Source of the DNA: Microcoleus sp. LEGE 07076
Lineage (GTDB): Bacteria > Cyanobacteriota > Cyanobacteriia > Cyanobacteriales > Microcoleaceae
Assembly: GCF_015207455.1 (NCBI RefSeq)
Contig: NZ_JADEWV010000011.1
Location: forward strand, 1 to 57,046
Direction of reading: 5' to 3'
DNA length: 57,046 bases
Of the stretch, positions 1 through 57,046 are shown piece by piece. The notes below the pieces were generated by a model, which was not told where the DNA came from, did not search any database, and saw nothing but the letters and a program-made list of their open reading frames with translations. The position numbers were made by a program, and so were the translations under genes. The first letter of the stretch is position 1. The number at the start of each line of letters is the position of its first letter.

Positions 1-618
1 GATGCGAATATATTAAATCATTTATCTCTATACAATAGACTCAACAAGGAAGTAATAGATTTTGTTTTAATATTCGATCATTTACTTTATTGGTTAATAA
101 GAGATCTTCCATCGTTTCCTTTTTTTCTTACAAATTTTTGTGTTCTAAACCAAAAAATTAATGAACTAGAAAAATGCTTACTCCAAATTTTTAACTTCAT
201 TAATACTGCTAGTAGTCGAGGAATATTTTTTAACGAGATTTATGAAAATCTACTTTGTTTATGGAATAAAATTCTTATTATTAAAAGCAAATCGATTGCG
301 AGTGAAAAAGATCGGGAAGGTCGTGAAATTATCGATTTATGGAATAATTTGTTTAACGAGCGTAAAAATGAAGGTTTTTTGAATTTATTAAAAAATACTA
401 TAGGCAGCCACAGAGACATTCCTCACCACTGGTTACTTGATGACAAACAGAAAGAAGATTTAAGCAGATATTATGAAGCAAATAAGTTATTAGTTGATTG
501 TCTTATTATCGCTGTAAGATTTAACAGTATTAGTAAAGAAATAGGAGATACAATCAAAGAAAGTTTATTGCTCCCGATCGCCGAAATCGAAAAACGCAAA
601 CGTGAAAAAGCCGAGTAG
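1..618 (+). CDS. C-terminal part of a probable NACHT-type NTPase (5' end outside window)
   Basis: Frame 1 is open from the first base to the TAG at 616-618, giving 205 codons with no stop, so the gene starts left of the window. The region is strongly AT-rich, Leu/Ile/Asn/Lys-rich and predicted all-helical. Its last ~90 residues (RDIPHHW, then YYEANKLLVDCL, then LLLPIAEIEK) resemble the helical C-terminal domain I associate with cyanobacterial NACHT-domain STAND NTPases, many of which act in defence or signalling. The NTPase domain itself is not visible, so function is inferred from the tail only. The base composition differs from the GC-richer genes to the right, which fits an accessory or transferred gene. 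It is followed at once by an xisH remnant. Confidence 0.6.
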   Translation, partial: DANILNHLSLYNRLNKEVIDFVLIFDHLLYWLIRDLPSFPFFLTNFCVLNQKINELEKCLLQIFNFINTASSRGIFFNEIYENLLCLWNKILIIKSKSIASEKDREGREIIDLWNNLFNERKNEGFLNLLKNTIGSHRDIPHHWLLDDKQKEDLSRYYEANKLLVDCLIIAVRFNSISKEIGDTIKESLLLPIAEIEKRKREKAE

Positions 619-645
619 GGCGATTCTACTCAAGATATGGAGTGA

Positions 646-786
646 TGGGATATTTTTATCGCTCAAACCATCTATATTCGACACTTCCAAAAACCAATTT
701 TTCAACTAGCCGTTCAACGGAATAGAATTAACTTATTAGTTTACGAACCAAAGCAGGAGGCTATTGTTCAATGGATCGCTCACTAA
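646..786 (+). pseudogene. xisH remnant (C-terminal ~46 codons only)
   Basis: The frame from 646 to the TAA at 784-786 reads through IYIRHFQKPIFQLAVQRN and ends in LLVYEPKQEAIVQWIAH. This matches the C-terminal end of XisH, the partner of XisI in the fdxN-element excision system. A stop at 643-645 and the lack of any upstream xisH sequence show that about two thirds of the gene is gone. The remnant overlaps the xisI start by 16 bases, the usual xisH/xisI arrangement. It is too short for the 60-codon threshold of routine gene calling. Confidence 0.7.
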
Positions 787-1106
787 ATTATGCAGATATC
801 CTGAAACAAACGCTACAAGAAGCAACACGATCGCAACCTCGCTTACAATCGATTCAGCTTTATCCTGTCTGCGATACCGATTCAGGCCATTTCCTGATTC
901 TCGCTACAGGCTGGGACAAGCAACGCTGGATGGACACGATTTTGTTTCATGCTCGCTTGGTCGATCGCCATGTCATCATAGAAGAAGATAACTTTGAGGA
1001 AGGGTTAACCGCTGCACTGATTGTCGCAGGTATCCAACCAGAGCATATTATGACTGGTCTTGATTATCAAAATAGTGCTAGCCCAGTCGTGTTTCAGGCG
1101 GTGTAG
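771..1106 (+). CDS. xisI: XisI family protein (fdxN element excision controlling factor)
   Basis: This is a 111-residue protein of the usual XisI length. It shows the family core LILATGWDKQRWMDTILFHA followed by VDRHVIIEEDNFEEGL and an AGIQPEHI end. XisI and XisH are needed together with XisF for excision of the fdxN element in heterocyst formers, but most genomes, including non-heterocystous ones, carry many xisH/xisI copies of unknown role. Here the ATG overlaps the end of a broken xisH, so the protein is without its adjacent partner and may be a relic or work with an XisH encoded elsewhere. Confidence 0.88.
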   Translation: MDRSLNYADILKQTLQEATRSQPRLQSIQLYPVCDTDSGHFLILATGWDKQRWMDTILFHARLVDRHVIIEEDNFEEGLTAALIVAGIQPEHIMTGLDYQNSASPVVFQAV

Positions 1107-1242
1107 CGATCGCCATAACTCGATCGATACAATATACCTGAAAAAAGAACTTAAATATCCAGCGATACATGGTTCATTGAAATAAACCTTGCCTTGAGTA
1201 TGCTTAAATAAGTTTAGACACATACTAACCAGATTTAAACCA

Positions 1243-2121
1243 GTGAATTTTCAATCAGTCATTGCCACCTTAAACAAATTCTGGAGCGATCGAGGATGCC
1301 TGATCGCCCAATCCTACGATACAGAAAAAGGTGCAGGAACCATGAATCCCCACACTTTTCTCAGAGCAATTGGGCCCGAACCTTGGTCTGTCGCCTACGT
1401 CGAACCCTGTCGCCGCCCCACCGACGGACGTTATGGCGAAAATCCGAATCGCTTTCAACATTACTATCAATATCAAGTCCTAATTAAACCATCTCCTCCT
1501 AATATCCAAGAAATCTATTTAGACTCGCTGAGAGCATTAGGAATTAGACCGGAAGACCACGACATTCGCTTCGTAGAAGACAACTGGGAATCTCCAACTT
1601 TAGGAGCTTGGGGCGTGGGCTGGGAAGTCTGGCTCGACGGCATGGAAATTACCCAATTTACCTACTTTCAACAGTGCGGGAGCATTGATTGTCGCCCGGT
1701 TTCGATTGAAATTACCTACGGACTCGAACGCCTCGCAATGTATCTCCAAGAAGTCGATGCCATGACGAAAATTCAGTGGAAAGATGGCATCACTTACGGC
1801 GATGTTCACTTGCAAGGAGAAATTGAACAGTGTACTTATAACTTTGAAGCTTCTAATCCTGAATTGCTGTTTACTTTGTTTGGACTCTACGAACAAGAAG
1901 CGGAACAATTGACGCAAAAAGGATTGGTTTTGCCTAGTCTTGATTATGTGCTAAAATGTTCGCATACTTTCAATTTGCTCGATGCTAGAGGTGTGATTTC
2001 GGTAACGGAAAGAACTCGCTATATTACCAAAATTCGGAATTTGGCGCGGCGCGTCGCTCAGCTTTATTTGGAACAGCGCGAACATTTGGGTTTTCCATTG
2101 GATAAAGCTGTAAAAGTCTGA
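1243..2121 (+). CDS. glyQ: Glycyl-tRNA synthetase alpha subunit
   Basis: The 292-residue product is the standard length for GlyQ, the catalytic subunit of the bacterial alpha2-beta2 glycyl-tRNA synthetase, which charges tRNA-Gly in the cytoplasm. The family-defining stretches [35 protein letters not shown] and [19 protein letters not shown] are intact, as is the conserved start region [12 protein letters not shown]. The start is a GTG at 1243; no better ATG keeps this N-terminus. The beta subunit gene glyS is not next to it, as is common in cyanobacteria. A palindromic repeat lies about 90 bases downstream. Confidence 0.96.
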
Positions 2122-2211
2122 AAATGAAGAGGGGCACAACACGGATACACGGATGAATTTAGTTGCGATCGTCCTGGACTCATACCAATTTTATAGGTGG
2201 TTGCATAGAAT

Positions 2212-2297
2212 CTGATCACCCTGGCACCCCCCTTAATAAGGGGGGGACAAGATTCCTATCAAAGTCCCCCTTCTTAAGGGGGATGCGAGGGGGATCG
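2212..2297. repeat. GGGGGATC palindromic repeat, copy A
   Basis: This copy of a short intergenic repeat has arms rich in CCCCCTTAAxAAGGGGG and an end GAGGGGGATCG. Related copies lie at 3135-3213, 9036-9125, 36241-36358 and 36379-36479. It sits between glyQ and the ABC ATPase gene, could fold into a long hairpin, and has no coding capacity. Confidence 0.75.
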
Positions 2298-2325
2298 AAA
2301 TATGTGCAACTTTTTGGGATTTTAA

Positions 2326-3102
2326 ATGAATTCAATGCCTAATTATTCTGAAAATCATCCAGAAACAAATCCTCAACTGCGAATTGATGGTGTAAGTTTT
2401 AAAACTCCGATCGCCTCAAGCTACTTATTAGACAATATCTCGTTTCAGGTACACAAGGGAGCTCGCGTGGCGATTGTGGGCCCTTCTGGTGCCGGCAAAA
2501 CAACACTGTTGCGGTTGCTAAACCGACTCAGCACTCCCACCAGCGGCTCGATTTATCTGGAAAATACAGAATACCGGCAAATAGGGGCGATCGAACTCCG
2601 CAGACAAATCACCCTCATCCTGCAAGAATCCAAGCTTTTGGGAATGTCGGTGCGAGAAGCATTGGCTTATCCTTTGAAGCTGCGGGGAATCCATTCATCA
2701 GAAATAGGAGATAAAATTAACAGGGTTATTGAACAACTTCATATCCCCCAAGAATGGCTCGATCGCACGGAATTGCAGCTTTCCACGGGCCAAAAGCAGT
2801 TAGTGGCGATCGCCCGCGGCATCATCATCCAACCAAAAATCTTGCTTTTAGACGAACCAACATCCGCCCTCGACGCAGGAAAAGCCGCCCACATTTTGCA
2901 AGTATTGACACAGCTAACCAACGACAAAACCACAATTTTAATGGTCAATCACCAATTAGAATTAGCCCAGGAATTTAGCACCAGAATTCTGCACTTACAG
3001 CGCGGAAAACTCCTCGAAGACTCGCCCTCTCATCAAACAAACTGGGTGCAACTACGGCAAAACTTAATCCAAGCAGAAGCAGAAGCCCAACAAGAATGGT
3101 GA
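2326..3102 (+). CDS. ABC transporter ATP-binding protein
   Basis: This 258-residue ABC-type ATPase hydrolyses ATP on the cytoplasmic face of a transporter. Visible motifs are Walker A GPSGAGKTT (residues 52-60), Q-loop Gln100, signature LSTGQKQ (152-158), Walker B ILLLDEP (172-178) and the switch His at VNHQ (209). The signature has Thr where LSGGQ has Gly. The compact single domain is reminiscent of FetA/YbbL or phosphate-type ATPases, but the substrate cannot be told. No permease gene adjoins it; palindromic repeats flank it on both sides. A second in-frame ATG at codon 4 is an alternative start. Confidence 0.88.
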   Translation: MNSMPNYSENHPETNPQLRIDGVSFKTPIASSYLLDNISFQVHKGARVAIVGPSGAGKTTLLRLLNRLSTPTSGSIYLENTEYRQIGAIELRRQITLILQESKLLGMSVREALAYPLKLRGIHSSEIGDKINRVIEQLHIPQEWLDRTELQLSTGQKQLVAIARGIIIQPKILLLDEPTSALDAGKAAHILQVLTQLTNDKTTILMVNHQLELAQEFSTRILHLQRGKLLEDSPSHQTNWVQLRQNLIQAEAEAQQEW

Positions 3103-3134
3103 ATAGAGAACTTGCACTAGGCGACTGTGCGATC

Positions 3135-3213
3135 GATCCCCCTAAATTCCCCTTAAAAAGGGGGACTTTGAATAGTCTTGTCCCCTGCTTTTTAAGGGGG
3201 GTTAGGGGGGATC
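3135..3213. repeat. GGGGGATC palindromic repeat, copy B
   Basis: This is an inverted repeat bounded by GATCCCCCTAA on the left and TTAGGGGGGATC on the right, with the internal CCCTTAAAAAGGGGGACTTTGA common to the family. It lies between the convergent ABC ATPase and MFS genes, where its hairpin could help end transcription from either side. Confidence 0.8.
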
Positions 3214-3251
3214 GAGAGGAATATTGCCCACCCTACTTCTGCTTCCCTGAT

Positions 3252-4832
3252 TTAATGAGCTCCCCCACCACCAGCACCCGCTTTCACCTTTTTAAAACCC
3301 AAAATAGCAATCCCGCTTAACAACAAAGCAATTCCCACAAAGTAAAAACAATCATTAAAAGCCATCACATAAGCTTCGCGGCGGACAATATTATCAATTA
3401 CCTTAATTGCCTGTTCTTTCGCCACACTCAAATCAGCACCGCGACTCACAAAATACTGAGTCATTTGATTGAGTCTTTCCTGCGTTGCCGGATTGTACAA
3501 AGAAACAGATTCCCCCAAGCGATTCGAGTGAAATTGCTCGCGCTGCGTCACCAAAGTTGCTAGCGCCGCAATCCCCATCGAACCTCCCATATTTCGCATC
3601 ATATTAAACAAGCCGGAAGCAGAACCAGCCTCGTGTTTTTCCATGCCAGCAGTGGCAATAGTTGACAGCGGCACCATAATTAATGGCTGTCCCAATGCTC
3701 GCACTAATTGCGACCAACGCAACTGATCGATACCCGTATCGTGAGTCATGCTGGCATTCATAAAACAACTCACCGCAAACAAACTCACACCTATGCCAAT
3801 TAGCAACCGCAAATCCATTCGCTGCATCAATTTCGGCACCATCGGTACGATGAATAACTGCGGTACGCCAGCCCACATAATTACCTCGCCAATTTGCATG
3901 GCATTGTACTGCTGGATCTGACCTAAATACAGGGGTAGAATGAACACCGAACCGTACAATCCTACACCTAACGAAACATTGACAATAGTTGCTAAGCCGA
4001 AATTGCGGCGAGTTAGCAGTCGTAGATTAATAAACGGGTTTTTTCGAGTTAGTTCAATCCAGAAAAAAGCGCCGAGAAATATAGCAGCAACTATGCTTAA
4101 ACGCACAATAAAATCAGAACTAAACCAGTCTTTGCGGCTGCCTTCTTCTAACACAACTTGCAGGGAACCTAAGCCGATCGCCATTGAGATAATTCCCCAC
4201 CAGTCGCCGCCTTTTAGCAGTTCTAGCTGCATCGGCTTAGGATCAACTGCGTACCACACAGCAGCTAGCAGCAGCATCCCTGGAACCAAATTGAGATAAA
4301 ACACATATTGCCACCCATAATTCTCAGTTAGCCATCCTCCCAATGTTGGTCCGATCGAGGGTGCAAAAGTAGCTGTCAGGGCAAACATCGCCATGCCAAT
4401 TGGCTGTTTTTTGGGTGGCAAATTGGTTAGCAAAAATCCAAAAGCCATTGGAATTAAAATACCGCCTGTCAACCCCTGCAAAGCTCGAAATACAATCATT
4501 GAACTCAAGTTCCATGCCTGAGCGCAGCACATGGAAAAAAACGTGAAAAAGGCAGCATTTACCAATATGTATCGGCGCACTGAAAACACTTGCGACAGCC
4601 AACCAGTCATCGGAATTACGACTATTTCTGCGACTAGATAAGCGGTGGAAATCCAAGAACCTTCTTCTAAAGTTGCGCCTAATGCTGCTTGAATATCTCT
4701 GAGAGATGCGTTGGTGATTTGGATGTCCAAAACTGCCATGAAAGCGCCGAGAATTGTTCCCATGACGCCGATCCAGGTTTTTAAGGGAACGCGATCGCTC
4801 TGCTGCTGGGGAATTGCACTGGTATTTGCCAT
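3252..4832 (-). CDS. MFS exporter, DHA2 (EmrB/QacA) family
   Basis: The 526-residue integral membrane protein is of the length and pattern expected for 14-helix DHA2 drug:proton antiporters. The family signature LDIQITNASLRDIQAALG follows the first helix, and the antiporter motif C region reads APSIGPTLGGWL in helix 5. The C-terminus ends in a Gly-rich tail. EmrB proteins usually pair with a periplasmic HlyD/EmrA adaptor, but none is encoded here; the neighbour on the same strand is another MFS protein. The substrate is unknown. A GCAGAGGGC minisatellite lies just upstream of the start (4870-4895). Confidence 0.9.
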   Translation of the reverse strand: MANTSAIPQQQSDRVPLKTWIGVMGTILGAFMAVLDIQITNASLRDIQAALGATLEEGSWISTAYLVAEIVVIPMTGWLSQVFSVRRYILVNAAFFTFFSMCCAQAWNLSSMIVFRALQGLTGGILIPMAFGFLLTNLPPKKQPIGMAMFALTATFAPSIGPTLGGWLTENYGWQYVFYLNLVPGMLLLAAVWYAVDPKPMQLELLKGGDWWGIISMAIGLGSLQVVLEEGSRKDWFSSDFIVRLSIVAAIFLGAFFWIELTRKNPFINLRLLTRRNFGLATIVNVSLGVGLYGSVFILPLYLGQIQQYNAMQIGEVIMWAGVPQLFIVPMVPKLMQRMDLRLLIGIGVSLFAVSCFMNASMTHDTGIDQLRWSQLVRALGQPLIMVPLSTIATAGMEKHEAGSASGLFNMMRNMGGSMGIAALATLVTQREQFHSNRLGESVSLYNPATQERLNQMTQYFVSRGADLSVAKEQAIKVIDNIVRREAYVMAFNDCFYFVGIALLLSGIAILGFKKVKAGAGGGGAH

Positions 4833-4932
4833 TGGTTTAACCTCTGGTGTAATTAATTTGGATTTTTTAACCGCAGAGGGCGCAGAGGGCGCTGAGAAAG
4901 AGAAGAGAGAAAGAGAAACTTTTATAAAGTGT

Positions 4933-6201
4933 TTAGGAAATTATGCCCATCTTTTGATATATTGGTGTAACTAAATGTTTTAAGGCTGGAAGCTGTCTGG
5001 TAAAAAATATTGAGCCTAAAATACAAATTATACCTCCAAGTATGACTGTATTGGGAGAGCCGATATAATTTGCCAATGCACCTGCTACTAAATTGCCAAA
5101 TGGTGTAATTCCAAAAAATGCCATCGTGTAGATGCTCATCACTCTGCCGCGTTTGTCGTCTTCAACTATTGTTTGCAAAAATGTGTTTCCTCCGGCAAAT
5201 TGGATGATGAAACCAAATCCTACAAACAACATCATGATTAATGACAGCCACAAGCTGCGGGACAAACCAAAACCAATCAGTCCAATTCCCATGATTGCTG
5301 GTGACATTGCAATCAATTTGCCAATGCCGATGACACTTTTTCGTCCGATCAAATAAATCGCGCCTGCAAATGCTCCAACTCCGGAAGCTGCCATCAAAAA
5401 TCCGAGGGTTTGCGGGCCGCCGTTCAGAATTTTTGTGGCAAAAATTGGCACTAATACTGTGTGCGACATTCCGGCGAAGCTGACTAATGCTAATAGCAGT
5501 AAGATGGCTCGAATCGGGGGGAATCCGAAGGCATAATCGAATCCTTCTTTTAATCTTTGTAAGGGTTTGGTATTGGTTACTGCTATTTTACGGGGTTTGA
5601 TCTGCATTGCTAATAAGCCTGCAATCACGGCGATGTAGCTGATTCCATCCAGGAGAAAACAATAACTCGCGCCGACTGTACCTATCACCAATCCGGCAAT
5701 TGCTGGGCCGATGAGTCGCGCTCCGTTGAACATGGAAGCGTTGAGGGCGATCGCATTTGCTAAGTCTTCTTTTTTTTCTACGAGTTCGGGGACAAATGCT
5801 TGTCGTGCGGGCGCGTCAAAGGCGTTTATTGCGCCTTGAAAAAAACTCAGTATGAGGATTTGCCAAATGTTGATGACTCCTGTGAATGCTAAAAATGCTA
5901 GGGCTAAGGATTGAATCATTGCTAATATTTGAGTGGCAATTATCACTCTGTGCCGATTCCAGCGATCGATTAAAACTCCTGCAAAAGGCAGTAAAATTAA
6001 TGTGGGTATTTGACTGGTGAATCCCACTACGCCCAGCATCCAAGGTGAGTCGCTCAGATTGTATACCAGCCACACAGTAGCAACTTGGGTCATCCAATTG
6101 CCAATCAGGGAGATGCCTTGTCCTGCAAAAAATAGGCGATAATTTTTCGATCGCAGCGCTGGAGGAAGTTTGATTGTTTTGATTTTTACTAGTAGATTCA
6201 T
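4933..6201 (-). CDS. MFS transporter, EntS-like (MFS_3) family
   Basis: This is a 422-residue, 12-helix transporter. The N-terminal LRSKNYRLFFAGQGISLIGN and the following WMTQVATVWLVYNLS are typical of the MFS_3/enterobactin-exporter-like family. It also has the loop 2-3 signature GVLIDRWNRHRV and an AFDAPARQAFVPELV segment shared by these proteins. They export siderophores or other small molecules, but the substrate here is unknown. It lies 100 bases upstream of the DHA2 exporter on the same strand, so the two could be cotranscribed. Confidence 0.9.
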   Translation of the reverse strand: MNLLVKIKTIKLPPALRSKNYRLFFAGQGISLIGNWMTQVATVWLVYNLSDSPWMLGVVGFTSQIPTLILLPFAGVLIDRWNRHRVIIATQILAMIQSLALAFLAFTGVINIWQILILSFFQGAINAFDAPARQAFVPELVEKKEDLANAIALNASMFNGARLIGPAIAGLVIGTVGASYCFLLDGISYIAVIAGLLAMQIKPRKIAVTNTKPLQRLKEGFDYAFGFPPIRAILLLLALVSFAGMSHTVLVPIFATKILNGGPQTLGFLMAASGVGAFAGAIYLIGRKSVIGIGKLIAMSPAIMGIGLIGFGLSRSLWLSLIMMLFVGFGFIIQFAGGNTFLQTIVEDDKRGRVMSIYTMAFFGITPFGNLVAGALANYIGSPNTVILGGIICILGSIFFTRQLPALKHLVTPIYQKMGIIS

Positions 6202-6746
6202 GGGAGACTAAGTACAAGGGCGTAAATATTTGTAGTTGGGATGAGGCAGTTCGCCTTGAGGGATTCGGGTTTTAGCCTCATTTATCTTTGTTGAGATAGT
6301 TGTGTTTTTCCCGCCAACTTACTTATAAGCTAGAGCAATCCTATTTGATTGGTAAACGTTTTGTAGGTAAGCTGTTGGGCCTACCCCTAATTAGCGAGGG
6401 GCAACCATCGAGGGACTGCCCTTAAACTTATTATTACGAATGATTGAGAATTGCGATATGAGCCGGAGGTTCTATATTCAAACTCCCGAAAACCCGGATT
6501 TGAGTATTGTTAAATTTTTGCCCGCAGCAAAACGATCGCCACATTTAATTTTACTGTGGCGATCGCTTGACGGGGGGGAAATTCCTTCTCCTCATATCTT
6601 GCACTGTTCTCGCTCGCACGGGCTGTCGGGCCTGTTCGGCAAAAAGTAGATTTTCTGGCGGGGCACATAGGAGAGCGAGAGAGTGAAAAAATTATTGAGA
6701 ATGCTGCAATATCTCAGTTCCCCTAACTCAAACCCGAACTATTTTT
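6202..6746. other. Intergenic region with a HIP1-containing hairpin
   Basis: I see no convincing gene in these 545 bases between the divergently placed MFS and DUF2808 genes. The one notable structure is an inverted repeat at about 6532-6568, where AAACGATCGCCACA is matched by TGTGGCGATCGCTT. No run of T follows it, so it is not an obvious terminator. Confidence 0.5.
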
Positions 6747-7259
6747 TCACTCAATGCTCAACAGCCAAGTCCCCAGGTAGCGCATCAATGGTACATCCCC
6801 TGGAGTGCGGATGCGGACGTTGAAATGGTACATTCCGCCGGGACTTGGGTTTTGGACGTTGGAGAGGACAACCTCAACGTTGCTACCGGCAGGAATTGGC
6901 TCTGTGGGATAAATTTCTATGAATCGATTTTCTTTGTCCCAGATTACTTCTTGCAATTGTATTGTTTTGTCTTTGACGCGCACTTTAATGTCTTTTTGGT
7001 CGAATTCGCCTTTGTAATAGTCTGGATAGGATATGTTCAGTTGGGCGATCGCCAAACTTACTTTTTTGGAAGGAATTCGCAGCCGGTATCTGTCGCCGCT
7101 CATCCCGGCTTTGCCGTAATCCAAGCGGTAGTTTAACTGATTGGCGCGATCGGGGCCGCCGAAAATTGTGAATCCTGGCATCGACTGGGCTAAACTAATG
7201 GCGGGCAAGCCTGTCAGCAAGCAACCTGTCACCGCTAGTGCCGAAAATAATCGTCTCAT
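6747..7259 (-). CDS. Secreted DUF2808 family protein
   Basis: This is a 170-residue exported protein. It starts MRRLFSALAVTGCLLTGLPA and has a signal-peptide cleavage site near SLAQS. The mature part is beta-rich, with the DUF2808 features YRLRIPSKKVSLAIAQLNIS, YPDYYKGEFD and a C-terminal PGGMYHFNVRI. The family is widespread in cyanobacteria and of unknown function, presumably periplasmic. The ATG at 7259 is preferred over one six codons upstream because a GAGGAG ribosome-binding site lies 6-7 bases in front of it. It is flanked by repeat-bearing spacers and is likely monocistronic. Confidence 0.85.
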   Translation of the reverse strand: MRRLFSALAVTGCLLTGLPAISLAQSMPGFTIFGGPDRANQLNYRLDYGKAGMSGDRYRLRIPSKKVSLAIAQLNISYPDYYKGEFDQKDIKVRVKDKTIQLQEVIWDKENRFIEIYPTEPIPAGSNVEVVLSNVQNPSPGGMYHFNVRIRTPGDVPLMRYLGTWLLSIE

Positions 7260-7594
7260 AATCACTCCTCTAAGCAAATTTACGCAAATTTACAATCGAA
7301 CCTTAAATATTTACTGCAGGCAATTTGCGATGAATGCCTTTAATATATCGAATGTATCAGCAATTTGATGAGTGCAATCCATCCCCCGAGTTCTGTCAAT
7401 TATTTTTTGCGTAATTTTGCGTAATACGGACAACTGACATTATAACTACAGAACTAGGCAGCGTTTTATTATATCATGGTCGGTTGCAAATTTAACAGTT
7501 TAGCCAAATTGAATCTATAAGACAAGTTAAAGAAGCGAGTGTAAATTTGGCGATCGGCTTTAGTATCAACGTGAGAAGCCAGCAGAAGCGATTT

Positions 7595-7757
7595 CAACGG
7601 CCACCGGGCCCGCGATTGAAATCGCGCCTACACAAACGATGTCCCTCGGACGCCGACTGGGAAATTTGAATTTCAACCTGCTGCCGTCAGGTGAGAGTCT
7701 GTGTAGAGGCGGTTTCAACCGCCCTGTCTGTGTAGAGGCCGTTGAAACCGCCCTGTC
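7595..7757. repeat. GTGTAGAGGCGGTTTCAACCGCC repeat cluster
   Basis: This spacer upstream of pntA1 holds several related units: a GCGATTGAAATCGC palindrome with CCTACACAAACG, then two direct copies of CTGTCTGTGTAGAGGC at about 7690 and 7727. One copy is followed by GGTTTCAACCG and the other by CGTTGAAACCG. The same sequence family forms the perfect inverted repeat at 40141-40267. It is non-coding and probably a small dispersed element; it ends only about 25 bases before the pntA1 start. Confidence 0.7.
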
Positions 7758-7781
7758 TATGTTTAGAGTAAAGGAGAGTCC

Positions 7782-8930
7782 ATGAAATTAGCGATCGCCA
7801 AAGAAGTCGAAGCAGGGGAACGCCGGGTAGCCTTAGTACCCGATGCTGTAGCCAAATTAGTCAAACAAGGCGTCGAAGTTTGGGTTGAGGCCGGTGCGGG
7901 TGCAAAATCCTTTTTCTCGGATCTGGCTTACGAAGAAGCCGGAGCTCGTGTTGTCGCCGATACCGCTACGCTGTGGGGCGAAGCCGATGTTGTCGTCAAA
8001 ATCGGGGAATTGCAAGAGTCAGAAGTTCATCAACTGCGTGAAGGGGGAGTTTTCATCGGATTTTTGAATCCTTTGGGAAATCCGGCTTTGATACAGCGTT
8101 TGGCCGATCGCCAAATAACGGCATTCAGCATGGAAATGATTCCGCGCACCAGCCGAGCTCAAAGCATGGACGCGCTGTCATCTCAGGCTAATGTGGCTGG
8201 TTACAAAGCGGTACTGATCGCAGCGGCGGCTTTACCGAAGTATTTTCCGATGCTGACAACGGCGGCGGGTACAATTCGCCCCGCGAAAATATTGGTAATG
8301 GGCGTGGGCGTTGCGGGCTTACAGGCGATCGCCACGGCGCGCCGTTTGGGCGCTGTAGTCGAAGCCTTCGACATCCGCCCCGAAACCAAAGAACAAGTGC
8401 AAAGCTTGGGCGCTAAATTTATCGATGTCGAACTTAAGGAAGAAACTGTAGCAGCAGGCGGCTATGCTAAAGAATTATCAGAAGCAGCGAAAGAACATAC
8501 TCGCCAAGTGCTCACCCAGCACGTCGGTGCTTCCGATGCAGTAATTACAACCGCTCAAGTTCCTGGTAGAAAAGCGCCGATTTTAGTTACCAGAGAAATG
8601 GTTTCTCAAATGAAACCGGGAGCAATAATTGTTGACCTCGCAGCCGAACAAGGCGGCAATTGCGAGTGCACGGAAGCGGGTAAAGATGTTGAATGGAACG
8701 GCGTTAATGTGATTGGTGCGATTAATTTACCATCGTCAATGCCTGTTCATGCTAGCGAAACTTACTCGAAAAATATCTCGGCTTTGCTTCAGTTGATGCT
8801 GAAAGATAAGGAACTTAATTTGAATTTTGAAGATGATATCATTGCTGGTGCTTGTGTGGCTCGCGATGGCGAGATTAGTAACCAGCGGGTGCGCGATGCT
8901 TTGGCGGCTCAGGCTTCAGTCGTGAGTTAG
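7782..8930 (+). CDS. pntA1: NAD(P) transhydrogenase subunit alpha, part 1
   Basis: The 382-residue soluble domain I binds NAD(H) in the proton-translocating transhydrogenase (NADH + NADP+ to NAD+ + NADPH). It begins MKLAIAKEVEAGERRVALVP and carries the Rossmann segment ILVMGVGVAGLQAIATARRLGA (residues about 170-190) and SAVNVAGYKAV-like signature SSQANVAGYKAV. The length fits the split cyanobacterial form, in which domain I and the membrane domain are separate genes. An AAGGAGAG ribosome-binding site precedes the ATG by five bases. The operon continues with pntA2 and pntB after a 317-base spacer that contains repeats. Confidence 0.96.
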   Translation: MKLAIAKEVEAGERRVALVPDAVAKLVKQGVEVWVEAGAGAKSFFSDLAYEEAGARVVADTATLWGEADVVVKIGELQESEVHQLREGGVFIGFLNPLGNPALIQRLADRQITAFSMEMIPRTSRAQSMDALSSQANVAGYKAVLIAAAALPKYFPMLTTAAGTIRPAKILVMGVGVAGLQAIATARRLGAVVEAFDIRPETKEQVQSLGAKFIDVELKEETVAAGGYAKELSEAAKEHTRQVLTQHVGASDAVITTAQVPGRKAPILVTREMVSQMKPGAIIVDLAAEQGGNCECTEAGKDVEWNGVNVIGAINLPSSMPVHASETYSKNISALLQLMLKDKELNLNFEDDIIAGACVARDGEISNQRVRDALAAQASVVS

Positions 8931-9035
8931 TTATTAGTCAACAGTCATTAGTCATTAGTCATTAGTAGGAAAATAGGTGGTTTCATTAGTGTCAGCTTAA
9001 ATCTAAAACCATTGATAAATCTCGTTTGTAGCCAA

Positions 9036-9125
9036 GGCCAGATCCCCCTAAATCCCCCTTAAGAAGGGGGACTTTGAATGCTTCTTGTCCCCCCCTTCTT
9101 AAGGGGGGCTAGGGGGGATCTGGCC
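9036..9125. repeat. GGGGGATC palindromic repeat, copy C, inside the pnt operon
   Basis: The element is bounded by GGCCAGATCCCCCTAAATCC and its near-perfect inverse ending CTAGGGGGGATCTGGCC. It lies between pntA1 and pntA2. The same spacer has short tandem runs of AGTCATT (8936-8966) and ATTACCA (9217-9243). A hairpin here could lower pntA2-pntB expression relative to pntA1 or stabilise the upstream message. Confidence 0.8.
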
Positions 9126-9247
9126 TCGGCATTAAACAGCAGTCTGTGAATACGTTTGAACTGGTTTGGAAACGCTAAAGCTTTTACAGTTGATAACTAA
9201 TGACTAATGACTAATAACCAATTACCAATTACCAATTACCAATTGTC

Positions 9248-9541
9248 ATGGCAGAAGGATTGATTGCAGGTTTAGTTGTGTTTACTCTAGCGTCGTTTGT
9301 GGGATTTGAAGTTATTAACAAAGTCCCGCCGACGCTACACACACCTTTGATGTCGGGTTCTAATGCGATTTCTGGAATTGCGGTTTTAGGCGCAATTCTG
9401 ATTTCAGGTCAAGGTAGTGTGACTGTTACTTCGATTTTGGGGACGATCGCGATCGCCCTTGCCACAATAAACGTTGTTGCGGGTTTCTTAGTCACCGATC
9501 GAATGCTGCAAATGTTCAAGAAAAAAGAGGTTAAAGCGTGA
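9248..9541 (+). CDS. pntA2: NAD(P) transhydrogenase subunit alpha, part 2
   Basis: This is a 97-residue membrane subunit with three predicted helices. It starts MAEGLIAGLVVFTLASFVGF, has the conserved VPPTLHTPLMSGSNAISGI loop, and ends in a Lys-rich tail. It corresponds to the C-terminal membrane part of Escherichia coli PntA and forms part of the proton channel with PntB. Its stop overlaps the GTG start of pntB by four bases (GTGA), indicating translational coupling. Confidence 0.96.
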   Translation: MAEGLIAGLVVFTLASFVGFEVINKVPPTLHTPLMSGSNAISGIAVLGAILISGQGSVTVTSILGTIAIALATINVVAGFLVTDRMLQMFKKKEVKA

Positions 9542-10947
9542 GCGATTTTCTGCCAAGTGGCATTCAACTAGGTTATTTAGTTGCCGCATCTTTGTTTATT
9601 GTCGGTTTGAAACAGTTGGGATCGCCCGCAACCGCGCGTCAAGGAAATGTGTTAGCTGCGATCGGGATGTTAATTGCGATCGTCGGTACTTTGCTGGAAA
9701 AGCAAGTCATCAGCTACGAATTGATTGCTGTCGGCATCATCATCGGTTCCATTTTGGGAACAATTATGGCGAAAACCGTCGCGATGACGGATATGCCACA
9801 GATGGTGGGTTTGCTTAACGGTTTTGGGGGCGCTGCTTCTGCACTCGTTGCTGTGGGCGAATTCTGGCGCTATATCAGCATCCAGCAATCGCCGGCACCT
9901 GACACGACGATCGCGATCCTTTTGGGCGTGTTGGTAGGCGGAATTACTTTCACTGGTAGCCTTGTGGCGTTTGCGAAGCTGCAAGAATTGCTGCCGGGGG
10001 CGCCGATTTCGTTTCCGCTGCAACAGCCGTTTAATGCCCTGCTGGCGATCGCACTTTTAGCCGGCAGCGGTTATATGCTGTTTAACCCGGAGGATGTGCC
10101 AGTATTCCTCGGTTTGGTGGCGATTTCCAATATTTTGGGAATCATGTTTGTGTTGCCGATTGGTGGCGGCGATATGCCCGTGGTAGTGTCGCTGCTTAAC
10201 TCTTATTCCGGGATTGCGGCGAGTGTGGCTGGGTTCATTTTGATGAACAATATGCTGATTATCGCTGGTGCATTGGTGGGCGCGTCGGGGATTATTTTGA
10301 CGCAAATCATGTGCAAGGCGATGAATCGATCGCTTTCTAGTGTGTTGTTTGGCGCTTTTGGCGGTGGCGGCAGCGGTGCGGCGGCTGGGGCTGTTGCTGG
10401 TGGGGCGATCGACAAAACTGTTCGCAGCATTAATCTCGAAGAAAGTGCGATGATGTTGGGCTATGCGCGATCGGTTGTAATTATTCCAGGCTACGGAATG
10501 GCTGTAGCGCAAGCACAGCACTCGGTACGCGAGTTAGCCGACGGTTTGGAAAAAATGGGTGTTGACGTAAAATACGCGATTCACCCGGTGGCTGGGCGGA
10601 TGCCGGGGCACATGAATGTGCTGTTGGCGGAAGCAAACGTGCCTTACCCGCAGTTGTACGATATGGATGACATCAACCCGCAGTTTGAAGAAACGGATGT
10701 GGCGTTGGTAATCGGCGCCAATGATGTGGTGAATCCGGCGGCGCGTCACGATACGGCTAGCCCGATTTATGGGATGCCGATTTTGGAGGTTGATAAGGCC
10801 AAACATACGATCGTGATCAAGCGCGGGATGAGTGCTGGTTTTTCCGGTGTAGACAATGAGTTGTTTTACAAGGATAAGACGATGATGTTGTTTGGTAGCG
10901 CGAAGGATGTGGTTGCGAAATTGGTTGCTGAGGTGAAGCAGTTGTAG
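9538..10947 (+). CDS. pntB: NAD(P) transhydrogenase subunit beta
   Basis: This is a 469-residue subunit with an N-terminal block of membrane helices (residues about 1-260) and a C-terminal NADP(H)-binding domain III. Domain III carries IIPGYGMAVAQAQHSVREL, HPVAGRMPGHMNVLLAEANV and VIGANDVVNPAARHD. The GTG start at 9538 overlaps the pntA2 stop. Together with PntA1 and PntA2 it makes NADPH from NADH using the proton gradient across the thylakoid or plasma membrane. A hairpin with T-rich 3' flank follows 53 bases after the stop. Confidence 0.96.
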   Translation: MSDFLPSGIQLGYLVAASLFIVGLKQLGSPATARQGNVLAAIGMLIAIVGTLLEKQVISYELIAVGIIIGSILGTIMAKTVAMTDMPQMVGLLNGFGGAASALVAVGEFWRYISIQQSPAPDTTIAILLGVLVGGITFTGSLVAFAKLQELLPGAPISFPLQQPFNALLAIALLAGSGYMLFNPEDVPVFLGLVAISNILGIMFVLPIGGGDMPVVVSLLNSYSGIAASVAGFILMNNMLIIAGALVGASGIILTQIMCKAMNRSLSSVLFGAFGGGGSGAAAGAVAGGAIDKTVRSINLEESAMMLGYARSVVIIPGYGMAVAQAQHSVRELADGLEKMGVDVKYAIHPVAGRMPGHMNVLLAEANVPYPQLYDMDDINPQFEETDVALVIGANDVVNPAARHDTASPIYGMPILEVDKAKHTIVIKRGMSAGFSGVDNELFYKDKTMMLFGSAKDVVAKLVAEVKQL

Positions 10948-10999
10948 GATTTTGCAACCGCACATTCAGGCGGATTAACGCTGATTAACGCTGATGATT

Positions 11000-11035
11000 A
11001 AGCCCGGTTTTTTGGATCAGCCGGGTTTTTATTTT
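11000..11035 (+). terminator. Rho-independent terminator of the pnt operon
   Basis: AAGCCCGG pairs with CCGGGTTT (one G-T pair) across a 13-base loop and runs into TTTTTATTTTG, 53 bases after the pntB stop. Confidence 0.75.
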
Positions 11036-11115
11036 GTTTTTGTTGAAACTAGGCGGTTGAAACCAGGTTTAGACAAACTTTCGTCCGCCTGCGCGAGACT
11101 CAAGAAAGGAAATTC

Positions 11116-11139
11116 AACCCGCTCTCGTCGGGTTTTTTT
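11116..11139 (+). terminator. Terminator-like hairpin upstream of the Uma2 gene
   Basis: AACCCG, a seven-base loop and CGGGTT are followed by a run of T. It could be a second terminator for the pnt operon or insulate the Uma2 gene, whose start is 50 bases further on. Confidence 0.6.
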
Positions 11140-11189
11140 GAAATAGGTATAAAATAGAAATTGATGCTACTAGCAATGGAGTCATCCCC

Positions 11190-11948
11190 ATGACAGCAAC
11201 AATTCGCACTCAAAATTTGCCAGAAATCATCTACCCAGACAGCGACGGAAAACCCATGTCTGACAACACTAAACAGTTTCAATTAATCGTAACAATTCAA
11301 GGCGGAATAGATGCCTTATTCAAAGATAACGAAAATGTCTTTGTAGCAGGTGACTTGCTGTGGTATCCCGTCGAAGGAGATAACAAAACTCGCCAAGCAC
11401 CTGATACGATGGTAGTCTTTGGCAGACCAAAAGGTTACAGAGGTTCCTACCAACAGTGGCTTGAAGATAATATTGCGCCGCAAGTTGTCTTTGAAATCCT
11501 CTCCCCTGGCAATCGCATGGGACCCATGTTTAAGCTGTTTAAGTTCTACGAAAATTATGGAGTAGAAGAATATTATGTCTACGATCCAGAGGATAATGAG
11601 TTAATTGGTTGGGCGCGAAGTGACGGAGAACTAAACTATATTGAATCAATGGAGGGTTGGGTAAGTCCGCGTTTGGAGACACGTTTTGAAACTGCATCGG
11701 GAGACTTGGAAATTTATCGTCCCGACGGACTAAAGTTTTTGTCTTATGTGGAGTTGTCAAGACAAATGGAACAAACACAGCAACAAATGGAACAAACACA
11801 GCAACAAATGGAACAAACACAGCAACAAATGGAACAAACACAGCAACAAATGGAACAAGAACGACAGCAGAAAGAGTTAGTACAGCAAAAAGCCGATCGC
11901 CTTTCGGAAAAACTCCGAGAAATGGGGATAAATCCAAAGGACATTTGA
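11190..11948 (+). CDS. Uma2 family (DUF820) PD-(D/E)XK nuclease-fold protein with coiled-coil tail
   Basis: This is a 252-residue protein. Residues about 1-180 form the Uma2 domain, with the nuclease-fold residues in QAPDTMVVFG (Asp), VVFEILSPGNR (Glu) and MFKLFKFYENYGVEEYYVYDP (Lys). The family is hugely expanded in cyanobacteria and its cellular role is unproven. The C-terminal ~60 residues are Gln/Glu-rich heptads made of an exact 7-residue unit, EQTQQQM, repeated four times, predicted to form a coiled coil for oligomerisation. The ATG is preceded by GGAG. It has no obvious operon partner. Confidence 0.88.
   Translation: MTATIRTQNLPEIIYPDSDGKPMSDNTKQFQLIVTIQGGIDALFKDNENVFVAGDLLWYPVEGDNKTRQAPDTMVVFGRPKGYRGSYQQWLEDNIAPQVVFEILSPGNRMGPMFKLFKFYENYGVEEYYVYDPEDNELIGWARSDGELNYIESMEGWVSPRLETRFETASGDLEIYRPDGLKFLSYVELSRQMEQTQQQMEQTQQQMEQTQQQMEQTQQQMEQERQQKELVQQKADRLSEKLREMGINPKDI
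11763..11858 (+). repeat. 21-bp in-frame tandem repeat in the Uma2 gene
   Basis: The unit CAAATGGAACAAACACAGCAA begins at 11763, 11784, 11805 and 11826 with essentially no differences, followed by a partial fifth copy at 11847. Each unit encodes one heptad, so copy number could change by slippage without breaking the frame. Confidence 0.92.
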
Positions 11949-12063
11949 GATTATAATAGTCCTCGAATCACGGGCGATCGGAAAATGGGTTTTTCACCAA
12001 ATCTGCGGGCTGTAACGCGTCTTATCGTAAAAAACCCAGTTTCTATGCCCCCATATCTTAATT

Positions 12064-13404
12064 ATGCAAAATCCCCGCCAAACAGCCTTTTTCGCACTCC
12101 GCGAAGTCCACCGCCGCGGTGCATTTGCAGATGCCGCCCTCGATCGCGCTTTTCGCAATTCTCAACTAAATGACCTCGATCGCCGTTTAGTTACAGAATT
12201 AGTGTGCGGTAGTGTCAGAAGAACTCGATCGCTAGATTTTATCATCGACAAACTCGCCACAAAAAAATCCTCCCAACAACCGCCCGAACTTCGTACTATT
12301 CTACATTTAGGTTTATATCAACTCGAATATCTCAACCAAATTCCACCCTCCGCTGCCGTCAATACCACAGTTAAACTAGCAAAAGAAAACGGCTTTTCTG
12401 GACTCAGCAGTTTTGTCAACGGCTTGCTGCGACAATACATCCGTTTAACAGATAGCAACTTAAACCCCTTAACAGTTACTAACTATAAATCAACCGTCGA
12501 ACGCCTGGGAATTTCCCACAGTTTTCCTGACTGGATTGTCGAATTTTGGCTAGAAAACATAGGCGAAACTGAAACAGAATTACTCTGTGAATGGTTCAAC
12601 CAATCCCCCACAATTGACTTGAGAATCAATCCTTTAAAAAGCTCGATCGACAAAATCGAAACAGCCTTCAAAGCCCGCAACATCTCAACTAACAGAATCC
12701 CCAACTTGCCCCAAGCTTTAAGGCTAAATAGCAGCACCGGTGCAATCCAAAACCTCCCCGGATACAGCGAAGGCTGGTGGACAGTCCAAGACAGCAGCGC
12801 TCAATTAGTCACCCATTTACTAGGCCCGCAGCCAGGGGAAATTATCATCGACGCCTGCGCCGCACCGGGAGGGAAAACCACCCACAGCGCCGAATTGATG
12901 CAGGATGAAGGCACAATTTACGCCTGCGACAAAACTGCAAACAGACTCAAAAAACTCACAGAAAATGCAGGCAGACTCCAGATGAAATCTATTAAAATTC
13001 ATACCGGAGACAGCCGCCACTTCCCAGAATTTATCAACCTAGCAGACAGAGTTTTATTAGACGCACCTTGTTCCGGGCTCGGAACCCTGCACCGCCGCGC
13101 CGATGCCCGCTGGCAACACACACCCGAAAACATTCAACAACAATCACAATTGCAATCGGAATTGTTAGCAAATACCGCGACGTTTGTCAAGTCCGGCGGC
13201 GTATTAGTTTACGCAACTTGCACGATTCATCCTTTAGAAAACGAACAAGTTGTGCGATCGTTCTTAAACAACAACCCTCACTGGCAAATCGAACCGCCAA
13301 CCATAGATTTACCCGTCCAACCATCACCCGAAGGATGGGTAAAAATTTGGCCGCACCAACATCAAATGGACGGCTTTTTTATGGTGCGGCTAAAGCGAAA
13401 TTAA
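12064..13404 (+). CDS. rsmB: 16S rRNA (cytosine(967)-C5)-methyltransferase
   Basis: The 446-residue protein has a NusB-like RNA-binding domain (residues 1-135) followed by a Rossmann-fold SAM-dependent methyltransferase. The SAM motif DACAAPGGK spans 263-271. The two catalytic cysteines are in LLDAPCSGLGTLHRR (Cys336) and VYATCTIHPLENEQV (Cys386), the latter being the nucleophile in RsmB-type enzymes. Length and domain order are normal for RsmB. It methylates C967 of 16S rRNA. The gene stands alone on the plus strand and converges with the PBP gene. Confidence 0.95.
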   Translation: MQNPRQTAFFALREVHRRGAFADAALDRAFRNSQLNDLDRRLVTELVCGSVRRTRSLDFIIDKLATKKSSQQPPELRTILHLGLYQLEYLNQIPPSAAVNTTVKLAKENGFSGLSSFVNGLLRQYIRLTDSNLNPLTVTNYKSTVERLGISHSFPDWIVEFWLENIGETETELLCEWFNQSPTIDLRINPLKSSIDKIETAFKARNISTNRIPNLPQALRLNSSTGAIQNLPGYSEGWWTVQDSSAQLVTHLLGPQPGEIIIDACAAPGGKTTHSAELMQDEGTIYACDKTANRLKKLTENAGRLQMKSIKIHTGDSRHFPEFINLADRVLLDAPCSGLGTLHRRADARWQHTPENIQQQSQLQSELLANTATFVKSGGVLVYATCTIHPLENEQVVRSFLNNNPHWQIEPPTIDLPVQPSPEGWVKIWPHQHQMDGFFMVRLKRN

Positions 13405-13490
13405 GTTGCAACACGATTGAAATCCGCAATTGCATCGGCGTTAATCTGTGTTAATCTGCTACAATCTGCGGTGAAAAATTCAAAACCCCC

Positions 13491-16157
13491 TTAATATCCC
13501 GGCTGTTGATAAGCAGGCTCTTGATAAGCAGGTTCTTGATAAGCAGGTTCTTGCCACTCGCGGCGCCGGGGCTCGGGATTGGGATTGTAAGGTACGATCG
13601 CCCCATCATCATTGACAATCATCCCCCGAATAATCCTCTTAGGCTCCACCGGTTTTGCCTTAATACTGCCTTTGCGGCCCTCCAACTTCGGCAACTTTGG
13701 AAACTCCTCAACCGACATTCCCTTCACAGCTTGACTCATAAACTCGCGCCAATTGTAGGCCGCAGTACCGCTAGTTCCCCAGGTGGGATAATTGTCATCA
13801 TTCCCCAGCCAAACGCCAGTCACCACCTGCGGAATATAACCGATAAACCACAAATCCCGCACATTTTCTGAAGTACCAGTTTTGCCGGCAACAGCGCGAT
13901 CGGGCAAAGCAGCAGGCCCGCCCGTACCCCCTTGCACTACACCCTCCAACATCCAAGTAGTAATTGCAGCGCTATCCTTGTCCAAAACCCGTTTCGGTTT
14001 AAAATCAGCCTGATAAATTACATCTCCCCGCTGATTAATCACCCGAGTAATTCCGTGCGCTTCAATAAAATTACCTTGGGATGCTAAAGTACCGTAAGCA
14101 TTAGTTAACTCCAGCAAATTCACCTCAGACGAGCCCAAAGCCAGGGAATAAATCGGACTTAATTTAGACTTAATTCCCATATCGTGGGCTAATTTCATTG
14201 CAGGTTCAAAGCCGACATCGACCAACACCTTCACCGCCACCACATTCACCGAAGCCCTCAAAGCATCAGACATCGATCGCCAGCCACTAAACCTTTTGCC
14301 GTAATTATTCGGTTGATAGCCGTCGAAAATAATTGGCTCATCTTCATAGCTGTCGTAAGGCGAAAAACCGGCTGCGATCCCGGCGGCATAAACCAACCCC
14401 TTAAACGTCGATCCGGGTTGTCGCAAAGCCTGCGTAGCTCGATTAAACTGACTTTCCTTAAAACTTCCCCCACCTACCAGCGCCTTAACTTCGCCAGTTT
14501 TAGTGTCCATAGAAACTAAAGCAGCCTGTTCAAAACCTTGACGGCGGCCATCAACCTCGATCGCATCTTTAACCACCTGTTCCGCTATTTTCTGCCACTT
14601 CAAATCCACCGTCGTCTCGACAGTCAAACCCCCAGATTCCAAAGCATCCTTAGAAACATAGCGTGGCAGTTCCTTCCGAATGTAACTAGCAAAATAAGGC
14701 GCGACTACTTTAAATCGCTTCGGCGGACTTTGTTTAACAGTAATCGTTTCTGCCATCGCCTCCTTTGCCTGAGCTTCTGTAATTACCTTTGCTTCCTGCA
14801 TTTGTTTTAGTACAATATTGCGGCGTTCCTTAGCAATATTCGGATTAACCAAAGGCGAATATTCGCTCGGTGCCGGCGGCAAACCCGCCAAAGTTGCCAT
14901 CTCTGCCAAAGTTAATTTATCGACTGGTTTGCTAAAGAAAACCCAAGCCGCATCTGCCACTCCGTAGGCATCCGAACCCAAATAAACCAGATTTAAATAT
15001 CTTTCTAAAACTTGGTCTTTCGTCAACTCCCGCTCTATTTTCTGAGCCAAAAGAGCCTCCCGAACCTTTCGCCTAATACTTCTTTCTTGGTTTAGAAAAA
15101 CCACCCGAGCCAATTGTTGCGTAATTGTACTGCCGCCCTGCACCAAATCTCTCGCTATCAAATTAGAAGCAATCGATCGCACAATACCTTGATAATCCAC
15201 CCCGCGATGTTCATAAAAACGGCGGTCTTCAATGGAAATAAAAGCTTTCTTCAACAAATCCGGAATTTCATTAAGTTTTAGCTTATCTCTAGTTGCCGGC
15301 CCCGACTGCAACAAAATCGTATTGTCTGCCGCCTTAATTGTCAGCGTGCCGTCGCGGTTAAAGGCCGACAAATCGTTAACATCCGGCAAACCTTTGTCTA
15401 AGGCGTGCAAAATCCATAAACCGTATATTAAACTGCCAGCGCCCAGACTAGCAACACCTATTGCTATCCAAAATCTCGGGCGGCGGGACCGGAGTTTTTT
15501 TAACTTTTCCTGTAGTTTCCTATTTTTCGGCAGTGCGCTATTTTCCGGTACCTCTGTACTTATTTGCAGTTCGGTGTTTTGCAGTGCGCTATTTTCCGGT
15601 ACTTCTGTATTTATTTGCAGTTCGGTATTTTGCAGCGCGCTATTTTCCGGTACTTCTGTATTTATTTGCAGTTCGGTGTTTTGCAGCGCGCTATTTTCCC
15701 GTAATTTGCTACTGTCGGAACTCTTTAATTTTTTTGATGATCTAGTTCTGGGCCTACTGAAGACCGGCCGCAGCAATTCTCTTCCCTTTGCTTGCAGCAT
15801 AGTAACTTGAGGTTCAATTTCCAACCAAATGATTAAGCGCTTCAACCCTTGCCAATTGCGCTGGACTCTTGGATATTCATCGTCTTCTTCTTGGTAGGAA
15901 TATTCTGATGCTAATTCTGACTCTTCTGGAGGTTCAGCTTCTTCTGATACCACATACTCTGACGATCGCTCACCCCTTGCCTGCGGAGACAATGGAGGCA
16001 GGGATGGTGACGAGTTTAGCCCCGTGCTATTGGCAGCATTTGGCGATTCTCCATCGGAATTACCGCCTGCTGCCTTAGTGACTTTGCTCAATTCATCTTT
16101 TTTGATATTTGAGAAAAATTCTGCCACGTTCAGACCTTCAAACCTCATCAACTTCAC
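13491..16157 (-). CDS. Class A penicillin-binding protein (PBP1A-like) with long repeat-bearing cytoplasmic tail
   Basis: This is an 888-residue bifunctional cell-wall synthase. The cytoplasmic part (1-228) is unusually long and acidic. It contains a 17-residue unit, ENSALQNTELQINTEVP, three times in tandem (residues 154-204). One membrane helix spans about 229-251. The glycosyltransferase-51 domain has catalytic Glu310 in EDRRFYEHRGVD and the QGGSTITQQLAR motif. The transpeptidase domain has nucleophile Ser583 in STFK, the SVN motif (636-638) and KTGT (759-762). The C-terminus repeats YQEPA. The start is a GTG; an ATG three codons in is possible. It polymerises and crosslinks peptidoglycan at the plasma membrane. 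Confidence 0.93.
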   Translation of the reverse strand: MKLMRFEGLNVAEFFSNIKKDELSKVTKAAGGNSDGESPNAANSTGLNSSPSLPPLSPQARGERSSEYVVSEEAEPPEESELASEYSYQEEDDEYPRVQRNWQGLKRLIIWLEIEPQVTMLQAKGRELLRPVFSRPRTRSSKKLKSSDSSKLRENSALQNTELQINTEVPENSALQNTELQINTEVPENSALQNTELQISTEVPENSALPKNRKLQEKLKKLRSRRPRFWIAIGVASLGAGSLIYGLWILHALDKGLPDVNDLSAFNRDGTLTIKAADNTILLQSGPATRDKLKLNEIPDLLKKAFISIEDRRFYEHRGVDYQGIVRSIASNLIARDLVQGGSTITQQLARVVFLNQERSIRRKVREALLAQKIERELTKDQVLERYLNLVYLGSDAYGVADAAWVFFSKPVDKLTLAEMATLAGLPPAPSEYSPLVNPNIAKERRNIVLKQMQEAKVITEAQAKEAMAETITVKQSPPKRFKVVAPYFASYIRKELPRYVSKDALESGGLTVETTVDLKWQKIAEQVVKDAIEVDGRRQGFEQAALVSMDTKTGEVKALVGGGSFKESQFNRATQALRQPGSTFKGLVYAAGIAAGFSPYDSYEDEPIIFDGYQPNNYGKRFSGWRSMSDALRASVNVVAVKVLVDVGFEPAMKLAHDMGIKSKLSPIYSLALGSSEVNLLELTNAYGTLASQGNFIEAHGITRVINQRGDVIYQADFKPKRVLDKDSAAITTWMLEGVVQGGTGGPAALPDRAVAGKTGTSENVRDLWFIGYIPQVVTGVWLGNDDNYPTWGTSGTAAYNWREFMSQAVKGMSVEEFPKLPKLEGRKGSIKAKPVEPKRIIRGMIVNDDGAIVPYNPNPEPRRREWQEPAYQEPAYQEPAYQQPGY
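15535..15700 (-). repeat. 51-bp tandem repeat inside the PBP gene
   Basis: On the plus strand the unit starts GCGCTATTTTCCGGTAC at 15535, 15586 and 15637, with a partial unit at 15688, a period of exactly 51 bases. Copies differ at only a few sites, so the expansion is recent. It codes for the 17-residue repeats just before the membrane helix. Confidence 0.92.
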
Positions 16158-16305
16158 TTAAAAATTAAAAATTAAAAAGGCTATCCCTCTTCAATTTTTA
16201 ATTTTTAACTTGACATTTTTTATTCAATAACACTGCGAACCGTCTTGAGTTAATTATTTTGAGTTAAAAACTCTTTAACTCAAAATTCCCCGCTTTTAAT
16301 TCTGC

Positions 16306-17316
16306 TTAACTCGCATGACCTAGTGCCAAAGCTGCTACCAGCATACCCAAAACCAGGAAAGGCTGAGCGCTAGCCTGATATTTAACATCATTTTCTAGGG
16401 GATTGCGTAAAAAGTACATATCCTGAAAAGTGATTTGGGGAATTATCAGCAGCAGGAGAATGACAGCGTAAAGGTTTTGGTGGATGCCGATCAGGTAGGC
16501 TGCAATCCCTGCTTGAAATATGTCGATCATCAACACGCAAATCCAAGCTGCGGTTGTGATACCAAACATCACTGGCAAAGATTTTAACCCCAATTGCCGA
16601 TCGCCCTCGACACTTTTGAAATCATTAACGATCGCAATTCCCAGCCCTGCCAAACTGTAAAACAAGGTCAAAATCATAATCGTGGGATCTAGTGTACCAA
16701 ACAAAGCTTGACCTGCCCACCAAGGCAGAGCAATGTAGCTAGCACCTAGGGCATAATTTCCCAACCAGCCATTCTGCTTGAGTTTCAGCGGTGGCGCGGA
16801 GTAGATGTAAGCTAGAAACGCGCCGCCGAGAGTCAAAACAGTCATGATGGGAAATTCATGACCCGCCCACAAGTCTAGAGCATAAGCCACCCCAATGCCT
16901 GCGGCTAATAATACCAAAATTTGGGTTACTACTTGGGGAATCGAGATGATACCGGAGGGAATCGGACGGTAGGGCTCGTTAATAGCGTCGATGTCGCGAT
17001 CGTAAAAATCGTTCAAAGTTTGAGTGTACCCAGCCAGCAACGGCCCGGACATCAACATACAAGCTGCGGCGATCGCGAAATTCTCTAAATTCCAAACATA
17101 GTTTCCCGAAGAAGCGGCCCCGCACACCACGCCCCAAATTAAGGGAATCCAGGTAATCGGTTTCATCAGTTGCAAGCGAATCTTCCAGATCGAAGTTTCC
17201 CCGCTAGCAGCCCCTTTCATACCCAACATTTGCCGAGTTTTAGCACTGCGATCTGCGGTAGCAGCACTTGGAGGCGAGGGTTCTGGGGTGATTTGGGATG
17301 GAGGAGAGTCAGACAT
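16306..17316 (-). CDS. chlG: Chlorophyll synthase
   Basis: The 336-residue UbiA-family prenyltransferase esterifies chlorophyllide a with phytyl or geranylgeranyl diphosphate in the thylakoid membrane, the last step of chlorophyll a synthesis. The Asp-rich binding motif NDFYDRDIDAINEPYRPIPS and the second motif NDFKSVEGDRQLGLKSLPV are both present, as are about eight to nine hydrophobic helices. The N-terminal ~35 residues are a Pro/Ser-rich soluble extension. Length and motifs match ChlG rather than other UbiA enzymes. It lies 149 bases downstream of the PBP gene on the same strand, with AT-rich sequence between. Confidence 0.95.
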   Translation of the reverse strand: MSDSPPSQITPEPSPPSAATADRSAKTRQMLGMKGAASGETSIWKIRLQLMKPITWIPLIWGVVCGAASSGNYVWNLENFAIAAACMLMSGPLLAGYTQTLNDFYDRDIDAINEPYRPIPSGIISIPQVVTQILVLLAAGIGVAYALDLWAGHEFPIMTVLTLGGAFLAYIYSAPPLKLKQNGWLGNYALGASYIALPWWAGQALFGTLDPTIMILTLFYSLAGLGIAIVNDFKSVEGDRQLGLKSLPVMFGITTAAWICVLMIDIFQAGIAAYLIGIHQNLYAVILLLLIIPQITFQDMYFLRNPLENDVKYQASAQPFLVLGMLVAALALGHAS

Positions 17317-17611
17317 AATTTGATGTTAGCGCTACTGCGACTATTGTGTAGTTTTCTGTTTCAATAATAATTCTGTAGGATACCACTGATATTTAAGGAA
17401 TCCTCTTGAAAACTTACCCCAATTGAAGTTGATGCTAGAGAAAAATAGGGGTTTTACCAAAACATTTTAATATCATTATTTTGTGTGAATGTCAAGAGGA
17501 TAAATAGTTTTTTTGATAATTTAGCTGAACCGGCCTGCTGTTGGAGATGTTAGCTAGCGGGTTCATTTAAGGTAGATTACTGGGATATGCGCGATCGGGC
17601 TTTTTGCCATA

Positions 17612-18094
17612 CTACTCTTCGATCGTCTCATCGGGCAAAAACTCTGGCCAAAACTCAGAATCTAGAACCTCGACAGCAGAATAGATACATGATTGCGGAA
17701 ACGTTTCTACAGACAATCCAGTTTCAGCACTTGCTTGTTCTACTGCATCCGCATAACATTCAACTAATACTTCTTCAAGATATGATTTGAGACTGGGGGA
17801 ATCTTTTAGAGTTTGGCGAATACGTCTGCGACGTTCAATAATGCTGCCTTTCCAACTACCACTTCTTCGATCCGGTTGAAATTGCCACTTCAGCAAGTGC
17901 AGGATAATTACCACAAGATTACTTTCCAAACTCCTGCGTTCACTTCGGCCCATGTCTTCTATTTCTGCAATCAAGTTTTCCCAATCGATATTTGAGTAGT
18001 CGCAAACCCGCAACTTTTCCACAGTGGTTTCAATCCATCTGAGGTAATCGGTATCATACAATTTATGTCGGTCAACTTCTAATTTTGTTGTCAT
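17612..18094 (-). CDS. DUF29 family protein
   Basis: This is a 160-residue soluble, helical protein of the DUF29 family, which is expanded in cyanobacteria and of unknown function. The hallmark segments are DTDYLRWIETTVEKLR, DWENLIAEIEDMGRSERRSL and LLKWQFQPDRRSGSW. The length is normal for the family. It has its own ATG and no obvious operon partners; the 295 bases between it and chlG hold nothing I recognise. Confidence 0.88.
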   Translation of the reverse strand: MTTKLEVDRHKLYDTDYLRWIETTVEKLRVCDYSNIDWENLIAEIEDMGRSERRSLESNLVVIILHLLKWQFQPDRRSGSWKGSIIERRRRIRQTLKDSPSLKSYLEEVLVECYADAVEQASAETGLSVETFPQSCIYSAVEVLDSEFWPEFLPDETIEE

Positions 18095-18148
18095 AAGCTG
18101 TTCCTAATTCAATAATTTGGACACTTTCATTGGTGACGCATGGGGAGC

Positions 18149-18214
18149 AAGAAACCCGGTTTCTACGAGTTTTGGGTCGAGTCACCAGAAATCTAGTCAG
18201 AAACCGGGTTTCTG
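18149..18214. repeat. AGAAACCGGGTTTCT-type inverted repeat
   Basis: GAAACCCGGTTTCT at 18151 and CAGAAACCGGGTTTCTG at 18198 flank a 33-base spacer. Each arm is itself palindromic. Related elements lie at 42321-42384, 44747-44812 and within 54040-54140. Confidence 0.75.
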
Positions 18215-18312
18215 AGGTCTGCGTGCATCAAACTATTGTGGGGTGGGCTTTGAGCAGCGTCCTCAAAATAAAAATTAAATCCACAACAGCTTAACAACTA
18301 CCAATTAACAAA

Positions 18313-19017
18313 TCAACAAATATGGCGGTAGGAATCAAAAGGCAGTCCCGTCCGCCGCTTGACATCAATAACTGATTTGTATGCGCCTTCTATCTGCCTT
18401 TCTCTAACTATTGTTTCAGCAACAACCCGATCTAAACCGCTTTGGATCAACTCTTCCGGCGACAGGATATTTAACCGTTTCCAAGTAAACAGGGATTCTT
18501 TTTGATAATTGTAGCTGAAGCAAATCATCGGGGCGATGCGTCTGACGTGACTTTCGGGCACTCCGGCTATTTCTGATAACTCTTCGGCGTGGGTAAAAAT
18601 GTAGCCTTCGTTTTGCAAAGATTCAATATCGTTAGCGTAGACGATCGGCAAACCCAATATTCTGACCAGATCGTCTTTGGTACACTCATTAATATCTATT
18701 TTGCCGCGTTCCTTTGCCAGTTCTTGGGCATTTGTCGCAGTTGCAGGAACCAGTAAACCTCTGGGTGCGGTTTTGATGAGATAGCGCTTTTTCAAAGCAA
18801 AGGCTATGACTATTTGAGCGATCCAAACCAGCGTTCCAAAATTAGTTGAAGAAGATACTGCTAGTGCGGCTAAAGTAATGCCAACACCCCATCCCATCCA
18901 ACTGCGAATATTGGTTTTTTGGCCTGCATAGGCGATCGCCAATCCGCCGAAGTAGGGAATAAAAGAATACCACACCCAGTTGGGGGTTTGACGCAGCCAG
19001 TATAAATCTTGAGACAC
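18313..19017 (-). CDS. Membrane protein with C-terminal helix-hairpin-helix (ComEA-like) domain
   Basis: This is a 234-residue protein of unknown function. Residues about 10-90 contain three hydrophobic helices (WYSFIPYFGGLAIAYAG, GWGVGITLAALAV, GTLVWIAQIVIAFAL). The soluble part (110-234) carries repeated helix-hairpin-helix-like segments: KIDINECTKDDLVRILGLP, AEELSEIAGVPESHV and SPEELIQSGLDRVVAETIV, ending in YKSVIDVKRRTGL. These resemble the DNA-binding HhH repeat of ComEA but face the cytoplasm or periplasm depending on topology, which cannot be settled here. The start is a GTG. No competence gene adjoins it. Confidence 0.75.
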   Translation of the reverse strand: MSQDLYWLRQTPNWVWYSFIPYFGGLAIAYAGQKTNIRSWMGWGVGITLAALAVSSSTNFGTLVWIAQIVIAFALKKRYLIKTAPRGLLVPATATNAQELAKERGKIDINECTKDDLVRILGLPIVYANDIESLQNEGYIFTHAEELSEIAGVPESHVRRIAPMICFSYNYQKESLFTWKRLNILSPEELIQSGLDRVVAETIVRERQIEGAYKSVIDVKRRTGLPFDSYRHIC

Positions 19018-19079
19018 TTTAATTTTATCCTCGATCTACTTTAGATTTCAATACTGTTTACTTAAGTTATAAGTTGTTT

Positions 19080-19145
19080 GTAGGGTGCGTCGCTCGTTTA
19101 ATTTGGCATTGCGGGGCGAGAGTTGTTTTTGGCGACGCACCCTAC
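19080..19145. repeat. GTAGGGTGCGTCGC inverted repeat element
   Basis: The 14-base arms GTAGGGTGCGTCGC (19080-19093) and GCGACGCACCCTAC (19132-19145) are perfect inverses around a 38-base centre. This is the cleanest copy of a family seen also at 41156-41218 and in the cluster at 44820-45176. Confidence 0.85.
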
Positions 19146-19347
19146 GTTGACTTAAGTGAACAACGGTATTGCTTTATATTTGACTTTTGTTTAAATTCCA
19201 CCTTTTTCATACAGTCACGGACACAAAAAGTGGTTTTATATGGTACTCATAGTGGTGATGACGTTGGAGTGTTGACTAATAAAGTTCGCTCTTCGGGGAC
19301 AGCACTAATGACCCATGACCAATGACTACTGACTAATGACTTCTTAA

Positions 19348-19695
19348 TTACAATTCTCGCAGCAGTTTTTGGCGTTTTTCTTCATATTCTTCGGCAGTAA
19401 TTGCACCCATATCGTAAAGTCCTTTCAATTCGGCGATCGCCCCTGTCACATCTTTTGCCGCTCTGAGCATATACCCAGAAGGCAATACTCCGTGATTGTA
19501 CTGTACCTGAAAAGCTTGTTCCGACATCAGCAGCAAGCCTATAAAATCAAAAAATGCGATCAGTGACGGAATTAATGTCCACGAAAAAAGCAAATAAAAT
19601 AGTCCTGCTACGTTATTTCCCAAATAAAATTTGTGACCTCCGAAACCTCCAATAAAAAAAGCTAACACAACTGCTACGGTTTTATCTTTTACCAT
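19348..19695 (-). CDS. TM2 domain protein with C-terminal SHOCT-like motif
   Basis: This is a 115-residue membrane protein. Residues 1-60 form a TM2 domain: two hydrophobic helices around the hallmark FFIGGFGGHKFYLGN and a following FDFIGLL. The last ~30 residues (IAELKGLYDMGAITAEEYEEKR) match the short C-terminal SHOCT motif found on many bacterial membrane proteins. The function is unknown; TM2 proteins may help oligomerisation or membrane association. A neighbouring small membrane protein gene lies upstream on the same strand. Confidence 0.85.
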   Translation of the reverse strand: MVKDKTVAVVLAFFIGGFGGHKFYLGNNVAGLFYLLFSWTLIPSLIAFFDFIGLLLMSEQAFQVQYNHGVLPSGYMLRAAKDVTGAIAELKGLYDMGAITAEEYEEKRQKLLREL

Positions 19696-19762
19696 TTTCC
19701 ATTTCCCCAGTTTTTTTACTTTAACTTTTGCGGTCTAGCTCAGCAATATTACTAATTTTTAC

Positions 19763-19975
19763 TCATTTATTTGGGCTTTTACGAAATTTAGACATCAAAA
19801 AATACAGCAGAACTATACCTGCTTGAGCCTGTAGAATGACCGAGTAGCCTCTCAAGAAATAATTTTGTTCGCTGCCTGAGTTGAGAGAAAATATTAAAAT
19901 GCCTAGGGCTGCGTAGGGTGCCAAACGCATCCAACTCGGCGTTCCCTCTAACTTGCGGCTGTTAAAATTGCTCAT
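19763..19975 (-). CDS. Small membrane protein of unknown function
   Basis: This is a 70-residue product beginning MSNFNSRKLEGTPSWMRLAP. It has two hydrophobic stretches, YAALGILIFSLN and YSVILQAQAGIVLLYFLM, and a basic C-terminal tail. I do not recognise a named family, although small proteins of this pattern recur in cyanobacteria. An ATG ten codons upstream is possible but less likely. It precedes the TM2 gene by 67 bases on the same strand, so the two may be cotranscribed. Confidence 0.55.
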   Translation of the reverse strand: MSNFNSRKLEGTPSWMRLAPYAALGILIFSLNSGSEQNYFLRGYSVILQAQAGIVLLYFLMSKFRKSPNK

Positions 19976-20161
19976 TGGCTTGACCCATCCACAAAAACCG
20001 GACAAGATATTACTTCTATGTTAAGACAAGTTTTTCCGTTTAGCTTCCAGATTTGGGACTAAATTTAAGATCCGGTGCTTGTGGCGCACTTGCTGAACTA
20101 GCAATATCTCAAAGTTGCGAGTTCAGCAAGGCGAATTCACAATTGTTGACAACTGCGCGAA

Positions 20162-21754
20162 TTAACCCGCGCCACTCCCCAACAGAAACAGACTCAGGAG
20201 AGTTCCGCTGTTCCAAAGACTGTGGAGAAGCATGGGAGCCAGGAGGTTGCGCGATCGCGTGTACACAAACCCCAACACCGCGCCCAAAGTCGCCAAAGGC
20301 AGAATCTCAGAGACACTCAAGTGAGCCACCGCAAACAAAAAAGCCGAAGCTGCGATCGCCCCCCAAACAGGCAAATAGCGAGTCAGAGAAGGCAGTAGAA
20401 AGCCCCGAAACACGATTTCCTCAAAAACCGGAGCGGCGATCGCAGCAGTGCCGAAAAACACCGCCAGAGCCACGTTGTCTCTACCTTCAAGGACGATCGG
20501 CAAAATCGGATTGCTGCCACCTTGTCCCTGCCAGAATTGCTGATTGATCAGCGACACCACAACTACCAAAGGCAAAGCCACAAAATAGCCGCCCAAGCCC
20601 CACAAAAACCAATTTCCCCGCCAATCAATCCGAAACCAACCATCAGGCAAAGGCAAAAAAGACTTAACTGAAAAATACAGTACCGAAAGCCCGCCAGCCG
20701 ACAGCAACAAATAAGTAGCAAAGATATAAAAAGCCTTTTCGCGCCCGTCAAAAGTAGCAGGATTCAGCTTGAGAACAGCCAGAGAAACTGGCAGCAACAA
20801 ATAGGGAATCAAGATTTGCCCGACAAAGAAAAAGCCGACTACAAGCACCTGCCAAACAATCTCGCCATCCCAAGGCACATCCCAACTCAAGCTGGCATTT
20901 AGCGACAGCAGCGGCCCGGAACCTGACTTATCTAACTGCTGCCGCTGCAACAGCCACTGCAGAGCCAAACCAACCAGCAAAACCGTACCAATACAAAGTG
21001 CGATCGCCGGAACGCCAACAATAATTGCCAACTTTTCTACAGCTTGTTCAGCGGTTACTTGCTCTGCTGCTTGCAGCGCCGCCAGATCCTGAGAACGTTC
21101 TTGCAGCTGGTAAAGTTGAGCCAGAGCCCTATAGCGAAACCAACCATCCAAAGACTTTTGAATGCGCTGATCCGCATCCGGCAGCAGTTGAGCCGGATTG
21201 CTCCAAATCCCAGTTAAAACTCGAGCAGTTGCGATCGAAGAATCGCCATCACCTTGAGTTTTGTACCGATCGATTAAATTATTCCAAGTTTGGATTGCTG
21301 CCTCTGTTTTGCCACTGCTTGTCTGCAAAATGCCGAGGCGCAAGTCAAGTTCGTTTTGCAGCGCCGACATTTGCTTGACAGACTCTGACAAAGCATTTTT
21401 TTGAGCAAAATTTAGAGTATTGTCATCAGACTTGGAGGCGATAGCAGACTGAATATCTTTAATTTGCGATCGAGTTGTTTCGAGAGTTTTTCGATTTGAA
21501 TCTCGCGCTTCTCGATACTGCGTCAAAGCCGTATTTAAAGGATCGGCACCGATAATATTGTTGCGTGCCGAAGTAAAATTAGCATCCCGATCGTCTTTTG
21601 GTTGCCACTCCGAGGCGTGAAGCAGCAAATTTGTCTGGTAGAGTTCCAGCCGGCTTTGAATTTGCGGCTGGTTCCAACTACCAACTAAAGATAAACCGAC
21701 CAGGACGATCGCGATCGCCGTTAAAATCCCTAAAATTATCCGCTTCAGTGTCAT
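20162..21754 (-). CDS. CPBP family intramembrane glutamic endopeptidase with long N-terminal region
   Basis: This is a 530-residue membrane protein. After one N-terminal helix (ILGILTAIAIVLVGLSLVG) comes a ~190-residue helical soluble region, then a helix (IIVGVPAIALCIGTVLLVGL) and the multi-helix CPBP (Rce1-like) domain. The catalytic motifs are EEIVFRGFLLP (EExxxR), FLFAVAHLSVSE (FxxxH) and HSLWN (HxxxN). CPBP proteases cut substrates in the membrane plane; the cyanobacterial substrate is unknown. The ATG overlaps the stop of a tiny upstream gene as ATGA, so the two are likely coupled. Confidence 0.9.
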   Translation of the reverse strand: MTLKRIILGILTAIAIVLVGLSLVGSWNQPQIQSRLELYQTNLLLHASEWQPKDDRDANFTSARNNIIGADPLNTALTQYREARDSNRKTLETTRSQIKDIQSAIASKSDDNTLNFAQKNALSESVKQMSALQNELDLRLGILQTSSGKTEAAIQTWNNLIDRYKTQGDGDSSIATARVLTGIWSNPAQLLPDADQRIQKSLDGWFRYRALAQLYQLQERSQDLAALQAAEQVTAEQAVEKLAIIVGVPAIALCIGTVLLVGLALQWLLQRQQLDKSGSGPLLSLNASLSWDVPWDGEIVWQVLVVGFFFVGQILIPYLLLPVSLAVLKLNPATFDGREKAFYIFATYLLLSAGGLSVLYFSVKSFLPLPDGWFRIDWRGNWFLWGLGGYFVALPLVVVVSLINQQFWQGQGGSNPILPIVLEGRDNVALAVFFGTAAIAAPVFEEIVFRGFLLPSLTRYLPVWGAIAASAFLFAVAHLSVSEILPLATLGAVLGFVYTRSRNLLAPMLLHSLWNSGTLLSLFLLGSGAG

Positions 21755-21924
21755 TCCTGCTGTTTTGTCCCGCGCGAATCCGCAACTAAATCTTGTCCGT
21801 CTTCAATCATATGCCGTTGCAGTCGATAGTATCCCCACAACTGGTAAAATTTCACTGGCCGATCTTTTTGACGCGCCTCGCACTCTTCGACTGGGTAAAG
21901 CACGCAGCGCACAGGTGTCCACAA
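21751..21924 (-). CDS. Small protein (~57 aa) translationally coupled to the CPBP protease
   Basis: On the minus strand a frame free of stops from 21960 to the TGA at 21753-21751 reads VRCVLYPVEECEARQKDRPV, then KFYQLWGYYRLQRHMIEDGQ, then DLVADSRGTKQQE. The composition looks like real protein: Trp/Tyr-rich, charged, no low complexity. The stop overlaps the protease ATG at 21754-21752 as ATGA. No ATG is available; a TTG at 21924 (57 aa) or a GTG at 21912 (53 aa) could start it, and an AGG lies about ten bases before the TTG. I do not recognise the family. It is shorter than the usual 60-codon reporting limit and easily missed. Confidence 0.6.
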   Translation of the reverse strand: MWTPVRCVLYPVEECEARQKDRPVKFYQLWGYYRLQRHMIEDGQDLVADSRGTKQQE

Positions 21925-22118
21925 CCAGTTGCAACCTACTGTCAGCCTACAGTTTGACGGCTAGACCCCGAACAGCAGAGGAGGAGAGAAAAATGCTCGG
22001 CCGCCGCCCTTCCAGCAGGGGGATGCGAGATTTTTCAATGAGGTAAGGTGCGCCACAAGCATCCTTCAACTCGGTAACAGGATAAATCGTAAATCTAAAA
22101 TCTAAAATCTAAAATCGA

Positions 22119-23480
22119 ATGACTCGCATTATCTTAGTCCGTCACGGCAAAAGCACCTACAATCAAGAGCGCCGCATCCAAGGCCGCCTCGACAAATCAG
22201 TTTTGACAGAAGCAGGGCGCAGCGGCGCGCTTCAAGTAGGGGACAAACTCAGCAGCATCGCCTTCGATGCTGCGTATACAAGTCCCCTGAAGCGAGCCAA
22301 AGAAACAGCCGAAATCATCCTGTCGCGCTTGACAAATCCGCCACAGCTCGAACCAACTGATAAATTGATGGAAATCGATTTACCTCTGTGGGAAGGAATG
22401 CTGCGTCAAGAGGCGATCGACCAATTCCCCGAAGCATATCAGCAATGGCAAAAACAGCCAGACAAATTTTCCATGAAACTACCTTCAGCCGAAGGAGAAA
22501 TCGAACACTTTCCAGTATTGGCAATTTTTGCTAACGCCCGCAATTTTTGGAAAGAGCTTTTATCGCGCCACACAGAAGGGACAATTCTAGTAGTAGGTCA
22601 CAACGGAATCAACCGCGCGCTCATCGCTACAGCGTCGGAAATTTCGCCGAATTACTATCAATCTATTCAACAGTCAAATTGCGGAATTAGCGTCATCAAT
22701 TTAGAAACTTCTCCTGTTGGTAGCGATGAAAAAACAGAGCCAAAGACGAAAGTAGCTGTTCAATTAGAATCGCTGAATTTAACATCCCATATGGGAGAAG
22801 TTTTCCCGAAACCGAGGGACGGACACCTGGGCCCGCGCTTGTTGCTGGTGCGTCACGGCGAAACAGACTGGAACAAAGCAGGTAAATTTCAAGGACAAAT
22901 TGACGTACCTCTCAACGACAACGGCCGCGAACAGGCAAAGAAGGCAGCAGAATTTCTCAAAGATGTAAAATTGGATTTTGCAATTAGCAGTTCCATGCTG
23001 CGCCCGAAAGAAACTGCGGAAATTATCCTTAAATATCACACCGATTTGCAACTCGAACTCCGCGACGAATTGAGAGAAATCAGTCACGGACTTTGGGAAG
23101 GAAAGTTTGAATCAGAAATAGAACAATCCTATCCGGGTTTGCTGGATGAATGGAAAACATCTCCGGCAAACGTACAAATGCCGGAAGGCGAAAATTTGGA
23201 GCAAGTTTGGAGTCGGGCGATCGCAGCTTGGCAAGAAATTGTACGATCGGTTTCTGGTACAGGAATTGTAGTTGCTCACGATGCCGTCAACAAAGCCCTT
23301 CTTTGCCACCTGTTCAATTTGCAACCCGAACATTTCTGGCAATTCAAACAAGGAAATGGGGCGGTTAGCGTCATCGATTATCCCCACGGCCCCGACGGTT
23401 TGCCGGTATTGCAGGCCATGAACATCACAACTCATTTAAGCGGCGGCATTTTTGATAAAACAGCCGCCGGAGCGCTGTAA
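22119..23480 (+). CDS. Two-domain histidine phosphatase (phosphoglycerate mutase-like)
   Basis: This is a 453-residue protein made of two consecutive histidine-phosphatase domains. The first has LVRHGKSTYN (His9) and a second catalytic His in VVGHNGINRALI. The other begins near residue 240 with LLVRHGETDWN and has its partner His in VVAHDAVNKALL. Single-domain relatives are phosphoglycerate mutases or phosphatases; the duplicated cyanobacterial form is usually annotated as phosphoglycerate mutase, or phosphoserine phosphatase by analogy with single-domain enzymes. The substrate here is not proven. Both active sites look complete, although the first has Lys where RHGE is usual. A hairpin follows the stop. 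Confidence 0.88.
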   Translation: MTRIILVRHGKSTYNQERRIQGRLDKSVLTEAGRSGALQVGDKLSSIAFDAAYTSPLKRAKETAEIILSRLTNPPQLEPTDKLMEIDLPLWEGMLRQEAIDQFPEAYQQWQKQPDKFSMKLPSAEGEIEHFPVLAIFANARNFWKELLSRHTEGTILVVGHNGINRALIATASEISPNYYQSIQQSNCGISVINLETSPVGSDEKTEPKTKVAVQLESLNLTSHMGEVFPKPRDGHLGPRLLLVRHGETDWNKAGKFQGQIDVPLNDNGREQAKKAAEFLKDVKLDFAISSSMLRPKETAEIILKYHTDLQLELRDELREISHGLWEGKFESEIEQSYPGLLDEWKTSPANVQMPEGENLEQVWSRAIAAWQEIVRSVSGTGIVVAHDAVNKALLCHLFNLQPEHFWQFKQGNGAVSVIDYPHGPDGLPVLQAMNITTHLSGGIFDKTAAGAL

Positions 23481-23481
23481 T

Positions 23482-23519
23482 AGGTTTGTAGTGAGGACTG
23501 AAGTCTTCACTACAAACCT
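23482..23519 (+). terminator. Hairpin after the histidine phosphatase gene
   Basis: AGGTTTGTAGTGA and TCACTACAAACCT form a 13-bp perfect stem starting two bases after the stop codon. A T-rich stretch (TTTATTTTA) follows only after about 8 bases. It may serve as a terminator, but the sequence also looks like a dispersed palindromic repeat. Confidence 0.55.
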
Positions 23520-23696
23520 GATCAGCTTTATTTTACCCGACATGATATAAGTTTTGAAATGTTTGAATTTTTATGTTTGATATCGTTTCCGGTTGGATCG
23601 GAATGATTTAACCGCAGAGAACGCAGAGAACACAGAGGGAGACAAGAGAGATGAATAATTCTGATGAAGAGCTGATTTGATTGTGAATTGTAAGTT

Positions 23697-25013
23697 ATGA
23701 GCCGCGAACTGCTACAAAATGTAAGAGTGTTAGATCCAGTTTCAGAGATCGATCGCACCGCCGATATTCTAATTGCTGAAGGTGAGATCAAAGCGATGGA
23801 AGAAAAAATTGCTGAGTTTCCCCCCGACACAAAAGTGCGGAATTCTCAGGGACTGATTTTAGGGCCGGGATTAACAGATATCTACAGTCACAGCGGAGAA
23901 CCTGGTTTTGAGGAACGGGAAACCCTGGAATCCTTGATGCAGGCTGCTGCTGCTGGCGGTTTTACGCGGGTGGCGATTTTGCCGGATACGTCGCCACCTG
24001 CGGACAACTTGGCCGGTTTAACTTTGTTGCAGCAACATACCCGCAATTTGTCGCCGGGGCTGCCCCGGTTGTATTTTTGGGGCGCGCTGACAGCGGGCCT
24101 TAAAGGGCAGCAGATGGCGGAGCTGGGCGAGCTGGCCTCCCCTGCGATCGTGGGTTTTGCGGACGGTTTGCCGCTGTCTAATCCGGCTCTGGTGAGGCGT
24201 TTGCTTGAATATATCCAGCCTTTGAATAAGTCGGTGGCTTTGTGGCCGTGCGATCGAACTTTGGCCGGAAATGGCGCGGCGCGGGAGGGTGCGGTATCGG
24301 TGCGCTTGGGTTTGCCGGGAATTCCCGCGAGTGCGGAAACATCGGCTTTGGCGGCAATTCTGGAGTTGGTGGCATCGGCGGGCACTTCGGTTCACATTAT
24401 GCGCGTTTCTACGGCGCGCAGCGTGGAATTGATTCGAGATGCGAAGGCGCGGGGTTTGCCCGTGACTGCGAGTGTGACTTGGATGCACTTGCTGTTGAAT
24501 GTTGGGGCAATTTCAGGTAACGCTAAAAATTCTGGAGGCGGAAAAAATGCTCTGACTGCTTCGTTTCCTTACGATCCGAATTTACGTCTAGAACCGCCGC
24601 TGGGCAATCTGGACGACCAATTGGCGCTGATTCAAGCTGTTAAAGATGGGGTGATTGATGCGATCGCGATTGACCACAACGCCCATACTTATGAGGAGAA
24701 AACTGTGGCTTTTGCTGATAGTCCCCCCGGGGCGATCGGCTTGGAATTAGCCTTGCCTTTGCTCTGGCACGGACTGGTGGAAACAGGCAAATTTTCGGCT
24801 TTAGAACTGTGGCGAGCCTTGAGCTCCGGCCCCGCCGTCTGTCTCGGACAAACCCCCGCTACGGTGGCGTTAGATGTCCCTGCTGAGCTGATTTTGTTTG
24901 ACCCGTTAATGACTTGGACTGTTGAGGCGAAAAGTCTGAAGTCGCGATCGGCAAATACGCCTTGGTTGGGACAACAATTAGCAGGTAAGGTTGTGCAAAC
25001 TTGGATTAATTGA
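23697..25013 (+). CDS. pyrC: Dihydroorotase-family protein with degenerate metal site
   Basis: This is a 438-residue amidohydrolase-fold protein, the length of class I dihydroorotases, which close carbamoyl-aspartate to dihydroorotate in pyrimidine synthesis. The N-terminal beta domain and LGPGLTDIYSHSGEPGFEER align with the usual DxHxHLREPG, but the first His of HxH is Tyr63. The HICHVST motif reads HIMRVST (second His to Arg236) and the usual TPHHL reads TWMHL. DHNAH near 326-330 is kept. A family assignment to PyrC is sound; catalysis is doubtful. Non-catalytic PyrC homologues are known to scaffold aspartate transcarbamoylase in some bacteria. Confidence 0.82.
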   Translation: MSRELLQNVRVLDPVSEIDRTADILIAEGEIKAMEEKIAEFPPDTKVRNSQGLILGPGLTDIYSHSGEPGFEERETLESLMQAAAAGGFTRVAILPDTSPPADNLAGLTLLQQHTRNLSPGLPRLYFWGALTAGLKGQQMAELGELASPAIVGFADGLPLSNPALVRRLLEYIQPLNKSVALWPCDRTLAGNGAAREGAVSVRLGLPGIPASAETSALAAILELVASAGTSVHIMRVSTARSVELIRDAKARGLPVTASVTWMHLLLNVGAISGNAKNSGGGKNALTASFPYDPNLRLEPPLGNLDDQLALIQAVKDGVIDAIAIDHNAHTYEEKTVAFADSPPGAIGLELALPLLWHGLVETGKFSALELWRALSSGPAVCLGQTPATVALDVPAELILFDPLMTWTVEAKSLKSRSANTPWLGQQLAGKVVQTWIN

Positions 25014-25105
25014 CTCTTGAAAGAGAAATTCATCTGTTGTAGAACAGGCATCTTGCCTGTTTCTGGGAATGCTGCCTGATGTGAATCATCACAAAACATA
25101 AATAC

Positions 25106-25861
25106 ATGATTGCTGTTCCTGATTCGTGGAACTCCCCACCGCTCGACTTGACATTAGACATCAATGAAATTCATGTTTGGCGCGTCTCCCTAGCTCAAAC
25201 AGAAACTTGCTTGCAGAGTTTACAACAGACTCTCTCTACCGACGAACAGACAAAAGCCGAGCGTTTTTACTTTCCCAAAGATCGAAATCAATTTATTGTG
25301 AGTCGTGGCGCACTGAGAGCGATTTTGAGTCGATACCTGCACATAAATCCCTGCCTTCTACGCTTTGAATACAATCCCTACGGCAAACCCTCTCTCACCG
25401 TCGCTCAAGGTGGAGATACCCTGCGTTTCAATTTATCTCACTCTCACGGAATAACTCTAATTGCTATGACCAAAAACCGAGATGTTGGTGTCGATATTGA
25501 AGGCATAAATCCCAATATTTCTTATCTACAAATTGCGGAAAGTGTTTTTTCGCCTTACGAAAACACTTTGTTGCGTTCGCTGCCAAAGCATCTCCAACTC
25601 ACAGCTTTCTTTACCTGCTGGACTCGCAAAGAAGCATACATTAAAGCAGTCGGAAAAGGACTTTCTATTCCCCTGAATCAGTTTGATGTCACCCTCGCCC
25701 CAGGAGAACCACCAGCGTTGTTAAATGTTGAAAACAAACCCGCAGAAGCATCGAAATGGTCTTTAATTGAATTAATTTCTAGTACCGACATGGTGGCTGC
25801 TGTTGCGGTTGCAGGAGATTCTCAGAAACTTCATTGTTGGCAGTGGACAGGGGAGTTTTGA
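25106..25861 (+). CDS. 4'-phosphopantetheinyl transferase, Sfp/HetI type
   Basis: This is a 251-residue enzyme that moves the phosphopantetheine arm of CoA onto a Ser of carrier proteins in fatty acid, polyketide or peptide synthesis. The family motifs are FNLSHSHG, GVDIEG (Mg-binding Asp130 and Glu132) and WTRKEAYIKAVGKGL (Lys175, Glu176, Lys180). Cyanobacteria usually have one such broad enzyme of the HetI/Sfp class. It lies 92 bases after the pyrC stop on the same strand, separated by a CAGGCATCTTGCCTG palindrome. Confidence 0.92.
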   Translation: MIAVPDSWNSPPLDLTLDINEIHVWRVSLAQTETCLQSLQQTLSTDEQTKAERFYFPKDRNQFIVSRGALRAILSRYLHINPCLLRFEYNPYGKPSLTVAQGGDTLRFNLSHSHGITLIAMTKNRDVGVDIEGINPNISYLQIAESVFSPYENTLLRSLPKHLQLTAFFTCWTRKEAYIKAVGKGLSIPLNQFDVTLAPGEPPALLNVENKPAEASKWSLIELISSTDMVAAVAVAGDSQKLHCWQWTGEF

Positions 25862-26296
25862 TTTATGGTTTGTATCATTTGTCAAGACAATTTTGGCTTC
25901 TACTCAACAGAGAACACTTCCAGAAAAAATTCAACTTTAGGCAAAATCTCAACCCATACACAATATAAAATACAAAATTTAAGCAAAATGTTCTATTTTT
26001 TAGGATGCCGGATATTCGCTGCTCGGAAACTGAGTTTATGAGTGTATTTATAGTTACTAAAACTATGATTTTTACGCAAACTGCGTTTCTCAAAAATAGC
26101 ATAAATAAACCTGATTTTGACTTAATATCGTTAACTCAAAAAAAATATTGGGCTGATTATACCAATTACATAAAATGCCGCTACAAATAGGAGTTATGCT
26201 TGATAAATTTTGATATTTTAAACAAACATACTAACTGTAAAACTATTTTAGGAAATTGGTATTACAGGTTATACTTCACATTTTTCCCGGCAGTCA
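25862..26296. other. AT-rich convergent intergenic region
   Basis: These 435 bases lie between the convergent PPTase and cyclase genes. They are AT-rich. Short frames at 26005-26190 and 25865-26041 have no recognisable family and poor composition, so I do not call a gene here. No clear terminator is visible either. Confidence 0.5.
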
Positions 26297-27628
26297 TTAC
26301 AGAAAGTGCGATCGACTTTGGGGCAATCTTACCTGCATTTCCTGACAGCGTTGTCGGTAATTTTGCGCCACCCTATCCAAAGGATTTTTTCGCACGCAAT
26401 CAGCAAACAGTTCCGCCGCTTCTTGATGTCTAGCAGCAGCGTAGTTGTACAGTGCTTCTAAAAATACGGGCAAAGTTGCTAACTTACCCTCTTTCACTTC
26501 TGGTGCATCGGTATCAAACACTTCATAAATCGTCACCAAATCCGATTTACCTTTAACTCGAACACTGCCGATATTTCTGATTGCGTAACTTGCCGGATCG
26601 AGCAACTCTAAAAATGTATTTTGAGTAATCAACATCGACACGCCGTAACTTTTTGTCAAGCTTTCCACCCGCGAAGCTAAATTCACCGCGTCGCCAATCA
26701 CCGTACTGTCCATTCTGTTAGTTGACCCCACTGTTCCTAACATCAATGAACCCGTATTGATGCCAATCCCAATTTTAATCGGTGCGTAGCTGGAATTAAT
26801 GCGATGTTGATTGTATTCGTCGAGACTGTGCAGCATAGAAATTCCTGCCTTGACTGCATCGCCTGCACTGTGACCGAACAAAGCCATGATTGCATCGCCA
26901 ATATATTTATCAATAAAGCCGTGATTTTTAATAATGCTTGGCTCCATTCGACTCAAATAAGAATTAATAAACTTGAAATTTTCCTGCGGTGTCATGCTCT
27001 CGGAAAGAGCGGTAAAATCCCGAATATCCGAAAATAATATTGACATTTTCTTTTCCACACTGTCGCCTAGTCGAATGTCGCTCAAGCTATTGTGGCTTAG
27101 CAGCGATACAAATTCATTCGGCACAAAACGCTTAGCAGCTTCTGTTAATTTTAATTGCTCTGATAATGCAAATTCTAACTCCTGATTGATTTTCAGAAGT
27201 TCGGCATTTTGTTCTGCTAGTTTTTTATCCTGACTGTAGCTGTGGACGGCTTCTGTCACAGTCAATTTCAAGTCTTGAGTTTGCCAAGGTTTGCCGATAT
27301 AGCGGTAGAGTTTTGCGTGTTTGATGGCATTTGCTACCGCTTCAACAGTCGCCTGACCTGTTAGCATTACTTTGAGAGTTTTGGGAGAAATTTCGTGAAC
27401 TCGCCGCAGCAATTCATCTCCTTTCATGTCAGGCATTACGTAATCCGAGATAATTAAAGGGATTTCATAACCGTCTTCGATCAATTCATCAATTAACTCT
27501 AGGGCATCTTTACCTCCTTCGGCAATTTCAATCTGATAAGAATTGCCTAAAGCTTCTTTTAATTCAGTTTTAAGACTTTTCAGAATAGTTTTTTCATCGT
27601 CAACGCAAATAATGACTTGTTTGGTCAT
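26297..27628 (-). CDS. Response regulator with adenylate/guanylate cyclase output domain
   Basis: This is a 443-residue protein. Residues 1-125 form a receiver domain with the acidic pair at Asp10-Asp11, phospho-acceptor Asp62 (SDYVMPDMKG), Thr90 and Lys113. A coiled coil spans about 130-165 and a class III cyclase catalytic domain about 185-375. The metal Asps are in ILFSDIRDFT (201) and KYIGDAIMALF (245), with Lys241 in the position that selects adenine and the VIGDAVNLASRVE element with Arg320. This predicts cAMP synthesis controlled by phosphorylation. The ATG overlaps the stop of the preceding receiver gene as ATGA. Confidence 0.92.
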   Translation of the reverse strand: MTKQVIICVDDEKTILKSLKTELKEALGNSYQIEIAEGGKDALELIDELIEDGYEIPLIISDYVMPDMKGDELLRRVHEISPKTLKVMLTGQATVEAVANAIKHAKLYRYIGKPWQTQDLKLTVTEAVHSYSQDKKLAEQNAELLKINQELEFALSEQLKLTEAAKRFVPNEFVSLLSHNSLSDIRLGDSVEKKMSILFSDIRDFTALSESMTPQENFKFINSYLSRMEPSIIKNHGFIDKYIGDAIMALFGHSAGDAVKAGISMLHSLDEYNQHRINSSYAPIKIGIGINTGSLMLGTVGSTNRMDSTVIGDAVNLASRVESLTKSYGVSMLITQNTFLELLDPASYAIRNIGSVRVKGKSDLVTIYEVFDTDAPEVKEGKLATLPVFLEALYNYAAARHQEAAELFADCVRKNPLDRVAQNYRQRCQEMQVRLPQSRSHFL

Positions 27629-28017
27629 ATCGATAAGGCCGTTTTAATGGTTTCGATCAGCTCTGATTCCGACCAAGGTTTCTGCAAACACCGATGGAGG
27701 TTTGCTTCGCTAAAAGCCCTCTTCACTGCCTCTTCATCGGCTTGCCCGGTCAGCATAATCTTTACTATTTTTGGAAAGTTTTGATGGACGCGAATTAAAA
27801 ATTCATCTCCTTTCATTCCTGGCATCAACCAATCCGATACAATCAAAATAATCGAAATCTTTTCCTCATTAAATTCATCAATTAATTCTAAAGCCTCGGC
27901 GGGATTTTCCGCTATTTCATAAATGTAAGTATTTCCAAAGGCTGCTTTTAGTTGGGTTTTGAGGCTTTTCAAAACTACTTTTTCGTCGTCAACACACAGA
28001 ATGATTGGTTTAGACAT
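27625..28017 (-). CDS. Stand-alone CheY-like response regulator
   Basis: This is a 130-residue single receiver domain with no output. The acidic pair is Asp10-Asp11, the acceptor Asp62 is in VSDWLMPGMKG, and Thr90 and Lys113 (LQKPW) complete the site. It is closely similar to the receiver of the downstream cyclase, suggesting duplication. It sits 10 bases after the histidine kinase stop and overlaps the cyclase start by four bases, so it is probably an intermediate or phosphate sink in the same relay. Confidence 0.92.
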   Translation of the reverse strand: MSKPIILCVDDEKVVLKSLKTQLKAAFGNTYIYEIAENPAEALELIDEFNEEKISIILIVSDWLMPGMKGDEFLIRVHQNFPKIVKIMLTGQADEEAVKRAFSEANLHRCLQKPWSESELIETIKTALSI

Positions 28018-28027
28018 TTTTAGTGGT

Positions 28028-30793
28028 TTAACTAATTGTTTCCGAGAGATTGACAGGCAGAAAAACCGTAAATGTAGTTTTGCCTGACACCGATGCGACT
28101 TCTATTTTACCTCGATGTTTGTCAAGAATTTTTTTTACTATATCGAGACCGAGACCGCTGCCTTCTCCGGGGGGTTTTGTTGTGAAGAAGGGAGCGAATA
28201 TTTTGGGCATGACTTCGGTCGGAATTCCTGTGCCGCTATCCGTAACGCTGACTTTGATATAGTTGCCTTCCTCAAGGATGTCCAGATTTAATGTGCCTTG
28301 ATTGTCCATTGCTTGCAGGGCGTTGTGAATCAGATTTGTCCATACCTGATTCAGTTGGTCTACATAGCACATTATGGGCGGTATTTTTGCGAAATTGCGG
28401 ATGACTTCGACGCCGTGTTTGAGGTTGTTTTGATACAGGGTGAGTACGGTTTCTATGCCTTCAGTTATATTTGATTGAACCATCGTTTCGGATGAGTCGT
28501 AGCGGGCATAGGTTTTGAGGGCAAATACGACTTTAGAAGCGCGATCGGCTGCGGTATTAATTGTTTGGGTTCCTCGCTGGATTTCTGAGAGTTTGTAGGC
28601 CATCTCTAAGATGCGATCGCGATCGACATGAAGCAGCAGAGACAGAAAGTCGTCGGCCTCGTAAATCCCCATATCCACCAAGGTGTCGGCGATATCATCC
28701 GCTTCGTCCATGTCTTCGCTTTCTAGTTGCCTAATCAAAGCCCGCTTTAACTTCCTTTCTTCTTTAGCTGTTAAAGTCATATCTTTTTGTAGCGAGCAAT
28801 ACAGTAATTCGCTAAAAGTTTCAGTTTCTGCGGGGGAAAGCGACTGAAAAAGTGAGGGCAAATTGGTGATAGTTTGACCTAAAAATTTAATCATATTTCC
28901 CGCGCTCGATCGGATCGCACCCAGCGGAGTATTCAATTCGTGAGCAACTCCGGCGACTAATTGACCTAAAGCTGCCATTTTTTCTGATTGAATCAACTCT
29001 TCCTGAGTGGTTTGCAGGTTTTCTAATGCTATTTTGAGTTCTTGGGTTCTTTCGGCGACTTGAATTTCGAGAGTGTGGTTGTATTCCGCTATCAATTTTT
29101 CGGCTTGTTTCCGTTGAGTGATGTCGGCAAAAGCTGCGATCGCATAACTCACCTTTCCTTTGTCATCATAGATGGGCGTTCCCCAAACCTCGATCGGAAT
29201 AATCCTGTCAGGCTGGCGAATTTCCATATCGTCAACGTTAACGCTTTGCCCTTTAAAAGCATTAGTAATTGGCTCTTTTTCTGCCGGATAAAGTTCGTTG
29301 CTACCTGCTTTGTAAGCTTGATAAATTTCTCTAAGTTCTGACCCATTAATATCAACGATACCTTTACCTAATAAATCCTGGGCACGAGAATTAACATAGT
29401 AAGGTTTGCCGCTAGAATCAGCGACAAATATCCCCACCGGAACAGCTTCTAAAATTTGGTTTAACCGACTTTCATTCTCAGACAATTCGGCATTCAAAAC
29501 TTGCATTTTTGTGAAAGATACTTGCAGTTGTTCCGCCATGCTATTAAATGAATTGGCAAGTTCCCCGACTTCATCGTCGCGGTTAATTTTTACACTTTTT
29601 CCCCATTCACCTTTAGCAATATTTTTAGCCGCATGGTTCAAAGAGAAAATTGGTTTAGTCACCCATCTCGCCGTCACAATCCCGACAATTATTGCCGCCA
29701 GCGAAGCAGCAGCACACAACAAAATAGTTGCCTTATTGTTGGCATTAATTTGTGACATGAAATCCGCTTCGGGAACAACCACGACAATCAACCAATCCAA
29801 TCCTTTGTCATCTTTCCAAGGCAGAACTTGTAAAAATTGTTTTTTTCCTTGAATATTGAATTCTAGTGACTGCGAAGTTTTCAGAGATTTGAAATTGTTA
29901 AAATTAGCTGCTAAATATTCAGCAGTGGTTTTGGTGAAAGTATTTTTACTGTCAATTGCTTTAACTCGTTCGGCTCCGTAGTCTTTTTTTACGGTGCGGA
30001 AGGGTGTTTCTCCTGTAGAAGTTGCGACTAACATTCCCGACCGCTCAATAATAAAAACTTGTCCGGTTTTGCCGATATTCAAGCTTTCTAGAAAGTTGCC
30101 GATTGTCGATAAATTGATATTAGTTAAGACTACACCTTGCAATTTACCTTGTTTGTTGTAGAAAGGCATTGATGCGCCGAGATAAGCAGTCAGGCCTGCC
30201 GTATTGGGATAAATTTTACTCCAGGTGGGTTTGCCAGAACTTACCGCAGCTTTGTACCACGGGCGAGTGCGCGGGTCGAAATTAGTTTTGTTGTTTAAAA
30301 ATTGGGCGATTTCGCCGGATTTATTGGTACTGTACGTGCGAAAATCATAGTTACTTGCTGCTGTAGATATTCTCAAAGTTAGGGAGCCGTCGTCGAGCCT
30401 TTCTGCGCCCAAGTTGTCTTTTTGTTCTAATCCTAAACCCGTAAAAGTGAGGGTATCAAATATCTGAAGCTGTCGCCAGAAATGACGCTCTAATATAGGT
30501 ATATTTTTCAGGTTCAGGGTACCGAGTTCGATCGCCACAGCATTGATCTGGTTGACCTGATGCGGTACACTCAGGTAAGTACCCAGGTTTTGTTCGACGC
30601 GGCTGCCTACTTCTGCCATAAGTCGATCGGCAATTTCGTTGACTGCCTTTTGTCCGTTTTTAAACGAGAGATATCCTACCAATCCCACCGCCACGAAAAT
30701 TTGTAAAACGAAGGGAACTATCAAAACTGTTCGCAGGGTTCGGTAGCGAGCAGTTTTTGCTGCTAAGGTGTCAGTAGATTTGGTGTGGTTCAC
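28028..30793 (-). CDS. Membrane sensor histidine kinase (dCache-HAMP-PAS-HisKA-HATPase)
   Basis: This is a 921-residue kinase. A helix at about 22-44 and another at 355-375 flank a ~310-residue periplasmic dCache-type sensor (with FDPRTRPWYKAA and GQVFIIERSG). HAMP follows (376-428), then PAS (440-560, ending AAFADITQRKQAE), a coiled coil, and HisKA with His618 in GVAHELNTPLG. A ~95-residue helical acidic insertion (about 645-740) separates the H-box from the second dimerisation helix. The ATPase has NLIHNALQAM, DSGTGIP and GSGLGL. The start is a GTG. It probably senses a small ligand and phosphorylates the two receivers encoded just downstream. Confidence 0.92.
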   Translation of the reverse strand: MNHTKSTDTLAAKTARYRTLRTVLIVPFVLQIFVAVGLVGYLSFKNGQKAVNEIADRLMAEVGSRVEQNLGTYLSVPHQVNQINAVAIELGTLNLKNIPILERHFWRQLQIFDTLTFTGLGLEQKDNLGAERLDDGSLTLRISTAASNYDFRTYSTNKSGEIAQFLNNKTNFDPRTRPWYKAAVSSGKPTWSKIYPNTAGLTAYLGASMPFYNKQGKLQGVVLTNINLSTIGNFLESLNIGKTGQVFIIERSGMLVATSTGETPFRTVKKDYGAERVKAIDSKNTFTKTTAEYLAANFNNFKSLKTSQSLEFNIQGKKQFLQVLPWKDDKGLDWLIVVVVPEADFMSQINANNKATILLCAAASLAAIIVGIVTARWVTKPIFSLNHAAKNIAKGEWGKSVKINRDDEVGELANSFNSMAEQLQVSFTKMQVLNAELSENESRLNQILEAVPVGIFVADSSGKPYYVNSRAQDLLGKGIVDINGSELREIYQAYKAGSNELYPAEKEPITNAFKGQSVNVDDMEIRQPDRIIPIEVWGTPIYDDKGKVSYAIAAFADITQRKQAEKLIAEYNHTLEIQVAERTQELKIALENLQTTQEELIQSEKMAALGQLVAGVAHELNTPLGAIRSSAGNMIKFLGQTITNLPSLFQSLSPAETETFSELLYCSLQKDMTLTAKEERKLKRALIRQLESEDMDEADDIADTLVDMGIYEADDFLSLLLHVDRDRILEMAYKLSEIQRGTQTINTAADRASKVVFALKTYARYDSSETMVQSNITEGIETVLTLYQNNLKHGVEVIRNFAKIPPIMCYVDQLNQVWTNLIHNALQAMDNQGTLNLDILEEGNYIKVSVTDSGTGIPTEVMPKIFAPFFTTKPPGEGSGLGLDIVKKILDKHRGKIEVASVSGKTTFTVFLPVNLSETIS

Positions 30794-31235
30794 AACTTTG
30801 TATTGATGCTTGTTTTTCGTATAAACTGGGTTGACGATCGTCAGTTTTCTCCCTGTTATTGATTGTTGTCAAAGTCTGCTGATTTTGTAGATGCTACCTG
30901 TGAACTGCTAGCGCACCGCCAAACTATACAGTATTTGTATTGTCGAATTAATAAAATAAAATCGCCTGCTTTTGATTGTACAGCAAGATAGACTTACTAT
31001 CCAGACAATTAGCGCATTTGTTGCATAATAAAAATCGGACAGAGCATCTCTGTCGCCACAAGCCTCGCCCACGCGCCGTAATTCGATTGCTTGCAGAAGT
31101 TAATCTGGTATTTGCGATCGGACGCATCAGCCATATGTCCTAAATTGTCTGAGCCAATTGGCTAATTTGTGAAAGGCGGATAGCGTGTCTTGCAAGAGGA
31201 TCTGGCGCGAGATCCTCTTACATTAAAACTTAAAA
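30794..31235. other. Promoter region of the kinase operon; AT-rich spacer
   Basis: These 442 bases separate the kinase start from the end of the PhoX-like gene, both on the minus strand. I see no gene. The left end holds the hairpin listed at 31194-31219; the rest is AT-rich and presumably includes the kinase operon promoter. Confidence 0.5.
31194..31219 (-). terminator. Hairpin downstream of the PhoX-like gene
   Basis: AAGAGGATC and GATCCTCTT form a perfect 9-bp stem around TGGCGCGA, 17 bases past the PhoX-like stop codon. There is no T run in the minus direction. The flanking GTCTTGC suggests it may be a dispersed cyanobacterial repeat rather than a true terminator. Confidence 0.5.
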
Positions 31236-33494
31236 CTAAGTCAGCCGCTGCGAAGTTGCCCGCTGAATTGCCACTACCGCAGGTTTAGGCGGATTGTTAA
31301 CTTTTTTTCCGGGCCAATTAGAACCTACAGGCACTTTTCGAGTCTGCACGAAGTCTTTTCCATCAATAGTTTTCATGGCAAACTTGCGGTTGTCTGCCGC
31401 CATATCCTTTCGCATTCCGTTGACTTCTCCCGGATGCTGAATCGCCAAAAACAAAGTCTTTTCATCTTCCGTAAAAAACGGCCCAGTAGTTTCGCACTCC
31501 ATCGGCCCAATTCCAAACAAGAAAGCCTCCCCAGCATTCGGCCCAGAAGCCGGCAAAAACCAAAGGGCATTGTTGCCGTACAAACCGCGCAAATTAGACT
31601 GGCTAATCGGTTTTCCATCATTATCAAGTCTGCCGGCAGAAACAGCAGCATTGAGTTTGTCAGAAGACATATCATTAACCATCCAAACATTGCCGCCCTT
31701 GTCAATTACCAAATTATCTGGATTAGCAAAACCCAACCCGCCCGAAGCCGGTTCGCCGCCCGTGGCAAACATTTTCCACTGGAAAGTCATCGCAGCCGGC
31801 TCGTTACCATCTTCAATTAAGTGCATAATCCAGCCGTATTCGTATGGTTTCCCGTCCTTGCCTTGAAAAATTCGCAAATCCGGCCCGCCGTCGCTGTCGC
31901 TTGCAGAACCGGAAGTAAAGGTAATGTACAGAGAACCGTCAGGAGCAATTTCAGTATCTTCAGGGCGAGCAGTGCAAGTAGCTCCTGCCGCACTGGCGGC
32001 ATAATGAGCGTCTATTAAAATTGCGCCTTGTTTTTCATTGGCCGTGCCTTCGTAGAGCTTGTCTAAAGTCTTAAACTTTTGTTTGAAAGCAACTGCTTCT
32101 GCATCTTTTTCGACTTTGAAAAAACCGCCTTCTGGCCTCTGCGGCAAATTAATTATTCCGCCTGCATGAACGCTAGGCAAATCTGGATTGACAGGCGTGT
32201 CAGCTTTTAATGCAATCCACCTACCGGTACCGTCAGCATTAAATTTAGCAGCATAAAGCATTCCCTCTGTCAACAGTTTAGAATTAGCTCGATCTTTGGG
32301 GTTCTTAACTGCGTTTGTGCTGACGAACTTGTAAATATGTCCGCTGCGCCGATCGCACCCCGAGTAAAATGCTAAAGGTTTACCAGCCACCACTCGAATG
32401 CCCACGGCTTCGTGGCGGTAGCGTCCCAGCCATGTGTGTTTAGTGCCGTAGTCGCTCTGCTTAGCCGGATCTACTTCTACCATCCACCCGTATTTATTCC
32501 CAGCCAGGCCGAACACATTGCCCAAACCGCCAATTTCTTCAGCATCGATGTAGAAATTTTTCTCGCCTGGATCGAAAGATGTACCGTCTGCAAATACAGG
32601 TTCCGGCACGAAATTTTGGATGTTTTCTTCAGCACTAAAAACCGTGCCCCAAGGTGTAGTTCCGCCCGCACAGTTATTAAAAGTGCCGATGATTTTGTCG
32701 CCCAATTTGTCGAGGTAGCCTTTACCTTTTTTGTTGAACACGGCTACTGCTGGTCCGGTGGATTTCAGGTAGTGCCCGTCTTCTAGACCGGAAATGCCCG
32801 TAATTCGGCGATCGGCTGGAGAATTCGTTCTCACCCATTTTCCGTCATTATTTCTTAAAACAGAAATTACTCCGATTCCCACATCAATTAACGCTGCTTT
32901 GGCTACTTCCCGAACCATTTTTTTTGTCGGGTCTCCATCGGGCACAGCAAAGACATTAATTCCGGCTTTTCCTGCGGGTGCAACGGCTTCTTCTAGTTTA
33001 GCAAAAGGCAGAGATTTTCCAATGACTTTTTGATAAGTTTGAATCCAAGGCTTGGCGCTGATGTACTCAAAATTAACGGTCAACAATCCCTCATCTTTAC
33101 CTGTTTCAACAAAAGAGATATAGTCATTGTTGTAGCCGAAATGAGAATCGCCTACTTTGTCTCCCCAAGCAGCTACGATCTCGTAGGTAAAGCCTTCGGG
33201 AAGTATGAGGTCGTCTGCTACTTCATAAGCAGTGTAAGCTTTTGCTTGCTGCTGAGCGGACGCGGTGCTAATTTCGATTAGTTGTCCGGTTTCTGCGACG
33301 GCGCTGCTGGTTGGCAAAGGTATCGGCCCTTTGACGGGTTGGAAGTTGATGCCTTGTGGAATATTCGCAGTATCCTTCGTAAAATTAACACCATCTGAGA
33401 AGGGCATGACAACTTTTTGTTCGCAAGAATTGAGTGCAACACTACCTGCTGTTGCACCTAAGAAAAGTAGGAATTCTCGACGCTTGATAGTCAT
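31236..33494 (-). CDS. Tat-exported PhoX family (DUF839) phosphatase-like protein
   Basis: The product is about 752 residues. The start at 33494 gives MTIKRREFLLFLGATAGSVA, a twin-arginine signal (RREFLLFLG) followed by LNSC, a possible lipobox Cys. An earlier in-frame ATG would bury this signal. The mature part is a DUF839/PhoX beta-propeller-like protein, with LGRYRHEAVGIRV, YSGCDRRSGHIYKF, FTSGSASDSDGGPDLR and FGIGPMECETTGPFFTED. PhoX enzymes are Ca/Fe-dependent phosphatases of the periplasm used in phosphate scavenging. True catalysis is inferred from family only. A PhoB-type regulator gene lies 690 bases upstream on the same strand. Confidence 0.85.
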   Translation of the reverse strand: MTIKRREFLLFLGATAGSVALNSCEQKVVMPFSDGVNFTKDTANIPQGINFQPVKGPIPLPTSSAVAETGQLIEISTASAQQQAKAYTAYEVADDLILPEGFTYEIVAAWGDKVGDSHFGYNNDYISFVETGKDEGLLTVNFEYISAKPWIQTYQKVIGKSLPFAKLEEAVAPAGKAGINVFAVPDGDPTKKMVREVAKAALIDVGIGVISVLRNNDGKWVRTNSPADRRITGISGLEDGHYLKSTGPAVAVFNKKGKGYLDKLGDKIIGTFNNCAGGTTPWGTVFSAEENIQNFVPEPVFADGTSFDPGEKNFYIDAEEIGGLGNVFGLAGNKYGWMVEVDPAKQSDYGTKHTWLGRYRHEAVGIRVVAGKPLAFYSGCDRRSGHIYKFVSTNAVKNPKDRANSKLLTEGMLYAAKFNADGTGRWIALKADTPVNPDLPSVHAGGIINLPQRPEGGFFKVEKDAEAVAFKQKFKTLDKLYEGTANEKQGAILIDAHYAASAAGATCTARPEDTEIAPDGSLYITFTSGSASDSDGGPDLRIFQGKDGKPYEYGWIMHLIEDGNEPAAMTFQWKMFATGGEPASGGLGFANPDNLVIDKGGNVWMVNDMSSDKLNAAVSAGRLDNDGKPISQSNLRGLYGNNALWFLPASGPNAGEAFLFGIGPMECETTGPFFTEDEKTLFLAIQHPGEVNGMRKDMAADNRKFAMKTIDGKDFVQTRKVPVGSNWPGKKVNNPPKPAVVAIQRATSQRLT

Positions 33495-33557
33495 AAATAA
33501 AAAATGGTTGACGACTGAGTATCTGCTGAGCATCCGCAGGATATAAACTAAATTGAT

Positions 33558-33586
33558 AGTATAGCGATCCGTCAGAAATTGTGTAA
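33558..33586 (-). promoter_or_regulatory. Candidate sigma70-type promoter of the PhoX-like gene
   Basis: On the minus strand TTACAC (33586-33581), a 17-base spacer and TATACT (33563-33558) lie about 65 bases before the PhoX-like start. I found no clear tandem Pho-box repeats here. Confidence 0.45.
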
Positions 33587-33599
33587 TTGTTGTAGGGGC

Positions 33600-34112
33600 T
33601 CTCACCCCCCGCGCGTGCGTGCGTTGCGTGCGTGCGTTCCCGTTCCCCGCAGGGGTTCGGTGAAGTGTAGCGTAGCTATTGAGAGCATGAAGATCCCTCC
33701 ACGGGGGTAGGCATTCTTGGCACTATCCCTACATCTTTGTACAGATGATGCGAGGATTGCTATAGTTTGTATTGAATCTTGGGGCGCAAAATGTTTCTTT
33801 TTTTTCCCTCCGGGGTCAACCCACCCGTTAGCGAAGTCAACGAATAGGAGATCGCACTCGAACCTCAATCTCTGACTTTTTCTAACACAAGCCGCTGGAG
33901 TTAAGTATATATCCCGATCGTGGGAAAGTCGATCGCACATCACGGGAAAGTCGATCGCAGGTAACATCTTGGGCGGGGGCGGGTTTACAAGATTTGTCAT
34001 TTTTATTACACATCGAACGCGAAGCGGCCGCTACGGGAATAACGATCGATCGAACCGACATAATATCACACAAAATTTGCGTACCGTACACATACAAAAC
34101 ACATACAAATAA
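33600..34112. other. Intergenic region with GTGCGTGC and GGGAAAGTCGATCGCA repeats
   Basis: No gene is supported between the PhoX-like promoter and the regulator. The left end has GCGTGCGTGCGTTGCGTGCGTGCGTT-type simple sequence (33608-33640). At 33918-33960 the unit GGGAAAGTCGATCGCA occurs twice, 24 bases apart. Open frames on the minus strand have no family features. Confidence 0.5.
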
Positions 34113-34133
34113 GGACACAACATTGTTGTGTCC
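34113..34133 (-). terminator. Palindromic terminator of the OmpR-family regulator gene
   Basis: GGACACAACA and TGTTGTGTCC are perfect inverses around one base. They are followed in the minus direction by TTATTTGTATGT, and lie 48 bases past the regulator stop. Confidence 0.6.
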
Positions 34134-34181
34134 CTAAATCTTATTGACTGCAACTTGCAATCGTACAACAGATTTAACAAT

Positions 34182-34925
34182 TTAACCAAATCGATAGCCG
34201 AATCCCCGTACCGTAATGATGTATTCCGGTTGACCCGGATCGATTTCCAACTTTTCGCGCAGCCAGCGGATGTGAACATCAACTGTTTTGCTGTCTCCAA
34301 TAAAATCGTGACCCCAAATTTTTTCCAGCAACTTATCGCGAGACCACACTCGCCGGGGATTACTCATAAATAGTTCTAGTAAGCGAAACTGTTTAGGAGA
34401 AAATTTTACTTCAATGCCCCGAACCAATACGCGGCACTCTTCAGGATACAGAATTATGCTTTTATATTCCAGTATCACCGGTTGCGACAACTGACCGACG
34501 AGGCGCTGGCGACGCATCAGCGCCCGACAGCGAGCGATAAATTCCCGCATTCCAAAAGGCTTGGTTAGATAATCATCCGATCCGGCTTCTAAATAAAAAG
34601 CGCAATTGTTGGCACTTCCTCTAGCACCGACAATCAAAATAGGGACGGGATTTCCTTGATGCCGTAACATTCGACACAGATCCAAACCGTTAATTGAATC
34701 CATAATTAACAGGTTGAATCCAAATTCACCGTGGTATGACGAGGAAGCCTGTACCGAAGGCAGAGCGTTGCGCCCGTCGCTAGTAACCACCACCTCATAG
34801 CCCTGTTCTTTCAGGGCTAAAGCTAGCATTTCCCGCAACAGGTCTTCACCTTCTAATAACAAGATGCGGCCGGCTTGTCCAACAGCCAACCTTGAAGGAC
34901 TTTCGCTTAATTCAGCAGAAGACAT
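34182..34925 (-). CDS. OmpR/PhoB family response regulator with degenerate receiver
   Basis: This is a 247-residue protein with a receiver (about 19-138) and a winged-helix DNA-binding domain (about 150-247). The output domain (SPKQFRLLELFMSNPRRVWS, KTVDVHIRWLREKLE and the end VRGFGYRFG) closely resembles SphR/PhoB-type regulators. The receiver is unusual: the acidic pocket reads LEGE instead of xEDD, the loop after Asp76 (IMDSINGLDL) is about four residues shorter than normal, and the switch Thr/Ser is Gly100. Lys122 is kept. No kinase gene adjoins it. It may act without phosphorylation. Control of the nearby phoX-like gene is a guess from position. Confidence 0.87.
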   Translation of the reverse strand: MSSAELSESPSRLAVGQAGRILLLEGEDLLREMLALALKEQGYEVVVTSDGRNALPSVQASSSYHGEFGFNLLIMDSINGLDLCRMLRHQGNPVPILIVGARGSANNCAFYLEAGSDDYLTKPFGMREFIARCRALMRRQRLVGQLSQPVILEYKSIILYPEECRVLVRGIEVKFSPKQFRLLELFMSNPRRVWSRDKLLEKIWGHDFIGDSKTVDVHIRWLREKLEIDPGQPEYIITVRGFGYRFG

Positions 34926-35044
34926 AAATATCAGTGGGAGTTATGTTTGTATGTAGCTAGCGGGAGGTGCCTTCTTCAGTAGCTGAGGCACTCTCGCGCT
35001 GCGATCGCCTGTACGACCGCCATTGATTCTATCGATTTTAATCC

Positions 35045-35191
35045 TTAACCAGCCCATCCCACAGACACGCGACCGACTATTTCTACTTGCTCGTGCAAAA
35101 AGTACAACTGTAAAGCAGTTGCGATTGCGCTATCTGCCTGCGTCCAGGCGTCAGAAGCCCGGTCATTTTTAGGGGTTGGTGTTAATTTCAT
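35045..35191 (-). CDS. Possible 48-residue protein of unknown function
   Basis: A minus-strand ATG at 35191 opens 48 codons reading MKLTPTPKNDRASDAWTQAD, then SAIATALQLYFLHEQVEIVG, ending in VSVGWAG. The composition is protein-like. The same frame stays open for 19 codons upstream of the ATG (YRWGVTWSINGGQCF), which also looks coding but lacks a start and could mean a 5'-frameshifted gene. I do not recognise a family. It occupies the otherwise empty 540-base spacer between the regulator and the creatininase gene. Confidence 0.35.
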   Translation of the reverse strand: MKLTPTPKNDRASDAWTQADSAIATALQLYFLHEQVEIVGRVSVGWAG

Positions 35192-35465
35192 AAAACATTG
35201 CCCGCCGTTAATTGACCAGGTAACACCCCATCTATACGGAGATAGTTGTTATCATACTCTTAAAAAGTTATTAAAAGGTAAATTTTTTGTTAACAATTGG
35301 TTAAATTATTAAATTTAAGTAATATAACTGTAAAGTTGCGATCGCACTGTAGATCGCACTGTATAGCTTTGTTTAAGAATAAAATGATAATTTTGCCCAA
35401 GATCCTTTTTCTTGGCTTGCCGGCTAGGATCGAGTTTGTAAGTAAAAATCTGTAAACTGCCTATA

Positions 35466-36212
35466 ATGTTGCTGCATTTGAGTACCTGGCCCGAAGTAGA
35501 AGCTTATTTAGAAAGTTCCCGCGGCATAATTATCCCGATCGGCTCCACCGAACAACACGGGCCCACCGGTTTAATCGGAACTGACGCCATTACTGCGTCT
35601 GCGATCGCCCGAGGTGTCGGCGAAGCAGCCAATGCCTTAATCGGCCCGACAATTAATGTGGGGATGGCCTTGCACCACACCAGCTTTCCCGGCAGCATCA
35701 GCCTCCGACCGCAGACCCTGATTCTCGTGATTAGGGATTGTATCACATCTTTAGCAAAAGCGGGATTTGAGAAATATTTCTTCATCAACGGTCACGGCGG
35801 CAACATTGCCACGATGAAAGCAGCATTTGCCGAGACTTACGCGCATTTGTCGGACTTGAATCTACCAAATGCCGATCGAATCCAGTGTCAAATCGGCAAC
35901 TGGTTCATGTGCGGTTCAGTCTACAAACTCGCCAAAGAATTGTACGGAAACCAAGAAGGTTCCCACGCCACCCCCAGCGAAATCGCCTTAACCCAGTACC
36001 TTTATCCCGAAGCAATCAAGCAAGCCCCACTTTCGGAAGAAGTTGCATCCGGGTACAAAATTTACAGTGCTGCTGACTTCCGCCGCCGATTTCCCGACGG
36101 CAGAATGGGTTCAAATCCAGCCTTAGCAACTCCCGAACACGGCCAGCAGTTTTATGAATTAGCAGTCAAAGAACTGACTAATAATTATTTGGAGTTTTTG
36201 AACTCAGATTAA
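35466..36212 (+). CDS. Creatininase family amidohydrolase
   Basis: This is a 248-residue metal-dependent hydrolase of the creatininase/MftE/ArfB fold. Metal ligands are visible in IPIGSTEQHGPTGLIGTDA (Glu29, His31, Asp40) and in INGHGGN (His110), with a later Glu in the GSHATPSEIALTQ region. Family members act on creatinine, formamidopyrimidines or peptides; those in cyanobacteria are mostly uncharacterised, so the substrate is unknown. The length is normal. It appears monocistronic and is followed by two copies of a large palindromic repeat. Confidence 0.9.
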   Translation: MLLHLSTWPEVEAYLESSRGIIIPIGSTEQHGPTGLIGTDAITASAIARGVGEAANALIGPTINVGMALHHTSFPGSISLRPQTLILVIRDCITSLAKAGFEKYFFINGHGGNIATMKAAFAETYAHLSDLNLPNADRIQCQIGNWFMCGSVYKLAKELYGNQEGSHATPSEIALTQYLYPEAIKQAPLSEEVASGYKIYSAADFRRRFPDGRMGSNPALATPEHGQQFYELAVKELTNNYLEFLNSD

Positions 36213-36240
36213 CGTTTTGCCTGAAAATCTTGATCGCTCG

Positions 36241-36358
36241 GGTTTTGCTCCGAGGCCAGATCCCCCTCGCATCTCCCTTAAAAAGGGGGACTTTGAGATG
36301 AATCCTGTCCCCCTCCTTCTTAAGAGGGGCTAGGGGGGATCGGCCTCGGAGCAAAACC
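36241..36358. repeat. GGGGGATC palindromic repeat, copy D, with 17-bp perfect outer arms
   Basis: The outer arms GGTTTTGCTCCGAGGCC (36241-36257) and GGCCTCGGAGCAAAACC (36342-36358) are exact inverses. Inside is the common core AGATCCCCCTC...CTAGGGGGGATC. The element directly neighbours copy E in the same orientation, sharing TTTTGCTCCGAGGC. Confidence 0.85.
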
Positions 36359-36378
36359 GTATTGCTTGATAAATCGCG

Positions 36379-36479
36379 TTTTGCTCCGAGGCGAGATCCC
36401 CCTCGCATCCCCCTTAAGAAGGGGGACTTTGAACACTTCCTGTCCCCCCCTTTTTAAGGGGGGCTAGGGGGATCTGGCC
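36379..36479. repeat. GGGGGATC palindromic repeat, copy E
   Basis: This is a second copy in tandem with D. It begins TTTTGCTCCGAGGCGAGATC and ends GCTAGGGGGATCTGGCC. The two copies separate the creatininase and rpsF genes, which converge. Confidence 0.82.
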
Positions 36480-36533
36480 TAATTATCAAACAGTAGACCG
36501 GTAGTACATTTGACGTGTTTGTTGACACGAATG

Positions 36534-36869
36534 CTAAGCAGCAGCTTCCTCTTCCGCTTCCGGTTCAGGTGCATCTGGCACATCTTGCTTGATCGTCAAA
36601 TAGCGGATCACTTCCTCGCTCAGACGCATCGCGCGTTCCATCGGAAAAATTGCAGCGCCCGGAGCTGTATAGTTCATTTGAACGTATACTCCGTCGCGGT
36701 GCTTGCCGATTTCGTAAGCCAAACGGCGCTTGCCGCGGTGCTGAGTTTCGATATTTTCAGCACCTCGATCGCGCAAAATAGTTTGATATTTGGCGATCGC
36801 CTGGTCAGTCATTTCCTCGCCCAAATCTGGGCGCAGAATGTACATTGTTTCGTAAATAAACGGTTTCAT
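36534..36869 (-). CDS. rpsF: 30S ribosomal protein S6
   Basis: This is a 111-residue ribosomal protein. It begins [20 protein letters not shown] and shows the S6 features [20 protein letters not shown] and the ferredoxin-like fold pattern, ending in a long acidic tail ([10 protein letters not shown]) common in cyanobacterial S6. The start at 36869 is supported by TAAGGAGA about eight bases upstream and by homology to family starts; an upstream in-frame ATG is rejected. S6 binds 16S rRNA with S18 in the 30S platform. It is transcribed alone, divergent from the ABC permease gene. Confidence 0.96.
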
Positions 36870-36936
36870 GGCAATAATCTCCTTATGGACAAACAAGGCT
36901 TCTCGCGAAGCAAGGACTTATTATCATATCCCAACA

Positions 36937-37803
36937 ATGAACAATTTCAAAACTAAAAAATCAAATTCCCCCAACAACGCTCCCTCGCGGTGGAGCGCGC
37001 TGTGGACGTACACTTTCATGGGGGCGATCGCACTTTTAATGCTGTTTCCCTTGCTGTGGCTGCTCAGTACCTCCCTCAAATCCCCGCAAGAAAACATCTT
37101 TCAATATCCCCCGCAACTGTGGCCGCAACAGCCAACCCTCGAAAACTTCATCAAAGTCTGGCAAACCAACCCCTTCGGCCGCTACCTGTTCAACAGCACT
37201 TTGATTGCAGTCCTCACCGTCAGCATCAACGTTTTGTTTTGCGCCCTCGCCGCTTACCCCTTAGCCCGACTCAACTTTCGCGGCCGCGAAGCCATCTTAA
37301 TTGCGATCGTTTCCACAATCATGATACCCTTCCAAATCGTGATGATTCCCCTGTACATACTGACAGTACAACTCGGATTAAAAAATAGCTATTTAGGCGT
37401 AATCTTTCCCGGACTCGCCTCAGCCTTCGGCATATTTTTACTGCGGCAAGCATTCCTCGCAGTTCCCAAAGAATTAGAAGAAGCAGCCCGCATCGACGGC
37501 TGCACCGAATTAGGCATTTGGTGGCACGTCATGATTCCAGCAATTAAGCCAGCTTTAGTCACTTTAGGAATTTTTGTATTTATCGGTTCTTGGAGCGACT
37601 TTTTGTGGCCGTTGCTAGTGTTAGACCGGCCGGAATATTACACGTTACCTTTAGGTGTCGCCAATTTAGCCGGAACATTTTCTTTAGATTGGCGTTTGGT
37701 GGCGGCGGGTTCGATTATTTCTATTGTTCCAGTTTTAGCACTGTTTTTGGTCTTGCAAAAATACATTGTACCCACAGAAACCGCCGCCGGAGTCAAAGGA
37801 TAG
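36937..37803 (+). CDS. Carbohydrate ABC transporter permease (MalG/UgpE-like)
   Basis: This is a 288-residue inner-membrane permease with six predicted helices. The binding-protein-dependent transport signature appears as EAARIDGCTELGIWWHVMIPAIKPAL, the EAA loop that docks the ATPase. The N-terminal FPLLWLLSTSLKSPQENIF and the C-terminal region fit the CUT1 sugar-permease family (MalG half). The start at 36937 removes 23 residues that would overlap the rpsF leader. The partner permease, binding protein and ATPase are not adjacent, which is common for cyanobacterial sugar importers but leaves the substrate unknown. Confidence 0.9.
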   Translation: MNNFKTKKSNSPNNAPSRWSALWTYTFMGAIALLMLFPLLWLLSTSLKSPQENIFQYPPQLWPQQPTLENFIKVWQTNPFGRYLFNSTLIAVLTVSINVLFCALAAYPLARLNFRGREAILIAIVSTIMIPFQIVMIPLYILTVQLGLKNSYLGVIFPGLASAFGIFLLRQAFLAVPKELEEAARIDGCTELGIWWHVMIPAIKPALVTLGIFVFIGSWSDFLWPLLVLDRPEYYTLPLGVANLAGTFSLDWRLVAAGSIISIVPVLALFLVLQKYIVPTETAAGVKG

Positions 37804-37994
37804 AATTAGGGAATGGGGGATGGGCCAAACAGGGCATTGGTAATTGGGCATTGTTAGTCAAAAATTCTTGCTTCTTCATGATGACTAATGACTAGCCTTC
37901 GGCTTCGCTCTTCGGCTAAAATAACTAATAACTAATGACTAATGACGTAAGGATTCAGGTCTGTGATTGAGGAATAAGAGAAGGCATGAAAAAG

Positions 37995-38408
37995 TTACTC
38001 ATATTGGGCAGATATAGCATCACGGAAAAAAGCCATTGCGCTTCTACCCTGAAACCGACAAGTTTGAATTACAGATAACAAATCAGCAGTTTGTTCAAAC
38101 CGAGACATTGACCGGGAACCCCCAGATACCTTACGTTTAGTCACGGCTAATCGCAGAGAACGTTCTGCCAAATTATTATCAGGAGGAATGGATGGATGGT
38201 CTAAAAAGTACCACTTTCCCCGCACCAAACCAACCGGATCGACATCTAACAGCAAAGCCGCCGTACACTTTTCTGCATTCGCCTCTGGATAAAACACGCT
38301 GGCTTGTCCGAAAGTCATTGGAAAACATTGATGGCGATCGGGATGTTTGTGCAATAAATATCCCAAATCCGTAGCAGGAACGCGAGTTGTAGAAATGGTT
38401 AATAACAT
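37995..38408 (-). pseudogene. Chimeric remnant: Hen1 N-terminus joined in frame to IS66 transposase C-terminus
   Basis: The 137-codon frame has two unrelated parts. Residues 1-64, from MLLTISTTRVPATDLGYLLH to LLLDVDPVGLVRG, match the N-terminus of bacterial Hen1, the 3'-terminal RNA ribose 2'-O-methyltransferase of the Pnkp-Hen1 RNA repair system. Residues about 66-137 (HPSIPPDNNLAERSLRLAVT, KRKVSGGSRSM, QTCRFQGRSAMAFF) are the C-terminal end of an IS66-family transposase. The join is near 38200-38216. The Hen1 catalytic half and most of the transposase are absent, so this is the scar of an insertion followed by deletion. The ATG of hen1 is still present. Confidence 0.8.
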
Positions 38409-38514
38409 AATATTTGGAATTGGGCATCGGGAATTGGGAATTGGGCATTGGGCCTAAAAGCATCGGGCATCGGGCCTAAAAGCATCGGCTATTGGCAATT
38501 TGTAATTCCTCCTA

Positions 38515-38562
38515 ATGACTAATGACTACTGACTACTGACTACTGACTACTGACTACTGACT
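38515..38562. repeat. ACTGACT short tandem repeat
   Basis: The unit TGACTAC (with TGACTAA variants) repeats about seven times immediately after the GTPase stop codon. Similar TAATGACTAATGAC runs occur at 8936-8966, 9195-9217, 19306-19340 and 37880-37945. Confidence 0.75.
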
Positions 38563-40009
38563 AAGATTGCTGTTTTTCCACACTTCTCAAATCTAACTTA
38601 GCCCGCAATTCATCCTTAATCCGATTTAAAATAGAATCCTCATCCAAAGAAGATAAAATCTTGCTGACAACAGCCTTCGGCCCCTCATCTCCCCAAGAAG
38701 CACCGTTAGCCAAATAAGCCTTAGTAACTTGACCGATTCCATAGGAAGACACCCCAGCAATTGCAGCTTGAGTCACAGCTACAGACAAATAAGGCCCTAA
38801 AGCTAAACCCCCCGTTGCCGGTGTCGCCAAACCCAACAATCCTTTCAAAGAACTCAAACCAAAATTTGCAACCAATTCGCCAGCAGTAATTCCCCCCATA
38901 CTCAATGCAATTTTTTGCAGCAATTCTACCGCGCCCGCTTCTGTCATCGCAATGCCGTAAACTTTAGATAAAGTTAATATCATCACCACATCAATTACCG
39001 CACCGCTAAGAATATCAACTACAGTAATTGGATTCAGGGCGATCGCCACCGCTTTAGTCATTACCCCATTCCAGATAATCCGGTTAGCCGCGTCATCTCG
39101 AATCTCCATTTTTCGCTGCACCAACTGCTCGTTAATATCCCCCGCACAAAGCATTGTATTCAGCGCCACCAAAGATTTTCCTTCCCGGTCTAAAATCTCC
39201 AAAATTTTTAATTTTAAATCCTCAACTTGTGGTAATGTGCGAGTCATTTGTACGCTCATACTTCCGTCGGGACGGCGCACCGCCCGCGCGGTCAAAGGCG
39301 ACGCTGCCGCCATCACAATTTCATCGGGAGATAGCAATTCTCGCACGCGATCGTCCCGAATTTTGTGGTAAATTGCTAGCCTATCTGCATCCGGATACTG
39401 GTCAATTTTATTAAACACTAATAACATCGGTTTTCCGGCTTCCCGCAATTGCGAAAGTGCTTGATATTCCACTTTCGTAATGTCGCCGGCAACTACAAAC
39501 AATATTAAATCTGCTTGTTGGGCGACGCGGCGGGCTAAGAGTTCGCGAGTTTCGCCGTCAACTTCATCGATTCCGGGAGTATCGATTAATTCTACTTGCG
39601 ACAAACGGTAAATAACTGGCGAAAATCGGTCGGGAAAATCCCCATCAACACCATCTCCGACATCCCACTGGCCAATAGTTGTGGTACGAGTCACCCCGTG
39701 AGTTGGGCCTGTTTCAAACACATTTTGACCTAGCAGCGCGTTCAAAACCGAAGATTTTCCCCTTCCCACCATCCCAAACACAGCAATTTGGACGCAAGCG
39801 CGCTCTAGCTTGTCGAGCATTGTCTCCAACCCGCCAATTTCCGGCTCCAGTCCAGTTCGCTCTTGTGCGGTCAAATCGAGATTTTCTACTATATCTCGCA
39901 GAGCATCTTTGGCGCGCCGCAAGTTGAGTTCTGCTTGAATGTCTGCGAAGCTTAAAATTGTGTCGTCTAATTCGCGATCGACATTTGAAAAATCCGATAC
40001 TTCAGTCAT
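38561..40009 (-). CDS. GTPase with C-terminal DUF697 membrane-associated domain
   Basis: This is a 482-residue protein with a helical N-terminus (1-70), an Era-like GTPase domain and a C-terminal DUF697-type region. The G1 loop is GMVGRGKSS (79-87), G3 is DTPGID (143-148) and G4 is NKID (200-203). The C-terminal part has hydrophobic stretches (AVAIALNPITVVDILSGAVI, LSVAVTQAAIAGVSSYGIG) that probably insert into or lie on the membrane. Homologues are common in cyanobacteria and plastid-like lineages; their role is unknown. A short ACTGACT tandem repeat abuts the 3' end. Confidence 0.88.
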   Translation of the reverse strand: MTEVSDFSNVDRELDDTILSFADIQAELNLRRAKDALRDIVENLDLTAQERTGLEPEIGGLETMLDKLERACVQIAVFGMVGRGKSSVLNALLGQNVFETGPTHGVTRTTTIGQWDVGDGVDGDFPDRFSPVIYRLSQVELIDTPGIDEVDGETRELLARRVAQQADLILFVVAGDITKVEYQALSQLREAGKPMLLVFNKIDQYPDADRLAIYHKIRDDRVRELLSPDEIVMAAASPLTARAVRRPDGSMSVQMTRTLPQVEDLKLKILEILDREGKSLVALNTMLCAGDINEQLVQRKMEIRDDAANRIIWNGVMTKAVAIALNPITVVDILSGAVIDVVMILTLSKVYGIAMTEAGAVELLQKIALSMGGITAGELVANFGLSSLKGLLGLATPATGGLALGPYLSVAVTQAAIAGVSSYGIGQVTKAYLANGASWGDEGPKAVVSKILSSLDEDSILNRIKDELRAKLDLRSVEKQQS

Positions 40010-40140
40010 TGTTACCTGATGTTATAGCTTTGCTTAAAGTTTCTACCGATATGATGCTATTCTAGCTTTTTCTGTTGGCTTTGTAAATTGGGGACAGGAT
40101 AATGCTCGTGTTTATAATAATCTGCGTAGAAAAGACGCTC

Positions 40141-40267
40141 GCGGTTGAAACCGCATCTACACAAACACTCACGCCCGCGGGTTGAAGATAACTGGGCTGT
40201 TGAAATTACGTTATTTTCTTTAGTTCGCGAAGGCGGACATCGTTTGTGTAGATGCGGTTTCAACCGC
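40141..40267. repeat. MITE-like element with perfect 26-bp inverted repeats
   Basis: GCGGTTGAAACCGCATCTAC (40141-40160) continues as ACAAAC to 40166, and its exact inverse occupies 40242-40267, around a 75-base centre. Each arm contains its own smaller palindrome (GCGGTTGAAACCGC). It lies in the spacer between the divergent GTPase and CPBP genes. Related sequence is upstream of pntA1 (7595-7757) and near 11041-11110. It has no coding capacity. Confidence 0.85.
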
Positions 40268-40317
40268 CGATCTGTATCCCGACAAATGTCATATAAAATC
40301 CATTAAATTTACAACCA

Positions 40318-41130
40318 ATGATTAACCCGATAAAAATCGCCAGTTATCCATTTCCCTTACGTGTAATAATTTTCCTATTAATCTTGGCAGCAATCTGGCT
40401 ACCGCTAGCCGCACCAATTTATCTGTTAGTTAAAGATAGCAACCTCGCAACCATTCTGACAATGGGATTGTTGTTTGCAGAGTTTTTGTTTCTACTTCCG
40501 CGCTGGGGAAAACAGGTTTACGGACAAACGCAATTGCTCAAAAGTTACGGTTTAGTGAATACGCGACAAAACGGTTTTGAGTTTTTAATCGGATTGGCGA
40601 TCGGCATTTCGATTACATTCACCCTATTTTTAGTGCAAGGACTGTTCGGCTTTGTCGCATGGCAAAATTCTGATAATTTGCCTCGAATCATCGCAGAAGG
40701 GCTTTTGAGCGCCCTAGGAGTGGGTTTTGCCGAGGAGTTGGTATTCCGTGGTTGGTTGCTGGACGAATTGCAGCGGGATTACAATTATCAAATATCTCTG
40801 CGGGCGAATAGCCTGATATTTGCCCTATCTCATTTTATCAAATCGGTGGAGGGAATGCTGCGGAGTTGGCCGCAGTTTCCGGGGCTGTTGTTGCTGGGTT
40901 TGATCCTGGTTTGGGCAAAGCGAAGCCGTCAAAATCGATTGGGTTTGTCGATCGGGCTTCATGCAGGTTTAGTCTGGGGATACTATATAATTAACGTCGG
41001 AGAGTTAGTGCGATATTCTGGTTCTGTCCCGGATTGGGTGACTGGAATTAACGGCAATCCGTTGGCTGGGGCAGTGGGGCTATTATTTTTGAGCGTCTTG
41101 GCTGTAGGAATGCGAAAAATGTCCCAATAG
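40318..41130 (+). CDS. CPBP family intramembrane protease
   Basis: This is a 270-residue membrane protein of about seven to eight helices in the CPBP (Rce1-like) family. The conserved motifs are AEELVFRGWLLDELQ (EExxxR), SLIFALSHF (FxxxH) and LSIGLHAGLVWGYY, where the usual Asn of HxxxN is Trp/Gly. The first Glu pair is the likely catalytic site. This is the second CPBP protein in the window and is unrelated in length to the one at 20-21.7 kb. The substrate is unknown. Confidence 0.88.
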   Translation: MINPIKIASYPFPLRVIIFLLILAAIWLPLAAPIYLLVKDSNLATILTMGLLFAEFLFLLPRWGKQVYGQTQLLKSYGLVNTRQNGFEFLIGLAIGISITFTLFLVQGLFGFVAWQNSDNLPRIIAEGLLSALGVGFAEELVFRGWLLDELQRDYNYQISLRANSLIFALSHFIKSVEGMLRSWPQFPGLLLLGLILVWAKRSRQNRLGLSIGLHAGLVWGYYIINVGELVRYSGSVPDWVTGINGNPLAGAVGLLFLSVLAVGMRKMSQ

Positions 41131-41155
41131 TCCAAAGGTTTGTAATATATCCATC

Positions 41156-41218
41156 AGGTGCGTCGCTATCAGATTGTTGGTATTTAGTTAGGAATTTATC
41201 GCAGGATCCACACCCTAC
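41156..41218. repeat. GGTGCGTCGC...CACACCCTAC repeat copy
   Basis: This is a diverged copy bounded by AGGTGCGTCGCTAT and ATCCACACCCTAC, the same ends as the cluster at 44820-45176. It lies between the convergent CPBP and HEPN genes. Confidence 0.7.
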
Positions 41219-41263
41219 AACTACTGCTTTTTTAGCAAAGGCATTATCAGATTAAATTGATAT

Positions 41264-41641
41264 TTAGAGACTACTTAGGTTAGAAATTATTTCTTGAGAA
41301 CGCTTAATCGCAATACTAGCAATCGCAGATAATAAGGGAAAATTATCGTCATAGTCTGCTTGATTTCGATATCGGCGCAGCACTGCTAAATTATCGGCGA
41401 TTAATTGATATTTTGAGTCAGGATTAATATCAAATTCTTGCCAAACATAGCGGTGAATATCGCTAGTTTTGGGCAGGGAATGGCCTTGTTTATCTCGCAA
41501 ATAGTTCCGCGATAAGATAAAAGCAGCATAATAGGAACGACTGATAGCATCCCTCAATCGCGCCTCCTGTTCAGCAGGAATAGTTGCTTGACTAGCAAGT
41601 TCTTTTGCTAAATTTAGGTATTGCGACCAATCAAAACTCAT
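41264..41641 (-). CDS. HEPN-like domain protein
   Basis: This is a 125-residue helical protein from MSFDWSQYLNLAKELASQA. It has the HEPN layout: an early SRSYYAAFILSRNYL helix and a C-terminal LRRYRNQADYDD, the position of the Rx4-6H RNase motif in nuclease-active HEPN toxins. Here the motif reads RNQADYD, as in a large subgroup without the His, so RNase activity is uncertain. The start at 41641 overlaps the end of the upstream gene by 11 bases, which argues for a coupled two-gene module of toxin-antitoxin layout. A longer N-terminus that lies in the upstream gene is rejected. Confidence 0.8.
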   Translation of the reverse strand: MSFDWSQYLNLAKELASQATIPAEQEARLRDAISRSYYAAFILSRNYLRDKQGHSLPKTSDIHRYVWQEFDINPDSKYQLIADNLAVLRRYRNQADYDDNFPLLSAIASIAIKRSQEIISNLSSL

Positions 41642-42095
41642 CAGTATATTCCAAAATCGTATAAAAATGCTCCCGAATTTCATGGGATAATCCCCTAGAC
41701 CAATTTTTACGCAATTCATCTTCTCTATCCATTGCTTCATCGGGAGCGAGGTCTGTTAAGATGATTGATAGAACCAGATGAACATAGTTAGGAATTTCCG
41801 GGTCATTGATGACTTGAAGTAATAGTTTTTGTTCGGAAAAATAATTGCTAATTTGAACGGGTGCTTCTAGCACAACGGGAAGTAAAAACGGATATTTGTT
41901 AATAAAGTCAATAACTTCTGTCTTGTCTCGGAAAATGTATGATTTTTCTAGGGTTTCGATGTCTGATTGGGAAATGAGGAAAGGCGCGACTCTTGGTGCT
42001 GATATCTTGTCTAAAATTAAGGATGCTATGGCATTTTGTTCTGCTTCGGGTAGTTGAGAGACGGTGGCAAAAGTTTCTTCTAATAGGTTATTCAT
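41631..42095 (-). CDS. Hypothetical partner of the HEPN-like protein
   Basis: This is a 154-residue soluble acidic protein. The first ~30 residues (MNNLLEETFATVSQLPEAEQ, NAIASLILDKI) resemble the N-terminal helix seen in cyanobacterial antitoxin-like proteins. The rest (YPFLLPVVLEAPVQISNYFS, LVLSIILTDLAPDEAMDRED, HEIREHFYTILEY) resembles uncharacterised cyanobacterial proteins usually found alone. The stop overlaps the HEPN gene start by 11 bases, so the two are cotranscribed. A role as antitoxin or regulator of the HEPN protein is inferred from layout only. Confidence 0.7.
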   Translation of the reverse strand: MNNLLEETFATVSQLPEAEQNAIASLILDKISAPRVAPFLISQSDIETLEKSYIFRDKTEVIDFINKYPFLLPVVLEAPVQISNYFSEQKLLLQVINDPEIPNYVHLVLSIILTDLAPDEAMDREDELRKNWSRGLSHEIREHFYTILEYTDEF

Positions 42096-42184
42096 TTTGT
42101 AAATCTCCTATGCGACTATTTGTGAGAAAAATCAATATTTCTAATTATAATCTGTTCGGCGGTGAATCTGAAAAAAAAAGTTTA

Positions 42185-42304
42185 CTACACTGGAACCCAT
42201 CCTAAATCAGCATCAACTCCTCCGTAAATAAACCAGACTATTTCAGCAGACTTGTCTCTACAGAAAGCATTGACAAAGTGACAGCGATTTTCCCAAACAG
42301 AACT
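42185..42304 (-). pseudogene. Possible C-terminal fragment of a lost gene
   Basis: A minus-strand frame ending at 42185 reads SVWENRCHFVNAFCRDKSAE and then IVWFIYGGVDADLGWVPV before a TAG. The composition is convincingly protein-like, but upstream the frame runs straight into the palindromic AAACCGGGTTT repeat at 42321-42384 and has no start. It looks like the tail of a gene cut off by the repeat. No family is recognised. Confidence 0.3.
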
Positions 42305-42320
42305 TACGCACAGGTGGCCA

Positions 42321-42384
42321 GAAACCGGGTTTTTTGCGATATCCTTCGCTGTACTCCACAGATTAAGTAAAAAACCCGGTTTCT
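42321..42384. repeat. GAAACCGGGTTTTTT inverted repeat element
   Basis: GAAACCGGGTTTTTT at 42321 and AAAAAACCCGGTTTC ending at 42384 are inverses around a central GCGATATCCTTCGC-bearing segment. It belongs to the same family as 18149-18214 and 44747-44812. Confidence 0.78.
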
Positions 42385-42510
42385 TTGTCGGGAGTGCATC
42401 CACGAGTGCAAAAAAAAATCGAGTCGCCAGAGACGACGAAAAAAGTGAAAAAGAAAAAAGAGTAAAGAGTAAAAGGGCAAAAGAGCAAAAAAGAGTCCTC
42501 GCGGGGAAAA

Positions 42511-44355
42511 CTAGGACGACGAAGAAACCGAAGCAACCGCTACACGAAAACCCCCGCACCAGCCCAAGAGGCCCGCAGAGACGTAGTAGCGGAAGGCAGC
42601 ACGGCAATAGACCGCATCGTCGTACCACGAACACCCACGCATCACTCGGCTTTTACTATTTCCACCAGTTTCCCAAGCACTACCATCAGTAGGCGCACCA
42701 TTATAATTATCGTGCGAAACATCTTGACACCATTCCCAAACATTCCCGTGCATATCGTAAAGTCCAAAGCTATTAGGCGGAAAACTACCCACAACAGTTG
42801 TTTTTTCACGATAGATTCCCTTCGGTGCAGAACCGTAGGGAAAATTGCCACGATAATTGGCTAAATCCGGGGTAACTGTGTCCCCAAAATGAAATGGAGT
42901 AGTTGTCCCAGCCCGACAAGCATATTCCCATTCCGCCTCGCTAGGAAGGCGATAGCTTCTACCCGTCTTCCGAGACAATCTGGCACAAAATTCAACAGCA
43001 TGATACCAAGAAACCTTTTCTACAGGAAGGTTTTTACCCTTGAAGCTAGAAGGGTCAGGATTAAGGTCATACTGAATTTTAGGCAGATTAGCTACTACTT
43101 CCCACTGTGCTTGAGTAATCGGGTATTTCCCCAGCAGAAACGGTTTGATTGTCACCTGATGTTGAGGTCTTTCCTCGTCATCGGTTCCTCGTTGCGTTGC
43201 AGGTGCACCCATTTTGAAGCTGCCTTTGGGGATAGAAACCATTTCTAAAGTAACGCCATTGGCGATAGTTTCTGTAAAAACCTGTGCTTGACTTTGGCTG
43301 CGCTTGGTGATTTGCCCCTTTGAATTCACTGTCACCGTTTCAAATTGAACTGTTTTTAGGGAATTTGACAATACTTTTACAGGTTGAGGCGATTTGTTCC
43401 CCAAACTTTGATACACAGTTGGTGTTGGTGGCGGTGGCGGTGTTGGTGGCCGTGTTGGTGGCGGTGTTGGTGGCGGTGGTGTTGGCGGTGGTGTTGGTGT
43501 TGGTGTCGGTGGTGTTGGTGTCGGTGTCGGAGGCGGCGACAAAGATAAAATTGCTGGCAATGCTTGCTCTGCATTTTGATAGCGCTGACTGAAATGGTCG
43601 CGCACCATTTTATCTAACACATTTGCTAAATTATTGCTAACTTGCGCTTGATTTCGCCAAATAACTTCTCCTGTCTGCGGATCTTCTGGTAAGGTATGAG
43701 GAGGTTGACCAGTCAATGCTTGAATCCCAATCATCCCCACTGCATAAATATCGCTACACAGTTTAGGTTTGCCCTTCGCTTGTTCGCTGGGCATATAACC
43801 CGAAGTACCAATACCAACGGTGAAGCTAGTTTGTCCTTGAGCATTAACAACCATTGTGCTAATTTCCTTGACCGCCCCGAAATCAATTAAGATAATTTTA
43901 CCATCTTGGCGGCGCATTAAATTAGCAGGTTTCAAGTCGCGATGAATCACATTTTGCTGATGAACAATGGCTAAAACTTCTAAGATATCGTGCAATAATT
44001 TAATAGTATGGGATTCGCTTGATTTTTTACCTGGAATCAGTTCTTTGGTAAGGTCATGTCCTTCGATAAAATCTTGCACCAAATAAAATTCGCCATTTTC
44101 CTCAAAGTGGGCGGAAAGGCTGGGGATTTGGTCGTGTAGCTTACCCAATTTATACAGCGTTTGGGCTTCTTTGTCGAATAAGCCTTTGGCAATTAGTAAA
44201 ATGGCGGGATTGGGGTCTTTCGGTTTAAAATGTTTGACAACGCAGTGGGGATGTCCGGGTAAGTCTAAATCTTTGGCGAGGTATGTGTCGCCAAAACCGC
44301 CTTCTCCCAAGTCTTTGATAATTTGATAGCGATTGCGGAGGGTACGACCCAGCAT
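42511..44355 (-). CDS. Ser/Thr protein kinase fused to FGE/C-type-lectin-fold domain; candidate DGR variable protein
   Basis: The protein has 614 residues. A Hanks-type kinase spans 1-270: P-loop GEGGFGDTY, Lys41, HRDLKPAN (138-145) and DFG (158-160). A Thr/Pro linker (273-312) follows, then a formylglycine-generating-enzyme-like (SUMF1) domain from about 365 (MVSIPKGSFKMGAP, LPSEAEWEYACRAGT, YDMHGNVWEWCQD). The FGE active-site Cys pair is incomplete: only Cys584 of the usual CxxxxC remains. The end, RVMRGCSW then CRAAFR then GGFRVA, has the framework of DGR variable regions, with the positions in between filled by Tyr, Asp, Phe, Val, Leu, Gly, Trp and Cys. See findings. Kinase output and ligand are unknown. 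Confidence 0.9.
   Translation of the reverse strand: MLGRTLRNRYQIIKDLGEGGFGDTYLAKDLDLPGHPHCVVKHFKPKDPNPAILLIAKGLFDKEAQTLYKLGKLHDQIPSLSAHFEENGEFYLVQDFIEGHDLTKELIPGKKSSESHTIKLLHDILEVLAIVHQQNVIHRDLKPANLMRRQDGKIILIDFGAVKEISTMVVNAQGQTSFTVGIGTSGYMPSEQAKGKPKLCSDIYAVGMIGIQALTGQPPHTLPEDPQTGEVIWRNQAQVSNNLANVLDKMVRDHFSQRYQNAEQALPAILSLSPPPTPTPTPPTPTPTPPPTPPPPTPPPTRPPTPPPPPTPTVYQSLGNKSPQPVKVLSNSLKTVQFETVTVNSKGQITKRSQSQAQVFTETIANGVTLEMVSIPKGSFKMGAPATQRGTDDEERPQHQVTIKPFLLGKYPITQAQWEVVANLPKIQYDLNPDPSSFKGKNLPVEKVSWYHAVEFCARLSRKTGRSYRLPSEAEWEYACRAGTTTPFHFGDTVTPDLANYRGNFPYGSAPKGIYREKTTVVGSFPPNSFGLYDMHGNVWEWCQDVSHDNYNGAPTDGSAWETGGNSKSRVMRGCSWYDDAVYCRAAFRYYVSAGLLGWCGGFRVAVASVSSSS
42556..42624 (-). other. Candidate DGR variable region (VR) core
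   Basis: Codons 578-600 of the kinase-FGE gene span the segment between GCSW and GGFRV. The conserved frame residues Cys584, Arg585, Ala587 and Arg589 keep non-A codons. The other positions are TAC, GAC, GAT, TAT, TTC, TAC, TAC, GTC, TCT, GGC, CTC, TTG, GGC, TGG and TGC, most of which could come from AAC, AAT or GAC by changes at A only. The absence of Asn codons where relatives have Asn runs is the signature of adenine-directed mutagenesis. The template repeat is not in this window. Confidence 0.6.
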
Positions 44356-44411
44356 AGTTTTCAGGGAATGCAGTGGAAGTTAGGATATATTGTCGCACAA
44401 AAAGTAATGAG

Positions 44412-44723
44412 ATGCTTAAACTCAGAATCGTTGCCGCATTTATACTGCTAGTTAGTGCCTGTTGTTCATCTCCCGCACAAGCACAAAATCCTGCACAAAT
44501 AAAGCAAAATAATTCTTTAGTTCAAGTGCAGCCAACGCGAGAACAAATTCTGAATGCTTGCGTGCAGAATCGCGCGGAAACTCTGCCAAATCCTTTTAGC
44601 GATGTGCCATCAAATCACTGGGCTTACAAAGCAGTTTTGACGATGTATTATTGCGGCGCTTACCGTGAAGCAACCCCGCCTGCTTTAATTCAAGAATTGC
44701 TGGAATCAACACAAACAAATTGA
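44412..44723 (+). CDS. Short lipoprotein with partial SLH motif
   Basis: This is a 103-residue exported protein starting MLKLRIVAAFILLVSACCSS. The VSAC lipobox predicts lipid attachment at Cys18-19. The C-terminal region NPFSDVPSNHWAYKAVLTMY is the first half of an S-layer homology (SLH) motif, followed by CGAY. A full SLH set needs two to three motifs of ~55 residues, so the anchoring domain is truncated. It is divergent from the kinase-FGE gene, 57 bases away, so they share a promoter region. A longer N-terminus from an upstream frame would hide the lipobox and is rejected. Confidence 0.72.
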   Translation: MLKLRIVAAFILLVSACCSSPAQAQNPAQIKQNNSLVQVQPTREQILNACVQNRAETLPNPFSDVPSNHWAYKAVLTMYYCGAYREATPPALIQELLESTQTN

Positions 44724-44746
44724 CTATCCCGCATTTCATCAGGGGC

Positions 44747-44812
44747 CAGAAACCGGGTTTTTTACGACAATAGTTGCTGACAACCATAAATCTCGGAAAA
44801 ACCCGGTTTCTT
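44747..44812. repeat. CAGAAACCGGGTTT inverted repeat element
   Basis: CAGAAACCGGGTTTTTTACG at 44747 is matched by AAAAACCCGGTTTC ending at 44812. It is similar to 42321-42384 but with a different centre. It sits directly after the SLH lipoprotein gene and next to the cluster below. Confidence 0.75.
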
Positions 44813-44819
44813 AGTAGCC

Positions 44820-45176
44820 GTAGGGTGTGTCGCTCTAGAAAATTTCTCAAGAAAAACCAACAATTTCATAGCGACGCACCTGACAAAATAGTTAATCAAA
44901 CAAACCTAACATTTTTTCGTAGCAATAGTTTTCATAAATTATCTAAGGTGCGTCGCTATGAGATTGTCGATAGACAAGTCGGGGATTTTCGAGGTATCCA
45001 CACCCTACGAATACTGAATATTGTCAGGTGCGTCGCTCGCTTGATTGTCGATCGAATTTGGGGACTTTCGAGGTATCCACACCCTACGACTATCATAACT
45101 GACTATCACAAAAGGTGCGTCGCTCGCTCGATTGTCGATCGAATTTGGGGATTTTCGATCGATCCACACCCTACAA
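44820..45176. repeat. Cluster of four GTAGGGTG/GGTGCGTCGC repeat units
   Basis: One unit is inverted (44820-44881, GTAGGGTGTGTCGCT to GCGACGCACCT). Three follow in direct order (44946-45008, 45026-45088 and 45114-45176), each from AGGTGCGTCGCT to ATCCACACCCTAC, with the inner GATTGTCGATxGAATTTGGG shared by the last two. Each unit is about 63 bases with complementary ends. This fills the whole spacer between the SLH lipoprotein and DUF3146 genes. Confidence 0.82.
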
Positions 45177-45186
45177 CTAATTTTAC

Positions 45187-45453
45187 TCAAAACTGAGCCC
45201 GAACTGTAAACGAATAATCGCCGCCCGGTTCAAGCTGATAATCCCATTTCTCCAGAAAGCGGTGCAGCGGTTCCTGAATCAATGCCCTACCTTGAGAAGG
45301 CTCAAGTATCAGTGTTTTTTCTGCCGTGAAACGCCACTGAAACTGCCATTCAAAATTGCCGGCACTCACTTCACCCTCAATCGTGCCTTTTAGCCAAGAT
45401 TGGCCAGTAACCCGGACATATGCAGTTGTTTCGGGCAAACGTCTCGAACTCAC
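45187..45453 (-). CDS. DUF3146 family protein
   Basis: This is an 88-residue soluble protein. It begins with a GTG and reads MSSRRLPETTAYVRVTGQSW, then GTIEGEVSAGNFEWQFQWRF and EPSQGRALIQEPLHRFLE, matching a small cyanobacteria-specific family annotated DUF3146, function unknown. The GTGA start/stop overlap with pth shows translational coupling, so it belongs to the tatA-pth-DUF3146 unit. Confidence 0.8.
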   Translation of the reverse strand: MSSRRLPETTAYVRVTGQSWLKGTIEGEVSAGNFEWQFQWRFTAEKTLILEPSQGRALIQEPLHRFLEKWDYQLEPGGDYSFTVRAQF

Positions 45454-46112
45454 CTTTTTGTTTCCGCGTTTGTTTCTGCAATGGTACGATTGTTGTAAAG
45501 GCTCATGGCTTTTTCTATTCCCCGATCGAGGCTCAGTTCCACAGCTTCTACAACTAATTTAAGCACTTTCTCTACTAATTGACTTTCCTCTGAGGAAAAT
45601 TTTCCTAATACGAAGGAAATCGTATCTTTGTCATTTTTAGCAGCATCGCTTTGAGGTTTGCCGATGCCAATCCGCAATCGGGGAAATTTGTCTGTACCTA
45701 AATGAGAAATTGTTGATTTCATGCCGTTGTGTCCGCCTGCTGAACCGGCAAGCCGCATTCTGAGTTTGCCGATCGGCAAATCCATATCATCGTATACTAC
45801 TAATACGGACTCGGGAGGTATTTTGTACCAATCCGCCGCTGCCCGAATCGATTGGCCCGACAGATTCATGTAAGTCAGCGGTTTCAGCAAGCGGATTTTC
45901 TGTCCCCGCGGCCGATTTACCTCGCCAAAGATGCCTTGAAATTTGCGATTTTCCGACAGCGAAATTTGCCAAGATTTAGCCAAGGTATCCACTGCATTAA
46001 AGCCGATGTTGTGTCGGGTGCGATCGTACTTTGGTTCTGGATTCCCCAAACCCACAATTAGCTGGGGAATTACTAACTCCGCTGGTGTTTCCGACTTCTG
46101 AGAGTTATTCAT
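45450..46112 (-). CDS. pth: Peptidyl-tRNA hydrolase
   Basis: This 220-residue enzyme frees tRNA from prematurely released peptidyl-tRNA. Catalytic positions are visible: Asn24 in GLGNPEPKY, His34 in RTRHNIGF and Asp108 in VYDDMDLP. The GxxGGHNGMKS loop is GSAGGHNGMKSTISHLGT. The C-terminus is extended by ~20 residues beyond the core. It starts immediately after the tatA stop and overlaps the DUF3146 start, so the three genes form an operon. Confidence 0.95.
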   Translation of the reverse strand: MNNSQKSETPAELVIPQLIVGLGNPEPKYDRTRHNIGFNAVDTLAKSWQISLSENRKFQGIFGEVNRPRGQKIRLLKPLTYMNLSGQSIRAAADWYKIPPESVLVVYDDMDLPIGKLRMRLAGSAGGHNGMKSTISHLGTDKFPRLRIGIGKPQSDAAKNDKDTISFVLGKFSSEESQLVEKVLKLVVEAVELSLDRGIEKAMSLYNNRTIAETNAETKR

Positions 46113-46364
46113 TTAACTGTCTGCGTTATCTTCCTTAGCCGCCGCGAGTTTTTCTAGTTCCGGCTTTTTGCTGGCGACTGCTTCTTCTAACTGCTTGGCT
46201 TCCCGCTTGAACTCCGACTCAAAATCCCGCGAAGCGTCTTGAAATCCCCGAAGTGCTTTACCGAAACTCCGACCAATTTCTGGTAACTTTTTCGGGCCGA
46301 ATACCAACAGGGCAATGGTAAAAATTACTGCCATTTCCGGCAAACCTATGCCAAAAATATTCAT
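46113..46364 (-). CDS. tatA: Sec-independent (Tat) translocase protein TatA
   Basis: This 83-residue protein has the TatA/TatE layout. A short membrane helix (MNIFGIGLPEMAVIFTIALL) is followed by the FGPKKLPEIGRSFGKALRGF amphipathic hinge and a charged tail. It forms the pore for folded proteins such as the PhoX-like Tat substrate in this window. The stop directly abuts the pth start. Confidence 0.93.
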   Translation of the reverse strand: MNIFGIGLPEMAVIFTIALLVFGPKKLPEIGRSFGKALRGFQDASRDFESEFKREAKQLEEAVASKKPELEKLAAAKEDNADS

Positions 46365-46514
46365 GTTTTTTCTCCGGTAATTTGTTTAATTAGTTAGCAT
46401 TTAATTACGATCCACTAACGGTAAAGGGCAAGGGAAAACGGTAAAACTTAGCTTTTACCCTTTCTCCTCTACCCTCAGCTTTTACTGTTAGCCTTACTGT
46501 TTCGCGCTCAATTT

Positions 46515-46718
46515 TTAGCTGCCGAGACTCGACCAATCGACATCCACATTCTCCAGAATCAGTGAAGAGTTGTAGATTTGCAAAATAATCAACAAGAACA
46601 CGAAAAACAGTCCGATGAAAACGCTCATCAACAGCGTGGTACCCCAACCAGGAGCTACCTTGCCGTATTCTGAGTTAAGGGGTTTGAGTATATCTCCCAA
46701 CCAAGTCCGCTGTGCCAT
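46515..46718 (-). CDS. psbH: Photosystem II reaction center protein PsbH
   Basis: This is a 67-residue single-helix thylakoid protein: [20 protein letters not shown], then [20 protein letters not shown], a helix, and the lumenal end [14 protein letters not shown]. PsbH stabilises the PSII core near the QB site. It is divergent from psbN, the usual cyanobacterial arrangement, with a 243-base spacer that should hold both promoters. Confidence 0.96.
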
Positions 46719-46961
46719 AAGTCACCTACAATGAATCTCTACAGAAAAGTTTGACATATTTCCACCGCTAATTGCGATCGCAATTTTTTAACTCCCCTAC
46801 TGCCCGACTCTACCGCAGTCCCCGACTCTCGCCTGAACCGATTCTCCCTGTCGGGTTCGGGCGCGACCATGCCCTACGCCGACCTAAAATCACTAGACTT
46901 TTACACGGATTGTTATTTTTTGTAATATTATAGAGTGGATAACTCATAATCGCTCCCCAAT

Positions 46962-47093
46962 ATGGAACCAGCAGCAGTTCTCGGCATTTCTCTGGGTATG
47001 TGTCTGGTGGCAATCACCGGCTTCTCAATCTACACCGCTTTCGGCCCTCCCGCCAAGGAATTGAGAGATCCTTTTGAAGAACACGAAGACTAA
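46962..47093 (+). CDS. psbN: PsbN, photosystem II assembly factor
   Basis: This is a 43-residue product starting [20 protein letters not shown], with one membrane helix and the family end [17 protein letters not shown]. It is the size and sequence expected of PsbN, which helps repair and assembly of PSII rather than being a core subunit. It lies opposite psbH as in plastids and cyanobacteria. It is below the usual gene-length cut-off. Confidence 0.95.
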
Positions 47094-47321
47094 AGAAGAA
47101 GGAAGAAGGAAGAAGGAAGAAGCAAGGTTAGCCCAAATTTCGCCCTCTCTCCCTCTCCCAGTCTCCCCTTCTCCGAAGCGATCGAACTTCTGCAGTGCCC
47201 GATCGACCTTTCGCCTCCACAGTCAATGCTATATTCTGCAAAAATACAGTAAATCTATATTGATTGGAAAAATCTATCTTCCAGTTAAAGTAAAAAATAT
47301 CAGGTTTCAGGCGAAAGCATC

Positions 47322-48422
47322 ATGGGCAATACATTTGGACATTTATTTCGCATATCGACATTTGGGGAATCTCACGGCGGCGGTGTTGGAGTCGTAATAG
47401 ACGGTTGTCCGCCCCTGGTGCCGATCGACGCATCGTTGATTCAAGCCGAACTCGATCGCCGCCGCCCCGGCCAAAGCAAAATTACTACACCCCGCAAAGA
47501 AGCAGATACCTGCGAAATTCTGTCGGGGGTGTTTGAAGGCAAAACTCTGGGAACTCCGATCGCAATTTTAGTCCGCAATCAAGACACTCGCCCCCAAGAT
47601 TATGGCGAAATGGCCACAACTTACCGCCCTTCCCACGCCGACGCTACCTACGATGCTAAGTACGGAATTCGTAACTGGCAAGGCGGAGGTCGAAGTTCGG
47701 CGAGAGAAACTATTGGTAGAGTAGCAGCAGGGGCGATCGCCAAAAAAATTCTCCAACAAGCAGCAGGAGTCGAAATAGTCGGCTACGTCAAACGCATTTC
47801 TGACTTAGAATGTGTCGCCGACCCGGACACTGTTACCTTAGAACAAGTAGAAAGCAACATCGTCCGCTGTCCAGATGCCGAATGCGCCGAAAGAATGATT
47901 GAACTAATTGAAAAAGTGCGCGACAGTGGAGATTCGATCGGCGGTGTAGTCGAATGCGTAGCCCGCAACGTACCCAAAGGCCTGGGAATGCCGGTATTCG
48001 ACAAACTCGAAGCCGACTTGGCTAAAGCTATCATGTCCTTACCCGCCAGCAAAGGCTTTGAAATTGGTTCGGGGTTTGCCGGGACTCTGCTTAAGGGCAG
48101 CGAACATAATGATGAATACTATACTGATGACAAGGGTGCAATTCGTACATTAACGAATCGCTCCGGCGGAATTCAGGGTGGCATTGCTAACGGTGAAAAT
48201 ATCATTCTGCGGGCGGCATTCAAACCAACTGCGACAATTCGCCAGCAGCAGCGCACAGTTACCCGAGAGGGTGAAGCAACGCTGCTAGCGGCAAAAGGAC
48301 GGCACGACCCTTGCGTTTTGCCAAGAGCTGTGCCAATGGTGGAAGCGATGGTAGCTTTAGTTTTGTGCGACCATTTACTGCGCCATCACGGACAATGTGG
48401 AACCTTAAAGTCTGAATTTTAA
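47322..48422 (+). CDS. aroC: Chorismate synthase
   Basis: This is a 366-residue enzyme of the shikimate pathway, making chorismate from EPSP with reduced FMN. Hallmarks are [20 protein letters not shown] near the start, [38 protein letters not shown] and GISNG-type [11 protein letters not shown], then [17 protein letters not shown]. The length is normal. The stop is one base before the ATG of the metallo-hydrolase gene, so the two are cotranscribed. Confidence 0.97.
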
Positions 48423-48423
48423 A

Positions 48424-49335
48424 ATGGAAATCAGCTTGTCCTCAGTAGCGGCAAATCCCGTTGATTGCCCTCAACCCTCCGAAGCAATAAAAGGTATAGA
48501 TGATTTTGTAGTAGAGTTCTGGGGCGTGCGGGGAAGTGTTCCGACACCGGGACAGGAAACTGTTCGCTACGGCGGCAATACTTCATGTTTGGAAATGCGC
48601 GTCGGTGGAAAACGCTTGATTTTTGACGGCGGAACAGGCTTGCGGATGCTGGGAGACCAGTTGCTGCAAGAAATGCCGGTGCAAGCTTATATGTTTTTTA
48701 CTCACTATCACTGGGATCACATTCAAGGTTTCCCGCTGTTCGCCCCTGCTTTTATCCGCGGCAATAGCTTTGATATTTATGGGGCGATTCCGCCGGATGG
48801 AGATTGTCTCAAAAGACACTTCGTGGAACGGGTTCTGCACTCGAATTCGCCGGTGCCGCTGATGGGCTTGCCTGCGGATTTGAATTTCTACGAACTCAAT
48901 CACAACCAGACGATGATGCTGGACGATATTGAGATTAGGACTGGTTCTCTCAATCACCCGAATACTGCTATGGGATATCGGGTGAGTTGGCAGGGACGTT
49001 CTGTGGTTTACTGTTCTGATACGGAACATTTTCCCGATCGGCTAGATGAAAATGTCTATAATTTGGCCCTCGACGCTGACGTGCTGATCTACGACGCGAT
49101 GTACACCGACGAGGAATATCACAACCCCAAGTCTCCGAAGGTGGGTTGGGGACACTCGACTTGGCAGGAAGCGGTGAGAATGGCTAAGGAGGCTAGGGTG
49201 AAACGGGTGGTGATTTTTCACCACGATCCGGCTCACACTGACGATTTTCTTGATCGCATCGCCGAAGATGTCCAAATCGCTTTTCCCAAGGCTGTTATGG
49301 CCCGCGAGGGTCTGATTTTGCCGATCGGCTTCTGA
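48424..49335 (+). CDS. Metallo-beta-lactamase-fold hydrolase
   Basis: This is a 303-residue MBL-fold protein. The metal motif is FFTHYHWDHIQG, with His94, His96, Asp98 and His99. Further ligands fit GSLNHPNTAMGYRV and VVYCSDTEH (Asp). The N-terminal FWGVRGSVPTPGQETVRYGG is shared by a group of bacterial MBL proteins often annotated cyclic phosphodiesterase-like or RNase Z-like; the true substrate is unknown. It is coupled to aroC, and a strong terminator follows the stop. Confidence 0.88.
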   Translation: MEISLSSVAANPVDCPQPSEAIKGIDDFVVEFWGVRGSVPTPGQETVRYGGNTSCLEMRVGGKRLIFDGGTGLRMLGDQLLQEMPVQAYMFFTHYHWDHIQGFPLFAPAFIRGNSFDIYGAIPPDGDCLKRHFVERVLHSNSPVPLMGLPADLNFYELNHNQTMMLDDIEIRTGSLNHPNTAMGYRVSWQGRSVVYCSDTEHFPDRLDENVYNLALDADVLIYDAMYTDEEYHNPKSPKVGWGHSTWQEAVRMAKEARVKRVVIFHHDPAHTDDFLDRIAEDVQIAFPKAVMAREGLILPIGF

Positions 49336-49387
49336 ACTTTCGTCGGTAGGGTCGATCGCTCATAACTCGATCCAACCATCATTATGA

Positions 49388-49431
49388 TGTGGAGCAGGTC
49401 TCGCGGCCTGCTCCACAAGTTTTTTATTTTT
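49388..49431 (+). terminator. Rho-independent terminator of the aroC-MBL operon
   Basis: TGTGGAGCAGG and CCTGCTCCACA form an 11-bp perfect stem over an 8-base loop and are followed by AAGTTTTTTATTTTT. It lies about 50 bases past the MBL stop. Confidence 0.9.
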
Positions 49432-49451
49432 AGCAAACACTCTGAGTGCGT

Positions 49452-49459
49452 GGTATAAT
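49452..49459 (+). promoter_or_regulatory. Extended -10 promoter motif
   Basis: GGTATAAT within TGGTATAATCC carries a perfect TATAAT (49454-49459) with an upstream TG. No good -35 is seen. The next likely gene start is about 700 bases downstream, so it may drive a long leader or a non-coding RNA. Confidence 0.45.
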
Positions 49460-50180
49460 CCTTGGCTAGTAACTTTTTAGGAAGAATATTTAAGGTTTTT
49501 TTGATTGTTTTACCCGCTCTTATTTGAGAAGATAGACAAAATTAGCAGTTTGTTAATCGCGAGCGGGAGTTGAGCTGCTAGAGTCTGCAGGCCTAATGGC
49601 TTGGCTCTGTGTAACTGCGATGGGTTGGAATGTGCCGTTAGAAAAAGTATCGAGTTTGACAGCATTTCAGACTTTGGCGAAGTGCAGTACAACTAACGTC
49701 ACCGCTAAACCCAAGTAAAAATTTACTGGCGACAAGCTGCGACGATCGCAAGATCGAACAACAGCGCACCTGCCCGATCGCTTCCGCAAAACGCACAGCA
49801 AGAAGTAAAATAATTGGAGGATTGCAGCAGGCGAAAAAGTGAAAGTTTTAAGTGTCAACAAACACGGCGAGGCTCCGCAAGATTTCACTCTCCCACGAGG
49901 CTCCCCAGGTGACAGCAGAGTTGCTAAATCATTGTCAGACCTGCAATTTCTTGAGTAATTCCTAAACATAAAAGCTGAGGTTATAGTTACGAAAAAACAC
50001 AAGTACGAGGCTTTTTATGGAACATGAATATTGGCAACTATGAAAAGCAGATGTGAAAGCTTTTCACTACAATCTGAGTGATTTTTAGGCAGTCAATTTC
50101 ACTCAAAAGAAAGAGACCATCGCTCTTTGGTTTGAGACTAGCTGCAACAGCAAAGTGAATGTTATGACTTGACTATCAAA
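49460..50180 (+). other. Long intergenic region with possible structured RNA
   Basis: After the extended -10 motif the sequence can fold: CCCGCTC at 49513 pairs with GAGCGGG at 49561. A 40-codon ATG frame at 49596-49718 (MAWLCVTAMGWNVPLEKVSS...) is possible but shows no family. No other gene is visible before 50169-50181. I cannot match it to a known cyanobacterial small RNA. Confidence 0.35.
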
Positions 50181-51176
50181 ATGGGAAATTTACGTTTTAG
50201 ATCTTCACCAAATCATTACAGATGGATTGCCCTAGGCAGTTTTGCTGTAATTATGGGTATTTCAGGGGCATTAGCCTACCGCCTAGCTCCGCCACCCGGA
50301 TTCGTGGCTCAAGGCACTCTGGGTTCTAACAGTCCGCCAGTAAAATTTTCGAGTACGGGCGCGACAATTCTCAAGCAGGGAGAACAACTGACTCCAGATG
50401 TTCTGCTGGCAGATAATGTTGTCAAAGCAGTGGCAGATGCAGTTAAGCTGTCGCCGCAGCAAGTTCGACAAAATGCTAGCGTCAAAATTTCTAAGCCGGA
50501 AGCACCCCTAGAGATTGCTGTTGGGTATCGATCGCTCGATCGGGAACAAGCAGTGCAAACGGCGGATATGTTGATGAAAGGCATGGTTGAAAAAAGCCGC
50601 CTGATTAACAGATATCGGTGGCAATCAGTCAATCAGTCGCTCAACCAACGCTTAGCACAAGTCACTCAAGACCTGAAACAAGCTCAGCAAAAACTCGACC
50701 AATACGAAAGAGAGCGCGCTCGCCTGTTGCAGCAAATGAAGCTTCAACAAGATTTTTACAACAAAACTCAGCTAGCAATGGCGGATACCCAAGCGTCGGA
50801 AAAAGAAATGGTGAGCAGTTTGGCTGCTGCTGGGGCACCACAAATTGTGGCGACGCCCACGAGCGATCCGACAGTGCCTCTGATTTTGGGAGTTGGCCTG
50901 CTGTTGGCGATTTTAGTCAGCCGCGGTTTGATTCCTTCGCTGGCAAATTGGCAGCACAAAACAGCTTTTGAGCGAGAAGAGAGCGAAAGGCTCCAAAGTG
51001 CTTTGTACCGACTGATCAAAGAAGGTCACGGTGAAATCACTTTGGTGCGGTTTGCGATGGAAACGCGGCTGTCGCCGGATGTCGCCCAGCGTTTTTTGAA
51101 CGAGCAAGCTGAAGTTTTTAATGCCAATTGCGAAATTAAAGACGACGGCAGTATCTTGTATCACTTCCACATTTAA
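50181..51176 (+). CDS. Bitopic membrane protein resembling polysaccharide co-polymerases
   Basis: This is a 331-residue protein. A helix near the N-terminus (YRWIALGSFAVIMGISGALA) and another at about 225-245 (VPLILGVGLLLAILV) enclose a large extracytoplasmic region with a coiled coil (QRLAQVTQDLKQAQQKLDQY, ERARLLQQMKLQQDF). The C-terminal ~90 residues are cytoplasmic and look like a small winged-helix-type domain (ITLVRFAMETRLSPDVAQRF). The layout recalls Wzz-type chain-length regulators, but the cytoplasmic tail is unusual and I do not recognise a named family. A TTG at 50169 is an alternative start. Confidence 0.7.
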   Translation: MGNLRFRSSPNHYRWIALGSFAVIMGISGALAYRLAPPPGFVAQGTLGSNSPPVKFSSTGATILKQGEQLTPDVLLADNVVKAVADAVKLSPQQVRQNASVKISKPEAPLEIAVGYRSLDREQAVQTADMLMKGMVEKSRLINRYRWQSVNQSLNQRLAQVTQDLKQAQQKLDQYERERARLLQQMKLQQDFYNKTQLAMADTQASEKEMVSSLAAAGAPQIVATPTSDPTVPLILGVGLLLAILVSRGLIPSLANWQHKTAFEREESERLQSALYRLIKEGHGEITLVRFAMETRLSPDVAQRFLNEQAEVFNANCEIKDDGSILYHFHI

Positions 51177-51208
51177 AAAGCTTCAGGCGCGATCGCCCCA
51201 CAGTAACC

Positions 51209-51252
51209 AGCCAGCCGATCGGGCACTCACAGCTCGATCGGCTGGCTTTTTG
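51209..51252 (+). terminator. Rho-independent terminator
   Basis: AGCCAGCCGATCG and CGATCGGCTGGCT form a 13-bp perfect stem with a 13-base loop and run into TTTTTG, 33 bases after the stop of the membrane protein gene. Confidence 0.9.
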
Positions 51253-51744
51253 GGTAATTTGTTAAAAAATATTTGATTTTTGTGTTCCCCTCGCTGCCAT
51301 ATCTGTATAATTAAAAAATACGTAAATATACGGTTGCTTGTTACCGAGTTACTGGATCAAAGGCTAGTTTATCGTTAAGTATTTCTGAGGGAGTATGTCA
51401 GCTCAGTATAAATGCTGTAACCTATAGCGATAAGTTGTTCCCTGATGTTACATAGTTTCACAGAAGAAACTCGATCTGCCCAGAGCCGGGAATCAAACTC
51501 CCAGCCACAAAGCCTGCGTTTTCACATTTAACTTTTGCAATAATCACCATTTGAGGCTACACCCATGATATTTGGCATAATTGGTTCTTCTTTCGTAGTT
51601 TACTTTTTGTTGATGTCGATCGCCAATTACGGCGACACTGGAATGTAAACTATATGCAGCCGACAAAAAAGCAGTTTGACAACTTCGGTGAAGTCTTTGA
51701 CGCTGCCTTGTCTGTCGTCGTGCGCGCAACTTGCAGAAAAATAA
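51253..51744. other. Intergenic region with two mini-frames
   Basis: This 490-base AT-rich spacer lies before the aldolase gene. Apart from the 27-codon frame listed at 51565 and a 32-codon frame (51654-51752, MQPTKKQFDNFGEVFDAALS...) that overlaps the aldolase ATG, nothing is recognisable. Confidence 0.45.
51565..51648 (+). CDS. Possible 27-residue single-helix peptide
   Basis: An ATG preceded by GAGG at eight bases opens a frame reading MIFGIIGSSFVVYFLLMSIA then NYGDTGM and a TAA. The peptide is one hydrophobic helix with a short polar tail, the size of photosynthetic or NDH small subunits, but it matches none that I know (PetL, PetM, PetN, PsbM, PsaM, Psb30). It could be chance. Confidence 0.3.
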   Translation: MIFGIIGSSFVVYFLLMSIANYGDTGM

Positions 51745-52338
51745 ATGGATGAAGGAGTCGTTAAGTACCGCTGTGACTGGAAAGAGGCAGACCCTGTAGC
51801 AGCAGGCGACATAGCAGATTTGATGGAGTGGCGCGAAAGGCTACACTCTTGGGGACTAATTGCCGTCTACGAAAATGGCATAGGGTTTGGGAACGTCAGC
51901 GTCAGGATTGGCAATTCTTGCCAGTTCGTGATTTCCGGTACCCAGACGGCACACTTGCCAGATATCGGACCAGAATCCTACTGTACTGTCACCGAATTTA
52001 ACTTAGAACAAAATTTCCTCGGCTGCCGGGGCCCCGTACCAGCTTCGTCGGAGTCCCTGACTCACGCAGCACTGTATCTTCACAGAGACGATGTGGGGGG
52101 GATAATTCACGTCCACAACCCTCAACTCTGGCACAAACTGCTGTTTGAGATTCCTACTACTAGAAAAGAAATACCTTACGGCACTCCTCAAATGGCCTTA
52201 GAAATGTTTAGACTTTTTGATGAGGAGAATTTGGCAGAGCGCAAAATTCTGGCGATGGCCGGTCACGAGGACGGAATTATCTGTTTTGGCACTAGCTTGG
52301 ACGAAGCTGGAAAAGTGCTCTCGGCGGCGATCGGTTAG
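51745..52338 (+). CDS. Class II aldolase/adducin family protein
   Basis: This is a 197-residue protein with the fold of L-fuculose- or ribulose-phosphate aldolases. Motifs are GFGNVSVRI, VISGTQTAHLP, ASSESLTHAALYLHR, IIHVHNPQLWH (His122, His124) and MAGHEDGIICFG (His174), giving a complete zinc site. The substrate is unknown; family members cleave sugar phosphates or process methylthioribulose. It is monocistronic, with 274 bases before the next gene. Confidence 0.88.
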   Translation: MDEGVVKYRCDWKEADPVAAGDIADLMEWRERLHSWGLIAVYENGIGFGNVSVRIGNSCQFVISGTQTAHLPDIGPESYCTVTEFNLEQNFLGCRGPVPASSESLTHAALYLHRDDVGGIIHVHNPQLWHKLLFEIPTTRKEIPYGTPQMALEMFRLFDEENLAERKILAMAGHEDGIICFGTSLDEAGKVLSAAIG

Positions 52339-52612
52339 ACAAGATATCTGCGACAATACTCATAAAAATCGTACAAACCGCGTTTGATGACAAAAAAACC
52401 GAGGATTTTGGGTCACTTTGTGGCAAGAAGCTAAGGTGGTGGCCTTGGTGTCGCCGGAGTGAGTTAAAATTGGCTCGAACCTTCACCGTTAGACCGATCG
52501 CTCGCTCGGAATCAACGGGTGCAAAACTTTTCAAGTGACTCTTGCCTCTGCGGTAAGGGAAAGATATTTTTAAAGAGAAACACAATTTATATAGCAAAAG
52601 CTGAGAGTCATC

Positions 52613-53167
52613 GTGAATCAAACTAAACTTGTAAGCTCGAAAGAATTGCAATCAGAGGTATCTCGTCTCACCGAAGAACTGCAAATGCGCGACCAATTGG
52701 TGCAGCAGTTGTCTCAAGAACTGTTCAGACTGGTGAAAGGAAATTCGAGTTTTGTGCCGGCACCGGAAGTTTCCGATCGCCACCAAGCTCAAATGCAGGC
52801 AATGCGCGAACAACTGCAAGCTGTTGAAGAACAGGTGGGTTTCTATCAAGAACAAATTACCGAGCGGGATACAGAGGTGTACCAACTGCGGCAGTCAGTG
52901 CAAGAATTGACCGATCGCTCTCGGATGCTCGAACAAGTGGTTCAGGAATTGCCTGGGGTTTACCGCCAGAAGTTTGCTGAGCGGATCGAGCCGATTAAGG
53001 AAAAGTTGGATCAGTTGCAAAAGGAAAACCGCCAGTTGCACACAGAGTTACAAAGCGTGACTTACCGTCTGGCGGTGCGAAATCGCAAGGCTAAGGGCCT
53101 GGATCTGCCGAGTGTCGATCCTGATGACGATCGCGGAATTCAAATGCCGAGCCTTGGTAATGTCTAA
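52613..53167 (+). CDS. Coiled-coil protein of unknown function
   Basis: This is a 184-residue soluble protein starting at a GTG. Residues about 8-45 and 60-155 form heptad-rich coiled coils (SEVSRLTEELQMRDQLVQQL, REQLQAVEEQVGFYQEQITE, KEKLDQLQKENRQLHTELQS). The acidic C-terminal tail is VDPDDDRGIQMPSLGNV. I recognise no named family; homologues seem confined to cyanobacteria. Its stop overlaps the start of the next gene by eight bases, so the two are coupled. Confidence 0.7.
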   Translation: MNQTKLVSSKELQSEVSRLTEELQMRDQLVQQLSQELFRLVKGNSSFVPAPEVSDRHQAQMQAMREQLQAVEEQVGFYQEQITERDTEVYQLRQSVQELTDRSRMLEQVVQELPGVYRQKFAERIEPIKEKLDQLQKENRQLHTELQSVTYRLAVRNRKAKGLDLPSVDPDDDRGIQMPSLGNV

Positions 53168-53816
53168 GGTTTTGATTGTGGCCGGTGACGCGCAAGGGGC
53201 AGCAAGTATCGAGGCGGCGATCGCTCAATCTCATCCTTTAACTGAAGTCAATATCTGTGGAGTTTCTCAACTCAATTCAGGGGCGATCGCTCCGGGTGGA
53301 GCGATAATTTGTCCTTTGACGCTGGATCTGCCCCCCGATCTGGTTTTTCCAGGTCAAGATGTGTTTCGATTTTGTCGCAATGTTTCGGCAGCGCGCGATC
53401 GAGTCGCCGAGACACTGCAAGTACCCGTCGGGGAGGGCAGTTTTTGGCTGCCTGTGGTGTACACAGCAAAGGGGCCGCTGTATGCTGAGGCGATCGGTGC
53501 GGCACCTGACAAATTGTCGGGCGAGTTGAGTTACCGTCAACCGCTGCATTTGTCCGATGTTTGGCGACAGCAGTTATACGAGTTGGCTTTCGGCTTGTTG
53601 AATCTTTTAAATGCGCCGCCGGCGACTTATTTGATGCAGTTCGGTTTCCTAGGGGAGAGAATTTTTTTCGATCGACTTTGGCCTTTTCCGGCTGCACCTG
53701 CGATCGCTTCTGTCGGGGTTCAAGTGCCGGATTTATTTGTCTGTCACTGGTATTGCTTGACAAATACGCCTATTTACGATTTACAAATTATCTCAAGTTC
53801 GGGTGTTGACTTATAA
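53160..53816 (+). CDS. Conserved hypothetical protein coupled to the coiled-coil gene
   Basis: This is a 218-residue soluble protein starting MSKVLIVAGDAQGAASIEAA. It has several alpha/beta segments (FWLPVVYTAKGPLYAEAIGA, LHLSDVWRQQLYELAFGLLN, FGFLGERIFFDRLWPFPAAP) and no cofactor motif I can name. The start overlaps the coiled-coil gene by eight bases, which fixes it as the second gene of a two-gene unit. Upstream in-frame starts lie inside the previous gene and are rejected. The function is unknown, perhaps a cyanobacterial regulatory or cell-structure pair. Confidence 0.72.
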   Translation: MSKVLIVAGDAQGAASIEAAIAQSHPLTEVNICGVSQLNSGAIAPGGAIICPLTLDLPPDLVFPGQDVFRFCRNVSAARDRVAETLQVPVGEGSFWLPVVYTAKGPLYAEAIGAAPDKLSGELSYRQPLHLSDVWRQQLYELAFGLLNLLNAPPATYLMQFGFLGERIFFDRLWPFPAAPAIASVGVQVPDLFVCHWYCLTNTPIYDLQIISSSGVDL

Positions 53817-53835
53817 GCTGTTCTGGACGTAAATT

Positions 53836-54194
53836 ATACAGCATATTCCAGGTTTATGAAGTATAGTATCGGCGCCAGTTGTGTGACGTTAATCCTCCGG
53901 GTGCGGAGCTGCTATATTTTGGATAGAACTCGGCGAAGCTTGACGGCGCGCACCTTACACGGCTATCGCCCGCGATTGTGTGTACATATAGAACCCATTT
54001 GACATCTTTGAGTTTTTGGGTTGGGTGACGAGAAATATAGAGAGAAACTGGTTTCTGAGATTTACGCAAGGGGCGAGAAATCGGGTATTCTTGGATTTTT
54101 TGGTTGGGTGAGGAGAAATATAGAGAAAAACCCGGTTTCTGAGATTTACGCAGAATAGATATCAAATGGGTTTTATACATGGAATATGCTGTAT
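53836..54194. repeat. Nested palindromic (MITE-like) element
   Basis: The outer arms ATACAGCATATTCCA (53836-53850) and TGGAATATGCTGTAT (54180-54194) are exact inverses. Inner arms AACCCATTTGACATCT (about 53992-54007) and AGATATCAAATGGGTT (54157-54172) match with one change. The centre holds two ~60-base direct copies ending GGTTTCTGAGATTTACGCA. On the left an extra ~135 bases separate outer and inner arms. It is non-coding and lies between convergent genes. Confidence 0.78.
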
Positions 54195-54249
54195 GCCGCG
54201 ACAGATTACAACCCTAATTATCGGCAATTAATCGGAAATGATCTAATTT

Positions 54250-54597
54250 TTATCTAGCAACTAAAGCGGGAGTTTCTGTTGAGACAATTTGCTCGAAACT
54301 GTCAAAAATTTCAAATAGTTGGTCGAGTTGAGTAATTTCAAATATTAGCTTGACAGTGGCTGAAAGGTTGCAAATCACGAGGCGGCATCCCCGGTGGCGG
54401 GCGGCGTTGAGCCCGCCGACTAGGGCACAAATGCCAGAACTGTCGATAAAATCTACCAAGGCCATGTCTATTACCCAGAGTTTGTGCCCCTCGGGCAAAA
54501 TCTCTGTTAGCTGTTGTTGCAGGAGGATGCCAGCTTGCGAGTCGAGGCAGTTTTGAGGTTGGAGGACGATGTGTTGGTTGAAATTGGAAACTTGCAT
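54250..54597 (-). CDS. STAS domain protein (anti-sigma factor antagonist-like)
   Basis: This is a 115-residue protein from MQVSNFNQHIVLQPQNCLDS. It has the STAS fold core KLWVIDMALVDFIDSSGICA, where the Ser-Ser after Asp is the phosphorylation site used by SpoIIAA-like proteins, and the later GCRLVICNLSATVKLIFEIT. Such proteins bind switch kinases or anti-sigma factors in cyanobacterial signalling. No kinase or phosphatase partner adjoins it. A longer N-terminus of eight residues is possible. Confidence 0.88.
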   Translation of the reverse strand: MQVSNFNQHIVLQPQNCLDSQAGILLQQQLTEILPEGHKLWVIDMALVDFIDSSGICALVGGLNAARHRGCRLVICNLSATVKLIFEITQLDQLFEIFDSFEQIVSTETPALVAR

Positions 54598-54706
54598 AGC
54601 AGTTATCCTAACGATTGTCAAGTATGAATAAGTGAGTTCGGTTGCCGATTCGGTGGAGAGACTCGGGGGATTTTAGCTAAGGTTTGAGGATGGGGCGATC
54701 GCCCGA

Positions 54707-54738
54707 CTGTGATAAATTTAACTGTGATAAATTTAAGT
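54707..54738. repeat. ACTGTGATAAATTTA direct repeat
   Basis: The 15-base unit ACTGTGATAAATTTA occurs twice back to back in the spacer between the divergent STAS and DedA genes. It could be a regulator site, but no known binding consensus is matched. Confidence 0.6.
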
Positions 54739-54940
54739 AGAAAAACGGGCTGGCTATAGGCCGGAGGCAACCGCAACAATTCCTGATTAATCTATAATCC
54801 CCTGAAAGCTGGTTTTTTGTTTGGTGGGCGATCGCGAGCTTTGTGTGTTCTTCATCACACCGAAGGATTGCACTATTGGTTGAATCAAGCCAATATATAA
54901 ATGTATAGAGCTTTGCAAAAGTTTACGAAGGCAGTATCGA

Positions 54941-55564
54941 ATGTCTTTTGAGTTTTTATCGCTAGAGACTATTCAGGAATTTGCCCGCAATTACGGTTAC
55001 TGGGCAGTATTTCTGGGAATTTTGCTGGAAAATCTGGGAGTTCCTCTCCCTGGTGAGACTATTACGATTGTTGGCGGGTTTTTAGCCGGCAGCGGGGAAC
55101 TGAATTACTGGTACGTACTCGGTAGCGCGATCGCGGGTGCGACTTTGGGAGGAAATTTCGGTTATGCGATCGGCAGATACGGCGGCTGGCCCCTGCTACT
55201 AAAGCTGGGAAAATTTTTCCGGTTTCGGGAAGAACAACTGTTTGATTTAAAAGAACAGTTTAGCAAAAATGCAGCTAAAGCTGTATTTTTGGGCCGATTC
55301 ATCGCAGTGCTGCGAATTTTTGCCAGCCCGCTAGCCGGAATTGCCGAAATGCCTTTTTGGAAATTTTCGCTGTTCAACATTCTGGGTGCAGCAAGCTGGG
55401 CATCGGTAATGGTAAGTTTGTCATACTTCTTAGGACAGGTTGTGTCTTTGGAGAAGTTGGTAGCTTGGGCGGCTAAATTCGCTGTATTTGCTTTGCTTTT
55501 GGCAGTTGCTTGGATTGTAATTCCTATTTGGTTAGAGTCGCGGACTTTAGACAAAACCAAATAA
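54941..55564 (+). CDS. DedA family membrane protein
   Basis: This is a 207-residue inner-membrane protein with about five to six hydrophobic segments. DedA/SNARE-associated hallmarks include LENLGVPLPGETITIVGGFL, GNFGYAIGRYGGWPLLLKLG and the FLGRFIAVLRIFASPLAGIA motif with conserved Arg residues. DedA proteins are proton-dependent lipid or undecaprenyl-phosphate transporters in studied bacteria; the exact role here is unknown. The spacer before it contains a TATAAT (54793-54798). Confidence 0.92.
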   Translation: MSFEFLSLETIQEFARNYGYWAVFLGILLENLGVPLPGETITIVGGFLAGSGELNYWYVLGSAIAGATLGGNFGYAIGRYGGWPLLLKLGKFFRFREEQLFDLKEQFSKNAAKAVFLGRFIAVLRIFASPLAGIAEMPFWKFSLFNILGAASWASVMVSLSYFLGQVVSLEKLVAWAAKFAVFALLLAVAWIVIPIWLESRTLDKTK

Positions 55565-55950
55565 GATTGGTAGTTAGACTTTTTGCAAAACTTCTGTATT
55601 TTGTGTTTTTCACCGCAGATCGTAAATGCAGGCGAACTCAAATAAAATATCTTTTTGCAAAATGTCTAATCATTCGTAGGTTGGGTTTCTCTAGAGAAAC
55701 CCATCTTTCTGGGGACTCCAAGTTGGGTTTCGTTCCAAGCTCCCCGCCATTTGTGACAAGTTAAGCTAGAAAAGCATTTGTCAATCAGCTTATGGCAATA
55801 GGGTTCAGTTAAGGTTGACAGCTTGATTGATGATGCGAATTTTTGGACTTTAACAGAACCTTATTGAGTCTTAACTCAAACGTATTGCACTACAACCAAT
55901 TTTCGAGAAATCAGAGAAAGAGAAAGTTAGCTGTTGAAATTTTATTTAGT
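55565..55950. other. Intergenic region with a perfect 20-bp palindrome
   Basis: GGGTTTCTCTAGAGAAACCC (55683-55702) is a perfect palindrome, and GTTGGGTTTCG follows at 55733. It may end DedA transcription or be a small repeat. No gene is seen in these 386 bases. Confidence 0.6.
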
Positions 55951-56727
55951 ATGAAAATAATTTGGGGTTTTTGTCTGGTTTTGATCGTGCTACTGTGGTG
56001 CGGTAGTGCCAAAGCAGGGGTTTTGGGCGATCGCATTTCCACTTTTCCCAATTGGAATAGCAAACCTCCTATCCCAGTAGCCAAGGGAGATTTGGTGTAT
56101 CCCGATTGGATGGCGGGCGATTGGAACGTTGCTAGCACTTTGGTGGATTTAGCCACTCCTTTAGCCCCAAATATTGTCACGCCCGGGTTTGAACAAAACC
56201 GCCAATATTTGCAGCAGCCGATATTATTTAAAGTGCGCTTTCAACCCGAAAAAAATAGAAATCTTGTTTCTCATTATCAACTAAATCTAGCTAGGAAGAT
56301 TGTAGCCGATCGCACTTTCAATGGTTTCAATATCGCTAAGGCTTATTTGGGCGATCGCGCTGTACTTTCTGTGAAAGTCGATCCGACCAATCCCAACCGC
56401 CAAATTACTCTTTTGAAAGGGGAAAAGCAGCTCATTTCAATTGTGACAGGCCGGCGAACTGAGACACCAAATCTCGATCGATTTGTGTCTACAGAGATTT
56501 CTCAGCAGGTGTTTCGGGGAGAGTCGGATATTTATTTAAATGAAGTCGAAACAACTACGGCTTATCGACTTGTCGCGGGCGACGACAATAGCGATTCTGC
56601 AACTAGAAAAATTGCAGCCGATCAGGTGACAGCGATTTATTTATCGCCACAAGACCCGGATTATTTTGCTGCTAAGGGGCATCCTGTCGCTTTGTACCGA
56701 TATCGCTTGGAGTTGGCGCCAGCATAA
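55951..56727 (+). CDS. Secreted cyanobacterial/plastid-type protein (DUF6816-like)
   Basis: This is a 258-residue protein with a signal peptide (MKIIWGFCLVLIVLLWCGSA, cleavage near AKAG). The mature domain has WMAGDWNVASTLVDLATPLA, FNGFNIAKAYLGDRAVLSVK and VTAIYLSPQDPDYFAAKGHP, features of a family shared by cyanobacteria and chloroplasts, probably lumenal. I believe this is DUF6816, but the name is less certain than the family resemblance. The start at 55951 is chosen because the preceding 36 codons would hide the signal peptide. It lies 147 bases upstream of psbA. Confidence 0.72.
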   Translation: MKIIWGFCLVLIVLLWCGSAKAGVLGDRISTFPNWNSKPPIPVAKGDLVYPDWMAGDWNVASTLVDLATPLAPNIVTPGFEQNRQYLQQPILFKVRFQPEKNRNLVSHYQLNLARKIVADRTFNGFNIAKAYLGDRAVLSVKVDPTNPNRQITLLKGEKQLISIVTGRRTETPNLDRFVSTEISQQVFRGESDIYLNEVETTTAYRLVAGDDNSDSATRKIAADQVTAIYLSPQDPDYFAAKGHPVALYRYRLELAPA

Positions 56728-56796
56728 CAAACAGCAAACAATCCTCTACATAAGCCCAGCTTATTACCCCCATCAGTTTAACTGTCGTCAAACCCC

Positions 56797-56826
56797 TTTA
56801 CAAACATTAACGATACCGTTAATAAT
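56797..56826 (+). promoter_or_regulatory. Candidate psbA promoter
   Basis: TTTACA (56797-56802), an 18-base spacer and AATAAT (56821-56826) lie about 50 bases before the psbA ATG, matching the usual sigma70-type layout of cyanobacterial psbA promoters. Confidence 0.5.
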
Positions 56827-56874
56827 AGAGACATCATCCGAACATTGACAACCAAATAACGCAATCATAAACAA

Positions 56875-57046
56875 ATGACAACCACATTACAGCAGCGCGA
56901 AAGCGCCAACCTGTGGGACCAGTTTTGTAACTGGGTCACCAGCACAGACAACCGCCTCTATGTAGGCTGGTTCGGAGTCCTGATGATTCCCACACTACTG
57001 AGTGCCACAATCTGCTACATCATCGCCTTCATCGCAGCACCTCCAG
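56875..57046 (+). CDS. psbA: Photosystem II D1 protein, 5' part (runs off window)
   Basis: The first 57 codons of D1 are present. They start [20 protein letters not shown], then [20 protein letters not shown] and [12 protein letters not shown], the beginning of the first transmembrane helix. D1 carries the PSII reaction-centre chlorophylls, QB site and Mn-cluster ligands further along, outside this window. Compared with typical D1, the stretch [12 protein letters not shown] differs at several positions (Ser, Ile, Tyr), hinting at a variant psbA copy. Cyanobacteria have several psbA genes, so this may not be the main one. Confidence 0.93.

Follow-up and report, generated by a model that had tools for sequence, protein, structure and literature searches.

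The kinase-lectin fusion gene at 42511-44355 (minus strand) of Microcoleus sp. LEGE 07076 carries near its 3' end the variable region (VR) of a diversity-generating retroelement (DGR), at 42538-42648, an observation that is confirmed. All positions refer to the window, the whole stretch of 57,046 nucleotides that was analyzed. We believe that the gene is a past DGR target, written by a lineage of DGRs that can no longer be found in this genome, and is now probably orphaned or frozen, and we put the probability of this reading at roughly 70%. Kinase-lectin remote targets are already published for cyanobacteria; this case shows clear signs of lost machinery.

The variable region and its homing site

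Based on translation and Pfam searches, the gene encodes 614 residues, with a protein kinase domain at residues 10-264 (43564-44328, minus strand; PF00069, 6.6e-32) and a formylglycine-generating enzyme (FGE)-type C-type-lectin domain at residues 371-606 (42538-43245, minus strand; PF03781, FGE-sulfatase, 2.7e-55). In the kinase domain we spotted by eye VIHRDLKPAN and LIDFGAVKE, which we take to be the HRD and DFG motifs. The reading frame, its strand, and the motifs RVMRGCSW, CRAAFR, and GGFRVA near the C-terminus are as an earlier preliminary description of this DNA had them. By phmmer, the C-terminal part matched 5hha (PvdO) at 3.5e-40 and 2y3c, the Treponema denticola variable protein 1 (TvpA) of a DGR, at 9.2e-26, and a Foldseek search with a predicted model of the lectin domain (mean pLDDT 74.4, below 50 at residues 124-160 and 216-228) returned 5hha, 2y3c, and formylglycine-generating enzymes (6xtq, 1z70, and others) from the PDB. 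The scaffold is an FGE-type C-type lectin, and the VR sits on a fold that matches 2y3c by both sequence and structure (TMq 0.71). TvpA differs in that the matched chain has no kinase domain and the fold match is only 27% identical, while the formylglycine-generating enzymes share the PF03781 family and the fold but not the hypervariable C-terminal tip. Downstream of the kinase gene, at 41264-42095 (minus strand), an open reading frame with a HEPN domain (PF05168, 3.3e-08) overlaps an unassigned one of 154 residues.

The VR core covers residues 570-606 (42538-42648, minus strand) and is recognized by its differences from the template repeat (TR) of a relative, G001, and by its hypervariability in syntenic orthologs. 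The templates compared were the TRs of three congeners, G001, G015, and G041. Over the first 111 nt (42648 down to 42538), the window VR differs from the G001 TR at 19/27 adenines and at 3/84 other positions (C 2/28, G 1/35, T 0/21), and the changed adenines fall 12 times at codon position 1, six times at position 2, and once at position 3. The corresponding values are 20/27 and 7/84 against the G015 TR and 20/27 and 19/84 against the G041 TR. The adenine excess is strongest with the G001 TR, the best of the three (p = 2.3e-12, one-sided Fisher test), with p values of 8.5e-11 and 2.3e-6 for the other two, meaning that the VR departs from a TR almost solely at TR adenines, albeit a TR of another species. 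The preliminary description had proposed A-to-N changes in AAC, AAT, and GAC codons of a kinase-FGE fusion whose lectin-like domain is a DGR target. Relative to the G001 TR, AAC or AAT codons have become TAC, GAC, GAT, TAT, TTC, GTC, CTC, GGC, and TGC, and these adenine-specific differences, together with the homing site described below, bear the proposal out.

The fit to the G001 TR is confined to the first ~111-119 nt of the window VR. When the comparison is extended to 160 nt, 20/30 adenines and 19/130 other positions are changed, and therefore the 3' part of the VR does not come from a G001-like TR and the real donor TR is either unsampled or gone. The VR 3' end (42489-42537, minus strand) is identical at 49/49 positions to that of the ortholog in G002 and unlike the three known congener TRs. 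It contains GCGAGGACTCTT at 42491-42502 (minus strand), which by comparison with TR/VR pairs of relatives is a homing site of the VR type, known in the literature as IMH. Where this homing site has AGG, the TRs of relatives carry AGC or AGT, so that the VR ends in a form distinct from that of a TR. A pyrimidine-rich tract follows 3' of the homing site (42441-42490, minus strand) and resembles the tract behind the VRs of relatives. By DNA search, the 3' segment of the window has some match in 16/29 genomes of the genus, and among the loci compared we saw no TR of this 3' type. When the surroundings of the homing site were searched for inverted repeats, no strong hairpin turned up immediately 3' of it; the strongest inverted repeat nearby, a perfect repeat of 16 nt (AGAAACCGGGTTTTTT) at 42320-42384 downstream of the VR, is probably a small repeat element.

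As controls we used the two other FGE genes of the same genome, on contigs C324 and C32, that lie away from VR matches. The C324 gene shows no adenine pattern (19/27 A vs 46/84 non-A, p = 0.11). The C32 gene (L029, minus strand, reverse-complement position 2730; frame RLLRGGSW...CRSA...GFRVV) gave 18/27 A vs 37/84 non-A (p = 0.03), and a weak adenine excess appears against the six TRs of more distant relatives that were compared, of eight given (p = 0.0005 to 0.057), so this gene is no clean negative control. It has between 24 and 36 non-A mismatches to each of these TRs and the homing-site string was not found in it; we do not count C32 as a clear further target; it may be a very old one.

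The resident cassette and the search for a template

The draft genome has 6.79 Mb in 495 contigs (completeness 99.61), and the window is contig C172. Searching its DNA with the end of the kinase gene gave 16 places at E<=10, among which, besides the gene itself, one on contig C93 is clearly related; a match on C121 belongs to an unrelated gene. C93 carries, in this order, a TPR-FGE gene, Avd (DivGenRetAVD NF033474, 3.3e-40), and a reverse transcriptase (RT; phrog_1423, 7.6e-112), the last two identified by profile search. Repeat-element DNA lies between Avd and RT (L026:4339-4567), and short tandem CCCAATT repeats lie 3' of the RT (L026:5776-5877). Other RT matches, on C17 (twice), C9, and C337, were rejected as DGR RTs; judged by eye from their open reading frames and motifs, they look like group II intron RTs.

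There is no RT match on C172 and no TR in the window, as the preliminary description had stated. It had suggested a remote target and proposed looking elsewhere in the genome for an RT and avd, which are indeed present on C93, and for an A-rich near-copy of the VR, which was not found in the draft assembly. The part of that suggestion that calls for a resident template acting in trans is not supported, no TR having been found; a DGR RT and Avd elsewhere in the genome are. The same description had named the absence of both a template copy and an RT as evidence against a DGR; here the copy is missing, but the RT is present and the adenine-specific signature is seen against the TRs of relatives. 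The DNA queries that found no TR in the assembly were the window VR, the C93 VR, the G015 TR, the G041 TR region, and the window 3' segment; the 5' flank of the G041 TR matched this genome solely in its repeat-element part. A scan for same-strand copies that differ at the adenines of one copy recovered TR/VR pairs in 11/15 DGR loci given to it and none at C93, G041, G042, or G009.

C93 can be compared with G041, where the RT shares 90% identity with the resident one and a TR does exist, on a contig end that holds no target gene. In C93, the VR joins directly onto DNA that in G041 comes after the TR, and therefore we conclude that VR and TR have fused and that the TR is gone; the cassette has no TR beside its VR, Avd, and RT. 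The C93 VR fits the G041 TR (13/27 A and 6/84 non-A changed), which the window VR does not, so the resident RT family is not likely to have written the window VR. The C93 VR itself was also rejected as a template for the window VR, with 30/95 non-A mismatches. The genome contains a DGR RT and Avd, though of a different template family from the window VR, and a matching TR was not found in the draft assembly. For the C93 RT, dN/dS is 0.14 against G041 and 0.21 against G042, and for Avd it is 0.11 against G041 (a fourth value, 0.06 against G015, comes with saturated dS). This purifying selection indicates that the C93 machinery worked until recently or still does.

A stretch of ~80 nt directly after the TR gave us an independent way of searching. 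It is recognizable in 14/16 loci, at L026:3754-3832(+), L087:5004-5082(-), L088:3757-3835(+), L142:4314-4392(-), and ten further loci; L093 and L099 have no match to the search string, and L214 and L251, in Nostoc, were counted as TR-like places without a VR check. The element folds into a conserved, covarying RNA in which 99.6% of cells are paired and 8/17 pairs are changed on both sides, the structure having been derived from the same alignment. A sliding control reached at most 52.5% of cells paired and at most three two-sided pairs, and shuffles never attained the values for pairing and two-sided change, but further pair types were no more numerous than in shuffles (370 of 500). In the outer stem, the end of the TR homing site pairs with a downstream GAGTCCAGAC stretch. 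Rfam at the gathering threshold gave no match in L026, L087, or L088, and we did not find this fold in the open PMC literature. We built a covariance model of the element and scored 150 first-look candidates in each genome, which gave a single match in each of 5/29 genomes of the genus, namely C93 (the fused copy), G001, G015, G041, and, in part, G009. In the genome of the window, where 150 of 2207 such candidates were scored, the fused copy was the one TR 3' element found.

The kinase gene in relatives and variable regions across the genus

In the window the kinase gene and aroC are ~3 kb apart, and the distance is similar in nine relatives (G001, G002, G004, G008, G010, G014, G017, G020, and G043), while in G018 both are on one contig, about 12.6 kb apart. 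Our ortholog comparison covers 11 species; G006, where synteny was not shown, was left out, and the orthologs of G001, G010, and G020 are not full-length, the open frames found beginning inside the gene. In these species the kinase has a mean pairwise identity of 84.2% (from the 36 pairs that overlap sufficiently) and the FGE part preceding the VR one of 76.5%. Within the VR, mean identity falls to 12.7% at the 12 codons for which the G001 TR has Asn or AGG, as against 68.7% at the other 25, which include CAG (codon 3) and TAC (codon 22).

The window and G002 are close in the kinase (3.0% difference), in the VR 3' segment (0/49), and downstream (2-4%), but they differ by 23.7% in the FGE part preceding the VR and by 38.7% in the VR core; the high value ahead of the VR suggests that exchange between paralogs also acts here, and such exchange may have brought the VR in. 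From G010, the window differs by 5.6% in the kinase, by 9.9% in the FGE part preceding the VR, and by 30.6% in the VR core itself, with 23.9% in the VR 3' segment and 6.8% downstream. The G010 VR fits the G041 TR (14/31 A and 6/139 non-A changed over 170 nt) all the way to the homing site, and beyond the homing site the DNA is window-like again. Given that the G010 VR fits the G041 TR and the window VR fits that of G001, we infer that at least two template families have acted on this kinase gene.

An RT was found in 5/29 genomes of the genus and in 12/59 in all (C93 RT query, E<=1e-40), and Avd scored over the cut-off in 4/29, the G042 contig starting just before its RT. The genomes include drafts, whose assemblies may hide DGR components. 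The G015 TR has some match in 23/29 genomes, and 39 gapless cores in 21 genomes passed a motif filter among the loci compared. Three of these are TRs, leaving at least 36 VR cores in at least 20/29 genomes, and in 18 of the 20 no RT was found, so that the genus, like the genome of the window, shows written targets where the machinery is not detected. In the cores, the 23 columns with A in each of the three TRs have an entropy of 1.62 bits vs 0.47 for the 81 columns that are never A, the latter value being lowered somewhat by the motif filter, which fixes four residues; all four bases are present at 19/23 of the all-A columns vs 14/81 of the never-A columns.

Several cassettes show damage. G001 has kept TR and VR on its contig C155 (L142, about 3514-4540, minus strand), with DUF4160/DUF2442 genes occupying the place of Avd and RT. 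In G015, TR, Avd, and RT are all present, but the cis target has an in-frame stop in the VR. In G009 (contig C142, L098:4097-4669), the RT frame is broken after about 156 residues, near the contig end, and the partial TR 3' element lies at that very point.

Origin of the variable region and its significance

By analogy with known DGRs, the RT would have copied a template RNA, placing random bases opposite adenines, and the cDNA would have replaced the VR as far as the homing site at 42491-42502 by mutagenic retrohoming. The writer would be a DGR of the G001/G015 template family, no longer detected in this genome, and the surviving C93 cassette belongs to the other, G041-type family, with Avd and RT open and its TR lost through the VR-TR fusion. 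With only a cassette of the other family remaining, and that one without its TR, the window VR is probably frozen and its specificity under ordinary selection. The gene encodes a Ser/Thr kinase whose C-terminus bears a C-type-lectin module for binding, and ligand binding by the lectin presumably gates or aims the kinase.

A live remote target would need an intact TR of the window type hidden in a gap of the draft assembly, from which a DGR goes on diversifying the kinase in trans. With 495 contigs, a TR may indeed lie in a gap, and C93 may be misassembled; moreover, the C93 RT and Avd have intact open frames and evolve under purifying selection, the non-A mismatch of the window VR to the G001 TR is low (3/84), and trans action on distant genomic targets is reported (PMC10907252, PMC7517822). 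We nevertheless consider this unlikely, since neither the DNA searches of the draft assembly nor the RNA covariance model, among the candidates scored, found a TR and the template family of the resident RT does not fit the window VR. Taken with the signature against the TRs of relatives, these results fit an orphaned past target better than an active remote one.

About as improbable is an origin in which a paralog received the VR first and recombination between FGE genes, rather than retrohoming in place, brought it here. FGE paralogs are numerous in the genus, and the contrast between 23.7% difference from G002 in the FGE part before the VR and 3.0% in the kinase indicates that segments have been exchanged. 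The comparison with G010 argues the other way, because there the differences before and after the VR (9.9% and 6.8%) are much smaller than in the VR core and because its VR is G041-like up to the homing site and then window-like, as retrohoming predicts; writing at the kinase gene is thereby shown in G010, and less directly in the window. Finally, an ordinary FGE domain whose likeness to DGR targets is just the conserved family frame is scarcely credible. The RGGSW...CR...GFR frame is kept in 31/31 aligned FGE proteins, most of them VR carriers themselves, but such a frame accounts for neither the adenine-specific differences and the homing site nor the lack of the pattern in the C324 control.

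Cyanobacterial kinase-lectin remote targets, remnants, and degraded cassettes are published (Vallota-Eastman et al. 2020, PMC7517822), as is the hypothesis that ligand sensing by the lectin tip gates or aims the kinase in such proteins. Like the targets in the parts of that paper considered here, the window gene joins a serine kinase to a C-terminal lectin domain and has its VR at the 3' end, distant from the RT; the remote targets described there have a TR in the same genome, in contrast to the window gene, for which none was found and the best template is in another species. The DGRs of Thiohalocapsa PB-PSB1 (Dore et al. 2024, PMC10907252) likewise act on targets whose loci lack a complete cassette and which were recognized by TR match at non-adenine sites, and differ in that, in the portion of the article consulted, some targets have a matching TR in the same genome and variation is seen in metagenomes. 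Remote DGR targets are also mentioned in passages of PMC8867640 and PMC8144416, and high TR-RNA expression with adenine-site diversity is described for Nostoc in part of PMC12691664. In the open PMC literature we found no genus-wide account of VRs that outlast their machinery.

It is possible, though we would not yet favor it, that the DGR of this genus is a hit-and-run mutator that arrives, rewrites lectin receptors on kinases, TPR proteins, and other parts, and is lost, so that the receptors are inherited while relic cassettes remain with complementary lesions. Such lesions are seen in the genome of the window, which has RT and Avd without a TR, and in G001, which has a TR without Avd and RT. 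If written targets outlive their writer across the genus, DGRs need no permanent residence to shape receptor repertoires, and surveys that start at RTs or at TR-VR pairs miss many DGR products. The finding makes testable how cells switch off targeted hypermutation, and the orthologs of this one kinase gene, with their differing lectin tips, are natural sets for asking which ligands such receptors bind.
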